The notes under the pieces are model-generated. The model ran no database searches. It was not told the DNA's origin and saw only the letters and a program-made list of their open reading frames with translations. A stretch of DNA of 64,000 nucleotides. Source: Acholoe squamosa (taxonomy: Eukaryota; Annelida; Polychaeta; Phyllodocida; Polynoidae). Position numbers and translations under genes: made by a program. Positions 1 through 64,000 of the stretch are shown in pieces. The stretch lies in NCBI GenBank assembly GCA_949317995.1, contig OX439048.1, positions 24,247,495 to 24,311,494 on the forward strand, written 5' to 3'. Within the stretch, counting starts at the first letter, position 1. Each line of letters starts with the position of its first letter.

Positions 1-953
1 GATAGCATTTGACGGCGCTTTACAGCCAGTAGATGACAGCCACTGATTATCAGCAACATAAGATTGCTCCAGGCTTCTTGCTACTTCTCCAATATTGTCT
101 TTGGGTTGGATCCAGCATGCAGGTCAGTTGGACAGGTACATGACAGTCCACTTATTGAAACTCAATGTTGGACAGATGAATGGGAATTATTGCTGTGCCA
201 CCAGAAACACAGCACCAAGTGTTCAAACTGGCATTTGTCAATGGCAATGGTTATAGCCCAGTGTTCCACAACATTTCAAGAAGTTGGATAACCTGTTCTT
301 CATTCTATCAACTTGAGTGAAAGATATGTAGATTCCACCTTATTCTACCAGGACTGGGTACAGGTGACTACTGACATTTCCCATCCTTCTCAATCAGTAT
401 CTTTCCTGTTCCAAATAGTCGTAAAGGTATACTTGCAGGTCTGTTTTACGAGACAGGGTCGGGTAGGGCTGGAACTCTTAAGAATGATGATGTTTCCTGC
501 ATCTGGCCTCTCTTTCCACGATACTACTTTAACAATATGTGTGATTGAAATTCCCTTGCCATATTACAACTTTGAGGTCCATTGAAACACACAAAAAAGT
601 TCTGATTGTTTTGGCACCGGAGAACACCCCCTCCCTTACCCACACACAATAAATTAAAAAAATATGGCCATGCCCCAACATGTAATCTAGTACACAAAGG
701 CTTTTTCAGAGCTGTAAAATGGAGATTTTCATGACATTAGGAAATGGGTACAAATAATTAATTAATAGTTTGGTGGGTGAGTCACAGGGAGAGGAAGCTT
801 TCCGCTTGACCAGTCTGCTATGGAGGGGGACACCTTATACTATGTGTCTGGGATGCTGGCAATGTGTCTGGGTTATGTCAGACACAAAGAGCAAATGGGT
901 GATCTGTGGAATTCACGTGCAAACATGACAAAGGATGCGGCGCGCAAGGGCAT

Positions 954-955
<2 letters not shown>
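1..955. other. non-coding stretch, no gene seen
   Basis: AT-rich sequence with only short open frames that show no recognisable protein pattern and no convincing splice sites. It ends in the (TA)n tract. Nothing else stands out. Confidence 0.6.

Positions 956-1007
<52 letters not shown>
956..1007. repeat. (TA)n microsatellite
   Basis: About 26 uninterrupted TA units, visible directly. Such tracts vary in length between individuals and are often misassembled, so the exact length is unreliable. Confidence 0.95.
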
Positions 1008-1011
<4 letters not shown>

Positions 1012-1071
1012 ATGATGCAATTTAAGAATGTCCATTGCTAAGCCGACTAGAGGCTATATCTTTCTACTTAC

Positions 1072-1164
1072 CAGCTCACATTTCAGATATTCCTTAATTG
1101 ACATGCACCAATCATTAATGACGAGCCATGCTATACTTGTTTTCCCAGTTATAAATAAAGCCAA
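1072..1164 (-). CDS. weak candidate internal exon
   Basis: On the minus strand a strong donor (CTG then GTAAGTAG, GT at 1071-1070) closes a 93-nt stretch open for exactly 31 codons from a CAG acceptor at 1165-1167, giving a phase 0-0 exon. The peptide starts LALFITGKTSIAW and ends EYLKCEL, with a hydrophobic middle. I do not recognise it. The polypyrimidine tract before the acceptor is poor and no partner exon was found nearby, so this may be chance. Confidence 0.2.
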
Positions 1165-3895
1165 CTGAATTTGCTTTCCCTATTGAAACCATCAGGGGCC
1201 ATATTATCAGAGATAGACATAATCTGATAAATGATATACCTAAGTGAGTGATTCATGTGTTCATTCACCTTACGCCGGGTGTCCCTCATGTGTCCTTAAT
1301 GAGCAACTTAAAATAGGTCAAGTGAATTAGGTCATTACCCTAAAGGCCTGTGGATAATTGACACAGGTGCCTAGTCCACAGCTCTGTTGATTAAAACAAT
1401 CATATGGACCCAGGTATATGAACCATGATCCAGTCATGAACCAACATGTCAAAAAATACAATCAAGGATCAAAACTCTTTTAACATAAAATATTAATTGA
1501 TTAACGGTCTTGAGGATACAGTATTTCAGCGTTTGCCCAGCATTCTTTTGATTCTACCCTTTTTGTGTAGTATAAATATATGCATTTATTCATAGATTGT
1601 ATCAAAATATATGAGTACACCCCATACCATAGTTTAATATGACGTGTGTACTTTGCAGAACATATTTGTCACCTGTTTGGTGACTATAAAAATACCAATT
1701 TACAAAGATGCCCATAACCAATTTAACTCAGGTTAGAGAAAAGATGGAATTGGTATTGATCCGAATAGATGCAGACCTCGGGGTCAGCTGGTAGCCTCAG
1801 GGGGTATGGGTTGCCATGGTTACCAGGTAGAATGTCATCAGGGCCATTCAGGTGTGACCGACAGGTTTGGTCACACATAGCGTGTGATGGTAGGGGAATT
1901 GGCAGGGCTGTATTCATAATAAAAACATGGTACATCCTCTAAATGAATCAATTTTATATACCATTTTTTATAAAACCTATACCCCCAGCCAAATCTTATT
2001 CGTAAGGTGTTCGTTTGCACTGTAACGGTATTCAAGATGTCATGCTATTGTGGAATAATAATATTCATTTTAATGAACATGTCTACTGAAAACAAAAGGT
2101 CAAATGAATACCTCATTTAAATTTGTTATTATTCTAAAAAGAGTTGTGTATTGCACTTTTTGTAAAAGAGTAATTCGAATATTGTTGGTACTAGTGAAGC
2201 ATTATAACACGACTGTGCAGGAGGTTTGATGGTTGATTCAGTTGTACCTTTAGCTTCCCTTAATATGGATTCATTCATTAAAAGAAAAGAGATTTACGAT
2301 AGTAGGCTGCAAACATAGAATCATCCACATTGTATAAAGCAGATAGAATATACACAAGAAAGGAAAACTGGTCTATACTAGCTCTGATTACACCCAGTTA
2401 TCAATAAATGCTTTATGCTTGATACGAGGAGTTACAGGGCTTTACATTGATTCCTGTATCAAGCTACCTCCTGTGTAAAGTGGCCGTATCAGGCAAAAAC
2501 TTTTCCCGTATCAAGCTACTTCCTGTTTGCAAAAAACGACAACCGTAGGTAAAATAAAGGTTTGTTTTAGCCTTTATTCTTCACATAGAAGCATTTATTG
2601 ATAAATATAAGAACGGTAAAGTGTCAACACATGACTTAATATCTGGTTGAAACTTTTCAGTATCAGTTGGAAGGAGTTATACGAATAATCTCTGCATTTT
2701 AGCACTTCTAGGAATGATGCTGGAACTCTTCTATAATGCGTATGGGTTTGTATCAGTATGGAAACTACCGGTCGATTAAAAAGCTTCAATCCCGGAAGTA
2801 CTGCATGCCCATGGTGATTCATAATTAGGTCATAATTAAGTGATTTAGATGATATCAGCTTATAGTAACAAAGCCTCTAATGCAGTATTAATGGCTGTAT
2901 GTCCTGTCTGTGTTCATGTCAGGGACCACAAAATGGCCATGATACTAAAGGGAAGGATGTTATGTTGGTTCCTTTTTTTTATAGTTGTTGCCACTTTCCT
3001 ATCCACCCCTCCACCACCCCAACACGCACCTCCCCTGCCTTTAGTGTGCCCCCTGCTTTGCTATGTCCGTGTCAGTGTGCATTATTTGTGTAGGATGGGG
3101 ATCAGCAAAATGAGTATTAGATATTAGGTAACCTATAAAAGCTTACAGAAATTTGATCTGAATAATCTTACATGAAAATACACTGAGAAAATTATTGATG
3201 GAAGCAGGAAATGAGAAACCGTGGGGAAAAAAACTTATCCATCGGAAATGAAATGAGAGCTAAAGAGTGATGGGCGTATTACAATATTCCACTGATAAGT
3301 AAAACATAATTGAGAGTATGGGCATACCAGAACGTGGTGAAATATGATTAGAATGGAAAGTACATCAACATGCAGATAGTAAATGCATCAGCCAGTGTGC
3401 CTGAAGCGACCCTTGTATTTGTGTTTAACCCTTGCAAAACCCTACATCCTAGGCTAATAAACCAGTGGTGGCATGATAGGAAAAAAAGAGTCCATATCAC
3501 ACACGCCCTATAACTTATGTTAAAGGAATCGTTACTGGATGAGGCCATTTTTGAAAATAGCGTTTTCAGCAGGACAGTGCAGAAAAGAAAATAATTGTCT
3601 AAATGATTCCTTCAACATAAAAGAATATCCCCAACCCCATCACGCCCAGCCCATCCTAACCCTGCCTTGCAGCGGCCGCGCTCTTACCCCATGTTTTTGT
3701 ACATCACGTGTCATTTGTTGTTTTAGGCGAAAACCGGACGAAGGCTGAACAAGGTAAAACTAAAAAAATATACCAAAGCCTACCCCTGACTTGTACAATG
3801 CCTAGCTAACTGTTGATCCGCTATGTTACTCCTCTGTTGCATGTTTACCACTGCGGGCCTAGTGTGTTCCTCACTGACACCTGCTTCTGCCGCCG
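1165..3895. other. non-coding stretch with a minor direct repeat
   Basis: No gene is supported. Two imperfect copies of a 22-base segment containing GTATCAAGCTAC lie 53 bp apart (about 2452-2473 and 2505-2526). At 3727-3753 a 27-nt stretch has a good acceptor (tgttttag) and a donor-like GTAAAA, but it is too short to call without transcripts. Confidence 0.5.
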
Positions 3896-4024
3896 TGTGA
3901 CGTCACTACGTCATCTGTGACGTCACTACGTCATCGTAGCATATTGGTCCCATGATCCTAAGACATGACGTTATGCCATAAGAAAAGTCATATAGGACAT
4001 TGTGCTGTCACAGATGACGTCACG
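3896..4024. promoter_or_regulatory. cluster of CRE-like TGACGTCA palindromes
   Basis: The 8-base palindrome TGACGTCA, the full cAMP-response element bound by CREB/ATF bZIP factors in animals, occurs at 3898-3905, 3918-3925 and 4015-4022. The first two lie in two perfect tandem 20-bp units. The third sits in a segment (GTCACAGATGAC) that is the reverse complement of part of the tandem unit, so the block can also fold as a stem. No gene start is visible beside it. It may be a regulatory cluster or the decayed end of an inverted-repeat element. Confidence 0.4.
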
Positions 4025-5618
4025 GCCTTAGCCCCTAAGTTGCTTGAGGCCAATGGCGTCAAAATTGAATATGAAGAATATGACTGTTAGAGTTCAAACT
4101 GATTTTTATACCAAATCACTCTTGCCTTGATCAATAAACTTCTGACAACATTACACTTTCTTTATTCAAGGAAATGTCACAATTTACAAATCAATATCAC
4201 TTTATATCTTTGATAATAATTTTTTTGATATTGGTTTTCTCTTTATCACTGCAACACTTTAATGTCATGGTATTTTTATGAATATTTATGGTATTTTTTT
4301 GTAAAGCTGTGCATTTTGGTCACATTTTACTTTATTTACAGTCATTAGAAGCTGCCTTCAGTGGTATTACATTTTCACTGCCTACTAATAACGTAATGTA
4401 ATGTCTGTTAGATATTAGAGGTTCTTTTAGAAACAGATCCTACATAGGAATAGGTCCTTGTGTACGCTAGTAGGCTATATTTCATGTATCAAAATATTGA
4501 TGTGTAAATAGGATAATCTGGGTCATAATAGGAACAAAGACATTTGGTTTAATGTAGCCTGCAATGTATGTTCAACAATGCATATAGATAACCATAAATG
4601 TGTAATTGAACATATTTATTATGAATAAGGGTTCTGTAAAGATACTCTCTGTGTGGAGTTATGAGATAGCAAACAGGGCAATGACTACAACACAGGGATT
4701 TAGTGTCCTCCATAAATAAGCCTAAAGCAACATTCTAGCCTTCTATTGTGCCTTGTCAAGAAACTTTGATGAGGCAGGAATTTCATGGGGACTGCTTGGG
4801 ATTATGATGACCAGAGTCGCACAAGGAGAGGTAGCAGCATATAGTTGTGACACCTAGTGTGGGAATAACACTAAAATTTCCACTTAATATTCCCTTTACT
4901 CTGCATTGTCCTCACAGATCACATGAACTATCTTGACAAATCTGCGTCAGTAAGGTGGATCAGACTACTAAGCCGGTCGATCCCACATCTGGGATAGATC
5001 TCAGGTTGACACAGGTGCAGAACATTACTCTGCACTATCAAAGAACAATGATTTTGATTATGTTACGATCTTAGAAGTCAAGACCAAGCTATTTAGAAAA
5101 TAGCTATGATGATAACTTAGAAGACCTCTAAACTCTTGTTGTAATACAAATGTATAATAGCTTGCTTCTTTTGTCTCATATTAATTTCTGCTCAATTAAA
5201 AAGTAGACCACAATATCCTATTTCATCTCACACATGAACATTGTCCATAATGTTTCTTAATTTCATTTCTCTACTGACTTTCTCACACACTTAATCAACA
5301 AAAATACTTTCAGTTCAAAGATACAATTAGTAAATGAGACCAAAGGAGTAATAGGTACCAAAGCAGTTGACAGGTTTCATTCTTATCTGAATATTATATA
5401 TTATGCAGTTTGTTGACAATATGAGACACATAAAGGCATTGTATTATGTATGTACCTTAATATGTAATGGGCTTCAAACATTGTCGAAATGAATTCGGGC
5501 ACACTGAAAATATAGGCCTCTATGAAGGGTCTCTGTATTGATGACTTAATGTCCTCTTTTCACATTGACGACCAAGGGTGATGATGATTTCTGACACCAG
5601 GGGCCCTAGCATACAACA
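4025..5618. other. non-coding stretch, nothing seen
   Basis: AT-rich sequence with no long open frame, no repeat array and no convincing exon. Confidence 0.6.
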
Positions 5619-5677
5619 TCATTAAAGTGTTGACCCAGGGTGATCATGATGATTATCCTGGGTCATCACTTTGATGA
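5619..5677. repeat. imperfect hairpin, 22-bp arms
   Basis: The arms at 5619-5640 and 5656-5677 are reverse complements at about 19 of 22 positions, with a 15-base loop. A direct repeat (CACCAGGGG..CTAG.ATACA) flanks it on both sides. It looks like a small decayed inverted-repeat element. Confidence 0.6.
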
Positions 5678-6154
5678 CATTTTTATGCCACCAGGGGGCT
5701 CTAGTATACAGTAATGGGACATACAATACCCATCCTGTGAGATAAATTGATTCGTATCTTCAATCCTCTTAATCATGGGTGTTTATAAGATGGAAGATGT
5801 GAAGAATGATACCACAGTGGGACAGGGTCGGAGCCAGGATTTTGAAAAGGGGGTGGGATATCAGTTTATTGAAGAAAGAAATTTGGGCAAAAATAAGAAA
5901 GGCATAAGCATGTGTAATGATACACACCTCCTTTGAACCTATAGTTACAACCATAGGGAGTAGCTGTCACTTGTTATACAAACATCCTATATGCCTCATT
6001 AGAGCATGGGTTAGCTGTAAGTGACCATAATGGCACCAACAGTAAAGACCTGGTTGTTGGAGGGAAGGGGGTAATTATGCAATCCTTTGATAATCAAATT
6101 ATGTTAATTAATGACAAAATGATCATTTACAAGCTCTTTCTGATGTGGTCAGAC

Positions 6155-6269
6155 AGGTACTCTGTAGTGATCACCTAGGGTGATCACATATGATTAGTTC
6201 AAAGATCACCAGGTACTCTCCCCAGTCATAATCTTTAAGATGACAAAAGGTGATCACTACAGAGTACCT
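6155..6269. mobile_element. 115-bp element with perfect 22-bp inverted ends
   Basis: The arms at 6155-6176 and 6248-6269 are perfect reverse complements beginning AGGTACTCTGTAGTGATC. The interior carries a third partial copy (GATCACCAGGTACTC). No clear target-site duplication was found. Perfect arms suggest a fairly young non-autonomous DNA transposon or a fold-back repeat. Confidence 0.6.
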
Positions 6270-6912
6270 TTTTCAGCTATATATTTTCAGTGCATACCAT
6301 GTTCTATCTATGATTTTAACATACATGTAGTATAAATCACACATATCTTATGAGGGGGATATGAATAGTTTCTGATACATTTCTATGACAATAACCTTTA
6401 CACACAAAGTCACCTGTCACGACAATGAGAATAGGAGTACATCCCCCTATTTTCTTATGTACCAACCAAACAGAAAACATACATGCTAAACCTACCCTGG
6501 CATGAATAACACTAACACAACCGCAAAAATTTGAACGGCAACGTTCTCACCATACACATGTTGACCAAGAGGTAAATAACCGAAAGAATTCCTCAGTCAG
6601 CTTTCTGAGTAACAGTTTGCCCTTCACCACCCCAGAGGTTATAACCTCTCTGGATACATACCCTCAGGCAGAACTTACCTATTACTGCCTTTAACTATAT
6701 TGGGACATGCTAACATGCTTTTGGCAACACGTTATACTATATCTTTTGTTTGCCTCCGACGTTCAAGATAAGTAAGGGGGGGGGAGGGGCAGGGCCATCA
6801 ATGTATCAGAGTCTGGAATCACACAGGGTCCAACACACGTGCAACTGGTCATAACTGCCAGGGTTCTGTAATTGTCTACTATACGTGGTGTGCCCATTGC
6901 TGTTGAAGGCAA
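6270..6912. other. non-coding stretch with a poly-G run
   Basis: No gene is supported. A G-rich run lies at about 6775-6785. Confidence 0.6.
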
Positions 6913-8801
6913 CTGTGGTCTTTTTCACTGGTGGAGGGTTATTGTTACTAACGATAGGCACAAATGAAGATATGCTGAAGATAGTTTTGTGGATATCTTC
7001 AGAATTCTGTTTCTATATAAGTTGTCTTCACTAGTCATGGATTTAGATCCAGAGGATAACTCACTTGTCATCGATCTTGGCATATGTCATCTTCAAATAA
7101 GCATATCTTCAGGCTATCACTTCCCCTTTCCTTTATTCTGGTTCATGTTATCTTTTACAAAAACTGGGGGGCCACTCACCACTTTCTTGCCAAAGTGAAC
7201 CTGTCTCCTTACTATAAATAGCTGTGCTAGGGGGTGTCCCATTCATCAGTGACATCATCATAACTTTTTGAGTTGCATGAAGACAGATCTGAAGACAGGT
7301 CTTCATGAATGGGCCTGGTAGATCGTGAGTGGGGCTGAGAAGATAGGGAATGGGCAAGAAAGGTCAGAAATGGGCGAGGGGGGTCGGGAATGGACTAGGT
7401 AGTTCGGGAAAGGGCCTACTGTAATACCTCATGTATAAGGAGCACTCCAAGTATTTATAGGGTTGTTGATGTCTTCAAAATTGCGCTAGAAAAAAATTAT
7501 ATTTTCACAGTTTAAACTGAGTGCCCCTACCAGAAAAAGGGTAAATATCGATGTAATTAGTATGGGACATCAAGAATTGAAGGGAATACTATGAGGTACA
7601 GTTTGGTCTTAATTTTGAGCAGTTTAGTACTGTTCTGTGGTGCAATATCACCACCTATAAGGTGTACCCCTAACTTTTGCTGATTCTATAAGGCACCGAA
7701 GGGTTCATCCTCACATGTAACCTGTGCCTTGTATGTAAGGTAGTATGGTAAAGGTCCAATCGGCTCAGGAACACAGCTAGAACGCAAAGGAAAAAATCGC
7801 AGAGATATTTCAGCCATTTTTCACCATGTGGGATTTGACCTTAATGGTAGTGGGTATTATGGTAGTGGACTGAGAACGTTATTTCTATGCACAGTATTGA
7901 GTCATGCACTCTGCCCAAGGCACTCTAGTTTGAGAGTATTTCTATATGATTCTACCACTGGGTGGGCAATCTACCAGATCACCTGGCCAGTGTCTCATTT
8001 TAGTTAACACAGGCTTCAATGGGATTACACTGCCCAGCTCCATACTACTATGGTAGAACCAACATTATCAAGCAGTTTTTTACCGTAAACCCCTGCATAT
8101 AAGATATACTTTGTGTATGAGGCCAGAAATGTTCCTAGGATATTTTGGAATGGGACAATGGTGCACTTACAGGAGAAATAAATCACCATATCAAATAGCT
8201 ATAGGTCATTTTATGCCTCCCTTCTCAAAAATAGGGAGCAAATGCATAGAGAATGAATATAATCAATCACCTCATTGAAGAGAGTGAAAACAGCCCATCT
8301 CATGATGTCCCCCACCCATGCTGCCATCCACCTTCTGCTCTTATGAAACCAGGACCTCTCTTTCCCAGCCTCTCTTCACTTTTAGAGACAAGTGAAGATA
8401 ACTTGCATTGTTGTACTAATAACTTTTGCTGTAAAACTATGTATAACATTATCTTTTATGATCAAAATCATTTGAAAGAGTATGTGCATTGGAAACAGAT
8501 ACTAATTGCCTTATCTGAGGTGCGTATTAAAGACTTTTTAGGTCTAGAGGTGACACCATCCACCCAATAGACTGGCTTTGTGAAATGACATATTTGGGGT
8601 TAAAGACAGGTCTTCAGGCTATCTTCAAAGGCTAAAGACATGTGTTAGAAATGCAAGTATATCAGTCAAAAGACAGGTTAGATATAGGATTTCTCAAGAT
8701 ATCTCCAATAATTCAAAGATATCTTCAGTTCAGTTTGGAAATGACATTCACCTATTGTTACCCTTTGAAGATATCTTCGCCCTCAGTGAAAAAGACCACA
8801 G
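6913..8801. mobile_element. possible 1.9-kb inverted-repeat element
   Basis: CTGTGGTCTTTTTCACTG at 6913-6930 recurs as its exact reverse complement at 8784-8801. Just inside each copy are further similar pieces (GGGTTATTGTTAC on the left, GGGTAACAATAGG on the right in reverse). The interior is rich in the palindrome GAAGATATCTTC and variants, for example near 6991, 7100, 7270-7310, 8610, 8715 and 8770. No transposase reading frame and no target-site duplication are visible. The stretch may be an old non-autonomous element, and a separate smaller element (7417-7745) appears nested in it. Confidence 0.4.
7417..7745. mobile_element. MITE-like element, GTATAAG family copy 1
   Basis: The left end reads TACTGTAATACCTCATGTAT. 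The right end read in reverse is TACTACCTTACATACAAGG, a related but diverged inverted end. The interior contains phrases such as CTATAAGGCACC typical of this local family, also found at 17457-17681 and in a short form at 50323-50373. It has no coding capacity. Confidence 0.5.
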
Positions 8802-11800
8802 ATGTACTCCAATGAAGATATTTTTATGTGGTTTTACTATGAGGAATTATCGAACATAACTGGGGCTCTCTCCTAACATATCTCCCATGCTGTATACTAT
8901 ATGTACTTAATATTTGGTATCCAGGGTTGGGTATCATGTGAAAAGGTCCGATTTAGGGCCGTGTGTTAAAAAAAAAACTCATTATTTTAGAAACGTCAAT
9001 CTTTGTGCAGAAAACCATGCACAGTTCTAACCCCATTATATATCGGCTACAGTGGAGCACCATCTTTAGCCTATCCATGTCTATACTGTGTATTTGGTTT
9101 CAGAGAAACATTCCCGGGTGGTCAAGAAAGTAGTTATACTTTTGAATGTGAAAAACGATTAAGTAGGTTGCAGACAGCCTCAAGTATAGAGACAAATCAC
9201 CAGATGCACCTCTGAGAGCCTGTGCAGCATTCTACATGCCACGTTGAGGGCTATTTTAAAGAGAAGTCAACAGAGACAATTGTGCAGACAATTGCTGGGT
9301 TATTGTACCTGGGGTAGAGTAGAAAGAGTGCCGTGGACTGACAGGTGTATAGGGCCCAGGTACGAGAGGGATGGCCCTGAGTAAGAATGCTTCTTTAACG
9401 TCTATGACCCCTTCTGGTGTAGCTAGGAGAAAGGTGAAGTAGGTAATAGTATATTGGCATGAATTATATTATAATTTTGCAAAGTGTTTATTGCATAAAA
9501 CGTATGATACTTTGATATGCACGCGATGTTCACATGATGTATATATACAGGTGCAGAGATAATGACATTATGCTAAACATTAGGTCATCATGTTATGAAC
9601 TGCATCACTAGGTCCCTATAAGAAAATATAAACATGCCTAGTTTGAAACATGAATATTAAATTATTACCCGGCCATCATAGCAGTTGATATATAGATATT
9701 AGAGAAATGCTACTACCAGAATTGTCTTTAATCAAGAATAATATGGTGAATGTCTTACGATCCTAACCCAGATCTCCACAACCTCTTTAATACAAAACAA
9801 TTAAGGGTACATGCAGCCTAGTTATATCAATTAGGTGTTAATTCCCTATTTGGGGTAGGTGTGTGTAGCATAAGTAATCAGCTGTAATGGAAAATAGCTT
9901 AAAACAGGGTTTGTTAGTGATAATTGCACACAAAGGAATCATTACCCCAAATCTGTCACGACATGAAAACATTCCTATCACATTCCTAGAGACTGTTTCA
10001 TGGTAAAGACATGCATCAAGGGTCATTAGGGACTGGGGTTACCTCCAGCCATACATCACGCCTCTGGGTGTTCAGGGAGACAGACCCATAAAGTAACACC
10101 TGAAGTGTTAATTGTGTCTTCAATAAATCTTTCCTCAAAAGGCAGTTGAATTACATGTTTTATTGGTTTTGAAAATGAACTGCGTGATATTTTTTATCAG
10201 GACATTATAACATAAGTGATACGCTCTTTTGATCTTATGTGTAATTTCACTAGATCATATGGAATACTAGTAGGTCAGTTTAGCTTTGTATGCAATTGCA
10301 GTGCTGTATAGAAAAGTGGGAACCAACCTCGTATAGAGTTTGCTGCACTGCTACTAAAATTGACTCATCCAGGGAATGTATGTGATAATCTTTGTATGCC
10401 AATCACAGGTGTACTAAAGCTAAAAGTCCTCAGGGATTCTAAATGATAGATAAAGGTATGTTGATAAGGACTTCCCTTCCCTGTGGCCCCGTGCCCAGGG
10501 CACCCTGCATAGGTTAATAGACATTTTCAAACCTTCAGGACAAGGCATTGTGTTAATGTTGCTAATTTTCTTTTATTCTACACAACAATATCTGAACTTG
10601 TAAGTATCAACATTTAGGGAAACCTACCAAATGACCATCTTAGATGCATTGGATTCAAAAATATCTTTCAACTTTGCCACAACTGGTCATGGTTTGAGTA
10701 GCTTTAGTAAACACCAGCTTTAGGGGCCCATCCTCAGGGCCCAGCCTAAGGGCCCCACAAGTCCTGCACAGATGCCTAGACGAACCACACATTAGTGTGT
10801 AGAAATCCTCACACCTATATTATATACAGGAAACACCTTCCACGCTAGGATACCCGCCAGGTATGTCTATACCATCCACCTCCTCCTCCCAAATGTCTTT
10901 TTATGACTCCTTATGTCTACACACTATATCACAAAACAACAGGGCTCAGTACCCCGTCCATTTAGATGAGTTTGCCTTGCTCTAAATTCAACACCAACAC
11001 ACTGATTACAGCTGCAGAGTTTTTATTTCTCTTGTCTTGTTGCTCAAAATGATGGCCCCCAAGATTGTGAACTGCTGCTGGAGGTTTTTACAGCTAATCG
11101 TGAATAACTACGGTCTGTGTGTCTGACTAACAGAGTCCAATCTACCTGAGGTTGAATGGTAATTGTAGATGTTGTATGCCCTATGATTGTGTTGGTACTG
11201 AGAACAAGAGGTGAAAAAGAGTGGGAAGATTTGTCTGATTGATTCATTAAACCAGCAGCATTGGCATGCACATCGTGCATGGTCCCTCCAACAGTCCCCC
11301 ATCCAGAAAGTGGGCATTTTCACACTTTTGGATCTTGGATCCTGCAATGATTTCAGGATCGATAATCAGTGATAATTGTGAAAACACATGGCAGGTGTGG
11401 ATAAAAAAGTGAGGAGCAGATAATATCGCATTACTCTGTCAAACTCTTCCAGCTTATTTGGTAGGTAGGAAGGGCCTAGTTTTGTACAGGGAGGTGCGGG
11501 GGGGCATATGCTGACCGAGAGGGCCGTATATAGTAGGCCTTTTTGAGGGGCTGGGGTGATCTGGTTATGAGGGAAATTACTGGTTCCATGGCCCAGAGGT
11601 ATCTTTGATAAAGGTATGTCAAAGCCTTCTTTGCTGTTATCAAACATGAGTCCCCGTTAGATGACGTCTATAATTTATCATGCTGGGTTATTGTTACTGA
11701 CAGTATTACGGACACAGGGCTCCTTGTAACCATCAGCCGTGACGGCCCAACATGCTTCTTGATCTCACGAGGTCTTGAGGACGTGCAAGATGAGATTACA

Positions 11801-13128
11801 AAGATGTCTGACAATATAATTCAATAATGTCAGAAGCTCGGTACTCTTCAGACATAGGCTTAGACTGTTAACACAGTTACAGCAATGAGTGCATGTCCTT
11901 TGAGAGTGGGATCCTGTGGGGTGAAGTGGAAAAAAGTAGGTGGTGAAAGGAGGAGGATTATGGGGGCGGATCTATGTACAGCCGTCTCAGATGGCCACCG
12001 CCTCCACAGACTCTCCTCATCCCTTGCCTTATCTTGTCTCCGTTTCCCTCACACCGGTAGCTAGAAAATGGGACACAAACTCCTGGGTTTATCTCAGTTT
12101 CCTTTAGCCCACGAGAGTTTGGTGAGAAGCATGGTCTAGCCATGCAGCAGGATAAATGAGAATGTTGCCTGCTGACCGTGAAGGAACTAATAGATAGAGA
12201 AACCATTCCATATATCAGGTATAACCATTATGAATGAGCCTCTGTAGTCAGCTTGATGTTAACTCTTCAGATAGCTGCTGAAGAGCTGTTAGCAAGCGGA
12301 CAGTTCATGATAACTGTATATTTTCTGACCTCCATCTCATGGAAATCGTTTCTGGAGTGGGATGGTTTTCCAGGTTCGGGGGGGGGGTATCTTCATGTGT
12401 GGCCATAACAGGACATAACAACCCACTTTGAAGTCAGTCCGACTGCACTGCACCCTATAGAAGTAGAAGGTAGACGAGGGAGAGAGAGGGGGGCTCTTTG
12501 CAGAAGGGTAGTAGCTTAGACAATGTTGTGAGGATCCCTGAAAGCATGCATGTATGGAGGGAGCCCTCTGAAAGGAGTCTTACCCTTCTTCAAACAAGGT
12601 GGGATTGGCATTTCGAATGTTGGGAGAGTGCGACAGGTGGTGGGCTATATATGTGGTCAGGTAGAGGGTTGCTGAGGGTTAATATGGTTTGTGAATCGTG
12701 TCCAGGATGTTGTAGGTTTAAGGTCAACAAGGACATTCTGCACCACGTGACCTCCATCAGCCTCGCTCTGATTCAACTTGACCCTGGGTTACCTGAATAT
12801 GACCTTGGCGGGGTGACTATGGCTGGACCCCTGACTGGGTTCAGGATTAGTTCTAGCCTCAGGCTGAAATACATACACGAACATGGCAATAGGATATTAG
12901 AATATGGTATGACAGGGACAGGGAGTCAGGAAATGGCCATGTATGTAAAATTAATGGATAGGTTTAGTGGCAATCCTAGCCCTTTCTGTACGTTGCTGTA
13001 ACTCGAACTCAGGGTTGTCATTTTCGGCCTGAAGCAACACAGTGCCTATGATAGGTAAAGAGTGATGGAGTGACAGTAGGGGGGGGGGGTAAAATTGGTG
13101 CTGACGATGCAGAGGTTCAAAGGTTTCA
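8802..13128. other. non-coding stretch with one long unassigned open frame
   Basis: No gene is supported. The longest frame (12498-13001, + strand, 167 codons) has no recognisable motif, no splice context and a composition unlike a conserved protein. G-runs lie near 11498 and 12380. Nothing else is apparent. Confidence 0.5.
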
Positions 13129-13225
13129 AGTACATCCTTATTGGCATAAGAAGTGATGGAGTGACACTCCACCCTTCCTTAGAAATGACGTATTGACAGC
13201 CTGAATACTTTGAGCACCGATATAT
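13129..13225. repeat. dispersed repeat, copy 1
   Basis: This about 97-bp stretch resembles 58590-58683. Shared phrases in the same order are AGTACAT, GGCATA, TGACACTCCA, TGACAGCCTGA and TGAGCACC. It is a diverged interspersed repeat of unknown class. A run of about 12 G lies just upstream, near 13080-13090. Confidence 0.5.
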
Positions 13226-16200
13226 AAGCAAAGGACAGATCAGATTTAAATCATGATTATGATCAGACAAGTAAAGAGGATAGTACATGGACCCTCACTG
13301 CTCTGCTCACTTAAAATCTCATCGGATTAGATATCCCGACACTTGGACTGTCTTTCTAAACTATACAGGCCCAACTCTGAATTGTCACAATGTGTGTCCA
13401 AAGTCTAAGGCAAATCCAAAATGCCGGCATGAAATTGTTCAGAGTGAATGTTCAGATCGTTGGGACAACTTTCTAACAAAATTTTATTAATAGATATACT
13501 TGCAACCACCAGAAACAAAACAGGGACATGAGTCATTCATTTGATACGTGCAGAATAAATAGACAATGGTTGTACTGTAGCGTCCATTAACATCAATTTA
13601 GAAAAAAAAAAAGATAAATACAGTAGAATCTATCTTAAGGTATTTAAGTCACAAAAAAAAACGGCACTTAAGGATAGGATGCACCACGTGACCTGTCTGA
13701 TATACACAACATAAGCTCTGTTGGTTAAGTTCTAGAATCTATATACTTTCCGGGGGGAGATTGTGTTTTCTTTTTATCAATCTCTCACTTCTTTTTATAA
13801 AATGCTAGTTTTCTATTCAAAAAGGTCACCTCTTAACTGCCGCTAATCTGATGGTCCCGTGGTATGCAAGCTCCCCCGCCTTCCATGTGGTAGCTTTTGC
13901 AATGTACTATCTAGATGACGTGTACCTTCACGCAATACAGGCTAAATATTCAGGACTTCTCAAATATTCCAGGTATAGTTAATAATATTGTAAAATCTCT
14001 ATCATGCCACAAGTGTTATTTACTGAGTGGGCATTCTTCCTGACCTATCCAATAAAGGAAATAGTGTTAGATGTTTCATGACGTGCACAGATATTCCTTG
14101 AAAATGGTGGCCAGTTGCTAGACAATCATGGATCATTTGACACATTGCAGTTACAATATAGAACAGGATATGATTAAGGTGCCCATGAAATACCAGCTAT
14201 ATGGCATAGTAGCTCTAGTGAACCAGAATTAGAGCTTCTAGATAAATAATACAAATTAGACAAGGCACCTTGCAATGCACTTTCCTATGTTCCCCTTGAA
14301 ATATATGGGAACATGAAAATGAAATACACACATGCACTGTATTTATAGTTTGACTACATTGATGTATTACCAGGCACATTTAAAATCAGAGTAAAGCCAC
14401 ATTTCCAAGGGAAATCCTATAATTTGCAGATGTTAGAAACAGTCTTTGAAATTGTAGTTAATTATAAGAGACATTTGGCTTTGGCAGCGTGTGTCAAAGC
14501 CATATCTGGACTGTACTCTTCTCACTGTGTGTCTTACCCAGCAGCTCCAGTACATATATGTAAATGTGTGTATTAAAGTATTATGTACATTGGGGGTACC
14601 TCCCAGGCTGAATCTAGGCTAGGTAAATGATGGGTATAATACAGAAGAAAACCTGTGTAAAGAAGTACCAGGAGAAAAGGGTAGCACTGTCAGCACTGAC
14701 GGAAGGGATGACCCTGATAATCCAAGTTACCTCTATATAGTATATTCCAATACCTGTATTTTCAGTTAATGAGTGTGTAGATGTTTGGATCTTTGCACAT
14801 AATTTCCTAGTGCCTTTCACAAAAGGGATTTATGTATGACTGTCAGTTCTTTTTGTCCCGCTCTGTATATCCCCTACCTAGTTTGTGTACCTGTTTCAGC
14901 CAAGGCCTGTATACCTACAACCTCTTTTATCCCAGTCTGCATATACTCACTACCTATTTCAGCTCCAGTCTGGATTCCCATAACTTCCCTATATTCCTGA
15001 ATCTAGCTACCCGTCATCTGTGTCAGCCCAAATCTGTCTACTCAACTCTGATCATACTCTCAGATGAGATGAACCACACCGACCCAAGCCTCTAGTAGGC
15101 AGCAGCCTGCCGATGTAGGTAAATAGAAGGGGCAAATAGTCCCAGTGTGTTGTGGTTGGCACACCTAACAACCTGTGGACAATGCCTGACTCAGTGTAGG
15201 GTGGGGAATACCAACTCTCATCATACCACCTATATTGATGCATAGCATCATATTTATATAGGCCTTATTGAGTGTCATACCTCAACACTGTCTCTGCGAT
15301 GTTTTCTGCATGTCGAACACAATTCATTCAATTGTTCCCAATAGAAAAAAGTAGTTTGTGAAATTAGCCATCTCTAATATTGTGCATTGTCCTCATACAT
15401 TGACTTTGGAGTTATGGCATACCCTTAGGCAATGCTCTGCACAATGTCCTAGGTCAATTCAACAGGAGTGATGAGGCAACGTGCTGTCTTGTATAAGTGA
15501 CTTCACCAGTAAATTGCCAGGCACAAAGCAGATTTAGTTTAAGATTGACAGATGTTATCTGCCAGATGTGTACCTTAGTACTGTCAGGAGGATGGTGACT
15601 GAAGTGAAGCATACCATAGGGACCTGTGAGGTGGTCCTGACCTGAAAGGACCTTCTGCTATCCAGGCACACCTTTCCACATCCTATTTCTTATAATGTAA
15701 CAAATACACTTTGCAAGGGAAGTTGGAAGGGGAATTGAATGAAAATAGATCAAAGTGCTACATGGCCTATTGCATGTGAATAAACCATAATCACAGTAAA
15801 AGTAAAAATAAAGGATAGCTCTCAAGAAAAATAACCATTTCTCTTTAACTAAAAGCTAACACCATGTAGTGTTATGATACAATCTTTCTAAAATCGGAAA
15901 TAAAACATGTAAGTGGAAATGCCCAAATGAGAAAGAGTAATGTGCCATGGAAGTACATTTATATTTTGCAGAACACTCATCTTATCAGCCAGAATCTTAG
16001 ATAGTTATTTACACTATTAGCAAGCCCTATACAGTGGAATTCAATTCTTGATTCTGTCCATATTAGATAAAAAGAGAACTGATTGGGACTGTGGGAAAAC
16101 TCACATCAGACCAACACTTTGTTTATAGAAGACATTTACAATAAACTCGTAGGCAATGCTTCTTTAATTTGTTGTAACCAGCTGATTTACCTCTAAATTC

Positions 16201-17456
16201 TTGAAAAGGTGGTCATAGCTTAAGCCGATTTCCTGTTACCACAAACCGTATTCATGCCATCCAACTTCACCCCCACCCCTGTTTACTGAAACCCACACCT
16301 GACACGTTGGACACCCAGGGCTCTATATTTATTTCCCTTTCCTTCTGCACCATCTGCAATAAATTTTCTCCTTTCCCCCACATATTTATACTTTTATTTT
16401 TGAAACTGAAGTATCTGCCTCTCATGTGGAGTAGCCCCCCCCCCCACGTGTCCTCTACAAAGATGTTCTACCACAAAGGTGTCTTTCATGGTGCTTTAAG
16501 GTTAAACACGTGAAACACCTCTCTGTGTCTTTGGCTGCCCAGGCCAAGCTCCCACCAAAAGAGCTAAAGCCTCATGCAGGGTACATAGGTCTCCAACAGC
16601 TCAGGTCTCCAACAGCTCGTGATGGCTATTAAAACACAGCTGGATTAGATAAGCTGACAAAGTGATAAGCAATAACCAATGGTTTATAGTTGCGGATACA
16701 TATTTTAGGCAGCTGCATATAGGTTACCATTTCGACAGAAATTCTTTTTCCCATTTTTTCATCAGATTGTAGAGATGAAAGACGTATCCATGGGAAGTCC
16801 ACAAAGACTATCTAATCCTAGGAACCTGGTATATTTGAGAAATAGGGACCTCTTCAGGGTGTAATTCTACCATGTAAGGCGATAATAAAAATTATGCATT
16901 GAATTGGGACGGTCAGTCAACTTATGGATATGAATAGTCAGATGTCAACGTGGGTCTTTGATCTCTAGATTTTTGTCAGTTTTGCTGGAGAGCAACAACA
17001 TACCAACTGACACGGGGATGTCCTTGTTCTGCCAGAGAGTGAGATGATATGCTTTGATCCACCCCATAAAAAAATTGACAATGGGAAAAAAGACAAAATC
17101 AAACTATTACGGCGAATTACATTTTTTTTCAATTAACAGTTTTTGAATTCCATTTTCAAGCCAGGCAGGTCGTTAAACCTTCAGGCAAGCTCTTGGAATT
17201 AAAACAAGGGTGATATTGTTATGTCAATGATAAAACCTCTAACCCTTTGTAAATGTAAAGACCTCCTGCTTTCACCAATAACCACACATCATAGCTTTTT
17301 ATTTAGCTTTTAACCCTCTGTACATGAGGCGCTGCTGAATGCTGCATGCCTCCTCCCCACATCCCCAATAAAATTTTAATGTCTTTCCCCTACCTCCATA
17401 GATTTTCAGCACCCCAAGATTGTCAGCATGCATGGTCTATACTACATGTATATAAT
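13226..17456. other. non-coding stretch, nothing clear
   Basis: AT-rich sequence with short unassigned frames. Near 13640-13680 CTATCTTAAGG and its near-complement form a weak stem. A C-run occurs at about 16436-16445. No gene is supported. Confidence 0.55.
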
Positions 17457-17681
17457 TACTGTAATACCTCGCATAGAGGGCGCACCTTGCATATATAAGG
17501 CACGATCCCAACTCAAGGGGAACCTATAGGGTGCACCTTGGGTTTGATTTGGACTTATTTGATATAAAATATATTCACCCATATGGGTGCGCCATTAACT
17601 TTGGCTGCTTCTATAAGTTAATTTGGCTCACCAGGGCTCAATCCTCGCTTATAAGCCGCGTCTTATACGAGCAGGGTAATA
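17457..17681. mobile_element. MITE-like element, GTATAAG family copy 2
   Basis: The left end TACTGTAATACCTCGCATAG closely matches the left end of the element at 7417. The right end read in reverse is TATTACCCTGCTCGTATAAG, followed by ACGCGGCTTATAAGCG, giving imperfect inverted ends. The roughly 225-bp interior has repeated phrases such as GGGTGCACC and GGGTGCGCC. It is non-coding, and the class is not determined. Confidence 0.5.
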
Positions 17682-18141
17682 TTATTATTAATTGGCCCAC
17701 CCATGACGATGTCTGAGAGCCATAGATTATGGTGATTTACTTAAAGGCCTGTGTAATAAGGAATAACCTAAAACAAGTTAATATATCTATTCTGTCCTTT
17801 TAAAACCCCCATTTAGACTAAACTTTAGTATACAAGGTCCAAATCAGTCATCTACAAAAGGAAAGTTCTAACGATAAACTCCCGCAATTACTTGTAATTA
17901 TCGGGAGTCAGTTTATTAGGACCAGAAATTAGGAGTATCCTTGAGCTATTTTCCTACTCTCTCTCCCTTATTACTACAACTGTTAACCAGTAGATGAATC
18001 ACGAGCAGGTGGAATTAATGACGCTATACCTTTGATGTCCCTTCTCCCCAGTGACTTGAAAAAAACATTTTCCTTGAATGTTTTGCTTCCATAACATTCA
18101 CTTAACAAAGTCCCACTCTTGTGCCTAGTCCTATGTGAAAT

Positions 18142-18218
<77 letters not shown>
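18142..18218. repeat. (CA)n(TA)n compound microsatellite
   Basis: About 6 CA units run directly into about 32 TA units, visible directly. The open frames that run through this tract on both strands are artefacts of the two-base repeat. Confidence 0.95.
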
Positions 18219-18221
<3 letters not shown>

Positions 18222-21200
18222 GTGTGGCAAGGTGTTCACCAGGACATACAGACTCTGACACAATTACTACCAGGTGGCACGTCAAGCGTTAAGACTTTCC
18301 CATCACTTCTACTCAATATAAATTTCTATATGAACATATCAACGACTTCTTTTTAGGGTGCTTGAATGCCAGGAATGAAGCTGAACATCAAATTATGACC
18401 ATTAAATTGGAGTTGACTTGGGTACATTGCCGATGTCATGCCAATAATTTAGGTGTTAGGTCATTTATGCTGGGATTTTGACAAGTGCATTTAAATGATG
18501 TTTCCTTTGATAATTCTCAGTTTGAATTTGAATGATGTGGTCGAACGAAAGTGACCACAGTCATCTTTTTCCATACATGTGCATATTGAGATAATACTGC
18601 CTGGTAAATCCGTTTGTCATTTTTAACCCCCTCCTTTAAGCTCTAGATCTCTCAGTTCTAGCCAATTTCGATCCACAGAGAAATGATGTAAAAAGATACC
18701 CCTCTGCATTATTGTAACAGATGACAGCGTCGTATGCATGGACGTGAAGTGGAGATAGGCCTCATTGTACAACTGACGCCACTCCCCTGCTTATCAAAGA
18801 TACAAGTTTAGTCATCTGTGGCCCTGGATTAGGCCAAGTAAAGGAAACGGAGACTATAATTGCTATTGTAAGCTCACAATACTATGACAGGTAGTTGTAT
18901 CCGTTATGGACAGAGGCCAGCCAGATGATGAACGCTCATAGGTATGGATCCACAGGGTGGGGGATGGGGAGGGGTAAGTGTTCAGGGCTTGAGGAGGGAG
19001 AGGCAGGTAACATATAGGTAATCACTTCATTCAACTTTATTACACTGGTTGCCATCTATAAACATAATGTTATATCTTTATCATCATATTGTCTCTGTCT
19101 CTGTCAAAACCAGAACTCCTCATTGGGTTGAAAGCAGGAATGAACCATCCGAAAATCTTCTTATTTCCTCCTGTACTGAAACAAGTGTCATCAACACAGA
19201 GCTTTGTTACTTACTGTGGCCTCTATTGATCCTGATATACCACAGGGGCTGGGGGATTATACAAGGAAATAGTGCAAGATCTAGGATGTGACAGAGGAGG
19301 TTTTTGAGATTTGGGAGGAGGTGGCCCAGGCAGTGAGAAGTGTACAAGAAGGGGGGGGGTACATACCATTTTTTACTTGTAAACCTGTCACAGCCTGACA
19401 GATGCTGAGACCTGTCCACCCACAACCTTCAGAGTAGAGAAATCAGAGTCAGTGTGGATAATACTGAAAGTCAATGCCAAGTCTCACCTGAACTGGAGTC
19501 TCTACAGTTATTACCTATACTTTTCTTTCTTTTATTCTTTTTTTACATATACATGGATATAGGCTGGTGTGTAAAAAGGGATGGCTTTTTGCGGTAGTGG
19601 TACAGACGACGAAAGTCTTATTCTTTAACACAGGCAAAGTCTTGATGGTCCACCAATTCACCTTCCTGGCTGAAATACCTACCATGCCCTTGGCTGTACA
19701 GACGCAATTTAACGTTCATTCTTATTCACATTTACCCCTCTCTCACCTGTCCTCATAAAATGAATTCACTCCACATCCATGCATTTATAATTATATAGGG
19801 CCTACCCCTTCACATCGATAATGCAGGCCAACAGCATGCAAACTGGCACATATCGAAGTCGTGGTAGTTAAACTAGACAGCATATCCCCTATCAAGGCTT
19901 TTGAAAAGTTGATTCTAACTTCTTGATTCTTCTTAAAAGTTGTGGGTAGTCCAACGTTGGCTGAATTCAATGTTATGGGGATTTATAGGGATCAGGCTCT
20001 TGCCCAGATCTTGTGCCTAGGCTGGCAACCCCTCCCCTATTGTGCATGGATGGGAAGTAGCTCTGGCCATGTGTTTAAAATTCAATGCTTTTGTCGACCT
20101 ATGTAGCAAATAAGGGTCTATACAGTTACACATGTACTTGGAGAAAGGGTTGGATGTTTTTGTCTTGGTGAATAGAGGACATTAAATATTTCACTCTAAA
20201 CGTTTTTGCTAATCGCACAAACCCTCTCATTCCTTGACAGATCAAGCAGAATTAGTGATGTATTATAAAGGGTGGACTATATAGTCCCTTCAAAACATGT
20301 GGCTTCCTTAATAGAGTATATCATACATATTAGAGCGTTGATTACTATCATTAATGCTTGCTTTTAAGGGTGCAGGTGAGAATTACCATGATATTTGACT
20401 TTTTCAGACCCACATCGGGTTGCTATCTTTCGGTAAATGCATCAGGATCTAGTTCTATTCAATTTCTCCCTCTCTGCCTTTTGAAATTCCTCACCCAAAA
20501 ACAGGGAAGGTTGTCTTTGAATTTTTATCTTTTAACAGATGTTTAAGTCGGCAATCAGGGATGGATGTCAATGGTGGTTCAATGAGGAGGAGGAAAGGAA
20601 TGCATATGTAGCTTTATAATTATTAGTGAGACATGCATGTGGGGTGGCAGCAGTACCGACCCAGGGGCTGATTAGTCCTATAGCTATGTGAACAAAAGGG
20701 AAGGTGCTGAGTCCATGTTACGTGCAGCTGTTAATCATAATTCATTCGGTGCCCTTAATTGATGGTTAATTGGTGTAGCTGCAGTATCAGGGGCTTAGCA
20801 CCTTCCCATTTTTTAATGAGACATAGCTTGGTTATATACCCCACCCCCTCACTGGAACTACTGTTTAGGTGTGCTGACCATGCCCTCTGCTGTCCTCAGT
20901 CTAGTTTCAATAGTGTACGCTACTTTAAAGTCTATAACTGCTTGTTATAATGTTCTCGATTTTACTTCTGTTAAAAAGTTGGATAATTTTGACAAAAGTT
21001 CACAAAACGATGAAAACCCGATCATAGTAACCACCTAGCCTTAATTGGTTCAGTTGTATCACATCAGGTGGCAGGACAGGGCTGGTGTTTTTAATTTATG
21101 GTCGCTTTATGGTTGCTATTTAGGGTAGACCTGTCCCGTGTTTGTTCCTCGGGGAGAGTCCCATGTATAAGCCAAAAAGTCTAAAATCCTGTGTATGTTA

Positions 21201-21839
21201 TATATGTCCTGTGTATGAATTGGTTGTCACGTGTATGGAAAAGTCCTGTGTACCCTCCTCGGGTGTATAAAGGGCACTATATGCCCGAGCAGCTCGGGCG
21301 TATAGCGCTTGGTCGACCCAGGTAAGGTTGGATGGTCATAAAGGGAATGGTCTCATGTCAGAACTAAATGTGAGCCCACCTGGTCAGACACACCTGGCAG
21401 CTGAGTCATGTGGAGGAAGGTGATAAAGAATATAGACCATTCACATTCCTTTGTGGGGGAATAGCAGGATGTGGTGACACGCCAGTGTTAAGTGCACTTT
21501 GACATGTCACCACAATAGATTTCTAATGCAGAGAAATTATAAAAGAAAACGATTGAAAAGAAAACACCTCAATGTAATCTAAAAGGTATATAAGAGTTGT
21601 GCACCCATCTGTCTCTACTTCTCTCTCATTTAATTGACAGTCTGATATGAAATATTTAGATAGTGGATCGTCGCCTTTACTAGTTCCTTTCGTGAGCTGG
21701 ACACAGTGAGAGAGTGTGGGGATGTTGGCAGCCATTGGATAAGCCGTAGGACATAGGTAACACGTAAAAATACCACAGGGACCTTGGCTATGGATCACAG
21801 GGGCTTAAGCGGCCAAGGGGATCCAAAGGGATCACAATA
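18219..21839. other. non-coding stretch with a short GC palindrome
   Basis: No gene is supported. At 21284-21299 the self-complementary GCCCGAGCAGCTCGGGC forms a tight stem. It is preceded by a TATAAAGG at about 21265 and followed by a CAG/GTAAGG donor-like site at about 21320, but no start codon or coding sequence is seen between them. Confidence 0.5.
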
Positions 21840-22345
21840 AGACAGGTTAGAAGGGAAGGTAGATCAGAGGAGCATTTAAGGCTATGTCCCAAGTAAGGTG
21901 AAAGGGGAGGGGTTGTATTCAGTGTAGATCAGGAGGGGCACGGGAAGGGTGGGGAGGGTGGCGGTCACAAACGGTGTAGCGAGGACTGGAAAGGTGGGGA
22001 GGGAAGAAATAGGAGGTGTGGTGAAGGTCGGTAGGAGAGTATATCAAAGGTGTGAAACCCCTGCTTGCAGAGAGGGCTGGAAAGGAAGAGAACAGATGAT
22101 ATTAAGATTGTGGAAAGGGCTGGGTGCAAAGAGGTCTAGACAACTCAAAGAAGGAACCAAATGACATGTTGAGAAAGTGGGAATGGCTTCTTGTAGAGAG
22201 GGCTGAGAATAAGGAGGAAGGAGGCGTATGGAAAACATTGAGAGTGCGGAAAGCTAGTAGACGGGGATGAGAAGGAAGGGGAAGGCTCTTAGGTATACTA
22301 GGGATGTATAGAAGGGGATGCACAGAGGGTGGAGGGGAGAGGGGG
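21840..22345 (+). repeat. purine-rich strand-asymmetric block
   Basis: Over about 500 bp the plus strand is dominated by A and G, with few C. Inside it, GCAGAGAGGGCTGGAAAGGA (about 22068) and TGTAGAGAGGGCTGAGAATA (about 22193) look like diverged tandem units about 125 bp apart. I see no coding pattern. Homopurine blocks of this kind can adopt triplex structures. Confidence 0.45.
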
Positions 22346-24876
22346 CAGAGGGGCTTTACAAAACAGACCCAGATCTCCCTCCCCCCATCACCCTCACCAC
22401 ACACCCAAACAGACATACACATAGACTCAGGTCCGTGAGAAGGTTCACCTCAGCAGGATAACTGTCTGCACACAGTGTGTCCTTACAAGGTGACAGGTCC
22501 TGTTGCTTCCTCACTCTACTACACATTTTTCTCTAACATTTTCTTCCACAAATAAGGACTTCTGAGACTTTCACACAGTATTACCAATATCCCTATAATG
22601 AGGACATGCGGTTGGGGCTGAGACCAGCAAATGAGAAGTTTTGAGAGGTGTTGACGAAAAGACTAGTATACCTAATGGAAATGCAATGTCTTCATTTCCT
22701 ATACAGATAGCTCTTGATGAAAAAGAGCAAAGAGGAACAGTCTACATATTATATCTGCCAATTATCTTCCTGACAGGTAGTGTTTGCTATTATGATACAT
22801 ACATATCATCTTTGATTGACAGTTGATATGTCATCAAATTCTTTATGCAATATTCTATTCCTAAATCATGGTTTGAAATGTAAGCTCAGACTACTCCCAC
22901 GCATTTCAAAGAAAATGTCTATGGTGAAAAGAGAATAGCCTATTTTTGTGCCCTACATTTGTTATTCGTCCATACACCAGGGGCGTGCTCTTACTTAAAG
23001 TGGCCTCTTTTTGTGCCATTTATCTGTTTTTATAATGTAATTCCCTGTCTGTGATGTATATGTGCGTGCATCTCTTTTATGTTTGATCATCTTCTAAAAA
23101 ATGACACAGTTGAGACAGGCTACATGCCAAGCAACCATAGCTAGATATAGGAATAAAAAAAAAAACATAAATCTTGAATTACCTTTAGGGGAAAAAACTT
23201 AGTGCTATTGATACGTTGGTCTGACTGGGAAATGGTGGAGCTGTAGGGAAACTGGAACCCTCTAAATAAAGACAGGTTTAGACAGTGGTTTAGCTTATGG
23301 TATCAAATAGAGAACAACATTTAGAGTTAAGCCATTTTTCTTTTGATACTACATTTCTGTACAGGTATGACTATATTGAAAAAGAATTCCCGAAACTATG
23401 CACATTGAACTGTATCGACGAGAAGAATGTGTTGCATTTATATAGGTATCAAGAAAAATAATGTTCTAAGGGAATTATGACCCTAGTAAGTAATTGAATT
23501 TCAATGTGTATTAAGCTGCATGCTAGTGCCCCAACCTGCTTCTGTTTACATATATATTTTATTTCATATGTTTGAAAGAACTGCACAGATGACTGGGATC
23601 CTATATGAGCTGTTTACAGAGGAAAGCACATAAACAAACCCCTCAGTCTGTGCACACAGTGTGTAAGGACCTTCATGCTCAGTGAATACAAACTCTGCCA
23701 GTCCATTTTCAATTCCATATTCCCCTGGATAACAGTGTTCCTCAGTGCAACACAAACCTGATAACTGATAAATTATGGTCTGGACTTGATGGAATTCTTT
23801 TATTACGTAAGATAGCTTTATAAGGGAACATAGAAATGTTACTTAACACAACTTGATAACTATTTCTCCCTGAAGACGTAAGGGCCGGAGTCGAAATAGG
23901 TGAGGGAATGAGATTCAATGGATGGATAAAGGCTTGGCCTATACGGCACATGGCTATTGTATTATTGACCAATGGGAGGCATCCCTGGCATAAACTGCCG
24001 AGTCGGGGGCTGAAGGTGTTAGTCATAGTGGAGTCGGGGTCTAATGGCGGCCCCCAGCTGATAATGGCTATGTGAGCTATAGGTCCTAGGCAGTTGTGGG
24101 CAGAGGCACCAGGTTAGACGAGGGAGAAGCGCAAAAATCCACCAACAGACCCCCCCCCACACACACACACACACTCGTTGTTAAATAATGACCACACTCT
24201 AAGGATCTAGAAACCAATACTGGCACCATGCTATATAGCAGTTCCCTAGGTGGTTCGACTTCCCACTTCGATCCCTGTATCGACATTGTTGTTATCACAT
24301 AGCGTTACCATGGCAACACACTGACAAGGGCAAACAATGGGGTCACGTGTTGTTAGCCAACTTGTCATGGTTCAATGGTTATCCGGTCAGACAATACACA
24401 CGCTGGCACCCTGGGTCATCTAGAACTGCTCAGGTAACCGCTTATGTGGAAACACTAGAAGACGATGGCATTCAAAGCTACAATAAGTCGCATTATTCCC
24501 TCTAGATTTAGTGTTAGTCAACTTTTACTACACAGACAGTAGTCTTTTCTTTGAAAGTGATTATTGAGAACACTGGTAAATTATATCAGGGGCCATATTT
24601 GCATCAACAAGGAGGATGACTATAATAGCTTCACTACTTTTGCCAAATTCTATATTGACAATATGCTGTAGACTGATGAACCGTCAGCTCTGAGGGGACG
24701 TATATTTGAATAGCAACTATTGGTCTGGGTAAGACAATTATCTAGATCCATGCAATAAATCCATTTATTCAAATAAGGGTATCTATTTATCTATTTGCGG
24801 TTGTGTATAGATAGATTGTACCTGTGAAGATTCTCACTAATGACATAAAACCACCATTCCCATGAATATTTGGGAT
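22346..24876. other. non-coding stretch with a (CA)n tract
   Basis: No gene is supported. A run of about 9 C followed by about 8 CA units lies at 24150-24175. Confidence 0.55.
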
Positions 24877-24915
24877 GTTTATGCATAGATGTCTTGGTGA
24901 CATCTATGCATAAAC
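24877..24915. repeat. perfect 17-bp hairpin, 5-base loop
   Basis: GTTTATGCATAGATGTC at 24877-24893 is followed by the loop TTGGT and the exact reverse complement at 24899-24915. The stem continues outward as GGATGTTT on both sides if a 4-base bulge is allowed. It would extrude easily as a cruciform. Its function is unknown. Confidence 0.8.
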
Positions 24916-26297
24916 ACAAACATCCACAACAGACAAGGGAAAAAAGAAAGATGAGGAAACGATTGTATGAATAGTGCCTTGGTCACTGGAGGAGAGTTCC
25001 GCCTGGAGAGTGACCAGGAATTCTGTTTGTTTGGAGGCAACTTCCGCTGACTGGCATCTCATAATGCATTTGTGTCTGCGAGGTAGTTTTGGGCCACATG
25101 CCGGGAATCCAGCAAGTCTGTTGGAGGTGGGCCCTGGCCAAAGTCTCATATGTTTGGTTATGTTCCAGGAAAAAAAGACCGCCTAAAGCAGAGTGGTTTT
25201 CTTACTTATCTTTATTCCCAGGGACATGGTCCTCAGAAGTTTAACTCTTTACGATTCATAAACATTCTTGTCAAACTTTTCTTTTTCACAAAAGGATTTT
25301 TCTAGTATACTGATATTCACATGCTTGAGAGGGGGACTTTCATGAAGACTACACGTGTGTGCTTGGATAGAAACGCAATGGATGGGATTCATGCATTATG
25401 AGTCTTGTGAGGACAAAAAGAAATGCAAATGCTATTCAAACTACACACAATCTTTTATTGCAAACCTTGGGCTAGCAGAAAAACATAAAAATATTGCTAA
25501 GGTGCTAGTTTACCTGAAGTAGAAAATATATTTCAGAGACACCTCCATGTCTATATCATCATCATGTTAGAACTGTTCAACGTGGGATACATCTCTCTCC
25601 CTACTTAAATGCCCTTAAGCATCTTTTCACTTAAACCCCTCCTACTATTTAGATCTACAAAAGTCTACGAGAGCAAGGTAAATCATATAATCAAACTCTT
25701 GTCGCAACGTTGCTGCGCAATTGGACTGTTAAAGTCTTTACTTACGTGGAAATATTGTACATAAACCGGGATGAGTATTTTGGGATCCTAAAGTACAGCA
25801 TTAGTAGTGTACATGACTTATATTTTAATAATTGTAGATGATTCTAATCTAGACGCACGACTTTGGTGAACAGACATAGACTCCCCTAATGAGTAGCTCA
25901 CATATCTAATTATCAACTAAACAACATCCCGGTAGTAATAAAATTGGAATACCTAGTACATTTCTAATTTCTTTTGTTTCCATGCTAACAAAGTGTGACC
26001 AATGAGGACTAACCTGTACATATGTTGTTTTGTGGCATCTGATAGTTGCCTACTGATTGTAGACCAAAAGACAAACCCAATGATAGGTTCACTGCACATA
26101 TTTCTTATGATAAGTGGTAGCAGTAGCAGACATTAGCAAACTTCCAGATGGCGTTCATACCATTTTGTATGTCTAAACTTCCTATGGAACTTGGAAAGGT
26201 TTGTGGGCCATGATAATTGAATAAAATCTACCTGAATAATCTTTTGTAATGTTCTCGTTAAGACGCTCACTAACTCTCTTCATCTTCTCTCCTACAG
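24916..26297. other. probable intron or intergenic sequence upstream of the discoidin exons
   Basis: Overlapping open frames at 24904-25186 on both strands lie in a somewhat GC-richer patch but have no recognisable motif. The exon that should precede 26298, carrying the first half of the discoidin domain, was not found here. Confidence 0.4.
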
Positions 26298-26491
26298 CTG
26301 AGCCCAATATCCCTGAGGAGTGGTTACAGTTTGACCTTGGTAAGCCCAAGGTCATCTATGGCGCGGTATCTAAGGGTCGCTCAGATTATCTTCAGTTGGT
26401 GAGCACCTACAAACTTAACTACACATCCTCCGACCCAACAGCACCGGGTGCAATGTGGACACCATTTACAAATGTACTAGGAGAAGTAGAG
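26298..26491 (+). CDS. discoidin (F5/8 type C) domain gene, penultimate exon
   Basis: This 194-nt internal exon starts after a good acceptor (tctctcctacag) with two bases that finish an alanine codon, and ends at GAG followed by donor GTTAGT. It encodes the middle of an F5/8 type C (discoidin) domain. The hallmark EEWLQFDLGKPKVIYG is followed by the strand residues YLQLVSTYKLNYTSSD and by MWTPFTN. In this family the domain is a beta-barrel that binds carbohydrates, phospholipids or collagen, usually on secreted or surface proteins. Its phase-0 end joins the next exon without a break. The earlier exons, including the first cysteine of the domain and any signal peptide, are not identified and may lie upstream in or outside the window. 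I am sure of the domain, not of the gene's name. Confidence 0.85.
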
Positions 26492-27050
26492 GTTAGTTGA
26501 TTTTATCTTTTATTCCCATTTACCCATTTAATACAAGGAAAAATATTATCAAACTATGGTTTTTAAGACACTATAGAACTATAGTACTGGATCCACCGTA
26601 TTCAATGGGGGATGGAATACAATGTGGTCGTATTCCATGGCTAGTGATCACGTGACCTGCTGCAGCAAACATAGTCAGCCAGAACATTGCAAAGAGTATT
26701 TAAAAGCAAATTAACCCTCTAGGGCCATGACATAAATGCAAATGTGCACTCCCATGGAAACACTAATGTACTGCAATGCATTTTGAGAGGTATTGACCTT
26801 AAGGATATGTATATAATTGAATAATAAACTATGACAATCAGCATTTTAGAATGTTCTTAAATTCAATGCTCAAAAGGGTTGGCTAAAGGAGCTTTGATAG
26901 GCACCTTTACCTTGACTTGACTGGAATCCAATTAATCATTAGAGAAGGTCAGTTACTTCTTGGCATACATCTAGACAGTATGACCCTTATTGTTGGGGGT
27001 GTCAAAAGTTTGTACTCCGTATACAACTCTCTATTTTCTTTTACTTTCAG

Positions 27051-27200
27051 ACATTCATGGGAAATACGGACCAAAATACAGCGCAAGTGAATATGTTTTG
27101 GCAACCCATAAGAGCACGTTATGTTCGCATCATTCCACTATCATCGGACACCAACAAATGTATGAGGGCTGATCTGATTGGCTGCCTGGACGAGCAATGA
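27051..27200 (+). CDS. discoidin domain gene, last coding exon
   Basis: This exon starts after acceptor TTACTTTCAG, 559 bp downstream of the previous donor, and reads 49 codons to TGA at 27198-27200. It supplies the C-terminal part of the F5/8 type C domain: TFMGNTDQNT, then the classic ARYVRIIPL strand and the ending RADLIGC. The final cysteine normally pairs with one near the domain start, which lies in the missing upstream exon. Only four residues (LDEQ) follow that cysteine, so the protein ends with this domain and has no membrane segment after it. Frame and phase match the upstream exon exactly, which makes the two-exon model strong. Confidence 0.85.
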   Translation, partial: TFMGNTDQNTAQVNMFWQPIRARYVRIIPLSSDTNKCMRADLIGCLDEQ

Positions 27201-29120
27201 TCTATCAATCAAACACTTAGCTCCTCCCCATTGCCTTATATGGCTACATGTGTGAATGATGAGTCTGAATGTGAAGTGTGCATGCTTCGAGTGACATATA
27301 ACTGCCAATTACGTAACGTAAAAGGGGAAGTATAGTTCTAATGAAAGTTGTTTTTTTATGTGGGAGAGAAACAAAGCTCTTGACGGTGTTCCTGATGGGC
27401 TTACTGGACATCAGGACTCACAACTTTAATGTTGGCTACTATATCAAAACTTACTTTATACTCAAAGGACAATTAATTTTAAAAATTGTTTGTTTGTTTT
27501 TTTTCAAAAATCCCAGTTCCTCCAGGTGACACGTGTTTCATGAAGAAGTGTTTGATTAGAATTCAGCAAAAACAAAATACGTCTGAGAGTGGCTCAAAGT
27601 GAGTAAATTACATGAATTGTTCTGTCTTAACTGGGGGAAGTACTGATGAATTCCGGTGGATCATGATCTTCTTGCCTGTAGTCTGAGAGTTTGATTATCT
27701 TCAATTTCTGATGTTATTCGACTTAAGTTTGAGATAATTATTTTCGACCCAAAGCCAAAAATGATAAACCGAAAGAACTTCTCTTGTCAGATAGTACAAA
27801 AAGCATACTGTAAACATGAGGAATTATTTTGTTAAAATTGTAGGTCCTTATGAGTGCACATGTACATACATAACAACTATGTAGAAAGGTTATATCCCTT
27901 CTGGGCTTTTCTACTCAACCTCTTAAGACAAAATATTAGATTGATGTTTGTTACAAAAAGAAAGAAAAATCTGTGTTAATGAAGTTATCAAAAGGGTGAA
28001 CAGACAGACTGAAAGGGGGAAATATATGCACTTAAAATGAGCATCCTTTTTTGCATGGCTGTTCAAGTGGTATACCTGTGAGTGAAGTGATAACTGACTG
28101 AAAGACTGTGCCTCAAAACTATGGTTATGAATGACATGTGTGTGAATGAATGATATATGTGGTTGTTTCTTGTTACATGGCAGAAGAGAGGTACATTTTG
28201 TATACTTAGGACGATAGAGGCAAATCTTTTTACTGTTGTTAATTGTTGTGAGATTTTCATTTTACATATTCATAGCCTAGGGTATGTAACAGGAGTCATC
28301 GAACTTACAATCACATAATCATACCCCCTGCAGTGAACACAGAATTGATATGGGCAAAACCTACCGGTCGATGGTTCTCCCCTAAACTGTTTAGAAGAGG
28401 GGAATCCTTTACTTTTGTACCATCTCAAGATTTACAAATTCAATTCTATCTGAAGATTGTACAAGTGTTTAACATACCTGTTTTAATATGATTCTACTGT
28501 ACATAAGTCTCTGTAGAAACATTACATTTAGTAGGTTGTAGTTGGACATTTCATTAATTGTGATCTAACTGTAAGATTATATTACTGTGGATGTGAGAGA
28601 ATCGTTAGGAGTGTAGCCCCCACAATAGGCTCAGGGAAACATGGGGACAGCAAGGAGTATGTAGCATGACAGTCTTAGTGTTAGACAAATCATCTCATAT
28701 GCAAAAGCAGAATAGGATGAGTATGGATAAAGTGTGTTGATTTGTTCAAGTTAGAGTGAATGATAAGTATATTCAAAATATATTCTTTTCTTTTCACTGG
28801 CCATGCTGCAAAGCCACAACTCTGTATTTTGCTTTGGTGCAATGAGACAAATCTGATTTCTGAGCTTGCTTGTTTGTAGTATAACATTTTATAGTGTCTT
28901 GGTAAAATTGACAGAAATTCACTTGTATTATCGACCAAAGACATTTAATAAGTCAATGCTTAGCAGGAATCTTGAGTTCAAAGTAGTATTATACTACTAT
29001 GATGAACCCTATAGATGTATCTTATTAAAGATTGTGTACAGTTACATGAAGATATGGATAAAGGTATGTGCCTTTTATTTAGAGGCTTTCCACATAGACT
29101 ATACCATAAGTGGGGGATCA
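27201..29120 (+). other. possible long 3' UTR of the discoidin gene
   Basis: No coding sequence follows the TGA. The first AATAAA poly(A) signals I see on this strand are at 29437-29442 and 29452-29457, with another at 30530-30535 followed by a T/GT-rich stretch. If one of these is used, the 3' UTR is 2-3 kb long. It would then include the inverted-repeat element at 29121-29323. This is inference only. Confidence 0.3.
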
Positions 29121-29323
29121 ACTGCCGTGAATTTCTTGCAAGTTGTACTCGTGCGTGTGTTGTCGCAGAAAAGCTCTCACCAGTGGATCTGCTGCTGCGA
29201 CAACATTCATGCGGTGTCTGTGCGACATGCAACTACATTTGCAAAAATCAAAATAATTTGATATTTGCAAGTGCTCTGTGAGGACACACGCACAAGTACA
29301 ATTTGCAACAAACTCACGGCAGT
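29121..29323. mobile_element. 203-bp element with about 40-bp inverted ends
   Basis: Both ends begin ACTGCCGTGA and continue as TTGCAA.TTGTACT.GTGCG in inverted orientation, with only a handful of mismatches over about 40 bp. The interior holds a second nested stem (TTGTCGCAG with CTGCGACAA). No clear target-site duplication is seen. It is a non-autonomous element, and open frames running through it are not genes. Confidence 0.6.
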
Positions 29324-30896
29324 AGATTCCTAGCCATATAGAGCCTACTTATACTTGACAATTTTACTCAAATGATCTTATAGGGCTATAGATAATTCAT
29401 ACTTTGGCTGTCATGACTCAGATTGTTCCGAGTTGTAATAAACTACTAAATAATAAATATTTACCAAGCTTTTTGCATGTGAATAGCAGAGTGTAGTTCA
29501 ACAGTCCTCTATTGAGAGAGGCTATGAATGGGTATATTCAAGTAGTTGAATGCACCTCTCTTGCTCTAACACTTTTTCAGGCATGTATATGTTGTAAACT
29601 GACATGGACAACAGACCCGACTTTCAAAGTGTGCATACTATGAAAGGAGCCTTGAATATATTTGTTGAAGGCCATTCTAGGCAACCTATTCATATTCCAA
29701 AGATGTCTTTGTTTTGTAAAGGCAGAATAAGTCCTACATGTACAGCAAGAAAAGGGCCTTTTGGTGACTATAGGAACAAAGTCATCACTGATTTACATGC
29801 TACATGGAAAGGAAAACCTTCAGGTTACTAGATACCAATTTCTTTTGTGGGTATCTTGAAATTGATATGAAGGCAGTAAGAAAGGTTTGGGCAGAGCTGT
29901 TCCCTGTAAGTGGTTCGATGAGCAAAGAGTTATCTCTAAATGATCCTATTGTTTGATCATATGACTGACTAACTTATAGTTATGTCCCTGTGTGTCCTAT
30001 TTATTTTTATACATGGAAAATGCTACATAGAGCAGGGATTCCTAGACTCCATGCCTGGGAGGTGGCAAACTATTATCATTCTCATAACTAATTTTTCATG
30101 AGGAACTGGGTTTACAAAATTAAGGAATGGGGTAAAGTTACAGAATTCACACTATATTAAAAGTACAAAAACTATGAGCTTCTTTGCAATAGGTTATATG
30201 ATAACATGATAAGAGGCATATTTTCCCTGTACTTAGATATAAACAGGTAATGCAGATTACTTTTACAAACTCATAGTGATAATTTACCATGTATTAAGTG
30301 TATTGCTGTATAAGGGTTACAATATAAAAAGAAAGTGCTCTTCTCATGGATTGAGGTGAACACTTACTTCTCATCAACTTTGTTCCTGGATATCTAGTGA
30401 ACTGTTTTGGACAATTATACCTGGATGGATATAGAAGTTTCTCCATATCTAACAGAAAATATCTATGTTAGGTGCCATTTCAGGCAGATTGTGAATATCA
30501 ATGCTGACTAAAATCTGTATAATACAACTAATAAATGTATCATCATTAATGACAACATGACAGGTGTTATTTTCTTTGCATGCTGTTGTTTCATGATATT
30601 GATTAATTATTTCGTTAATTGTATTTCAATGCCCAGTTATGGGTTAATGAAATGTCACCCATTTAGGATTCAGGATCCCTAAGCCTTTTGAATGTAGGAA
30701 ACCTTTGTTTTGTACTCATTACTATGCACACCTGATATAACACCTTTGAAGAAGTCAAATGAAATGTATACAATATTGTATAGTACCTTATTTCACTATT
30801 GGGCATGTGGCTCAATTTGAGCAATATGATAGTTATCAGTATATGCAGCAATGGAGTACCTTGAGCCACAGATCTAAGGGCAAATTGGGCCAGTGA
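29324..30896. other. non-coding stretch, possible 3' UTR continuation
   Basis: It contains the candidate poly(A) signals at 29437, 29452 and 30530. No coding pattern is seen. Confidence 0.4.
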
Positions 30897-31488
30897 TATC
30901 CGGACGAGATCCTCCTCTGGATAGTAATCTTATTCAGACGATATTATATGAGAAACTGGATCTAAGAAATGGGACATAAGAAATGTGACAAAACACATAC
31001 TTCTAAGACATGAGACAGAAATAATAGTTCCACACAAGATTTTCTAATACACAGGATTGACTCTTTTCTTTGCCTTTCACCAAAAAAATAGAACAAGAGA
31101 CAACAGCAATCTGGGAACAAGACTACACTATTATTCTATAACATGGGAAGTGGGACACCTACATGTCCTATTCCAAGGTAGCAGGTTGTCCCATGGGTGC
31201 GGCCATTACTGGAGCTTGTTACCAGTGAGTTCTACTGATAAGACCTATCAGATGGGTACCAGTTCGCCCCAAACAGGGCTGCAGTGAATAGTTGGGATTA
31301 TCTCAATGGCTAATAATTAAACCTGCTAAATCCATATATATGTCATGTATCTTAGAATTTCTCACGCAGTGAATTCTGTTGTGTGTCTTATATATGTCCC
31401 GTTTCCTATGCCCCATTGCCTGTGTCCCATTTCTCAGAAAATCTCGTCCAAATAGGCACCTTATGTGGATGAGCATCTCGTCTGAATA
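30897..31488. mobile_element. 592-bp element with about 60-bp inverted ends
   Basis: The left end (TATCCGGACGAGATCCTC) and the right end in reverse (TATTCAGACGAGATGCTC) align for about 60 bp. Shared blocks further in are CTTATT.GACGA and the nearby GAGAAA. Both ends abut a TA, which fits a Tc1/mariner-type TA insertion. Inside, phrases like GAAATGGGACA repeat. A single end of the same family begins near 63733 (TACTTGGACGAGATCCTG). No transposase frame is visible. Confidence 0.55.
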
Positions 31489-31860
31489 GCGCAGGCTAGC
31501 AAATTGGTCCATGTTCAGGTTCCCCGATATCTCCATATGAACACAAAGCCATACAGTGAATTATTTGACACTTGAAAAAGGTTAAAGCTGTATTTAAAGA
31601 AACTTATACTAGGTGGCAGCACCAGTTGAGAACCCTGCTCTTCCCGTGTCTGCTCATCCAGCATCTGCTCATTTCAGAGCTGCACCACTTTCGCTGGACT
31701 TGATCGACTCATTAGTAGTCTAACTGAGGTAGACAGGAAAAAACTGACCAATCAGAGGCCAGTAGCCACCAGCAGCTAGCATAAATCAATATGGCAGAGC
31801 ACTTGTAGTTTGAGGGTGTATGTTTTAAAGACACACTGATATCTTAATTATGAGGCATAG
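31489..31860. other. non-coding stretch, nothing seen
   Basis: No exon, repeat array or RNA gene is recognised. Confidence 0.55.
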
Positions 31861-32030
31861 TTATGCTATGTTACCCAAGGTAGACAAGTCATGCCTTCTC
31901 TACTTCAGGTAGACAGAAGATCTCTCCCTCAGGTAGACAACGTATGCCTTTTCTACCACAGGTAGATAAGGTATCCCTACCTCAGGTAGACTAGGAATTG
32001 CTTGTTTCCCTCAGGTAGCCATTGCTATTT
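31861..32030. repeat. decayed tandem repeat built on CAGGTAGA
   Basis: About six irregular units of 25-35 bp each contain CAGGTAGAC or a close variant (near 31877, 31908, 31930, 31960, 31984 and 32014), separated by T/C-rich spacers. The recurring phrase resembles a splice donor, but there is no coding sequence around it. Confidence 0.6.
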
Positions 32031-33499
32031 ATAAAGAAAGTGTAGAGAGTATGGCAAAACCCTGCTATATGCAAAAGATATACATTATATAAGGATGTTA
32101 CATATTGATATATATCCCAATTTTCTACTTGTTTAATATCATTTGATATGTCTTCACCTAAATTCCGGAGCTGTCCTGATTGAATAAGTACTTGCAGATA
32201 CAAATCCGTCGAATATCATGTGAATGAATGAGATTTATCTTAAATAAAAGAAAGAGAGAAAATTAAATCCTTTATATAATGGCCAATAGAGGAATTTGTA
32301 AAGGTCCAAAGCCATTAGGCAATAAATAGGATGCACACGTCCTTTATAGCATTTAACAATAGGAAATAAATCATCTTAATCCAAATAAAAGTTCCCTCTG
32401 GCTGGCTATTATAAGGTTTTAAACATGTGGCACAAGGTAACCCCAGTAAACCTGCACTTCCCTTGGGGTACATTTGACTACCTAAAGACTTTTATCTCTC
32501 AAAAGTATGGTTACCAATATATGGTACTTCAGGGGGTGCTCATATAGGGATGGTATGTTGGCGTGAGGGGGCATAAAACTTCCTGAACCCATTTGGACAT
32601 AAACGGTCATTGGTCCACCTCAAGGAGCATGCAAAAGAAGCCCATGTATCCACATGAAATCTCGCCCCCCACCTTTTGACAAGTTTACAATCACTCACTT
32701 AGGCACATGAGACATAAATGCCTACTCACTGGTGCCACCTTGTGTACTGCACAGGAACTATTGTAAGTGCATGTCACAGATGAACCCAATGCCATTTTCT
32801 TATGTATAATTTGAGTCAAGGGCCTATGTAGAGATGCAGAACCAAAGAAGAGACCTCAATGCCAGAAATTAATTTTCAGCCTTTACATGAATACTCCATG
32901 TAAGTACTCAAAATCGATCAAATACCCCAAATTAGTCTATTGTTATCCATTATCTGTTACTTCCAAAAATAGTATCTCGTCACCACCATCGTCCAATGAA
33001 AACGTCACAAGAAATCACAATTTGCTTTGGTTTTGGAAAAAAAACGAAGATTTGTAAAGGTAGGGAAGTTTAATGCATTATTTATCTGACATAAATTTTA
33101 TAGTACCTATAGGCCCTACATGCATGCCTTCCTCAGACATCTCACTCAATGAGTGTCACTGCCATCAATGTCAGTGTAAAGTCAAGGTAATGTCCAATTC
33201 AGGGTGCACTACTCTATCCTACCTCTAATCTCCACATCTTTGTCTAAATGGAACTCTATGGGACTTATTTGCAGGTTCTACGGTAAAATGCTGAGGTGAC
33301 TGAATTGCTTTGAAAGATCATAAATTGGAAGCATGATTGCAATCGATGGTCTTCTGAGAATTTGTGATGCTTTCTGAGATATTGTATTGGACTATTGATC
33401 TAGACACTTTTTGGGACCTTTTGGGACAGGAAATACTTGTGTATGATCACTTCCATAGTACTCCACGTACAAGGAACAAAAGTGGTGAGCATCAGACAA
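32031..33499. other. non-coding stretch, nothing seen
   Basis: AT-rich sequence with no supported gene or structure. Confidence 0.55.
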
Positions 33500-33802
33500 T
33501 GTTGATGCCACCACGGACCCCTGGGGTCCGGGCCGCAACCACCAGAAGTCGCATCCACAAGATGGGCTGAGCTAGAGGCTGTGATAATTTTGAAAATAAA
33601 GGAACCATGATAACATCCCTATCTTCTTATAGAATTTGAATGTTAGCCCTAACCCTAATGACACAGTCCTAACACTGTAGAATCATGAAATGTCTAAAAT
33701 TAGACTTTATTATAGTTTGAAATATGTTGACATTTCGGACCAGACGACAGCCTTACATCCGTGTTATGGCCCGGACCCCAGGGGTCCGTGGTGGCATCAA
33801 CA
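33500..33802. mobile_element. element with perfect 35-bp inverted repeats
   Basis: The arms at 33500-33534 and 33768-33802 are exact reverse complements. They begin TGTTGATGCCACCACGGACC and end GGTCCGGGCC. Each arm contains a nested palindrome, GGACCCCTGGGGTCC. Weaker similarity continues about 15 bp beyond the arms (GCATCAGACAA and GCACAAGACAAA), so the true ends may lie further out. The GC-rich arms contrast sharply with the AT-rich neighbourhood. No coding capacity is seen. Confidence 0.65.
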
Positions 33803-34827
33803 TTTGTCTTGTGCAAGTGGTGCATCCTCCATAATTATTAGGACCCATACACTCAAACCTGACAGTGTTTTGTATGTTTCTCTGTTTGTTTGTTGATCAG
33901 TGCTAGTTCATCTCTTTTACTTTGCATGTATTTTATCCCTATTTGCCAATTCACACCCACTATATGTCCCTTTGAACCATTTCAATTAATATTGTCTATA
34001 GGCTATAGGCCTACACTATTTATGCACCTTGGGGTTGTATCTCTCTGCATGATGTCATGCTGAGGGGGGTCAAGTGTTGTATGACGAAACATGACAAGGG
34101 GGGCAGGGGGTCAAAAATGGTCCAAAAATGCATGACGTCATTTGTACACAGCCCTTTTCTTAGGTGCACACTGAGAGTGAGTCACTGAGACACAGTCCAC
34201 ATCTGAATGCTCCTATGTGGATTACTGTAGGTTTCTCGTCTCACCAGGTGCCAGCACAGGCACAGTTTGCCAAATAGGAAACGTGTAAATGGAAAATTGT
34301 GTACTTGTTGAACCCCGGACCTGACCACAACACCAGTAACTGACCTATGTTGAGTTGAAAGAATGCTGGCATGTGTCTAAGGTTGTAGTTCCCTGTGTAA
34401 ATGAATTTGAAAAGGCAGGTCAGAATTTAAGACACAAGGAGGACGATTTTCAGTCATGATTTAAATATGGCATGTTGCGAAGTCAGATAAACACGTAAAC
34501 TTTATATCTATTGCAAAATTACAGAGTACTTGGAGAGAATTGTATTAGAAGGATTCTTTGTAGACTAACCTATTTCATGTACTACGTATCTGTCATCTTG
34601 ATTCACTCGCAATCGCATGTGAAAATTCTATTCTGCGCCAAGGACTTTAAAATCTTGGGAGACAACTAGGAGTCTTCGAAGGCTACTCTATGAAATTGCT
34701 CTTGGTCCTCTGAGACAGAAGATACACAGATACATTTTGATAATTGCTCGAGGGTATCACCTGTTACAAACTATCTACCTCAGAATCTATAGGGGGAGGT
34801 TTCTATGTATTCTGAGAAAGTTTACAG
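33803..34827. other. non-coding stretch with a transposon-like fragment
   Basis: At about 34040-34160 a G-rich stretch with CATGACAAGGGGGG and ATGACGTCATTTGTAC resembles the interior and end of the Harbinger-like element at 54212. It is probably a decayed relative. No gene is supported. Confidence 0.4.
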
Positions 34828-36155
34828 TAACTAGTGGTACATATGTGCCTGTCAGCACCATATTAGTATTGGTAAATCCTTGTATGTGCCTGTGACCACA
34901 CAGGGTTGTTGTATCCTTGTAAGCCCAACAGTACTACAGTGTGACTGTGCTTGTATGTTTCCATCTACACCACAGTGTGGGGGGTATCTCTGTATGTTCC
35001 TGTCAGTACCACAGTGTGAGGGTATCCCTGTATGCTCCTGTCAGTGCCACAGTGTGGGGGTATCCCTGTATGTTCCTGTCAGTACCACAGTGTGGGGGTA
35101 TCCCTGTATGCTCCTGTTAGTGCCACAGTGTGGGGGTATCTCTGTATGTTCCTGTCAATACCACAGTGTGGGGGTATCCCTGTATGTTCCTGTCAGTACC
35201 ACAGTGTGGGGGTATCCCTGTATGCTCCTGTCAGTGCCACAGTGTGGGGGTATCTCTGTATGTTCCTGTCAATACCACAGTGTGGATTATCCCTGTATGT
35301 TCATGGCAGTACCACAGTGTGGGGGTATCCCTGTGTGGATAGTGTCAGTACCACAGTGTGGGGGTATCCCTGTATGTTCCTGTCAGTACCACAGTGTAGG
35401 GGTATCTCTGTATGTTTCTGTCAATACCACAGTGTGGGGTATCCCTGTATGTTCATGGCAGTACCACAGTGTGGGGGTATCCCTGTATGTTCCTGTCAGT
35501 ACCACAGCGTGGGGGTATCCCTGTATGTTCCTGTCAGTACCACAGTGTGGGAGTATCCCTGTATGTTCCTGTCAGTACCACAGTGTGAGGGTATCCCTGT
35601 GTGGATAGTGTCAGTAACTAGTGGTACATATGTGCCTGTCAGCACCATATTAGTATTGGTAAATCCTTGTATGTGCCTGTGACCACACAGGGTTGTTGTA
35701 TCCTTGTAAGCCCAACAGTACTACAGTGTGACTGTGCTTGTATGTTTCCATCTACACCACAGTGTGGGGGGTATCTCTGTATGTTCCTGTCAGTACCACA
35801 GTGTAGGGGTATCCCTGTATGTTCCGGTCAGTACCACAGTGTGGGGGTATCCCTGTATGTTCCTGTCAGTACCGCCTAGTGTAGGGGTATCCCTGTATGT
35901 TCCTGTCAGTACCACAGTGTAGGGGTATCCCTGTATGTTCCGGTCAGTACCACAGTGTGGGGGTATCCCTGTATGTTCCTGTCAGTACCGCCTAGTGTAG
36001 GGGTATCCCTGTATGTTCCTGTCAGTACCACAGTGTAGGGGTATCCCTGTATGTTCCTGTCAGTACCAAAGTGTGGGGGTATCCCTGTATGTATCTTTCA
36101 GTACCACAGCATAGGAGTATCCTCTATGTTCCTATCAGTATTACAATGGGAGTAT
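34828..36155. repeat. 39-bp minisatellite with a 787-bp higher-order repeat
   Basis: About 30 units of 39 bp, each built from GTATCCCTGTATGTTCCTGT plus CAGTACCACAGTGTGGGGG, make up most of the block. Because 39 is 13 codons, the plus strand reads open in all three frames for up to 242 codons (for example 34880-35608). These frames are repeat artefacts, not a gene. A diverged leader of about 180 bp starting TAACTAGTGGTACATATG at 34828 recurs at 35615, giving a 787-bp superunit. Read on the minus strand, the unit matches the stop-codon end of the membrane-protein gene at 36368. Confidence 0.9.
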
Positions 36156-36367
36156 TCGAGTTTTTAGGCCCATTTCTTATGGCTCTGTATAAATAGATTG
36201 TAAATCAGTACTATTCTTTATGGCTATATTCAATAGAAAACAGTTAGTGCTATAAGGGAAATGTAAATTTATAACAATCTGTCAATACAACAGTGTGTGT
36301 GTGTGTATGGGGGGGGGGGGGTATCCCTTTATGTTCCCATCAGTGTCACAGTGTCGGGATATCCCTG
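36156..36367 (-). other. probable 3' UTR start of the membrane-protein gene
   Basis: This lies directly downstream of the TGA at 36370-36368 on the minus strand. It holds a (GT)n run at 36293-36306 and a run of about 13 G (plus strand) at 36309-36321, plus one decayed copy of the 39-bp unit. I see no AATAAA or ATTAAA on the minus strand here, so a transcript could run on into the minisatellite. This is inference. Confidence 0.35.
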
Positions 36368-36470
36368 TCAGTACCATAGTGCAGGGGTATCCTGGTAGCC
36401 ACCTGTATTTGAGGTAGGTAGAGGTCGCCAGAAGGCTGGTCTTGTGGCTTCTGTCTCCAGTCTTAACCGC
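36368..36470 (-). CDS. membrane-protein gene, last coding exon
   Basis: On the minus strand, acceptor TTTTCTTCTAG (AG at 36472-36471) opens a 103-nt exon that ends at TGA (36370-36368). Its first base completes a codon begun in the previous exon. It encodes a short basic-then-polar cytoplasmic tail: RRLRLETEATRP, then AFWRPLPTSN, ending DTPALWY. With the upstream exon this gives a type I topology by the positive-inside rule (KKRRLR just after the membrane segment). The last codons and stop are nearly identical to the unit of the adjacent minisatellite. I do not recognise the family. The call rests on matched phases and splice sites across four exons. Confidence 0.6.
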
Positions 36471-36738
36471 CTAGAAGAAAACAGAATAAGTTTTAGACTG
36501 ATGTTTTGGATGTACTATGTCAACTGATGACACTGTAACATGAACTATCATTAATGACCCTATGTTAGCCAACATATGAGAAACAGGTCAAACTGCATAC
36601 GGTAATTTTTTTTTCTAGATTTCAGAGTTGACTTTACATACATGCCCATTCTCATTACCAACTCTAGTGGCTAGGCCTTTTCCCAAATTAGAGATCATAG
36701 CACCTCCATGGTGCATAGGTAGATGACGTGGGGCTTAC

Positions 36739-36829
36739 CTTTTCTTTATTGATGCTGTGAAGAACCATGCAATACGAAGAACTCCCAGAACTATCAGAGT
36801 CCCACCTATAATGAAGCACAGCACTGCCC
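36739..36829 (-). CDS. membrane-protein gene, transmembrane exon
   Basis: A 91-nt minus-strand exon lies between acceptor GTATGAACCCACAG and a strong donor (AAAAG then GTAAGC). It encodes a single hydrophobic span, AVLCFIIGGTLIVLGVLRIA, followed by WFFTASIKK. Glycines in the middle of the span and lysine/arginine right after it are typical of a single-pass membrane helix with its C-terminus in the cytoplasm. It starts with two bases that join the single G left by the previous exon to make glycine, and ends with two bases that join the next exon to make arginine. No stop codon interrupts the frame. Confidence 0.65.
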
Positions 36830-37613
36830 CTGTGGGTTCATACAGAGGTAGAGAAAAGTAAGGACTCTTATCTACAATATATCTACAATGGGCGTTTGTC
36901 AACGGCCAAAGAGTAAGGGTGCTCTCGATAGGGTCTTATGTGCTAGTCAATGCGTCCCTCAATCTTAAAAAGGAAACGTTTTTACTTTGTTTTTGACAAA
37001 GTAGAAAACCAACCCTTTAAAGGTGGTATATATATTTTTTTTTCAAACGTGTTTATTGATCGCTCCACTACGCAAAAGGGGGGGGGGTAATATTGCGACC
37101 AAAAAAAATGTAGGCTCAGTTTCACTTGTTATTTTGTGTGTATAAAGACATGACAGTCCCATCCTGATTGATAGGATATAATGTCTATGGTGGTATATTA
37201 TTGCTATGATGCATTGATGCAGACTAGCGAGTGCTGGTCTGCGAGTCTAGCACTGCATTGATGGATCAGGCAGATCCTTTGAGAAGTGCTAATTTTATGG
37301 TGGGCATGATGTATCAATACATGTCCACTATGAACGCTTAACCCTTTCACCCCCCGAATGTCTGTTACTCTATGGGATTCGCATGCAAATCCTTCTTTGT
37401 GGGGTGTAAGGGGTTAAGGGACTCAAAATGCAGAACTGTGTCCTTTCACAAAGTAGATAATAGGCTAGATTTAATTTACTGAGGTCCTAAGGTCGATGAG
37501 AAGTTGATTCCTGAGATAGTAGTATTTGTGACGTTACATCACTGTGACGTAGCATACTAACCTATGACGTAGCCATCCATCTGATACGGGGGCACAATCG
37601 GCTCACACGTTAC

Positions 37614-37658
37614 CTCCTTTGGTGACGGTATACACACCATCCATATCCTCACAGGTTT
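37614..37658 (-). CDS. membrane-protein gene, 45-nt juxtamembrane exon
   Basis: A small minus-strand exon lies between acceptor CCATTCTTGATAG and donor GGAG then GTAACG. It encodes TCEDMDGVYTVTKG, the segment just outside the membrane helix. It is a multiple of three and phase 1 at both ends, like its upstream neighbour, so either could be skipped without breaking the frame. It contains one cysteine. The small size makes this exon less certain on its own, but its phase fits both neighbours exactly. Confidence 0.5.
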
Positions 37659-38288
37659 CTATCAAGAATGGAAATAAAACTGAGTATTCAATTTATCACA
37701 TCCACTACCTTAAAACTACAAACTCCAAATCAATCTTCACTGTAAACCCCTCCCCCATTGAAACTGTATGGCGTGTGAGCCATTCCGATGTAGACATGGT
37801 TATTTAGGCATAAAAACTGTTCTTGTAATACCCTTCCCAAAATACAGAATAGTCAATCTGATTTGCCTGAGACAAAGTATATAAATCAAGTCACATCAGC
37901 CCCATTCGGTAAAAAAAAACGCCTCATCGAGATGACAAATTCGAAAGTAAGAAGTTCATGGAAATGGGAGTGTTTACGAGGCACCGTTTAAAACCGTCGT
38001 AAGTAGTATATCACACTGCGGATTTGATCCAGGTTACCCAGAGATTCATCAAAAGGCCGGACATTGGAAGATATTTTAGATGAGGAAGGAGGAGCAGGAC
38101 AAAAAGATACTACAGGATTGGGGAATCGTCTAAACTGTGGGAAAATAATAGATAGAATATCAGAAAATATGACACCAAGAACCATATTATAGGCTACATA
38201 ACACTGCTCTTGGCGACATAGATTGTGACTATTTCCATGATGTTCAGTAGGTCTCACTGACTCGATAACATACTGGCTACCTGTGACA

Positions 38289-38293
<5 letters not shown>

Positions 38294-38360
<67 letters not shown>
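38294..38360. repeat. (TA)n microsatellite in an intron
   Basis: About 33 TA units lie between the 45-nt and 84-nt exons of the minus-strand membrane-protein gene. Visible directly. Confidence 0.95.
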
Positions 38361-38363
<3 letters not shown>

Positions 38364-38490
38364 CAGCGGTGATGGGTGGGTTTTACTGGCAGTTTATCAA
38401 AGCGATTATCGGTGAATTCCCGTCACAATAAATTACGATACCAGACAGATGTAGGTCTGCTGGAGTGAAGTAACCCCTATTCTCACTTAC

Positions 38491-38574
38491 CTGATATTCT
38501 CCTTGTATCCTTTTCGTCCTGTGATTCTATTTGTAGCTTCGATTTCAGCAGAAGCACACTCGTAGCATCGTTTC
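38491..38574 (-). CDS. membrane-protein gene, ectodomain exon
   Basis: This 84-nt minus-strand exon lies between acceptor GTGTTTAACATAG and a consensus donor, CAG then GTAAGTGAG, the best splice site in the gene. In the frame that fits the next exon it encodes NDATSVLLLKSKLQ followed by the charged stretch ESQDEKDTRR. A second frame is also open but would break the downstream phase. The preceding exon must end with one base. A possible 27-nt exon at 40069-40095 (ending CCGCCAG then GTAAAC) has the right phase and would read DFLLSFPPG into this one, but its acceptor is weak. The signal peptide and N-terminus were not found. Confidence 0.5.
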
Positions 38575-41080
38575 CTATGTTAAACACTAGTCCCTTCTAA
38601 GTTATTCGCTTTCCCTTTGGCCAATAGATATCACGATAGGCTCGGCGAAAGGATTATTTAACGGCAGAATTTCCCAAATCATCCACAGTTTGTGAGAGTG
38701 TGTCATCATACTGAGTTGTTCCAAATCGTTAAATTCATGGTTTGGTGTCAGTGTAACTGTGTGTTTCTCTGTGTGTGGGGGGGGGGAGGGAGGGGGGTTA
38801 CACCTACATGCAGAGGGACAATTTAGTCCTTCTGGGTCACGGTCAGAAATCCTAGGCACAGGAGTTAGTGGACTACAAAGCACGAGTGTTTCATGTAACC
38901 TCTCCTATTTATGAATTCAAAAACCTACATGTATGTGATGTTGCTCTATGTGGTCTTTTCTGATCCGAAAAATAAAGGTTGTGGTATGCCTTAATACCTT
39001 AGGCTGTGGGAGATCCATCATTTTCAATCCCTGGGCAAGTTTTGAAATAGTTTTGAGGAATAGAGAGCTAGCATTTAAGAGGGTCTCCTCTGCTTTGCCA
39101 TTTCAGTTCACAAGGAAATTTTGAATATATCTTGGTTTAATTGTCTCCGGGTATAAACTGAGGCACAAACCGGCTTCTATTTCTTTATCCTGGTATACTG
39201 CTTTTCTCATGGATGCATAATTTTGGCATTGATTTGGCACTATCTGAGTGTGGCCTTTTTCACTGACTCGGGCTTACTAAAGTCGTGAGATATTTCATTT
39301 GGCATGAAGAAGATTAAAGGACTGCCGGGTCTATTTTCATGAGATTTTGGAAATTTAGAAAACGTCGCGTGATTGTAATGCCATAGCATGACAAAGTTTG
39401 GTTGAGGAGAGAGGATGGGGGTTATCGGTAAAGGCGGGTGAGGGGAGGGGGTCCATAGACGCGTGAGTCAAAATGACAGAATAACAAACTGATACAGGTC
39501 TGAATGAACACAGAGCTTAGGTTTTTAAGAACAATACCCAATGCAGATCTTACGTTTCATAGGGCTAGGGGCTTTATTAAAGCATCTCAAAAGGGCATTA
39601 ACCTGGACTTTTCTTCACTCTATGTGTCTAGTTAACATTATGTGTGCAGGAATGGACGCACATCCACCATTTGGAATTTGAATGTAATTTTCTCGCCATA
39701 GATATGATTTAGTTGTTGAAATGGTTTTAAACTAGCATTACTCACTTTCAGAACTAGTTCTAAATCAGCATGATTGTTGACTGTGCTAGGGATGTGTCGG
39801 CACACGGTGGGATATGCTCAAATCAATAGGATGTGCCCTACGATCAAATCAACAGGATGTGCCCTTTTCTATCTTTCACTTTTTTTTCCGAAACAAAATC
39901 TTATCTAAGGAAAACAAAATTTGTGTTCATGTTAAATTGGTGTCCACAACTGTAAGAAACGCTTAAATCCCTATGGGGGCCATTTGATTAGACTCTAAAG
40001 GTCGCCGATAATCAAAGGTCACCATCCCATAATAATGTAGGCCTATCCATAGTGACGCAGAGGTTTACCTGGCGGGAAGCTCAGCAAAAAGTCGTCTGCT
40101 TTTTACTTAACACTATAAGGCCTGCATTATACATTATTTCAGTGTGTCCTTCAGTTGTCAGGATGCATTAATTCAGCCCATAAGGCTAAATCCCACAACG
40201 TGAAAATGGTAAAGGATATGTGGTTGCTTATCCGATATTGGGGTGGTAATGTCGTATAAGGAAGGCCTATAATGGCTAAGAATCCTTGCCAAAGTGCTAG
40301 TATTTGAGGAGTAGAATACATCAAAAGTTATCAAAAGTTTTTGATATTTTCTTCACAAAGGGCCAGAAATCTCTGTGATAGACATAAAATCCCTGTGATT
40401 TAGAGGAAAACAACAGTTTCTAGAACATCACAAGAGGTGTGTCTTTAATAAATCAGGAGCCAAGTTCCACAGACTACAGTTAAAAGAAGTTTCTGCTTGT
40501 GATTTATGCGAGCTATGTTTGTTTTGCACAGTGTATAGATGGGAGGGGGGAGGGGTGTGGCACGCTCATACCTGGGCCCAACAACCTAGGGTAGATGTGG
40601 ACAGGGCGGGGGGATGTTTGCAGTGTAAATTTTGAGACAAACCAATTTATCTCTTTTTAGCTAAAAAAAAACTCAAGCTAGCAAAGAATAAATGGGGAGG
40701 CACAATGTTGTGCTCCGTGCATGCTGAATTTCACCCTCCTCACCTTGTTGTTTATCTCCTTAAACAATGTTTTTTAGAGAATGATACCTAATAATAACAA
40801 AGGGGTTCGGTCGCAAAAAGTCCACCCAAAACCTCCCAAAACCATGACCTCCTGTGGTTAAAAAGGAAGGAAGGAGTGGAGACGGAGGAAGGGATCTGGT
40901 CATCCTACCTTTATAGGGAGACCTTATATTGATGGGGTGCACCGGTAGGGATGTTATTCCTGCAGATGCATGGCTCTGTTGCTAAATTAATGGTGAAGTC
41001 ACAACTTTTTCTGAGTTCTCGAACAACTCCACCCCCATGATTCCAACCCTATGGAAAATACTTACAGCTATTATTTCATT
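38575..41080. other. intron or intergenic stretch of the membrane-protein gene
   Basis: It holds a run of G at about 38779-38796 and a 27-bp direct duplication (CAAATCAATAGGATGTGCCC, at about 39819 and 39846). The weak 27-nt candidate exon (40069-40095, minus) also lies here. No other exon is supported. Confidence 0.4.
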
Positions 41081-41435
41081 TCTCAGATTACATAATGTAT
41101 TTGTAATATAATGTATTGTCTTTGTCATACCGAACCCTGATCTCTGTGAAGCCTGCAACATCCTCACCCCCATCCTCACATCACAATAAATTATTATATA
41201 TCTATATATCACCTTAATAACTGAGAATTGCGCTCATTGCAAGGATGTTCATCAAGCTGAATACACTTTTTCTTTGTAACCAGATTAATATAAAAATAAA
41301 CGGGCTGGTGCTTTGCATCATTACCCATACTCAAAAAAGAATCTGCATCCTCAATATCCTCGAATAAGAATTCATTGTCATCTTGAATTTCTAATATAGC
41401 TGCCATGAGTCGATCTCAGTAAGAGTGGTAAGACA
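41081..41435. repeat. local duplication, longer copy
   Basis: Two blocks of this stretch (about 41081-41174 and 41341-41435) recur joined together at 41521-41705, without the 166 bp between them. On the minus strand the second block opens a frame at ATG 41406-41404 that starts MAAILEIQDDNEFLFEDIED and runs 65 codons to a stop at 41209. This acidic start is protein-like and faintly recalls N-termini of Harbinger-type transposases, but no domain is seen, so I do not call a gene. Confidence 0.55.
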
Positions 41436-41520
41436 TGTTGGACGATGGGATCAGTGTGTGCACCAAGCTAAGGGAAGTTGGGGGGGGGGGATGGGTGGGT
41501 GTCATAGTCACACACCATTT

Positions 41521-41705
41521 CTCAGATTATATAATGTATTTGTAATATAATGTATTGTCTTTGTCATACCGAGCCATGATCTCTGTGAAGCCTGCAACAT
41601 CCTCACCCCCATCTGCATCCTCAATATCCTCGAATAAGAATTCATTGTCATCTTGAATTTCTAATATAGCTGCCATGAGTCGATCTCAGTAAGAGTGGTA
41701 AGACA
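41521..41705. repeat. local duplication, shorter copy
   Basis: It matches 41081-41174 plus 41341-41435 almost base for base, with the intervening 166 bp absent. The break is at CCTCACCCCCATC / TGCATCCTCAAT. Either an internal deletion followed duplication, or the longer copy gained an insertion. The acidic minus-strand frame keeps its ATG here (41676-41674) but is altered after about 22 codons. Confidence 0.6.
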
Positions 41706-42618
41706 TTTTGGACGATGGGATCTAGTGTGTGCACCAAGCCAAAGGGGGGGGAGCGGTGGGTGTCATAGTCACACACCATTGTGTCACTGTGATTTTAATA
41801 TCAAATACTCTATATCCCTATGAATGAAACTAGCAATTCATCTGTACAGTCATGAAAATTACAGAGTTTTCCCTGCCAATATCAGCTATAGTGGGATTTG
41901 GAGTATACGGAAAACTAGGGCCAGAACCCTTGTGATTTAGGAAATTGACAAGAGTGCAAGGTTGCTGATATGCAGAATCACAAACATTTCATACCCATTA
42001 TACATGTAGGGGGATTTGGCCTGTACATAATCAAAATCCTACAGGGTGGACAGTTGTGGAGGATCTATCCCCAAGAAATATTTCTGGTCGAAAGTTTAGA
42101 TTATGCACATGGCTAAACCTGTTGCCAAAATATATCTACGCTTTATCAGCTGCTCTGCCATCATTGATACACTCCCGACTGGTAGACATGATGCATCAAA
42201 CTTGGCATCAAACTTGGTGTATCATGACGAGTAAGGAATAGAGAACTTGGGGCGCTCTCCAGCCTAATTGCTCTCTCGAGAATGGTTAGTTCTGAAGTCT
42301 CTCCCAATGTCGTGACTGGAATCTGCAGGGACCTGCTTATTAGTCTCTCAAGCCCTCCTTGGATCTTTAAAGTTCTAGACTCAGCCAGAATACCAACTTG
42401 TAGAGAATAGTCTACCCTGCTTGTGATTCTGTTGTATCTGTTTGTGCTACCTTTGTTAGTATTTGTGGTCTGTATTTTCTGTTTGACTTTATGCATTTGT
42501 ATAAAATGTGTCATTGTGGTACGGTATTCAACAATATTAACAAAGGGAGTGATTTTGGAGACCCCTGATATCTCACAGAAGGCAAATCTTAAATAATCAA
42601 TGCCGAAATATGACGGGA
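41706..42618. other. non-coding stretch with an unassigned open frame
   Basis: A long minus-strand frame (42161-42679, begins at a non-ATG codon) overlaps here and into the next feature. It has no recognised motif. No gene is supported. Confidence 0.4.
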
Positions 42619-42886
42619 TTAAAAGCAAGTCAGGGCATGCACGAAGTGCTTGTAATAATATTCTAGGGCCAATCCACAAATGAGGTTAAGGATCAGGGGG
42701 GAGCTCCTCTTGGCATCCAGTGAGGCCAAATCCCACATGGCGATTTTGAGCTCCAATATCTCTATGATTTGGTCTATTGTGTCCTTATGGCCCCTTAGAA
42801 TGCAAGGATCAATGCAATTTGGGCCATAAGTGAGTGTGGGATTAGGAATAAGCTGCTCTTCGCCTTCTAGTGGCTCAGGGAGGCCC
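42619..42886 (-). CDS. candidate terminal exon of an unknown gene
   Basis: On the minus strand, acceptor TGACTGATTCATTCTAG (AG at 42888-42887, with a fair pyrimidine tract and a branch-like CTGAT) opens a frame that runs 268 nt to TAA at 42621-42619. The peptide is well patterned: an acidic start (LEGEEQLIPNP), CIDPCILRGH, an amphipathic helix-like DTIDQIIEILELKIAMWDL, then LALEYYYKHF. I do not recognise it. It could be a real last exon, a fragment of a transposon protein, or chance. It does not splice in frame with the candidate exon at 43036. Confidence 0.25.
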
Positions 42887-43035
42887 CTAGAATGAATCAG
42901 TCAAAATGTGGAATTCGGCCTCAATATTACTATGCTGCTCCATTCTCCAGCTACCAATCTGTCTGTCTGATTTCGATGCCTATATACTCCTTATTCCCAA
43001 CATTCCGCCTTTAAGTCCTCCACCATCATTCTTAC

Positions 43036-43192
43036 CTCGTCCTCTCATTCCTGACCTCCGTTTCTCGCTATCAAGTGAAATTGTTATCTCTGAAGGGATA
43101 CCGATGAGGGTTCTATGCGATCGGATTTCATCAAAACAGGCTCCAAAGTAGGATATATATATGGTATTGCGGCCTCTAGACCCTAGGCCTAC
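43036..43192 (-). CDS. candidate internal exon of an unknown gene
   Basis: A minus-strand stretch open for 52 codons ends at a good donor (GGACGAG then GTAAGAATG). The peptide includes YFGACFDEIRSHRTLIGIPS and ends SEKRRSGMRGR. The start of the exon is not fixed; 43192 is only the limit set by an upstream stop. It is in the same orientation as 42619-42886, but the two do not join in phase. The plus strand is also open here, which lowers confidence. Confidence 0.2.
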
Positions 43193-43519
43193 TTATCGAA
43201 ATGTTCTCGTCACGGATCTAGAAAATTAATGACAACAAGAGTTCTAGGCCTTGCAGAGATTGCAAACAATATCAAATTGGAGATGGGACGAACCGAGAAG
43301 GCATTGGCAATACACACATGATACGAATCAATACTATTTCTATTATGAGGCTATAAGCATCATTCTCTTTAGGGCACCTTTTTCCATTCTCCATTTCAAA
43401 TAAAGCCTCTGCTAATTAGGAGCCACGTTCGAGATATTTATTAAGGGAATTAAATGGTGGATGGAGGATAAGAAATATATGAGATTGAAAGAGAAGCTTA
43501 CTCATCTTTGAAGATAGAC
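43193..43519. other. non-coding stretch, nothing seen
   Basis: No exon, repeat or RNA gene is recognised. Confidence 0.5.
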
Positions 43520-44270
43520 CTGGAGCTTAATTCAAAACATCCTGGGATCCAAACCCCAGCGATCTTAGTGTAGGCACATATCATAAGACCTGGCTGGTCT
43601 ACCCTATGTAATGCAGTGGTTGCAGGCCTGTCCAGTATAGCTAGTCCTGGGATCACTTCACTATTCTATTTCCACCACTAAGATCCCTGCGATCTTAGTG
43701 AAAGAAATGCATAGTGGTTTCACCTGAGTACAAGAGCACTTACATGGAACACTCCTGACCGAAAGAGTGAATAGCCTGCTGCATACATAAAGAGGGGAGG
43801 GAGGACGTTTGCTGAGTGTCTTTGACGGCTCTTAGGGCTACTCATGCGTTAAGTGCACTGTAAGGTAATGCTTCCCTTCTCTCTCTTTGTCCTGGGGGGA
43901 GGGCACAATGCTTCTAATAGGCAAGCATAAATCATACATTCATGGGAACAACTCTTGAATACTGTATGGGGGTCAACTGCACCCTGTGCTCTTTTGTTAG
44001 CCCATATGGGGACAGGGAACGATGGTATAAGCCCTCTTGTGAAGAAGAGTGACTCCACAGCTATTCCTTTATTTTGGGACTCTTACCCCTGTGCCTAGTC
44101 AGTTCTTCTTGGAATAGTGTAGGAGGGCTGAGGCTAAGATCGATGCGATCTTAGTGCTGGCTAGGATATGTGAACCCAGTCAACTCTTAAGATCGCTTTA
44201 TAGGATAAGGCTGATTTATTCCTAAGATCGCTGGGGTCGTGATCCCAGGATGTTTTGAATTAAGCTCCAG
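43520..44270. mobile_element. 751-bp element with about 47-bp inverted ends
   Basis: Both ends read CTGGAGCTTAATTCAAAACA inward, continue TCCTGGGATC, and after a few mismatches share CCCCAGCGATCTTAG. The interior has further copies of GCGATCTTAGTG (about 43690 and 44145). No transposase frame and no clear target-site duplication are visible. It lies immediately upstream of the first flank copy of the tubulin locus. Confidence 0.65.
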
Positions 44271-44310
44271 AGGGGGCGTGTTATATTGAAATATGTGCAG
44301 CTCTCTTGGA

Positions 44311-46035
44311 GATGATGAAATGAAAGTTGCTGTGGACAAGTAAATACATATACTTTATCCTAATATGGTTTGTCCAATTACTGAATTTATGTAAAAGAAC
44401 ATAAGATGGCGAATACCACGTCCTTAAACAACTGAACTAATTATCAAGACTTAATTCCATTGAAAAATAACTTGTGAAATCTGAACTTAGCTAGAAATCG
44501 CTTATTAATAAATACAAGCAGTTCTCAAGCAGTTGACTCCTCAGAACATGAGATATAGCTGAATGTGGAGTCACGTTAAAATGAGGTTTTTTGAGTGCTT
44601 TGACAACCAAGTGAGTAAGTGAGTAATAGATGTTTAACGCCATTTCGACAGCAAAGGTCATATTCATGGCGAGAACTAAATTACACAATTTCACAGAGAA
44701 ATGTGTCAGTGCCCGCGCATATGTGCACCACACACATCCTGAGGAGATAGGAAAGAGGAGAAATAGACCCTTTTAAGTGGGCTAGGGAGGCCCGGCTTTG
44801 ACAACCAAGCTAATTAGCAAGATTGAATTGCATTAACAAAAATAACTCACTTCACTGGTGTATACCATGGAGGATGTACATTCCATCTCCATTATGGATA
44901 TTCAATTAAGATTAATTTCTATATCAGTTGGAATAGGAATGTGGTTAACACAAAACAGTATCTGCTTCCATAAGCCTGTAAAGACTGTATTAGCCACATA
45001 AAAGTAACACAGAATGTGTTATTTCTCATTGCCACAGGCTTCACTCACACTGATGACCAAAGATTATTGAAAAGACATTGAAGAATGCAAAGCTATTGGT
45101 CAGGATGACAGAGAAATCAGTTCCATTGAGGTTCGATGGTGAATTTGATACTTAGAAGCAGCCTGCCAACCGCATGTGAATACAGTTTTATCAACCACAA
45201 AGGTTGGAAATAATTTATGAATGCAGTGCTGAACACACTTGCCAATGGTGCACTCCTGCCAACCAATGGGCACCATTGGGTCTCAGGGATTTGTATCAAC
45301 ATTCACAACCAGTTGTTTGATGCTGACTTAATGTTGATACAACATTGAACTGAGATAGTATAAATTAAAACCGGCACTGATTCAGTAGACAGGGAACCTT
45401 GAATTACCAGTGACAATTAGTTGATCAAGGTTAACCAACCACATTCCAATATTGGTCTACTAATGCTAAACGGACTTCTGTCCATACTGGGGAGAGATTT
45501 ATTTCCTACAATATTTCTTGAGTTGAATTCTTATATCGAGCATAATTATGTCCCCGATAAGCTGCAAAAGTATTTAATGGTATACATGTGTACACATGCT
45601 TGTGCATAGTTTATCTATTCTCACGACGGGATACAGCAAGAAGTTTACAAAACACTTGTGATAATTCTGGTTTTACTTACCCCTGCTAGATTGACCCCAA
45701 AGCCTTGAAAGGTATAATAAATTAATTAGCTTATTGCTAAGTCATGAAATTAGTTGGCCACCTTTCCCTCTATGAATTCCAAGTGAGAACTACTAAATTG
45801 CACTATTCTTTATAGCTATGATGATCTACAAACTGTAAATATACCGACAATAGAATCTGTCACTGAAAGCCCCACCAGCACTACTAGTACTTGCCAGTAC
45901 ATGTGCAGCCTCGTTAGTCAGAGCTTCTCTTGTAAAAAAACTATAGACTAATACTCAAACTTTCCCATTGAGGTGCGTGTGTGTGTGTGTGGGGGGGGGG
46001 GTTATAGCGACCGCTTTAGAAGGTTTAAACCCAGG
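44311..46035. repeat. tubulin-locus flank, copy 1
   Basis: This non-coding segment is similar to 50380-52616 and, in part, to 54060-54860. Shared phrases include TTCAATTAAGATTAATTTCT, GGAATGTGGGTAACACAAAA (here GTGGTTAACAC), CTGCTTCCATAA and GACAGAGAAATCAGTTCCAT. The 46010-46035 end (GACCGCTTTAGAAGG, then AAACCCAGGAGCC) matches the last bases before the tubulin pseudogene. It is the 5' flank of a tandemly duplicated unit. It keeps the empty insertion site of the small element found at 54212 (GTAAAAGAACAT at 44391). Confidence 0.7.
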
Positions 46036-47490
46036 AGCCCCGGTCTTGGTATATGAATGCACCCCAAGGCAGTAAACTCCCCAGGACTGCATGAATGTAT
46101 CATAATAGTAGATAGGCATAATTGACTAATATACACTATACTGCCCTTAAAAGGTTGATACTTCTAGACATGTAGAGTAAAGCTTCATGGTGGTTACCTA
46201 ACAGTATAAGGTATACCCTTGCAGCACCTTAGTCATAAGCACCTCCATAGGCCACCTATGGCTGACCTTGTCCACTCTTAATACATACGGCTGGTTCTTA
46301 CTGGTTCTTGGACACTTAGTGGTCTTAGGCCAAGAGGAAAGCTATTTCTGTTTTATCCTAGTATACTACAAAACATTATCTTCAAAACATAGAGACTTTA
46401 GAAAAATTGGGGGGGGGGACCAGAGCGGGTCTGAGCCCTGCCATAACAGTGTAGGGTGGTGGTTGCCAAATTTTCGAGTACCTTAAAGCTTAAGAATAAT
46501 AGGGATGGGGCCAAGGATGGGGCCCCCACCCTTCCCCATAAAGGTTCATGTCCTGTGCCTCGCCTATGATATAATAATGATTTACATAATTATAATGACA
46601 TATATAACAGATATTGGATTAAAGACCATCCATTAAAGCACCTTTTCTTCTGAATATTTGATTTTTGGCCTCCTCTGAACTAAATGAAAATAGAAAGTTT
46701 TGTGAAAATTATTGAACTGTAATACTAATACAAGACAATACATATGAATACCAAAGAGGTCTTCCTGGCCAGTTGGGACACCTATTCTATCATCACTAAT
46801 AATAATACATCTTAAAATTCGTTACTGTCGGAGGAAATACACCTAGCATGATATCTAATATACAAATTAAAAAGCATTGGTGGCATGTTAGTTATTGTGG
46901 CATTCACGAAACAACTAGAAGCTGCATTATGTTGGCCTAAGTTCTACTTACACTAGTTAGTGGGAAGGCCTTGGTGATCACTAGGCCAATATGAAATGTA
47001 CCCTTGCTTCACATTTCTGCTACAATTTTCAGAGCTAACATCCACTCTTTTATAGATGAATTTCAACCTCTTCATATTTAGTTTATTTATGGCATCAGCA
47101 ATTCATGAAATTAAGTTGCAGTATACATCCGCGAAAAAAAAATGTTCAGTTCAGAGAAAAAATAAAAGAATTGGCAGAAGAAGACTAACCAGAATGCACA
47201 GAAATTTAAATTAAAGTAAAGCAAATCATATTTTGAGTACTTATTTTCAAGAGAGCTCCATTGAAAACCTATATTTACTGCAGGTATGGGGGTTAACATT
47301 GGCCCAGAGACCTTTTTGGAAAACCTGCATCAACTACATACATTGGGATTGATATTGGCCCACAGGATTTTTCCATGTGACCCATCACATGAAGCATGAT
47401 TTATCAACATTTGGCCTAGGCACCACTACATGGTGGCTGTCGTTAGGCAGTTGTAATGAACAACAGGGCCCTGACTAGAGCCTCTACACA
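46036..47490. other. upstream region of the beta-tubulin gene
   Basis: No coding sequence is seen. A G-rich stretch at about 46408-46530 resembles the repeat at 49789-50130. The pseudogene copy downstream lacks the equivalent of this whole stretch. Confidence 0.5.
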
Positions 47491-48923
<1,433 letters not shown>

Positions 48924-49138
48924 GTATCAGGCTATGCTCTAAACCGGGACTGATGTTCTAAACCTGAACTAAAGTGAACTTGTATGCCCAAGGACAAGTG
49001 ACTCTGAAGATGCTACAAATGACAATTCTAGTATTATGGTGATTCTAGTTTTATTCTAAAGAAACCATTGTTTTGCCAACATGCAATGTTTGAGAAAACC
49101 AAAAAAGAAATTGATATTAAAGTTGATAAGAACATATC
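48924..49138 (+). terminator. beta-tubulin 3' UTR and poly(A) signal
   Basis: A variant poly(A) signal ATTAAA lies at 49116-49121, about 190 bp after the stop, followed about 20 bp later by a T-rich stretch (CCTGTCTTTTTATC). The pseudogene has the same signal at 53509-53514, so the 3' end was part of the duplicated unit. Confidence 0.65.
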
Positions 49139-49788
49139 CTGTCTTTTTATCATGTCTAAATAACCTTGACTAAGTACCATGTACTTTTCATCATACCAGT
49201 GCTTTTTACTTGCTACATACCTTTACATTTCCAGTCCTTCTTTTGCTCACATAATGTGATTAACAGCAAGCCCCTGGAATCAAAAAGTGACAGCATAATA
49301 CCCCACCAACCCTTTAAGTTTTAATGTGCTAGGGTAGATTTGTACGAAGTTGAAGATATACCTTGAGATTGACACTTGAAGTTTAGGTATTCATGCAAAC
49401 TAAGATCTCTATTTGTCACTCAACAGTTGAATCACCATTAATCCCATCAAAGAACAGGTCTTGCTATGTATATATAAATATAACTTTGGGTGTCTGACAC
49501 CGAGGGAAATCTGTCCTGTGCCCTTTATCATCCTGATGCATGAATGCAGCACTGATAGGTAACTCACCAGGGCTGCAGTATGCAGATATCAAGCCAACAC
49601 TGCAAAGATGGTCTAGTGATATTGCTGCCAGATACAACAGCCCATTCAATAATATCAGTGATACAGCAGATTTATGTTGATACTGATACCCTTAGGGGGA
49701 CATAAATAGTAGGTCTATTGATTGGAAAAGCCTGCTATTGTTAATGGAATGCAAAGGTGTCTGGATCGTTAGTGATGCATCAGGGGCA
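49139..49788. repeat. 3' flank of the tubulin unit, copy 1
   Basis: The sequence up to about 49680 stays similar to 53515-53945 behind the pseudogene. Shared phrases include ATCATGTCTAAATAACCTTG, CATCATACCAGTG and GGGCTGCAGTATGCAG. It is non-coding. Confidence 0.65.
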
Positions 49789-50130
49789 GAGGGGTAGGAA
49801 GCAAATCTTCATTGGGGGGGCCCAGCGGGTCCCAATTTGAACACCTTGAATTATCGGCTCGAGCGTGATGATGCCTATACATACCCATAATAGAATTTAA
49901 TGGAAAAGTATTTTTGGTGAATTTTAGATCTGATTTGAGGTTCAGGGCTCCATTTTCCCTATCCCTTAAACAAATTAATCTAACTTGGGATGGAATGTTT
50001 TAGCTGCTTTTCCATTTCATTATGACTTCTTGGTAAATTTTTGGGGGGCCCAGACATAATCAGGCCCCCCTCCTGTATGATTGGGGGGCCCAGGCCCCCC
50101 TGGCCCCCCCCCCTTCTCCTACGCCCCTGA
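49789..50130. mobile_element. repeat with G-rich inverted ends
   Basis: The left end CAGGGGCAGAGGGGTAGGAA and the right end in reverse, CAGGGGCGTAGGAGAAGGGG, are inverted matches. The interior near both ends repeats GGGGGGCCCAG. Sequences beginning CAGGGGCGTAGGAG are common in invertebrate genomes as non-autonomous repeats, from general knowledge. I see no target-site duplication. Confidence 0.5.
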
Positions 50131-50322
50131 GGGGTCTGACCGGTGTTACATAATTAGGTAAGGGGTTTGTTCATTTTGTTACAATTGTTACAAGGGGGTT
50201 AAAAGGTGGTCAAATTTGTGTTACGCAATATTTAAACAGCACCTTATACAATGATAAGCATGGAGGACAAAAGACTTTGGCCCTCTTACATATTACTCCT
50301 ATTATGATGATATAGGTGTAAT

Positions 50323-50373
50323 GTATACCATAACACCCTGTGTATAAGCTGTGACTTATACATGAGGGTAATA
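50323..50373. repeat. short hairpin of the GTATAAG family
   Basis: TACCATAACACCCTGTGTAT, then AAGCTGTGACTT, then ATACATGAGGGTAATA form a self-complementary stretch. Its ends resemble the inverted ends of the elements at 7417 and 17457. It may be a solo or internally deleted copy. Confidence 0.45.
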
Positions 50374-50379
50374 GTTCTC

Positions 50380-52616
50380 ACTAGATCCACAAGGAGTGCT
50401 TTTGACTCTTTAGTACATGAGATATGGCTAAATCAGGATTTGTGCTGGTTACTGTGGAGAAGAAGATACACAGCTACATGTATACATCCTCCTATAACAG
50501 TTTATTCGATTGAGCTAATATGTAGGTAATAAAATGGTGAATGCTGAGTTCTTCAACAACTAAACTAATTAGCAAGGCTGCATTACATTTACAAAAACAA
50601 ATTACTAGTGTATACACTGAAAACCAAGTTGAGGAGGACCTATGGAACCCAAAAACTTGTCAATACTGACCATATGTGACCTAGTAGTCACGCGGTTGTG
50701 CATAAAACAGCCATCACACATGCACATCGGTGTGCCAATAACATATCCATAGGCACACTTCTCAGCAAATAGCATCAGCCAGAGAGGCCTAGTTGGGACC
50801 TCTTATGGCACACAGACAAACTAATAGTAATGTAGTATGATGACTTAGGGTAGTCATAAAGGCCTGATGATTGTAAACTTGTCATATCTGATGACTCTCT
50901 AATAGCAACAGGTTTTAGTGTACCATTTAGGGTGTACATCCCTACACAAGCATCCATTAGAGGTGTTCAATTAAGATTAATTTCTATATCAGTTGAAATT
51001 GGAATGTGGGTAACACAAAACAATATCTGCTTCCATAAACCTGCAAAGTCATTAACCGCTTAAAAGGGAACATTGAATGTGTTATGTCAACATCTTCATG
51101 ACCACAGCCTTTACTTACATTGATAAACCAAAATTATTGAAGCATGCAAACTGGTTGATCAAGATGACAGAGAAATCAGTTCCATTAAGGGTCAATGGTG
51201 AATTACTGCTTAAAGGCAGCATGCCGATCCCATGGGAATCAACCCCCAGGGTTGAGAATGATGTATGAATACATCCCTGATGAGCACACTTGCCAATCCT
51301 CATCTCCTCATTAGACCAGTGCTATGATGTACAGTGAATGGTCTAGAATGTCTTGCCACAGCACAAGCAGCTTGAGCACCCTGTAGGTATTGAGCAGAGT
51401 ATTGTACTGGATACCTGTGACATACCACAGGCAGCCCCCAGCAGGTTGGCAGTGGGAGGGCCCTGGAGTGGTCATTTTTAGAGTGATCTGGACTGTATTC
51501 TTTTCACAGTATTATTACTTTTGATTTTATCAATCACATTTTGTATGTCTTAGGCATGAAATAAACCAATATTTAACAATTGCAAGATGAATTGATACAG
51601 GTTAAATCATTCAAAAAAAGTAAAGCATCTTCTGAATAAGTCACATTTCAGACAATTGATCATTATGGAAAAGTGGCACTATAACCGATATATTTTCTTC
51701 TTTCATAATGCAAGGAATTGTGTAGGCTTCGTGTTGGTGAAATATAATCATGATCTGGATACAAGATCTTGATCTATTTCAGGCTCATATGACGAAAATG
51801 TATATATAGCAGGTGGTTTAGTAAATTCAAAGCATAATTAAACCTGTTATACTATCAACTAGTTCAAAGTTTATGCCTTCTTTCTAAGTGCACATATCCC
51901 AATTCATAATCAAACCAGTATGATAGAGAAAACAGCTTTTGAAATCATGTAGAAGGAGGTGTGTTTAAAATGGAGTGAATTTAATAAGTTGTTCCAAATG
52001 AAGCCATGATCGCAGTTCTGCTTTGAACAAAATAAACCATAAACATTGAAACTTATTTAACTTTTTAAATGCATATGTATAGACAATCTTATGTTCAAAA
52101 AATGATTTAACTCTGGATATGGGATCTAAAGATCATCGTGACCCTTTAAAAACCGTCTTACATATGTACATGTAATATAACAATGTGGTATGACATGCTA
52201 GAGTTGATAAATTATTTGAATGAAGGTCCATAGACGGGGCCCTAGTGGAAGGACTGCAATGCACAGATGCTAGGTATAATACCTATACTTTGTATAGCAT
52301 TAAGTACCCAATAAATTACATTAAAAAATAAATATATTGCTAGGACTAATGTTTGAATACAAACACCCACTTTGCATAGAAATATACATCAACTAGTGGT
52401 TTATATGTTTTCTAAAATGAGAAGTCTGTATCCTGGCCTGTTCAATATATATTACGATTACAACCTGTCAGCTGAAAACCACAGCGAGAACATCTTCAAT
52501 TACAGCCTTGGAAGTGAGAGCCTATCTTGTAAAAACTACCATCAGTTCAGGCTTTCCCAATAAGGTGCAAGGGGGTCGCTACAACGACTGCTTCAGGAGG
52601 GTTTCAACCCAGTAGC
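50380..52616. repeat. tubulin-locus flank, copy 2
   Basis: This second copy of the flank is seen at 44311-46035. Alignment by eye is clear at 50980-51310 (TTCAATTAAGATTAATTTCT through CACACTTGCCAAT) and at 52550-52616. Its final bases (CAACCCAGTAGC) run straight into codon 135 of the tubulin pseudogene. About 2 kb equivalent to 46036-47987, promoter included, is therefore missing. No gene is seen inside. Confidence 0.7.
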
Positions 52617-53314
52617 CTCACACACTCCCTTGGATCTGGAATGGGAACCCTCCTCATCTCCAAGATCCGTGAAGAGTACCCCAACAGGATCATGAACACC
52701 TTCTCTATCGTACCATCCCCCAAGATATCAGACACTGTTGTTGAGCCCTACAATGCCACCCTATCTGTGCATTAGCTTGTTGAGAACACAGATGAATCCT
52801 ACTGCATTGACAACGAGGAAGCCATCAGTACCGTGCCCTGACTGTGCCTGAGCTCACCCAGCAGATGTTTGATGCCAAGAACATGATGGCTGCCTGTGAC
52901 CCCTGTCATGGCCGCTACCTCACCGTTACTGCCATGTTCCGTGGCTGCATGTCCATGAAGGAGGTTGATGAGCAGATGCTCAATGTACAGAACAAGAACA
53001 GCAGCTACTTTGTTGAATGGATCCCCAACAATGTCAAGACTGCTGTCTGTGACATCCCACCCCATGGACTCAAGATGTCTGGAAACAGCACTGCTATCCA
53101 GGAACAGTTCAAGCATATCTCTGAGCAGTTCACTGCTATGTTCAGGCGTAAGGCTTTCCTCCATTGGTATACTGGTGAGGGTATGGATGAGATGGAGTTC
53201 ACTGAAGCTGAGAGCAACATGAACGATTTCGTCTCTGAGTACCAGCAGTACCAGGATGCCACAGCTGAGGATGAGGGTGAGTTTGATGAGGAGGAGGGAG
53301 AGGAGGAGGCTTAA
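52617..53314 (+). pseudogene. beta-tubulin pseudogene, 5'-truncated
   Basis: This is a broken copy of the gene at 47586. It begins at the equivalent of codon 135, so it lacks the promoter and about 30% of the protein. A 12-bp deletion removes most of the GTP loop (GGGTGSG becomes GSG). A CAG codon has become TAG (52773-52775). A 214-bp deletion at 52817/52818 shifts the frame, and another 12-bp deletion removes TFVG before NSTAIQE. From 52844 onward the correct frame is open for 156 codons to the normal acidic tail and TAA. Several arginine codons have turned into cysteine or histidine ([21 protein letters not shown]) by C-to-T or G-to-A change at CpG. It cannot make a working tubulin. Confidence 0.93.
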
Positions 53315-53945
53315 GTAGCAGGCTCTGCTCTACACCTGGACTGATGTTCTAAACCTGAACTAAAGTGGAATTATGACCAAGGACATTGAAGGGAATCTGA
53401 AGATGCCACAAATAACAATTCTAGTATTATGGTGATTCTAGTTTTGTTCTAAAGAAACCATTGTTTTGCCAACATGCAATGTTTGAGAAAACCAACAAAG
53501 AAATTGAAATTAAAGTTGATAAGAACAGATCCTGTCTTTATATCATGTCTAAATAACCTTGATTAAGTACCTTGTTCTTTTCATCATACCAGTGATTGCT
53601 ACATACCTTTACATTTGCAGGACTTCTCTCTTTTGCTCACATAATATGATGAACAGCAAACCCTTGCAATCAAGCTATGATGATAACATATACAATGCAT
53701 ATTTCCCATCAAAGAACATCATCAAATGAGCTTAAATGACTATAACTTTGGGTTTACAACATGAGGTGTTTCAATCCTATGCCCGTTTCATCATGATGTC
53801 ATGATAAGTAACATGCCAGGCTGCAGTATGCAGGTATCAAGGCTATGCTGCGATGGTGATCCTATGATATTACTGCCAAATACACAGCCTTTTTGATATC
53901 ATGAGTGATACAGAAGACTTACTATGATACTTGTACCCTTTCCTT
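53315..53945. repeat. 3' flank of the tubulin unit, copy 2
   Basis: It matches 48924-49680, including CTGATGTTCTAAACCTGAAC, the ATTAAA signal (53509-53514) and the GCTGCAGTATGCAG phrase. It shows that the pseudogene came from a genomic duplication and not from a copied mRNA. Confidence 0.75.
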
Positions 53946-54059
53946 AAATCATATTATACATGTCTATTACACATATACATGCTTAGAACCTCATGACACG
54001 ATTTCCGCCCAATAGATCATTCAGTGGTTATAAAACATCATCATAAATCAAAACAGAAA

Positions 54060-54860
54060 TAACCGAATACCCTAGATTCACTTTTGAGTCTTTAGACTAG
54101 TACAAGGGATATAGATGAAGTCATACACGTCAGTGACTCTGGACAAAAAGATACACAGCTACATACCTCCCATTACAGTTTATTTAATTAAACAAATGTG
54201 TTTACAAGTAAGGGGGCGTTCAACAATTACGTCACTGCTTAGGGGGTGGGTTCCTTTATATGTTCCATACAAAAACAGTGACAAGGGGGGTTGTGTCCTG
54301 AAAAATGCCTAAATACCGGTGACATAATTGTTGAACGCTCCCTAAAAGAACATGGTGAATGCTGAGGGCTTCACCAATATAACTACTTATCAAGGCTGCA
54401 TTACATTTACAAAAATAAATCACTAATACATAAAATGTAGGGTATACATCTCGACACCGTCCTCCATTAGCAGTGTTCAATTAGGATTTGTTTTCTTATC
54501 AGCTGGAGAAGGAATGTGGGTAACACAAACCAGCGTCATTACCCACAAAAAAGGAAACACAGTGTGTGTTAGGTTCTCATGGCCACAGGCTTCACTTAAA
54601 CATTGATAAGCCAAGATTATTGAGAAGCCATAACAGAAGCCATTGAAGCATACAGGCTCATTGGTTCAGATGAACATTAACAGCCGATACTGAATTGTGT
54701 ACAAATGCAGCGTACCAACGCTGTGGGAATAGTATTATACCTCCATATCAACCACAAAGTTCAGGACTGATGAATGAATGTAAGCATCCAATGGGCCCTC
54801 AGGGTTTATATATAACATTGACAACTGCTGTTGTTTCATGTTGATAAATCAACTGACCTA
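54060..54860. repeat. tubulin-locus flank, copy 3
   Basis: A third diverged copy of the flank: ATACACAGCTACAT, AAGGCTGCATTACATTTACA, GTGGGTAACACAAA, GCCACAGGCTTCACTTA and others appear in the same order as in copies 1 and 2. No tubulin sequence follows it before the window ends, so this unit is truncated or its gene has been lost. Confidence 0.65.
54212..54342. mobile_element. 131-bp Harbinger-like MITE with TAA duplication
   Basis: The inverted ends GGGGGCGTTCAACAATTACG (left) and GGGAGCGTTCAACAATTATG (right, reversed) are flanked by TAA at 54209-54211 and 54343-54345. A 3-bp TAA/TWA duplication and GGG-starting ends are typical of PIF/Harbinger elements. It inserted in flank copy 3; flank copy 1 shows the unoccupied site. 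There is no coding capacity. Confidence 0.8.
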
Positions 54861-56595
54861 ATAATGACATTGCATCGAAATGAGATAGTGTACATGGAAA
54901 CTAGCGCTAGCTCAGAGGTCTAACAAAGTTCAATCACCATTGGCATTTGTTCAACTTTGATCAACGACACGCAAATATTGGTTTATCAATGTCCCTCCTT
55001 TTCTCTTAATAAACTGTGGTAAATCATAATCCCAGCGATGAGTTTCAAGAGTATTCAAGTTGCCAGTTTGTGGTCGGTCAAGCGCAATTTATTATCTTTA
55101 TCATCTTTTGTCATTGCTTCTGTAATCTATATGTGACCTGGACAATTTCTATATTAATACTTATAATTGCCTGTTAAGAAAAGAAGAAAATTAACCTCCC
55201 AAATGTATGTACATATGTACCATATAAATATAACGTCGAGTTATGAGGTTATTAACTTTATCCTCAGACAACCATAGCCATAGATCCGGTTAGTAAACTA
55301 TAAAAACTCTCTATCAGCTTTCAGCTTATTGGTTTTGCTTCCATGTGATGGACCATATACATCTATAGCATAGTTTTTTTCACAAAGCGACGGTCCCTGT
55401 AGCCAACTTATTTGAAATGATAGGGTATACATTCCAACAGCATAATATGCCTCGGTATAGAGTAGTTCAGATCATTGAGTTTCAGATTTCCACGAGCCGG
55501 CCACCGCATATGATTGTGATAGCCCTGTGTCCGGGCCCTGTGTCCACGGGTCCCTTACATCCAATTCATATCATTACACTGGCGAATTTAGATTTAGCTT
55601 GATGACCAATATCCAGTTCAAAAAGAGGATGTCTGCCAGAGTTAACAGCGTTTACCAACAAGGTTTGTTCCTGAGCTACATTCGTGATTTTTGTTTCCTG
55701 ACACTAACATTTACTGTTTCCCTTCCACCGTCTTCTGTCATAGATCCAATATCACATTTGCATGTCTGCATGATGGATCTATGCAGAATTCCTCCTGGTG
55801 ATGCAATCATCCATTTGTCCCCTACCCATCCCCCATTAGGGATTAACATAATCCCCACGCCAACTACAGACCTAGGATCGATTCCCAATGGCCGATAATA
55901 ACCCTGCCTTGTCCTTGTAATTGGGGGTAATGATACATAATGCATCGAGCATTTATCTTTAGTTTCAATATGTGTATAGTTTTCAACGTGACCGTGTTCC
56001 CAGATACCCTGACCTTGTTTATTCTACAATAGGCACTAACATTCTGCATGTGGTTACCATTAAAACATGGGGTATCAATAATGTTGATACCTATACAATC
56101 AACGAGTTCATTCCAGGTTCTAGGTCCCATTCCATTCCATGTGTACTATTAGATTTGCTTCCTGTGCACATTACTGTCATTCGTGGAGCACATTGGTTTT
56201 ATGTATAGACTGGAACAGACGGTCCTTTGACCCCTCACTCACATCTCCTTCATTCTGTCCCCTTTCCTCCTATCCATCCTTTCTAGTCTACAATTCCTCT
56301 TTACTCATCTTCTTGTGCATTCATTCTAAGGCCATGCACTGAACATTAATCAGAGTCTACTAGAAAATTATCATACCACAACACAAATGATTTAATCTCT
56401 CTTTAATTGTGTAATGGGAGTAATTGGACCCTCCCTTTATAGCCTTGTAATCACTCACACCCCAAGATCAATGTGCACTAGGCGCTGTTTGTGGGTCTGG
56501 TCGATGAGCCTAAGGGGTGATTCTACACTCTTTGAAGAGCCCCGCCTGACAATGAACATGCCTGAGTAGATCCCAATTTAAATGGCTGCTCCCTT
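54861..56595. other. non-coding stretch, nothing clear
   Basis: Open frames of up to 123 codons (55527-55898) have no motif or splice context. No gene is supported. Confidence 0.5.
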
Positions 56596-57240
56596 AGGCC
56601 TCTTCATGTACCTGTTCACAAACTGTTCACAGACCTTCTCATAGATCTACTAACAGACGTACTTACAAACTTATTCAGAGACCTGCTCACAGACCGGCTG
56701 ACAGACTTGTATATAGAACCGCTCAATAACTTATCACAGACCTTCTCATAGCTCTACTAACAGATGTCTTATTCACAGACCGGCTCACAGACTTGTACAT
56801 AGAACCCCTTACAGACATCTTCATAGAACCCCTTACAGACATCTTCATAGAACCCCTTACAGACATCTTCATAGAACCCCTCAAAGACTTGTTCATAGAA
56901 CCCATACGTTTTGATTAATAACGCAAGACATATTTGCAGATCTACATCTCACAGATCTGCATACAGATATACTCTTGGAATTGGGTAAACCCACTCTTAT
57001 AATCAAACCTACTAGTACATGTACTTAGACACAGTCTCAAGCCTGCTGCCAGACATATTCATATTAATTGATTCTCATAGAACTTAGACAAGCTTACAGA
57101 CCCGCTTACATACACACTCACAGAAAACCTACTTAAGACCTGCTCACGGACTTACCTACTTATTTTCCCAAAATTATACACTACAGGCCACCACTCTCCC
57201 ACACCAACAACAGACATGCTCAGACTCTGTCAGAGAAAGT
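56596..57240. repeat. decayed tandem repeat, CACAGAC family
   Basis: The phrase (T)CACAGACCT.CTCATAGA and variants recur irregularly. The freshest part (about 56795-56893) is four near-perfect 24-bp units of the type TTCATAGAACCCCTTACAGA plus CATC. A minus-strand frame reading RGSMKMSV repeats is a product of the 24-bp period. Confidence 0.75.
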
Positions 57241-57695
57241 GTCATGCTCACAGGTCCCCGCCCCTCCCATTCCTGTCCATACAACAATCAGTATTTCCTC
57301 CCTTTGTGAGGGGGGCATCGACTCGGTGTTTTAGCTGAGGAACAATCTGCCGCCTGCCTGCCTGCCTGTCGCGCTCTTCCTCTTGTTGTTGTTCTTTGTG
57401 AGATTTATTTTCTTCAATCTAAAGGCAAATTGTGCTAAAAATAGATGTTGAGGAGTTGCTCATAGCTCTGTGCATGTTGAGAGCCTAGTTAGTGGGATCG
57501 ATGTGGCGGTGGTCGGCCTGCCTGCATCTATAGGCCGCCTTAGCAAGCCTCTACTGATCTACTGGTCTGTGGGGCAGAGTTTGGACACTCTACAAACAGC
57601 TATTTCTCTTGTTATCCCATATATAGGCCACTTATACCTAGTCTCTACTGTTCCCCTGATCTAGGAGCAAAGCATTTTCCTTATGTGTACAAACA
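57241..57695. other. non-coding stretch, nothing clear
   Basis: Four tandem GCCT units (57350-57368) are the only visible repeat. No exon is supported. Confidence 0.5.
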
Positions 57696-57700
57696 TGGCT

Positions 57701-58408
57701 TGTGGGGCCTTTATCCTACAAATTGCCTTTATCCCTCAAAATATTATCATTTTGCAGGATAAAGGCCAATTCAGTCCTTTGTCCTACAAAATTGGTGTTA
57801 AAGTGCAAAAGCCTCTATCCCTAAAAATCCTTTATTCTACAAATTCATTCACTCCTCAGGTTCTTTATACAGGATGCATGTCAAATACCCTGACTATGAT
57901 ACATCCTAGGGTTCATAGATATTCCATGATCACCATATTTGGTGTGTGACCCTCCACCTAAACTGTTAGACAAGGGAAAAATAGGGTATAACTGAAAATG
58001 GATTATTTAGCCTCATATTTATTGACCTGACTAACATCTGAATTGGAAAATAAAATTCAACTCAATATAAAATGCCCCTCTACATATCAGATCTGGGGTC
58101 TTGCTGTTAGTCTATCAGGGGTCTTGAACTTAGCCTGTCAGGAAATCTATCATGAGTGAAAGTATTGTATGAAGTAGTTTACCAAATACCAGTTAAGGAC
58201 ACTCCTATTCTGTGAAGAATCATTAAGATGCTTAGAGGATATTCTTCATACGTGTAGAGATTGATGTTTCACTCACTGTCACAATCAGCGAACACAATGA
58301 GCGTTCTTTAATGCCAATTTGTGGGATAAAGGCCTGTGTTTAGCCTTTATCCTACAAAATTATACTATTTAGAAGGATAAAGGCAATTTGTAGCATGAAG
58401 GCCCCACA
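57701..58408. mobile_element. 708-bp element, about 67-bp inverted ends, TGGCT duplication
   Basis: The left end reads TGTGGGGCCTTTATCCTACA and the right end in reverse reads TGTGGGGCCTTCATGCTACA. The match continues with few differences for about 67 bp, through AATTGCCTTTATCC and AGGATAAAGGC. The element is bounded by the direct repeat TGGCT at 57696-57700 and 58409-58413. Pieces of the end sequence (CCTTTATCCTACAAAAT) recur inside. No transposase frame is present. A TGT start with a 5-bp duplication does not fit Harbinger, mariner or hAT; Ginger-like or an unnamed group is possible. Confidence 0.8.
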
Positions 58409-58589
58409 TGGCTCTTTTTTCATCGTTTTTAGAAATTGCGCAATTATCTAGCCAGGAAAATGCGAAATCCTGTTGTGGAGGAGAATTGGACTAGGGGTCT
58501 GTAAAAGGGTACCTATACAAGTGTAAAACATGATTGAGGTACACTAATGACACAAGAGTTTTAGAAATGGACAGACGAACATAGTTTAC

Positions 58590-58683
58590 CAGTACATTTG
58601 TATAAAAGGTGGCATAATGACACTCCATCCATCCTGAAAAGAGACAGAGTGACAGCCTGAGGATCCTGAGCACCAATGTATTG
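58590..58683. repeat. dispersed repeat, copy 2
   Basis: Partner of 13129-13225, sharing TGACACTCCA, TGACAGCCTGA and TGAGCACCAATG in the same order and orientation. The class is unknown. Confidence 0.5.
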
Positions 58684-58859
58684 CCACAAAAGTGGTCCAT
58701 CCTTAAATTCCCTAATCTTATGCTATCCCAACCACTATCCAAAAGGATGCCATGGGTTATTGGTTTACCTGTCCCAGAGAATTGATACTGAACACCAGTG
58801 ATGATTCGCCAGGTAGAAGTCAGAATGACCTGACCAGTGAGCTCTCAGATAAGATGTCA

Positions 58860-59742
58860 GCTTGGGCCAGAGATGTACCAAACAGTACAAAGTGACAAGG
58901 CGCTGTGTGCAGAGTGAGAGTGAGAGCGGAAGCAGTGGAGGAGCAGAAGGAGGCTCCTTAATGATTAATTAGAACTGATTCGGCACCGAGCTGCTCCAAG
59001 CTGCCCCCGCCGGGCCTCCTTGTCTCCAATGGAGCAGACATTGGCGGCTGACAGTAGCAGAGGGAGTACAGGAGGAAAGGGCAACAGGCCCATACAATAA
59101 CCTATAGTTAGTGGTAGAGTGGGGCAGTTGCTGCCTCCATGCCATTACTGACTGCATGAACTGCTGAGACTGGAGTGTTAATGTATACGTACAGGAGGGA
59201 GCTTCGGAGGTAAGGCAGCCCAGGAGTAAACCAGACAGTCTGGTTAACTGCTTCAGTCTCCAACTCAGAACCACCCACCCACTCACACCAGCCCATTTGT
59301 ATACAAGGGTACGCTGGATCCCTGAGCCTCCAGACTTTACAAGGTGTTCCTCGCTGAGCTGTGTACACCACATACTCACAGACCGCCAACACAACCACAC
59401 GTGTACTCCAGTAGGATTGGGTGGAGGCAGCAGTGTAGGAGCAGGCCAATGCTGATCTATACCTCCAGTACTGACAGTCCTCACTAGGATACCACAACAA
59501 CACAAGCAACCCTCACTAACAGCTCCTACACACCTTAAGTACAGCTAGGGTACCATCATCCAATATCAGCACCACCCCCTCTAAGTAGGATATAGAGAGT
59601 GGCCTTGGTACCCAACCCTCCCTCCTCAAGAGTTAAGTCCTTGTACAGCAGGAGGTGCCTGGAGGTAGCTACATGTGCAGGCAGGTATCTACCATGGTGT
59701 CCTGAGGACTGGAGCAGGACTGGAGGAATAACACAGGCTGTG
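58860..59742 (+). promoter_or_regulatory. possible promoter and first non-coding exon
   Basis: This block is visibly GC-richer than the surrounding 20 kb, with AG-rich tracts (GAGTGAGAGTGAGAGCGG near 58912). It ends in a good donor at 59743 (GCTGTG then GTGAGT). A short frame ATGGAGCAGACATTGGC opens near 59031 but stops after 23 codons. Long minus-strand frames through it (for example 58969-59505) have no motif and follow from the base composition. It may be a transcription start, or only a compositional island. Confidence 0.25.
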
Positions 59743-59768
59743 GTGAGTCTAATTAGTATAGTTTGGTA

Positions 59769-59884
59769 TAGTCAGGTACCAGGAGTCGGCCCTGGAGTCA
59801 AGAGTTAAGGACAGGGGGGAAGGGTGTAGTCAGGTACCAGGAGTCGGCCCTGGAGTCTAGATTTAAGGACATGGGGGAAGGGTC
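59769..59884. repeat. 58-bp tandem duplication
   Basis: Two adjacent copies each start TAGTCAGGTACCAGGAGTCG and end GGGGGAAGGGT, with a few mismatches. It looks like a recent local duplication. Confidence 0.9.
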
Positions 59885-60387
59885 CAGTAAAGGACAAGGC
59901 ACAGAAATATGCTATATCACACGGCCCGGTGGATTGAAATACCGACATAAATATTTGATTTTCTTTCATAAACGATCATGGGCGGGTGTAGGAGGGAGTG
60001 ATCATAATACCATGTTATGATCACCATGATGATGCACAGAGCGAGCTTTTAGATTCTCCTGACTGCGTTCCTCTTTAATGGCTCACTTTTAATGACTATC
60101 TTTGTGATAAAATTATACTTAGAATGGGAGAGTCCGTCCATAAAGTGGCCTGTTCATGCACACCACAAGCTACACCAGAGCTACTGTTATGATGTAAACA
60201 TTACCATTATGATGTAATAGGTTTTATTCGGTTTCTGTTCGTGCTATTGTGGTAACTTTATTCATTAAATAATGCGATGAAATCAGTAACAGTATTGACT
60301 AAGCCTCTGTGTGGACTAATATGGTAACGTAAATTCTATAACGATGCGATGTAATTACTAATCGGATGGACATTGTTAATTACTCTA
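59885..60387. other. non-coding stretch, nothing seen
   Basis: No exon or repeat is recognised. Confidence 0.5.
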
Positions 60388-60734
60388 TTTGAGCAACTTT
60401 AATCCCACATGTAAGGCATTGCATCTAGTAATCAGGGATAATGGTTTACACTTGTTTAGACACATAATAAGAAGTGTAGAAGACAGCTCTGTTATGGGCC
60501 TGAAGTTGAAATGACCAGCAGGGCATTTCAAAATAACATCTATAGCTATGGTTTTGAAATTCCCTCCTGATTGTTGTGGTGACATTATGGCAAACACATA
60601 GCCGTGCTGGCAGGGCTGTTTATTACTATATACGCTTTGGCACGATTGCCAATCCCTGTATAGATGTGGAAGTAAGCCAGCCTGGAGGCTGTAGTTCAAT
60701 GGAGGTTCGATCCTTAAGCCCATATAATCTAAAT
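60388..60734 (-). CDS. weak candidate exon of unknown gene
   Basis: On the minus strand a strong acceptor (CCTCCCTTATTGTTTACAG, AG at 60736-60735) opens a frame that runs about 115 codons to a stop at 60385-60387. The peptide has cysteines and aromatic residues in a plausible pattern: YRDWQSCQSVYSNKQPCQHG, then FAIMSPQQSGG and CPAGHFNF. I do not recognise it, no clear donor is seen before the stop, and open frames of this length are expected by chance in a window of this size. Confidence 0.2.
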
Positions 60735-62331
60735 CTGTAAACAATAAGGGAGGAGGTGGTAATGTATGGCATGAGTGGACTGCCCTGGGACGCCAACTGT
60801 GGTGCACCGAGTGTAGCCACACAAACAGTAGCCACATAAATGATACCGAGATAACCAGTGGTCACTAAGAAGAACACACTGAGTTAGGGGGGTTTCGAGA
60901 AAATAGATATAAAGGGAGACAGAAAGATATGAAATGTAAGGCGAGTCAATAGTAAAGGTGTTTTTATTCAAGAAAGTAAGCCGTGTTAGAATTATGAAAA
61001 TAACGTTGACATAGTGGAATAAACATGGGAGAACAGTATTTGTATGTAAGGATCCGGTTCTAACCAGAATCAGTAGAAGGGACCAAAAAGTAACCAAAAA
61101 CAAATAAGAAATAACATTTAGGAGCTAGGGGATCAGAGTCCATGGGTGACTCATAAAGATCCAATGTCCCTAAATAAGACTATGTTCCAGGGTGGAGTCC
61201 AAAGTTCAGCAGGGTGTTTACCCTTATGGGGTCATCAGTTATGTACAGCAGAACACACTCCTATAAGGTATCCAATATCATCGGGGGAGCAGAGTCTAGG
61301 AGGTGTTGGGTGAAAGTAGCCGGTGTCAGACGAGTATATAAGGCAGGTGCAGGGCCGAGAAGGGCGTGAATTGTCGGGGAGTAGCTGGAAGCACAGTTCA
61401 TTCTGGAATCAAAGGGGAATATTGTATAGTCATCAGCTCACAGGGAGAAATTATATTTTCTAGAGGAAGCCTATTAGAATGGGTGCTTCTAGTTTGGAGT
61501 GTTCTCTGGGGACTTAAGGATTCAATGGGAATCAAATAGATCTACTTAAGGATTCAATGGAAATCAAATAGGTCTATACCTCCTCTACCTAACCAATACC
61601 ATCATGAATTAACTACAGATACATATGCCGCATTGGGCATTGAAGTTGCTCTTCCTTACTCTACTATGAATATTTTAAAGGACTAATGTTTGGATTATTC
61701 AATAAAGTTATAAGAATTTATGAAGGACTTGTCAACAACTTGGGATCAAATATGACATTCCATTTTGTGAAGATTATGGATTAATGAGGAATTATCAAGA
61801 AGCCACTAGAGTTTTGTGAGCTGTTTCAATCTGGTGTTCGAATGGAGTTTAAGAACTGTGGATGAAATGTATTAACATAATTTGTAATGGAATGATGATG
61901 AGCCAGTATATTTAGGATTGAAATGAAATGACTGGAATCACTTTTTGATATACATATGCAGGTGTGAATAAAACTTCAGAGCTGACTTTACCCATTGTGT
62001 CTTCTTTTCGTATGGGCTTTGAGATTTAGACACAAGTCTTTACCACTTGACGCTAGTAAATTCCCCATATATCAACTAAAATTAGCTGCTTCGCGGTTGA
62101 TAACTCTGACGTTAGCACATATCTCTATAATTACGGTGGAACACTTTATATAATAGGCCGATCAATACCACACAACCCATCAAAATCCTCCACCCTCCTA
62201 TAGCCCAACACATAAAGCTAATCTCTACAAGCCATATACCCAGTATAGTGGCAAAAGGCAAGGCTAACTAAAGTCAACATTCAGCGATGAAAAAGCTATT
62301 TCTTGTATAAAACGATGTTTGTTTATACTTA
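60735..62331. other. non-coding stretch with a small duplication and a poly(A)-like signal
   Basis: Two adjacent 33-bp copies of ACTTAAGGATTCAATGG.AATCAAATAG lie at about 61513-61575. AATAAA at 61967-61972 is followed by a GT/T-rich stretch (CATTGTGTCTTC), which could mark the 3' end of a plus-strand transcript, but no matching coding exon was found. Confidence 0.4.
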
Positions 62332-62684
62332 CCCATTTGGCATAAAAACGTTTTTAACGTTAAAATAACGTTTTTATTTGGTTTCAAAGTTTGCCAAACT
62401 TTTTTGTCAATGTTAAGATAATGTCAAAAGATGTACTCAAAACACGTTCTTATAAAAACGTTTTTATTTTAGGTAAAAAAAAAACGTTTTTGACATAAAA
62501 GAAACGTATTAAAATAAAACGCTTTTATTTGGTAAAAGCAAACGTTTTCATTTGGTTAAAAATTGGTCGAAAAAAAGGTTTAAATTTTTTTCAACATGAA
62601 AATAACGTTTTTAAAACGTTTTTTATCCAAACCATATAACACGTTTTGCAAACGTTGAAAAAAAAACGTTTTTTGCCAAGTGGG
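62332..62684. mobile_element. 353-bp MITE made of AACGTTTTTA repeats, TA duplication
   Basis: The ends CCCATTTGGCA (left) and CCCACTTGGCA (right, reversed) are flanked by TA on both sides (62330-62331 and 62685-62686). The interior is almost entirely repeats of ATAAAAACGTTTTTA and close variants in both orientations, so the whole element is strongly self-complementary. The TA duplication fits the Tc1/mariner superfamily. It is non-coding. Confidence 0.75.
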
Positions 62685-63034
62685 TATATTACTTAAATAC
62701 AATATCATTATAAAGCCAGCATGACAACATTCCCGTGCCTTTTATAGCCACATTCCAGTGAGCATATAACATTAACTCTACACTAACAATTGTTTGAGAG
62801 TCTACTGTTGAGCAATGTTGATCAACCAATTTCCAACGTTGATTGAAAGTTATATCGGATGCCTCCATGCCACAGCTGTACAAATTGGGGCCAGGATGTC
62901 AAGTCTATCCTTAACAGTACAGTTACCTGATAGAATATAATGATTATGATAAGATAAAGCATGACTTACACTTTCCTGACTGCTTTATCAAGGTTTGGTG
63001 GTCTGTGATCAAACAGCAGTGAACAGGACACAGC
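62685..63034. other. non-coding stretch, nothing seen
   Basis: No exon or repeat is recognised. Confidence 0.5.
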
Positions 63035-63040
63035 AATTAC

Positions 63041-63216
63041 CAGTGGCGGATCCAGGATTTGGAAAAGGAGGGGGCGCGGCCCCAAAGGAGGGGGTGCAAC
63101 CCCTATTTTTGCGCATTTTTTTGGGTCCAAAAATAGGTAGTGAACTTAAACTCTTTAAGTACTGGGAAAAAAAGGGGGGGTGCGTGCCCCCGCGCCCCCC
63201 TCTAAATCTGCCACTG
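63041..63216. mobile_element. 176-bp MITE with AATTAC duplication
   Basis: The ends CAGTGGCGGATCCAGG (left) and CAGTGGCAGATTTAGAG (right, reversed) are flanked by AATTAC at 63035-63040 and 63217-63222. G/C-rich runs lie just inside both ends. Elements beginning CAGTGGCGGATC are widespread in invertebrates, from general knowledge. A related fragment (GGAGCCAGGATTTTGAAAAG) lies near 5830. It is non-coding. Confidence 0.8.
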
Positions 63217-64000
63217 AATTACTGTTGTCTGAAATAAGACCCCGATCTAGGCAGTGATTAGGCCTACGATGAAAACATGTAGAGTTGCTCCCAAAGATTG
63301 CTAACATGACCCTAAGTACAGACACCAGGTCTTGGGAGAAAGCCCACAGGAACCACCCTTGGTAATCCACCCACTGGGAATTAATCATGCATGACTGAAC
63401 GAGTGCAGTGGATCCTGCCTACTGCAGCTCCTAAATCCACCCCTCTACCCCCGAATCGATACCACTGTCAGATTTAGGAGCCCTCCAGCAGGGACTTTAG
63501 GCCTTTGTGTGGTTATACATATTGCATAAAGCATGCTGAGAACTGAGCAATGGCCACACCGAGTCAATATCATAAAGTCTGGGCTGGGACATGCCTGTGC
63601 AATTAGAGCTGGGTTTACTGGGCAGCAAGGACGTGCCTGGTGGGATGGGTCCACTAGTAGGCTTATAAATGAAGAATACCCGGTATTCACACTATGTAAT
63701 CAGGCCTGCTCTTAGGCAGCACCAAGCAATACTTGGACGAGATCCTGCTCCAAAAAAAAAGATTCCTTATTGAAGTTATTCTGAAGAATGTCACCCGAAC
63801 ATCGTCCAGCATATAATAATGATCATTTTTTTAAACAACTGGGGGTGGTTGGAAGATTTGCATGCTGACGGGTGAAAAAAATCCTCTTCTCAAAGGTCAA
63901 ATCTTTTTTGCCCTCCCCCGGAGGACCCGGAAATTCCGTGCGAATGGGCCCTTTTAAGCCATGTTAATGCGCAGGATGTTTCGCTGAAAATAGGTAAAAT
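63217..64000. other. non-coding stretch with an element end
   Basis: Near 63733 TACTTGGACGAGATCCTG matches one inverted end of the 592-bp element at 30897. The rest of that element may continue outside the window or be missing. No gene is supported. Confidence 0.45.

Follow-up and report, generated by a model that had tools for sequence, protein, structure and literature searches.

A tandem array that begins directly behind a gene and resembles the end of that gene raises the question of which of the two gave rise to the other. Such a case is found in the annelid Acholoe squamosa, where a small predicted membrane-protein gene is directly followed by a minisatellite of about 35 repeats, the unit of which is similar to the gene's last codons and stop codon. 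In the original prediction, the stop-spanning end of the last exon had seeded the array, which was thought to serve in turn as a reservoir of alternative gene ends. Here, the window stands for the whole stretch of DNA that was analysed, with a length of 64,000 nucleotides.

The predicted gene and its last exon

The gene lies on the minus strand and its predicted exons are as follows, from the gene end upstream:

36368..36470, minus strand: predicted last coding exon, ending in DTPALWY-TGA (acceptor rank 6/3,897; supported by frame and chain)
36739..36829, minus strand: predicted exon with the transmembrane helix AVLCFIIGGTLIVLGVLRIAWFF, then KKRR across the splice (donor 5/3,696, acceptor 231/3,897)
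37614..37658, minus strand: predicted exon, the start codon probably at 37644-37642 (acceptor 46/3,897, donor 91/3,696)
38491..38596, minus strand: predicted upstream exon, probably untranslated (donor at 38491, rank 1/3,696)

These ranks were taken among 3,696 GTs as donors and 3,897 AGs as acceptors, scored with splice frequency tables from general knowledge, and are to be read as relative only; position 38596 marks the end of the open frame, not the 5' end of the upstream exon. The exon phases agree and the frame stays open across three introns, giving a predicted protein of 74 residues with one strong hydrophobic helix, KKRR after the helix, and the C-terminus DTPALWY. The summed score of this chain is 33.8, and the automatic best chain in 36301-39000, which takes the in-phase acceptor at 36805 instead of 36829 and codes for 66 residues, scores 34.1. 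None of 300 dinucleotide shuffles reached the latter value (highest 28.1). Among 92 overlapping tiles of 2.7 kb that cover the window on both strands, those holding parts of the gene included, the top score was 28.2, and third place, with 27.3, went to a tile containing part of this gene. Since the best chain through the exon exceeds all 300 shuffles, the predicted gene end at 36368-36470 is probably real.

The opposite reading, in which this exon would not be a real gene end and the edge of the array would simply lie behind a splice-like site, seems unlikely to us. It would agree with the mediocre acceptor of the third exon (231/3,897) and with the lack of both a Pfam family and a paralogue in the genome, but it has to face the acceptor of the last exon (6/3,897), the donor preceding it (5/3,696), the first donor (1/3,696), and a single frame that is open across three introns in a chain matched by 0/300 shuffles. 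The predicted protein belongs to no Pfam family at the cut-off, and the genome search returned no second copy of the gene, four of the five hits being the gene's own exons and the fifth noise. Thus, the gene is probable and, within the genome and the Pfam collection searched, an orphan.

Several other candidates were discarded. A longer second exon, ending at 37558, was rejected because its donor ranks 1,332/3,696. The PDB entry 7rdr_A, which we take to be a designed repeat protein, was hit with an E-value of 1.3e-6 for the whole sequence, with no single stretch passing, and this hit falls on the upstream, probably untranslated exon. A second PDB hit (E 1.6) was also discarded, and both a C8 protein hit (E 7.2) and the sub-threshold Pfam family DUF5305 (E 0.11) were considered noise. 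The predicted first intron contains a pure AT dinucleotide run at 38294-38360.

Structure and turnover of the array

Minisatellites typically show a homogeneous centre, higher-order patterns and degenerate edges, and their units reach an upper limit of about 100 bp. The lower limit of the unit is placed at about 7 bp in one account of tandem repeats (PMC8096271). The array described here consists of the following parts, none of them assigned to a strand:

34842..36148, no strand assigned: main block of the minisatellite, in which a partial unit of 6 bases precedes 35 parsed units of the 38-bp repeat
34825..35017, no strand assigned: degenerate left edge of the array, recently duplicated as a block (193-bp identity to 35612-35804)
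35612..35804, no strand assigned: second copy of the left edge within the array (CAGTA at both junctions)

Tandem Repeats Finder reports 31 copies of a 38-bp unit at 34969-36140, and a wraparound parse widens the array to 34842-36148, with 35 rows after the partial first unit; both correct the unit length of 39 bp given originally. The array runs head to tail and its unit falls between 7 and 100 bp. According to the unit parse, the middle of the main block is homogeneous and its ends are degenerate, and three-unit patterns recur by eye every 114 to 116 bp in the wraparound parse, so that both the unit and the architecture are those of a minisatellite. One of the 35 parsed units, at 35607, is the remnant of a duplication junction. 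The two copies of the left edge, 34825-35017 and 35612-35804, are the same over 193 bp without a single change, differ at five positions in the next 69 bp, and are flanked beyond the 193-bp duplicate by blocks that differ from each other. This identical block suggests a recent change in the array, and the turnover of the main block is both recent and ordinary for a minisatellite. The left flank at 34745-34841 is weakly similar to the unit (p 0.014), which hints that the array formerly extended further to the left.

In searches of the species' own 1.48-Gb assembly, in which very common words were skipped and the best candidates alone were scored, matches to the unit were confined to this locus, both exact (5/5) and by similarity (8/8). 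A unit taken from a dispersed repeat or derived from a transposon was rejected on the strength of these hits, all of those scored being at the own locus. On the plus strand, a reading frame of 257 codons stays open within the array (34835-35608), and the 38-bp consensus unit contains no stop in any plus frame; this open frame is probably due to chance.

Match between the exon end and the unit

As originally described, the last exon ends with codons for DTPALWY and TGA, which read GAT ACC CCT GCA CTA TGG TAC TGA on the minus strand at 36391-36368, and its similarity to the unit, put at about 26 of 29 bases, was found to be just that, with 26/29 bases alike over 36364-36392. The best of 124,484 other 29-mers, tested on both strands of the window outside 34700-36480 and against any phase of the unit, reaches 19/29. 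With gaps allowed, the exon end scores 43 against the unit, and the best sequence outside the array 26. The coding part of the exon by itself scores 35, a value to be compared with 30 or less in 5,000 first-order Markov randomisations. The minisatellite does overlap the predicted gene end.

The gene-side edge and the repeat that splits the array

The array breaks off behind 36148 and is taken up again closer to the gene, in the following order:

36155..36277, plus strand: dispersed-repeat fragment that splits the array (matched at 24 further places of the species' genome)
36278..36335, no strand assigned: gene-side unit X1, its GT and G runs expanded (unit parse)
36336..36363, no strand assigned: gene-side unit X2, in which the unit's final 10 bp are missing (unit parse)
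36364..36401, no strand assigned: outermost unit X3, where the last exon ends (26/29 over 36364-36392)

The three gene-side units thus span 36278-36401, with the exon copy X3 as the outermost one; the last nine bases of X3 are alike to the unit at 3/9 positions by eye, and the 10 bases missing from X2 adjoin a CCTGT. The interruption is unlike the unit (p 0.452). When 36140-36520 was searched against the genome with the best candidates scored, 48 places were listed, consisting of 24 other matches to the fragment, 12 matches to the GT/G run, 11 that represent the locus and its array, and one that matches 36279-36322, GT/G run included. Thirteen of the 24 other copies were aligned, and the sequence that they have in common extends beyond either end of the fragment in the window, which is therefore an internal piece of a dispersed-repeat family; it differs from the majority of these 13 copies at 11/118 positions, plus 6 gap columns. 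An alignment of 561 bp connects two copies of this repeat; across the copies, one end is sharp and shared, the other variable.

Since the fragment has array units to its left and right, the simplest account would be that the array extended as far as the exon before the repeat inserted into it. We infer both the insertion and its order, since 36155-36277 contains neither end of the family and no target-site duplication was detected there. The exon contains AGGTCGCCAGAA at 36422, which occurs once in the window and most of which is also present close to an end of the dispersed repeat. This likeness is taken for chance, because the remainder of the exon matches none of the fetched repeat copies, and 36407-36520 has no other match among the scored genome candidates.

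The units, as proposed, were aligned with the exon end. The exon core does align to them, but the resulting tree is unrooted and gives the exon-first reading weak support. The core of X3 is closer to the interior units U26, U29 and U32 (27/29) than to the adjoining X1 and X2, a pattern that suits an old ancestor but also a conversion. That the last seven codons and the stop are an edge unit still exchanging sequence with the minisatellite has, in our judgement, a slim chance; if it were true, a tandem array outside the gene would partly write the protein's C-terminus. The decay of the three units, counted by eye, amounts to 3/29 in X3, 4/38 in X1 and 6/28 in X2, and the difference between X3 and the other two is too small to speak for a coding constraint.

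Origin and direction

The explanation that we favour, with a confidence slightly above even, is that of an old single-locus minisatellite that originated where a small gene for a one-helix membrane protein has its 3' end. A segment of about 38 bp, with CCTGT at its borders and comprising the final codons and the stop, would have been duplicated in tandem, and further copies would have built up downstream of the stop through slippage and unequal exchange. Later, a dispersed repeat would have inserted into the gene-side edge, so that three old units, including the exon copy, became detached from the main block. The latter would have kept homogenising itself, and it recently duplicated its own left edge.

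Tandem duplication leaves both outer junctions unchanged, and for this reason a founder containing the stop region is the default reading. Outside the locus, no hit for 36140-36520 extends past 36327, and past 36406 the locus itself is the only match. X3 adjoins exon sequence for which this search gave no other match, and the founder would therefore most simply have included the present exon end. Its borders point the same way: in the plus strand of 36250-36480, CCTGT occurs only at 36364 and 36402, exactly 38 bp apart, and it is present at 133 of the roughly 64,000 plus-strand positions of the window, or about 1 in 500. This spacing counts as a single register-specific coincidence, noted post hoc, since the exon upstream of the match has no significant likeness to the unit (p = 0.245; p = 0.508 in a second test). 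The poor agreement of the last nine bases of X3 with the unit (3/9) and the closeness of its core to interior units also speak against the exon as founder. The stop-spanning segment is plausibly the founder of the array.

We give clearly less credit to the reverse order. Here, the array would have come first or overrun the gene end, and the reading frame would run into the outermost unit, taking seven codons and a stop from it. X3 does stand in line with the other degenerate edge units, X1 and X2, its best match to the unit ends inside the exon at 36392, and no relative of the gene was detected in the genome that would show an older C-terminus. However, plain tandem duplication leaves the edge of an array where it is, and a new flank would require a deletion or a conversion at the exon border, of which no independent sign was seen. 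The seeding of the array by the exon end, as proposed at first, is thus retained as the default under tandem duplication, its polarity being unproven, because an edge unit left by a pre-existing array would look nearly alike; we put the exon-first direction at about one half.

The array and the ends of the gene

Each unit was originally said to carry, in the gene's frame, a near-copy of the C-terminal codons plus a stop. Unit by unit, this is so: a stop occurs at the matching place in 30/38 parsed units, exon copy included, and 13 of the 37 non-exon units read exactly DTPTLWY followed by a stop, with three more reading DTPTLWH and a stop. With respect to the frame of the gene itself, these 30 stops are spread over all three frames, 10 of them in frame and 11 and 9 in the other two.

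An array acting as a reservoir of alternative gene ends, reached by splicing, length change or conversion, would profit from these 30 matching stops, and the 27/29 identity of the X3 core to some interior units would also suit it. Against this, 38 bp is not a multiple of three, as reflected in the 10, 11 and 9 stops; read-through past the TGA runs for 12 codons to a TAA that precedes the main array; on the minus strand of 34842-36400, no acceptor ranks better than 158/3,897; and the dispersed-repeat fragment lies between the exon copy and the main block. The mixed-frame stops, the short read-through and the weak acceptors make the array hardly a store of gene ends, and we consider the idea very improbable. 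The same applies to the claim that changes in array length or conversion could alter the protein, given that read-through ends short of the main array and the repeat separates the exon copy from it. The array is probably non-coding and, as far as can be judged from the DNA, without effect on the protein. Downstream of the stop, the first AATAAA is met at 33706, with none in between, and variant hexamers are present before the array at 36328, 36268, 36225, 36217 and 36173.

Other features of the window

Elsewhere in the window, an uninterrupted beta-tubulin reading frame with the Pfam domains Tubulin and Tubulin_C occupies 47580-48923 on the plus strand, and 4 kb further on approximately its C-terminal third, and no more, is present a second time (52811-53314, plus strand). 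On the minus strand, a local direct duplication at about 41100-41420 and 41520-41720 holds two frames that are near-identical by eye (LMAAILEIQDDNEFLFEDIEDAD). Further pure AT dinucleotide runs are located at 956-1007 and 18154-18218, and CpG is strongly depleted in the window as a whole (observed/expected 0.34).

Relation to known systems and significance

The founders of minisatellites have been described as sequences with flanking repeats of 5-10 bp (Haber and Louis 1998, as told in PMC3389668 and PMC6947457). Judging from these accounts, the locus is alike in its unit of tens of bases, in its later growth by slippage or unequal exchange, and in the CCTGT that borders the exon copy on each side, with a spacing exactly equal to the unit; it differs in that its flanking repeat has just 5 bp, at the lower limit of the range, and is known from the present array alone. 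Compared with tandem repeats as a whole, human VNTR loci are reported to be enriched in UTRs and in coding exons (PMC8096271), and with the VNTRs of 3' UTRs and exons outlined there our case shares the position of its tandem array, which lies at a gene's 3' end and overlaps an exon, although it is known here from the sequence of one assembly. The tandem repeats derived from transposons, as presented in PMC3389668, are alike in having a dispersed repeat within the array; here, however, the unit occurs at its own locus only, and the repeat splits the array instead of being its source. A minisatellite at a gene end looks like an ordinary arrangement, known in kind. In the literature covered, we recognised no precedent for a unit that spans a stop codon, which does not prove that there is none.

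The general view of how genes end is unchanged by this locus. What it offers is a readable case of the possible origin of a minisatellite, where the probable founder is still in place and tied to the end of a gene, where the borders of that founder fit a published model, and where an inserted repeat gives a relative date.
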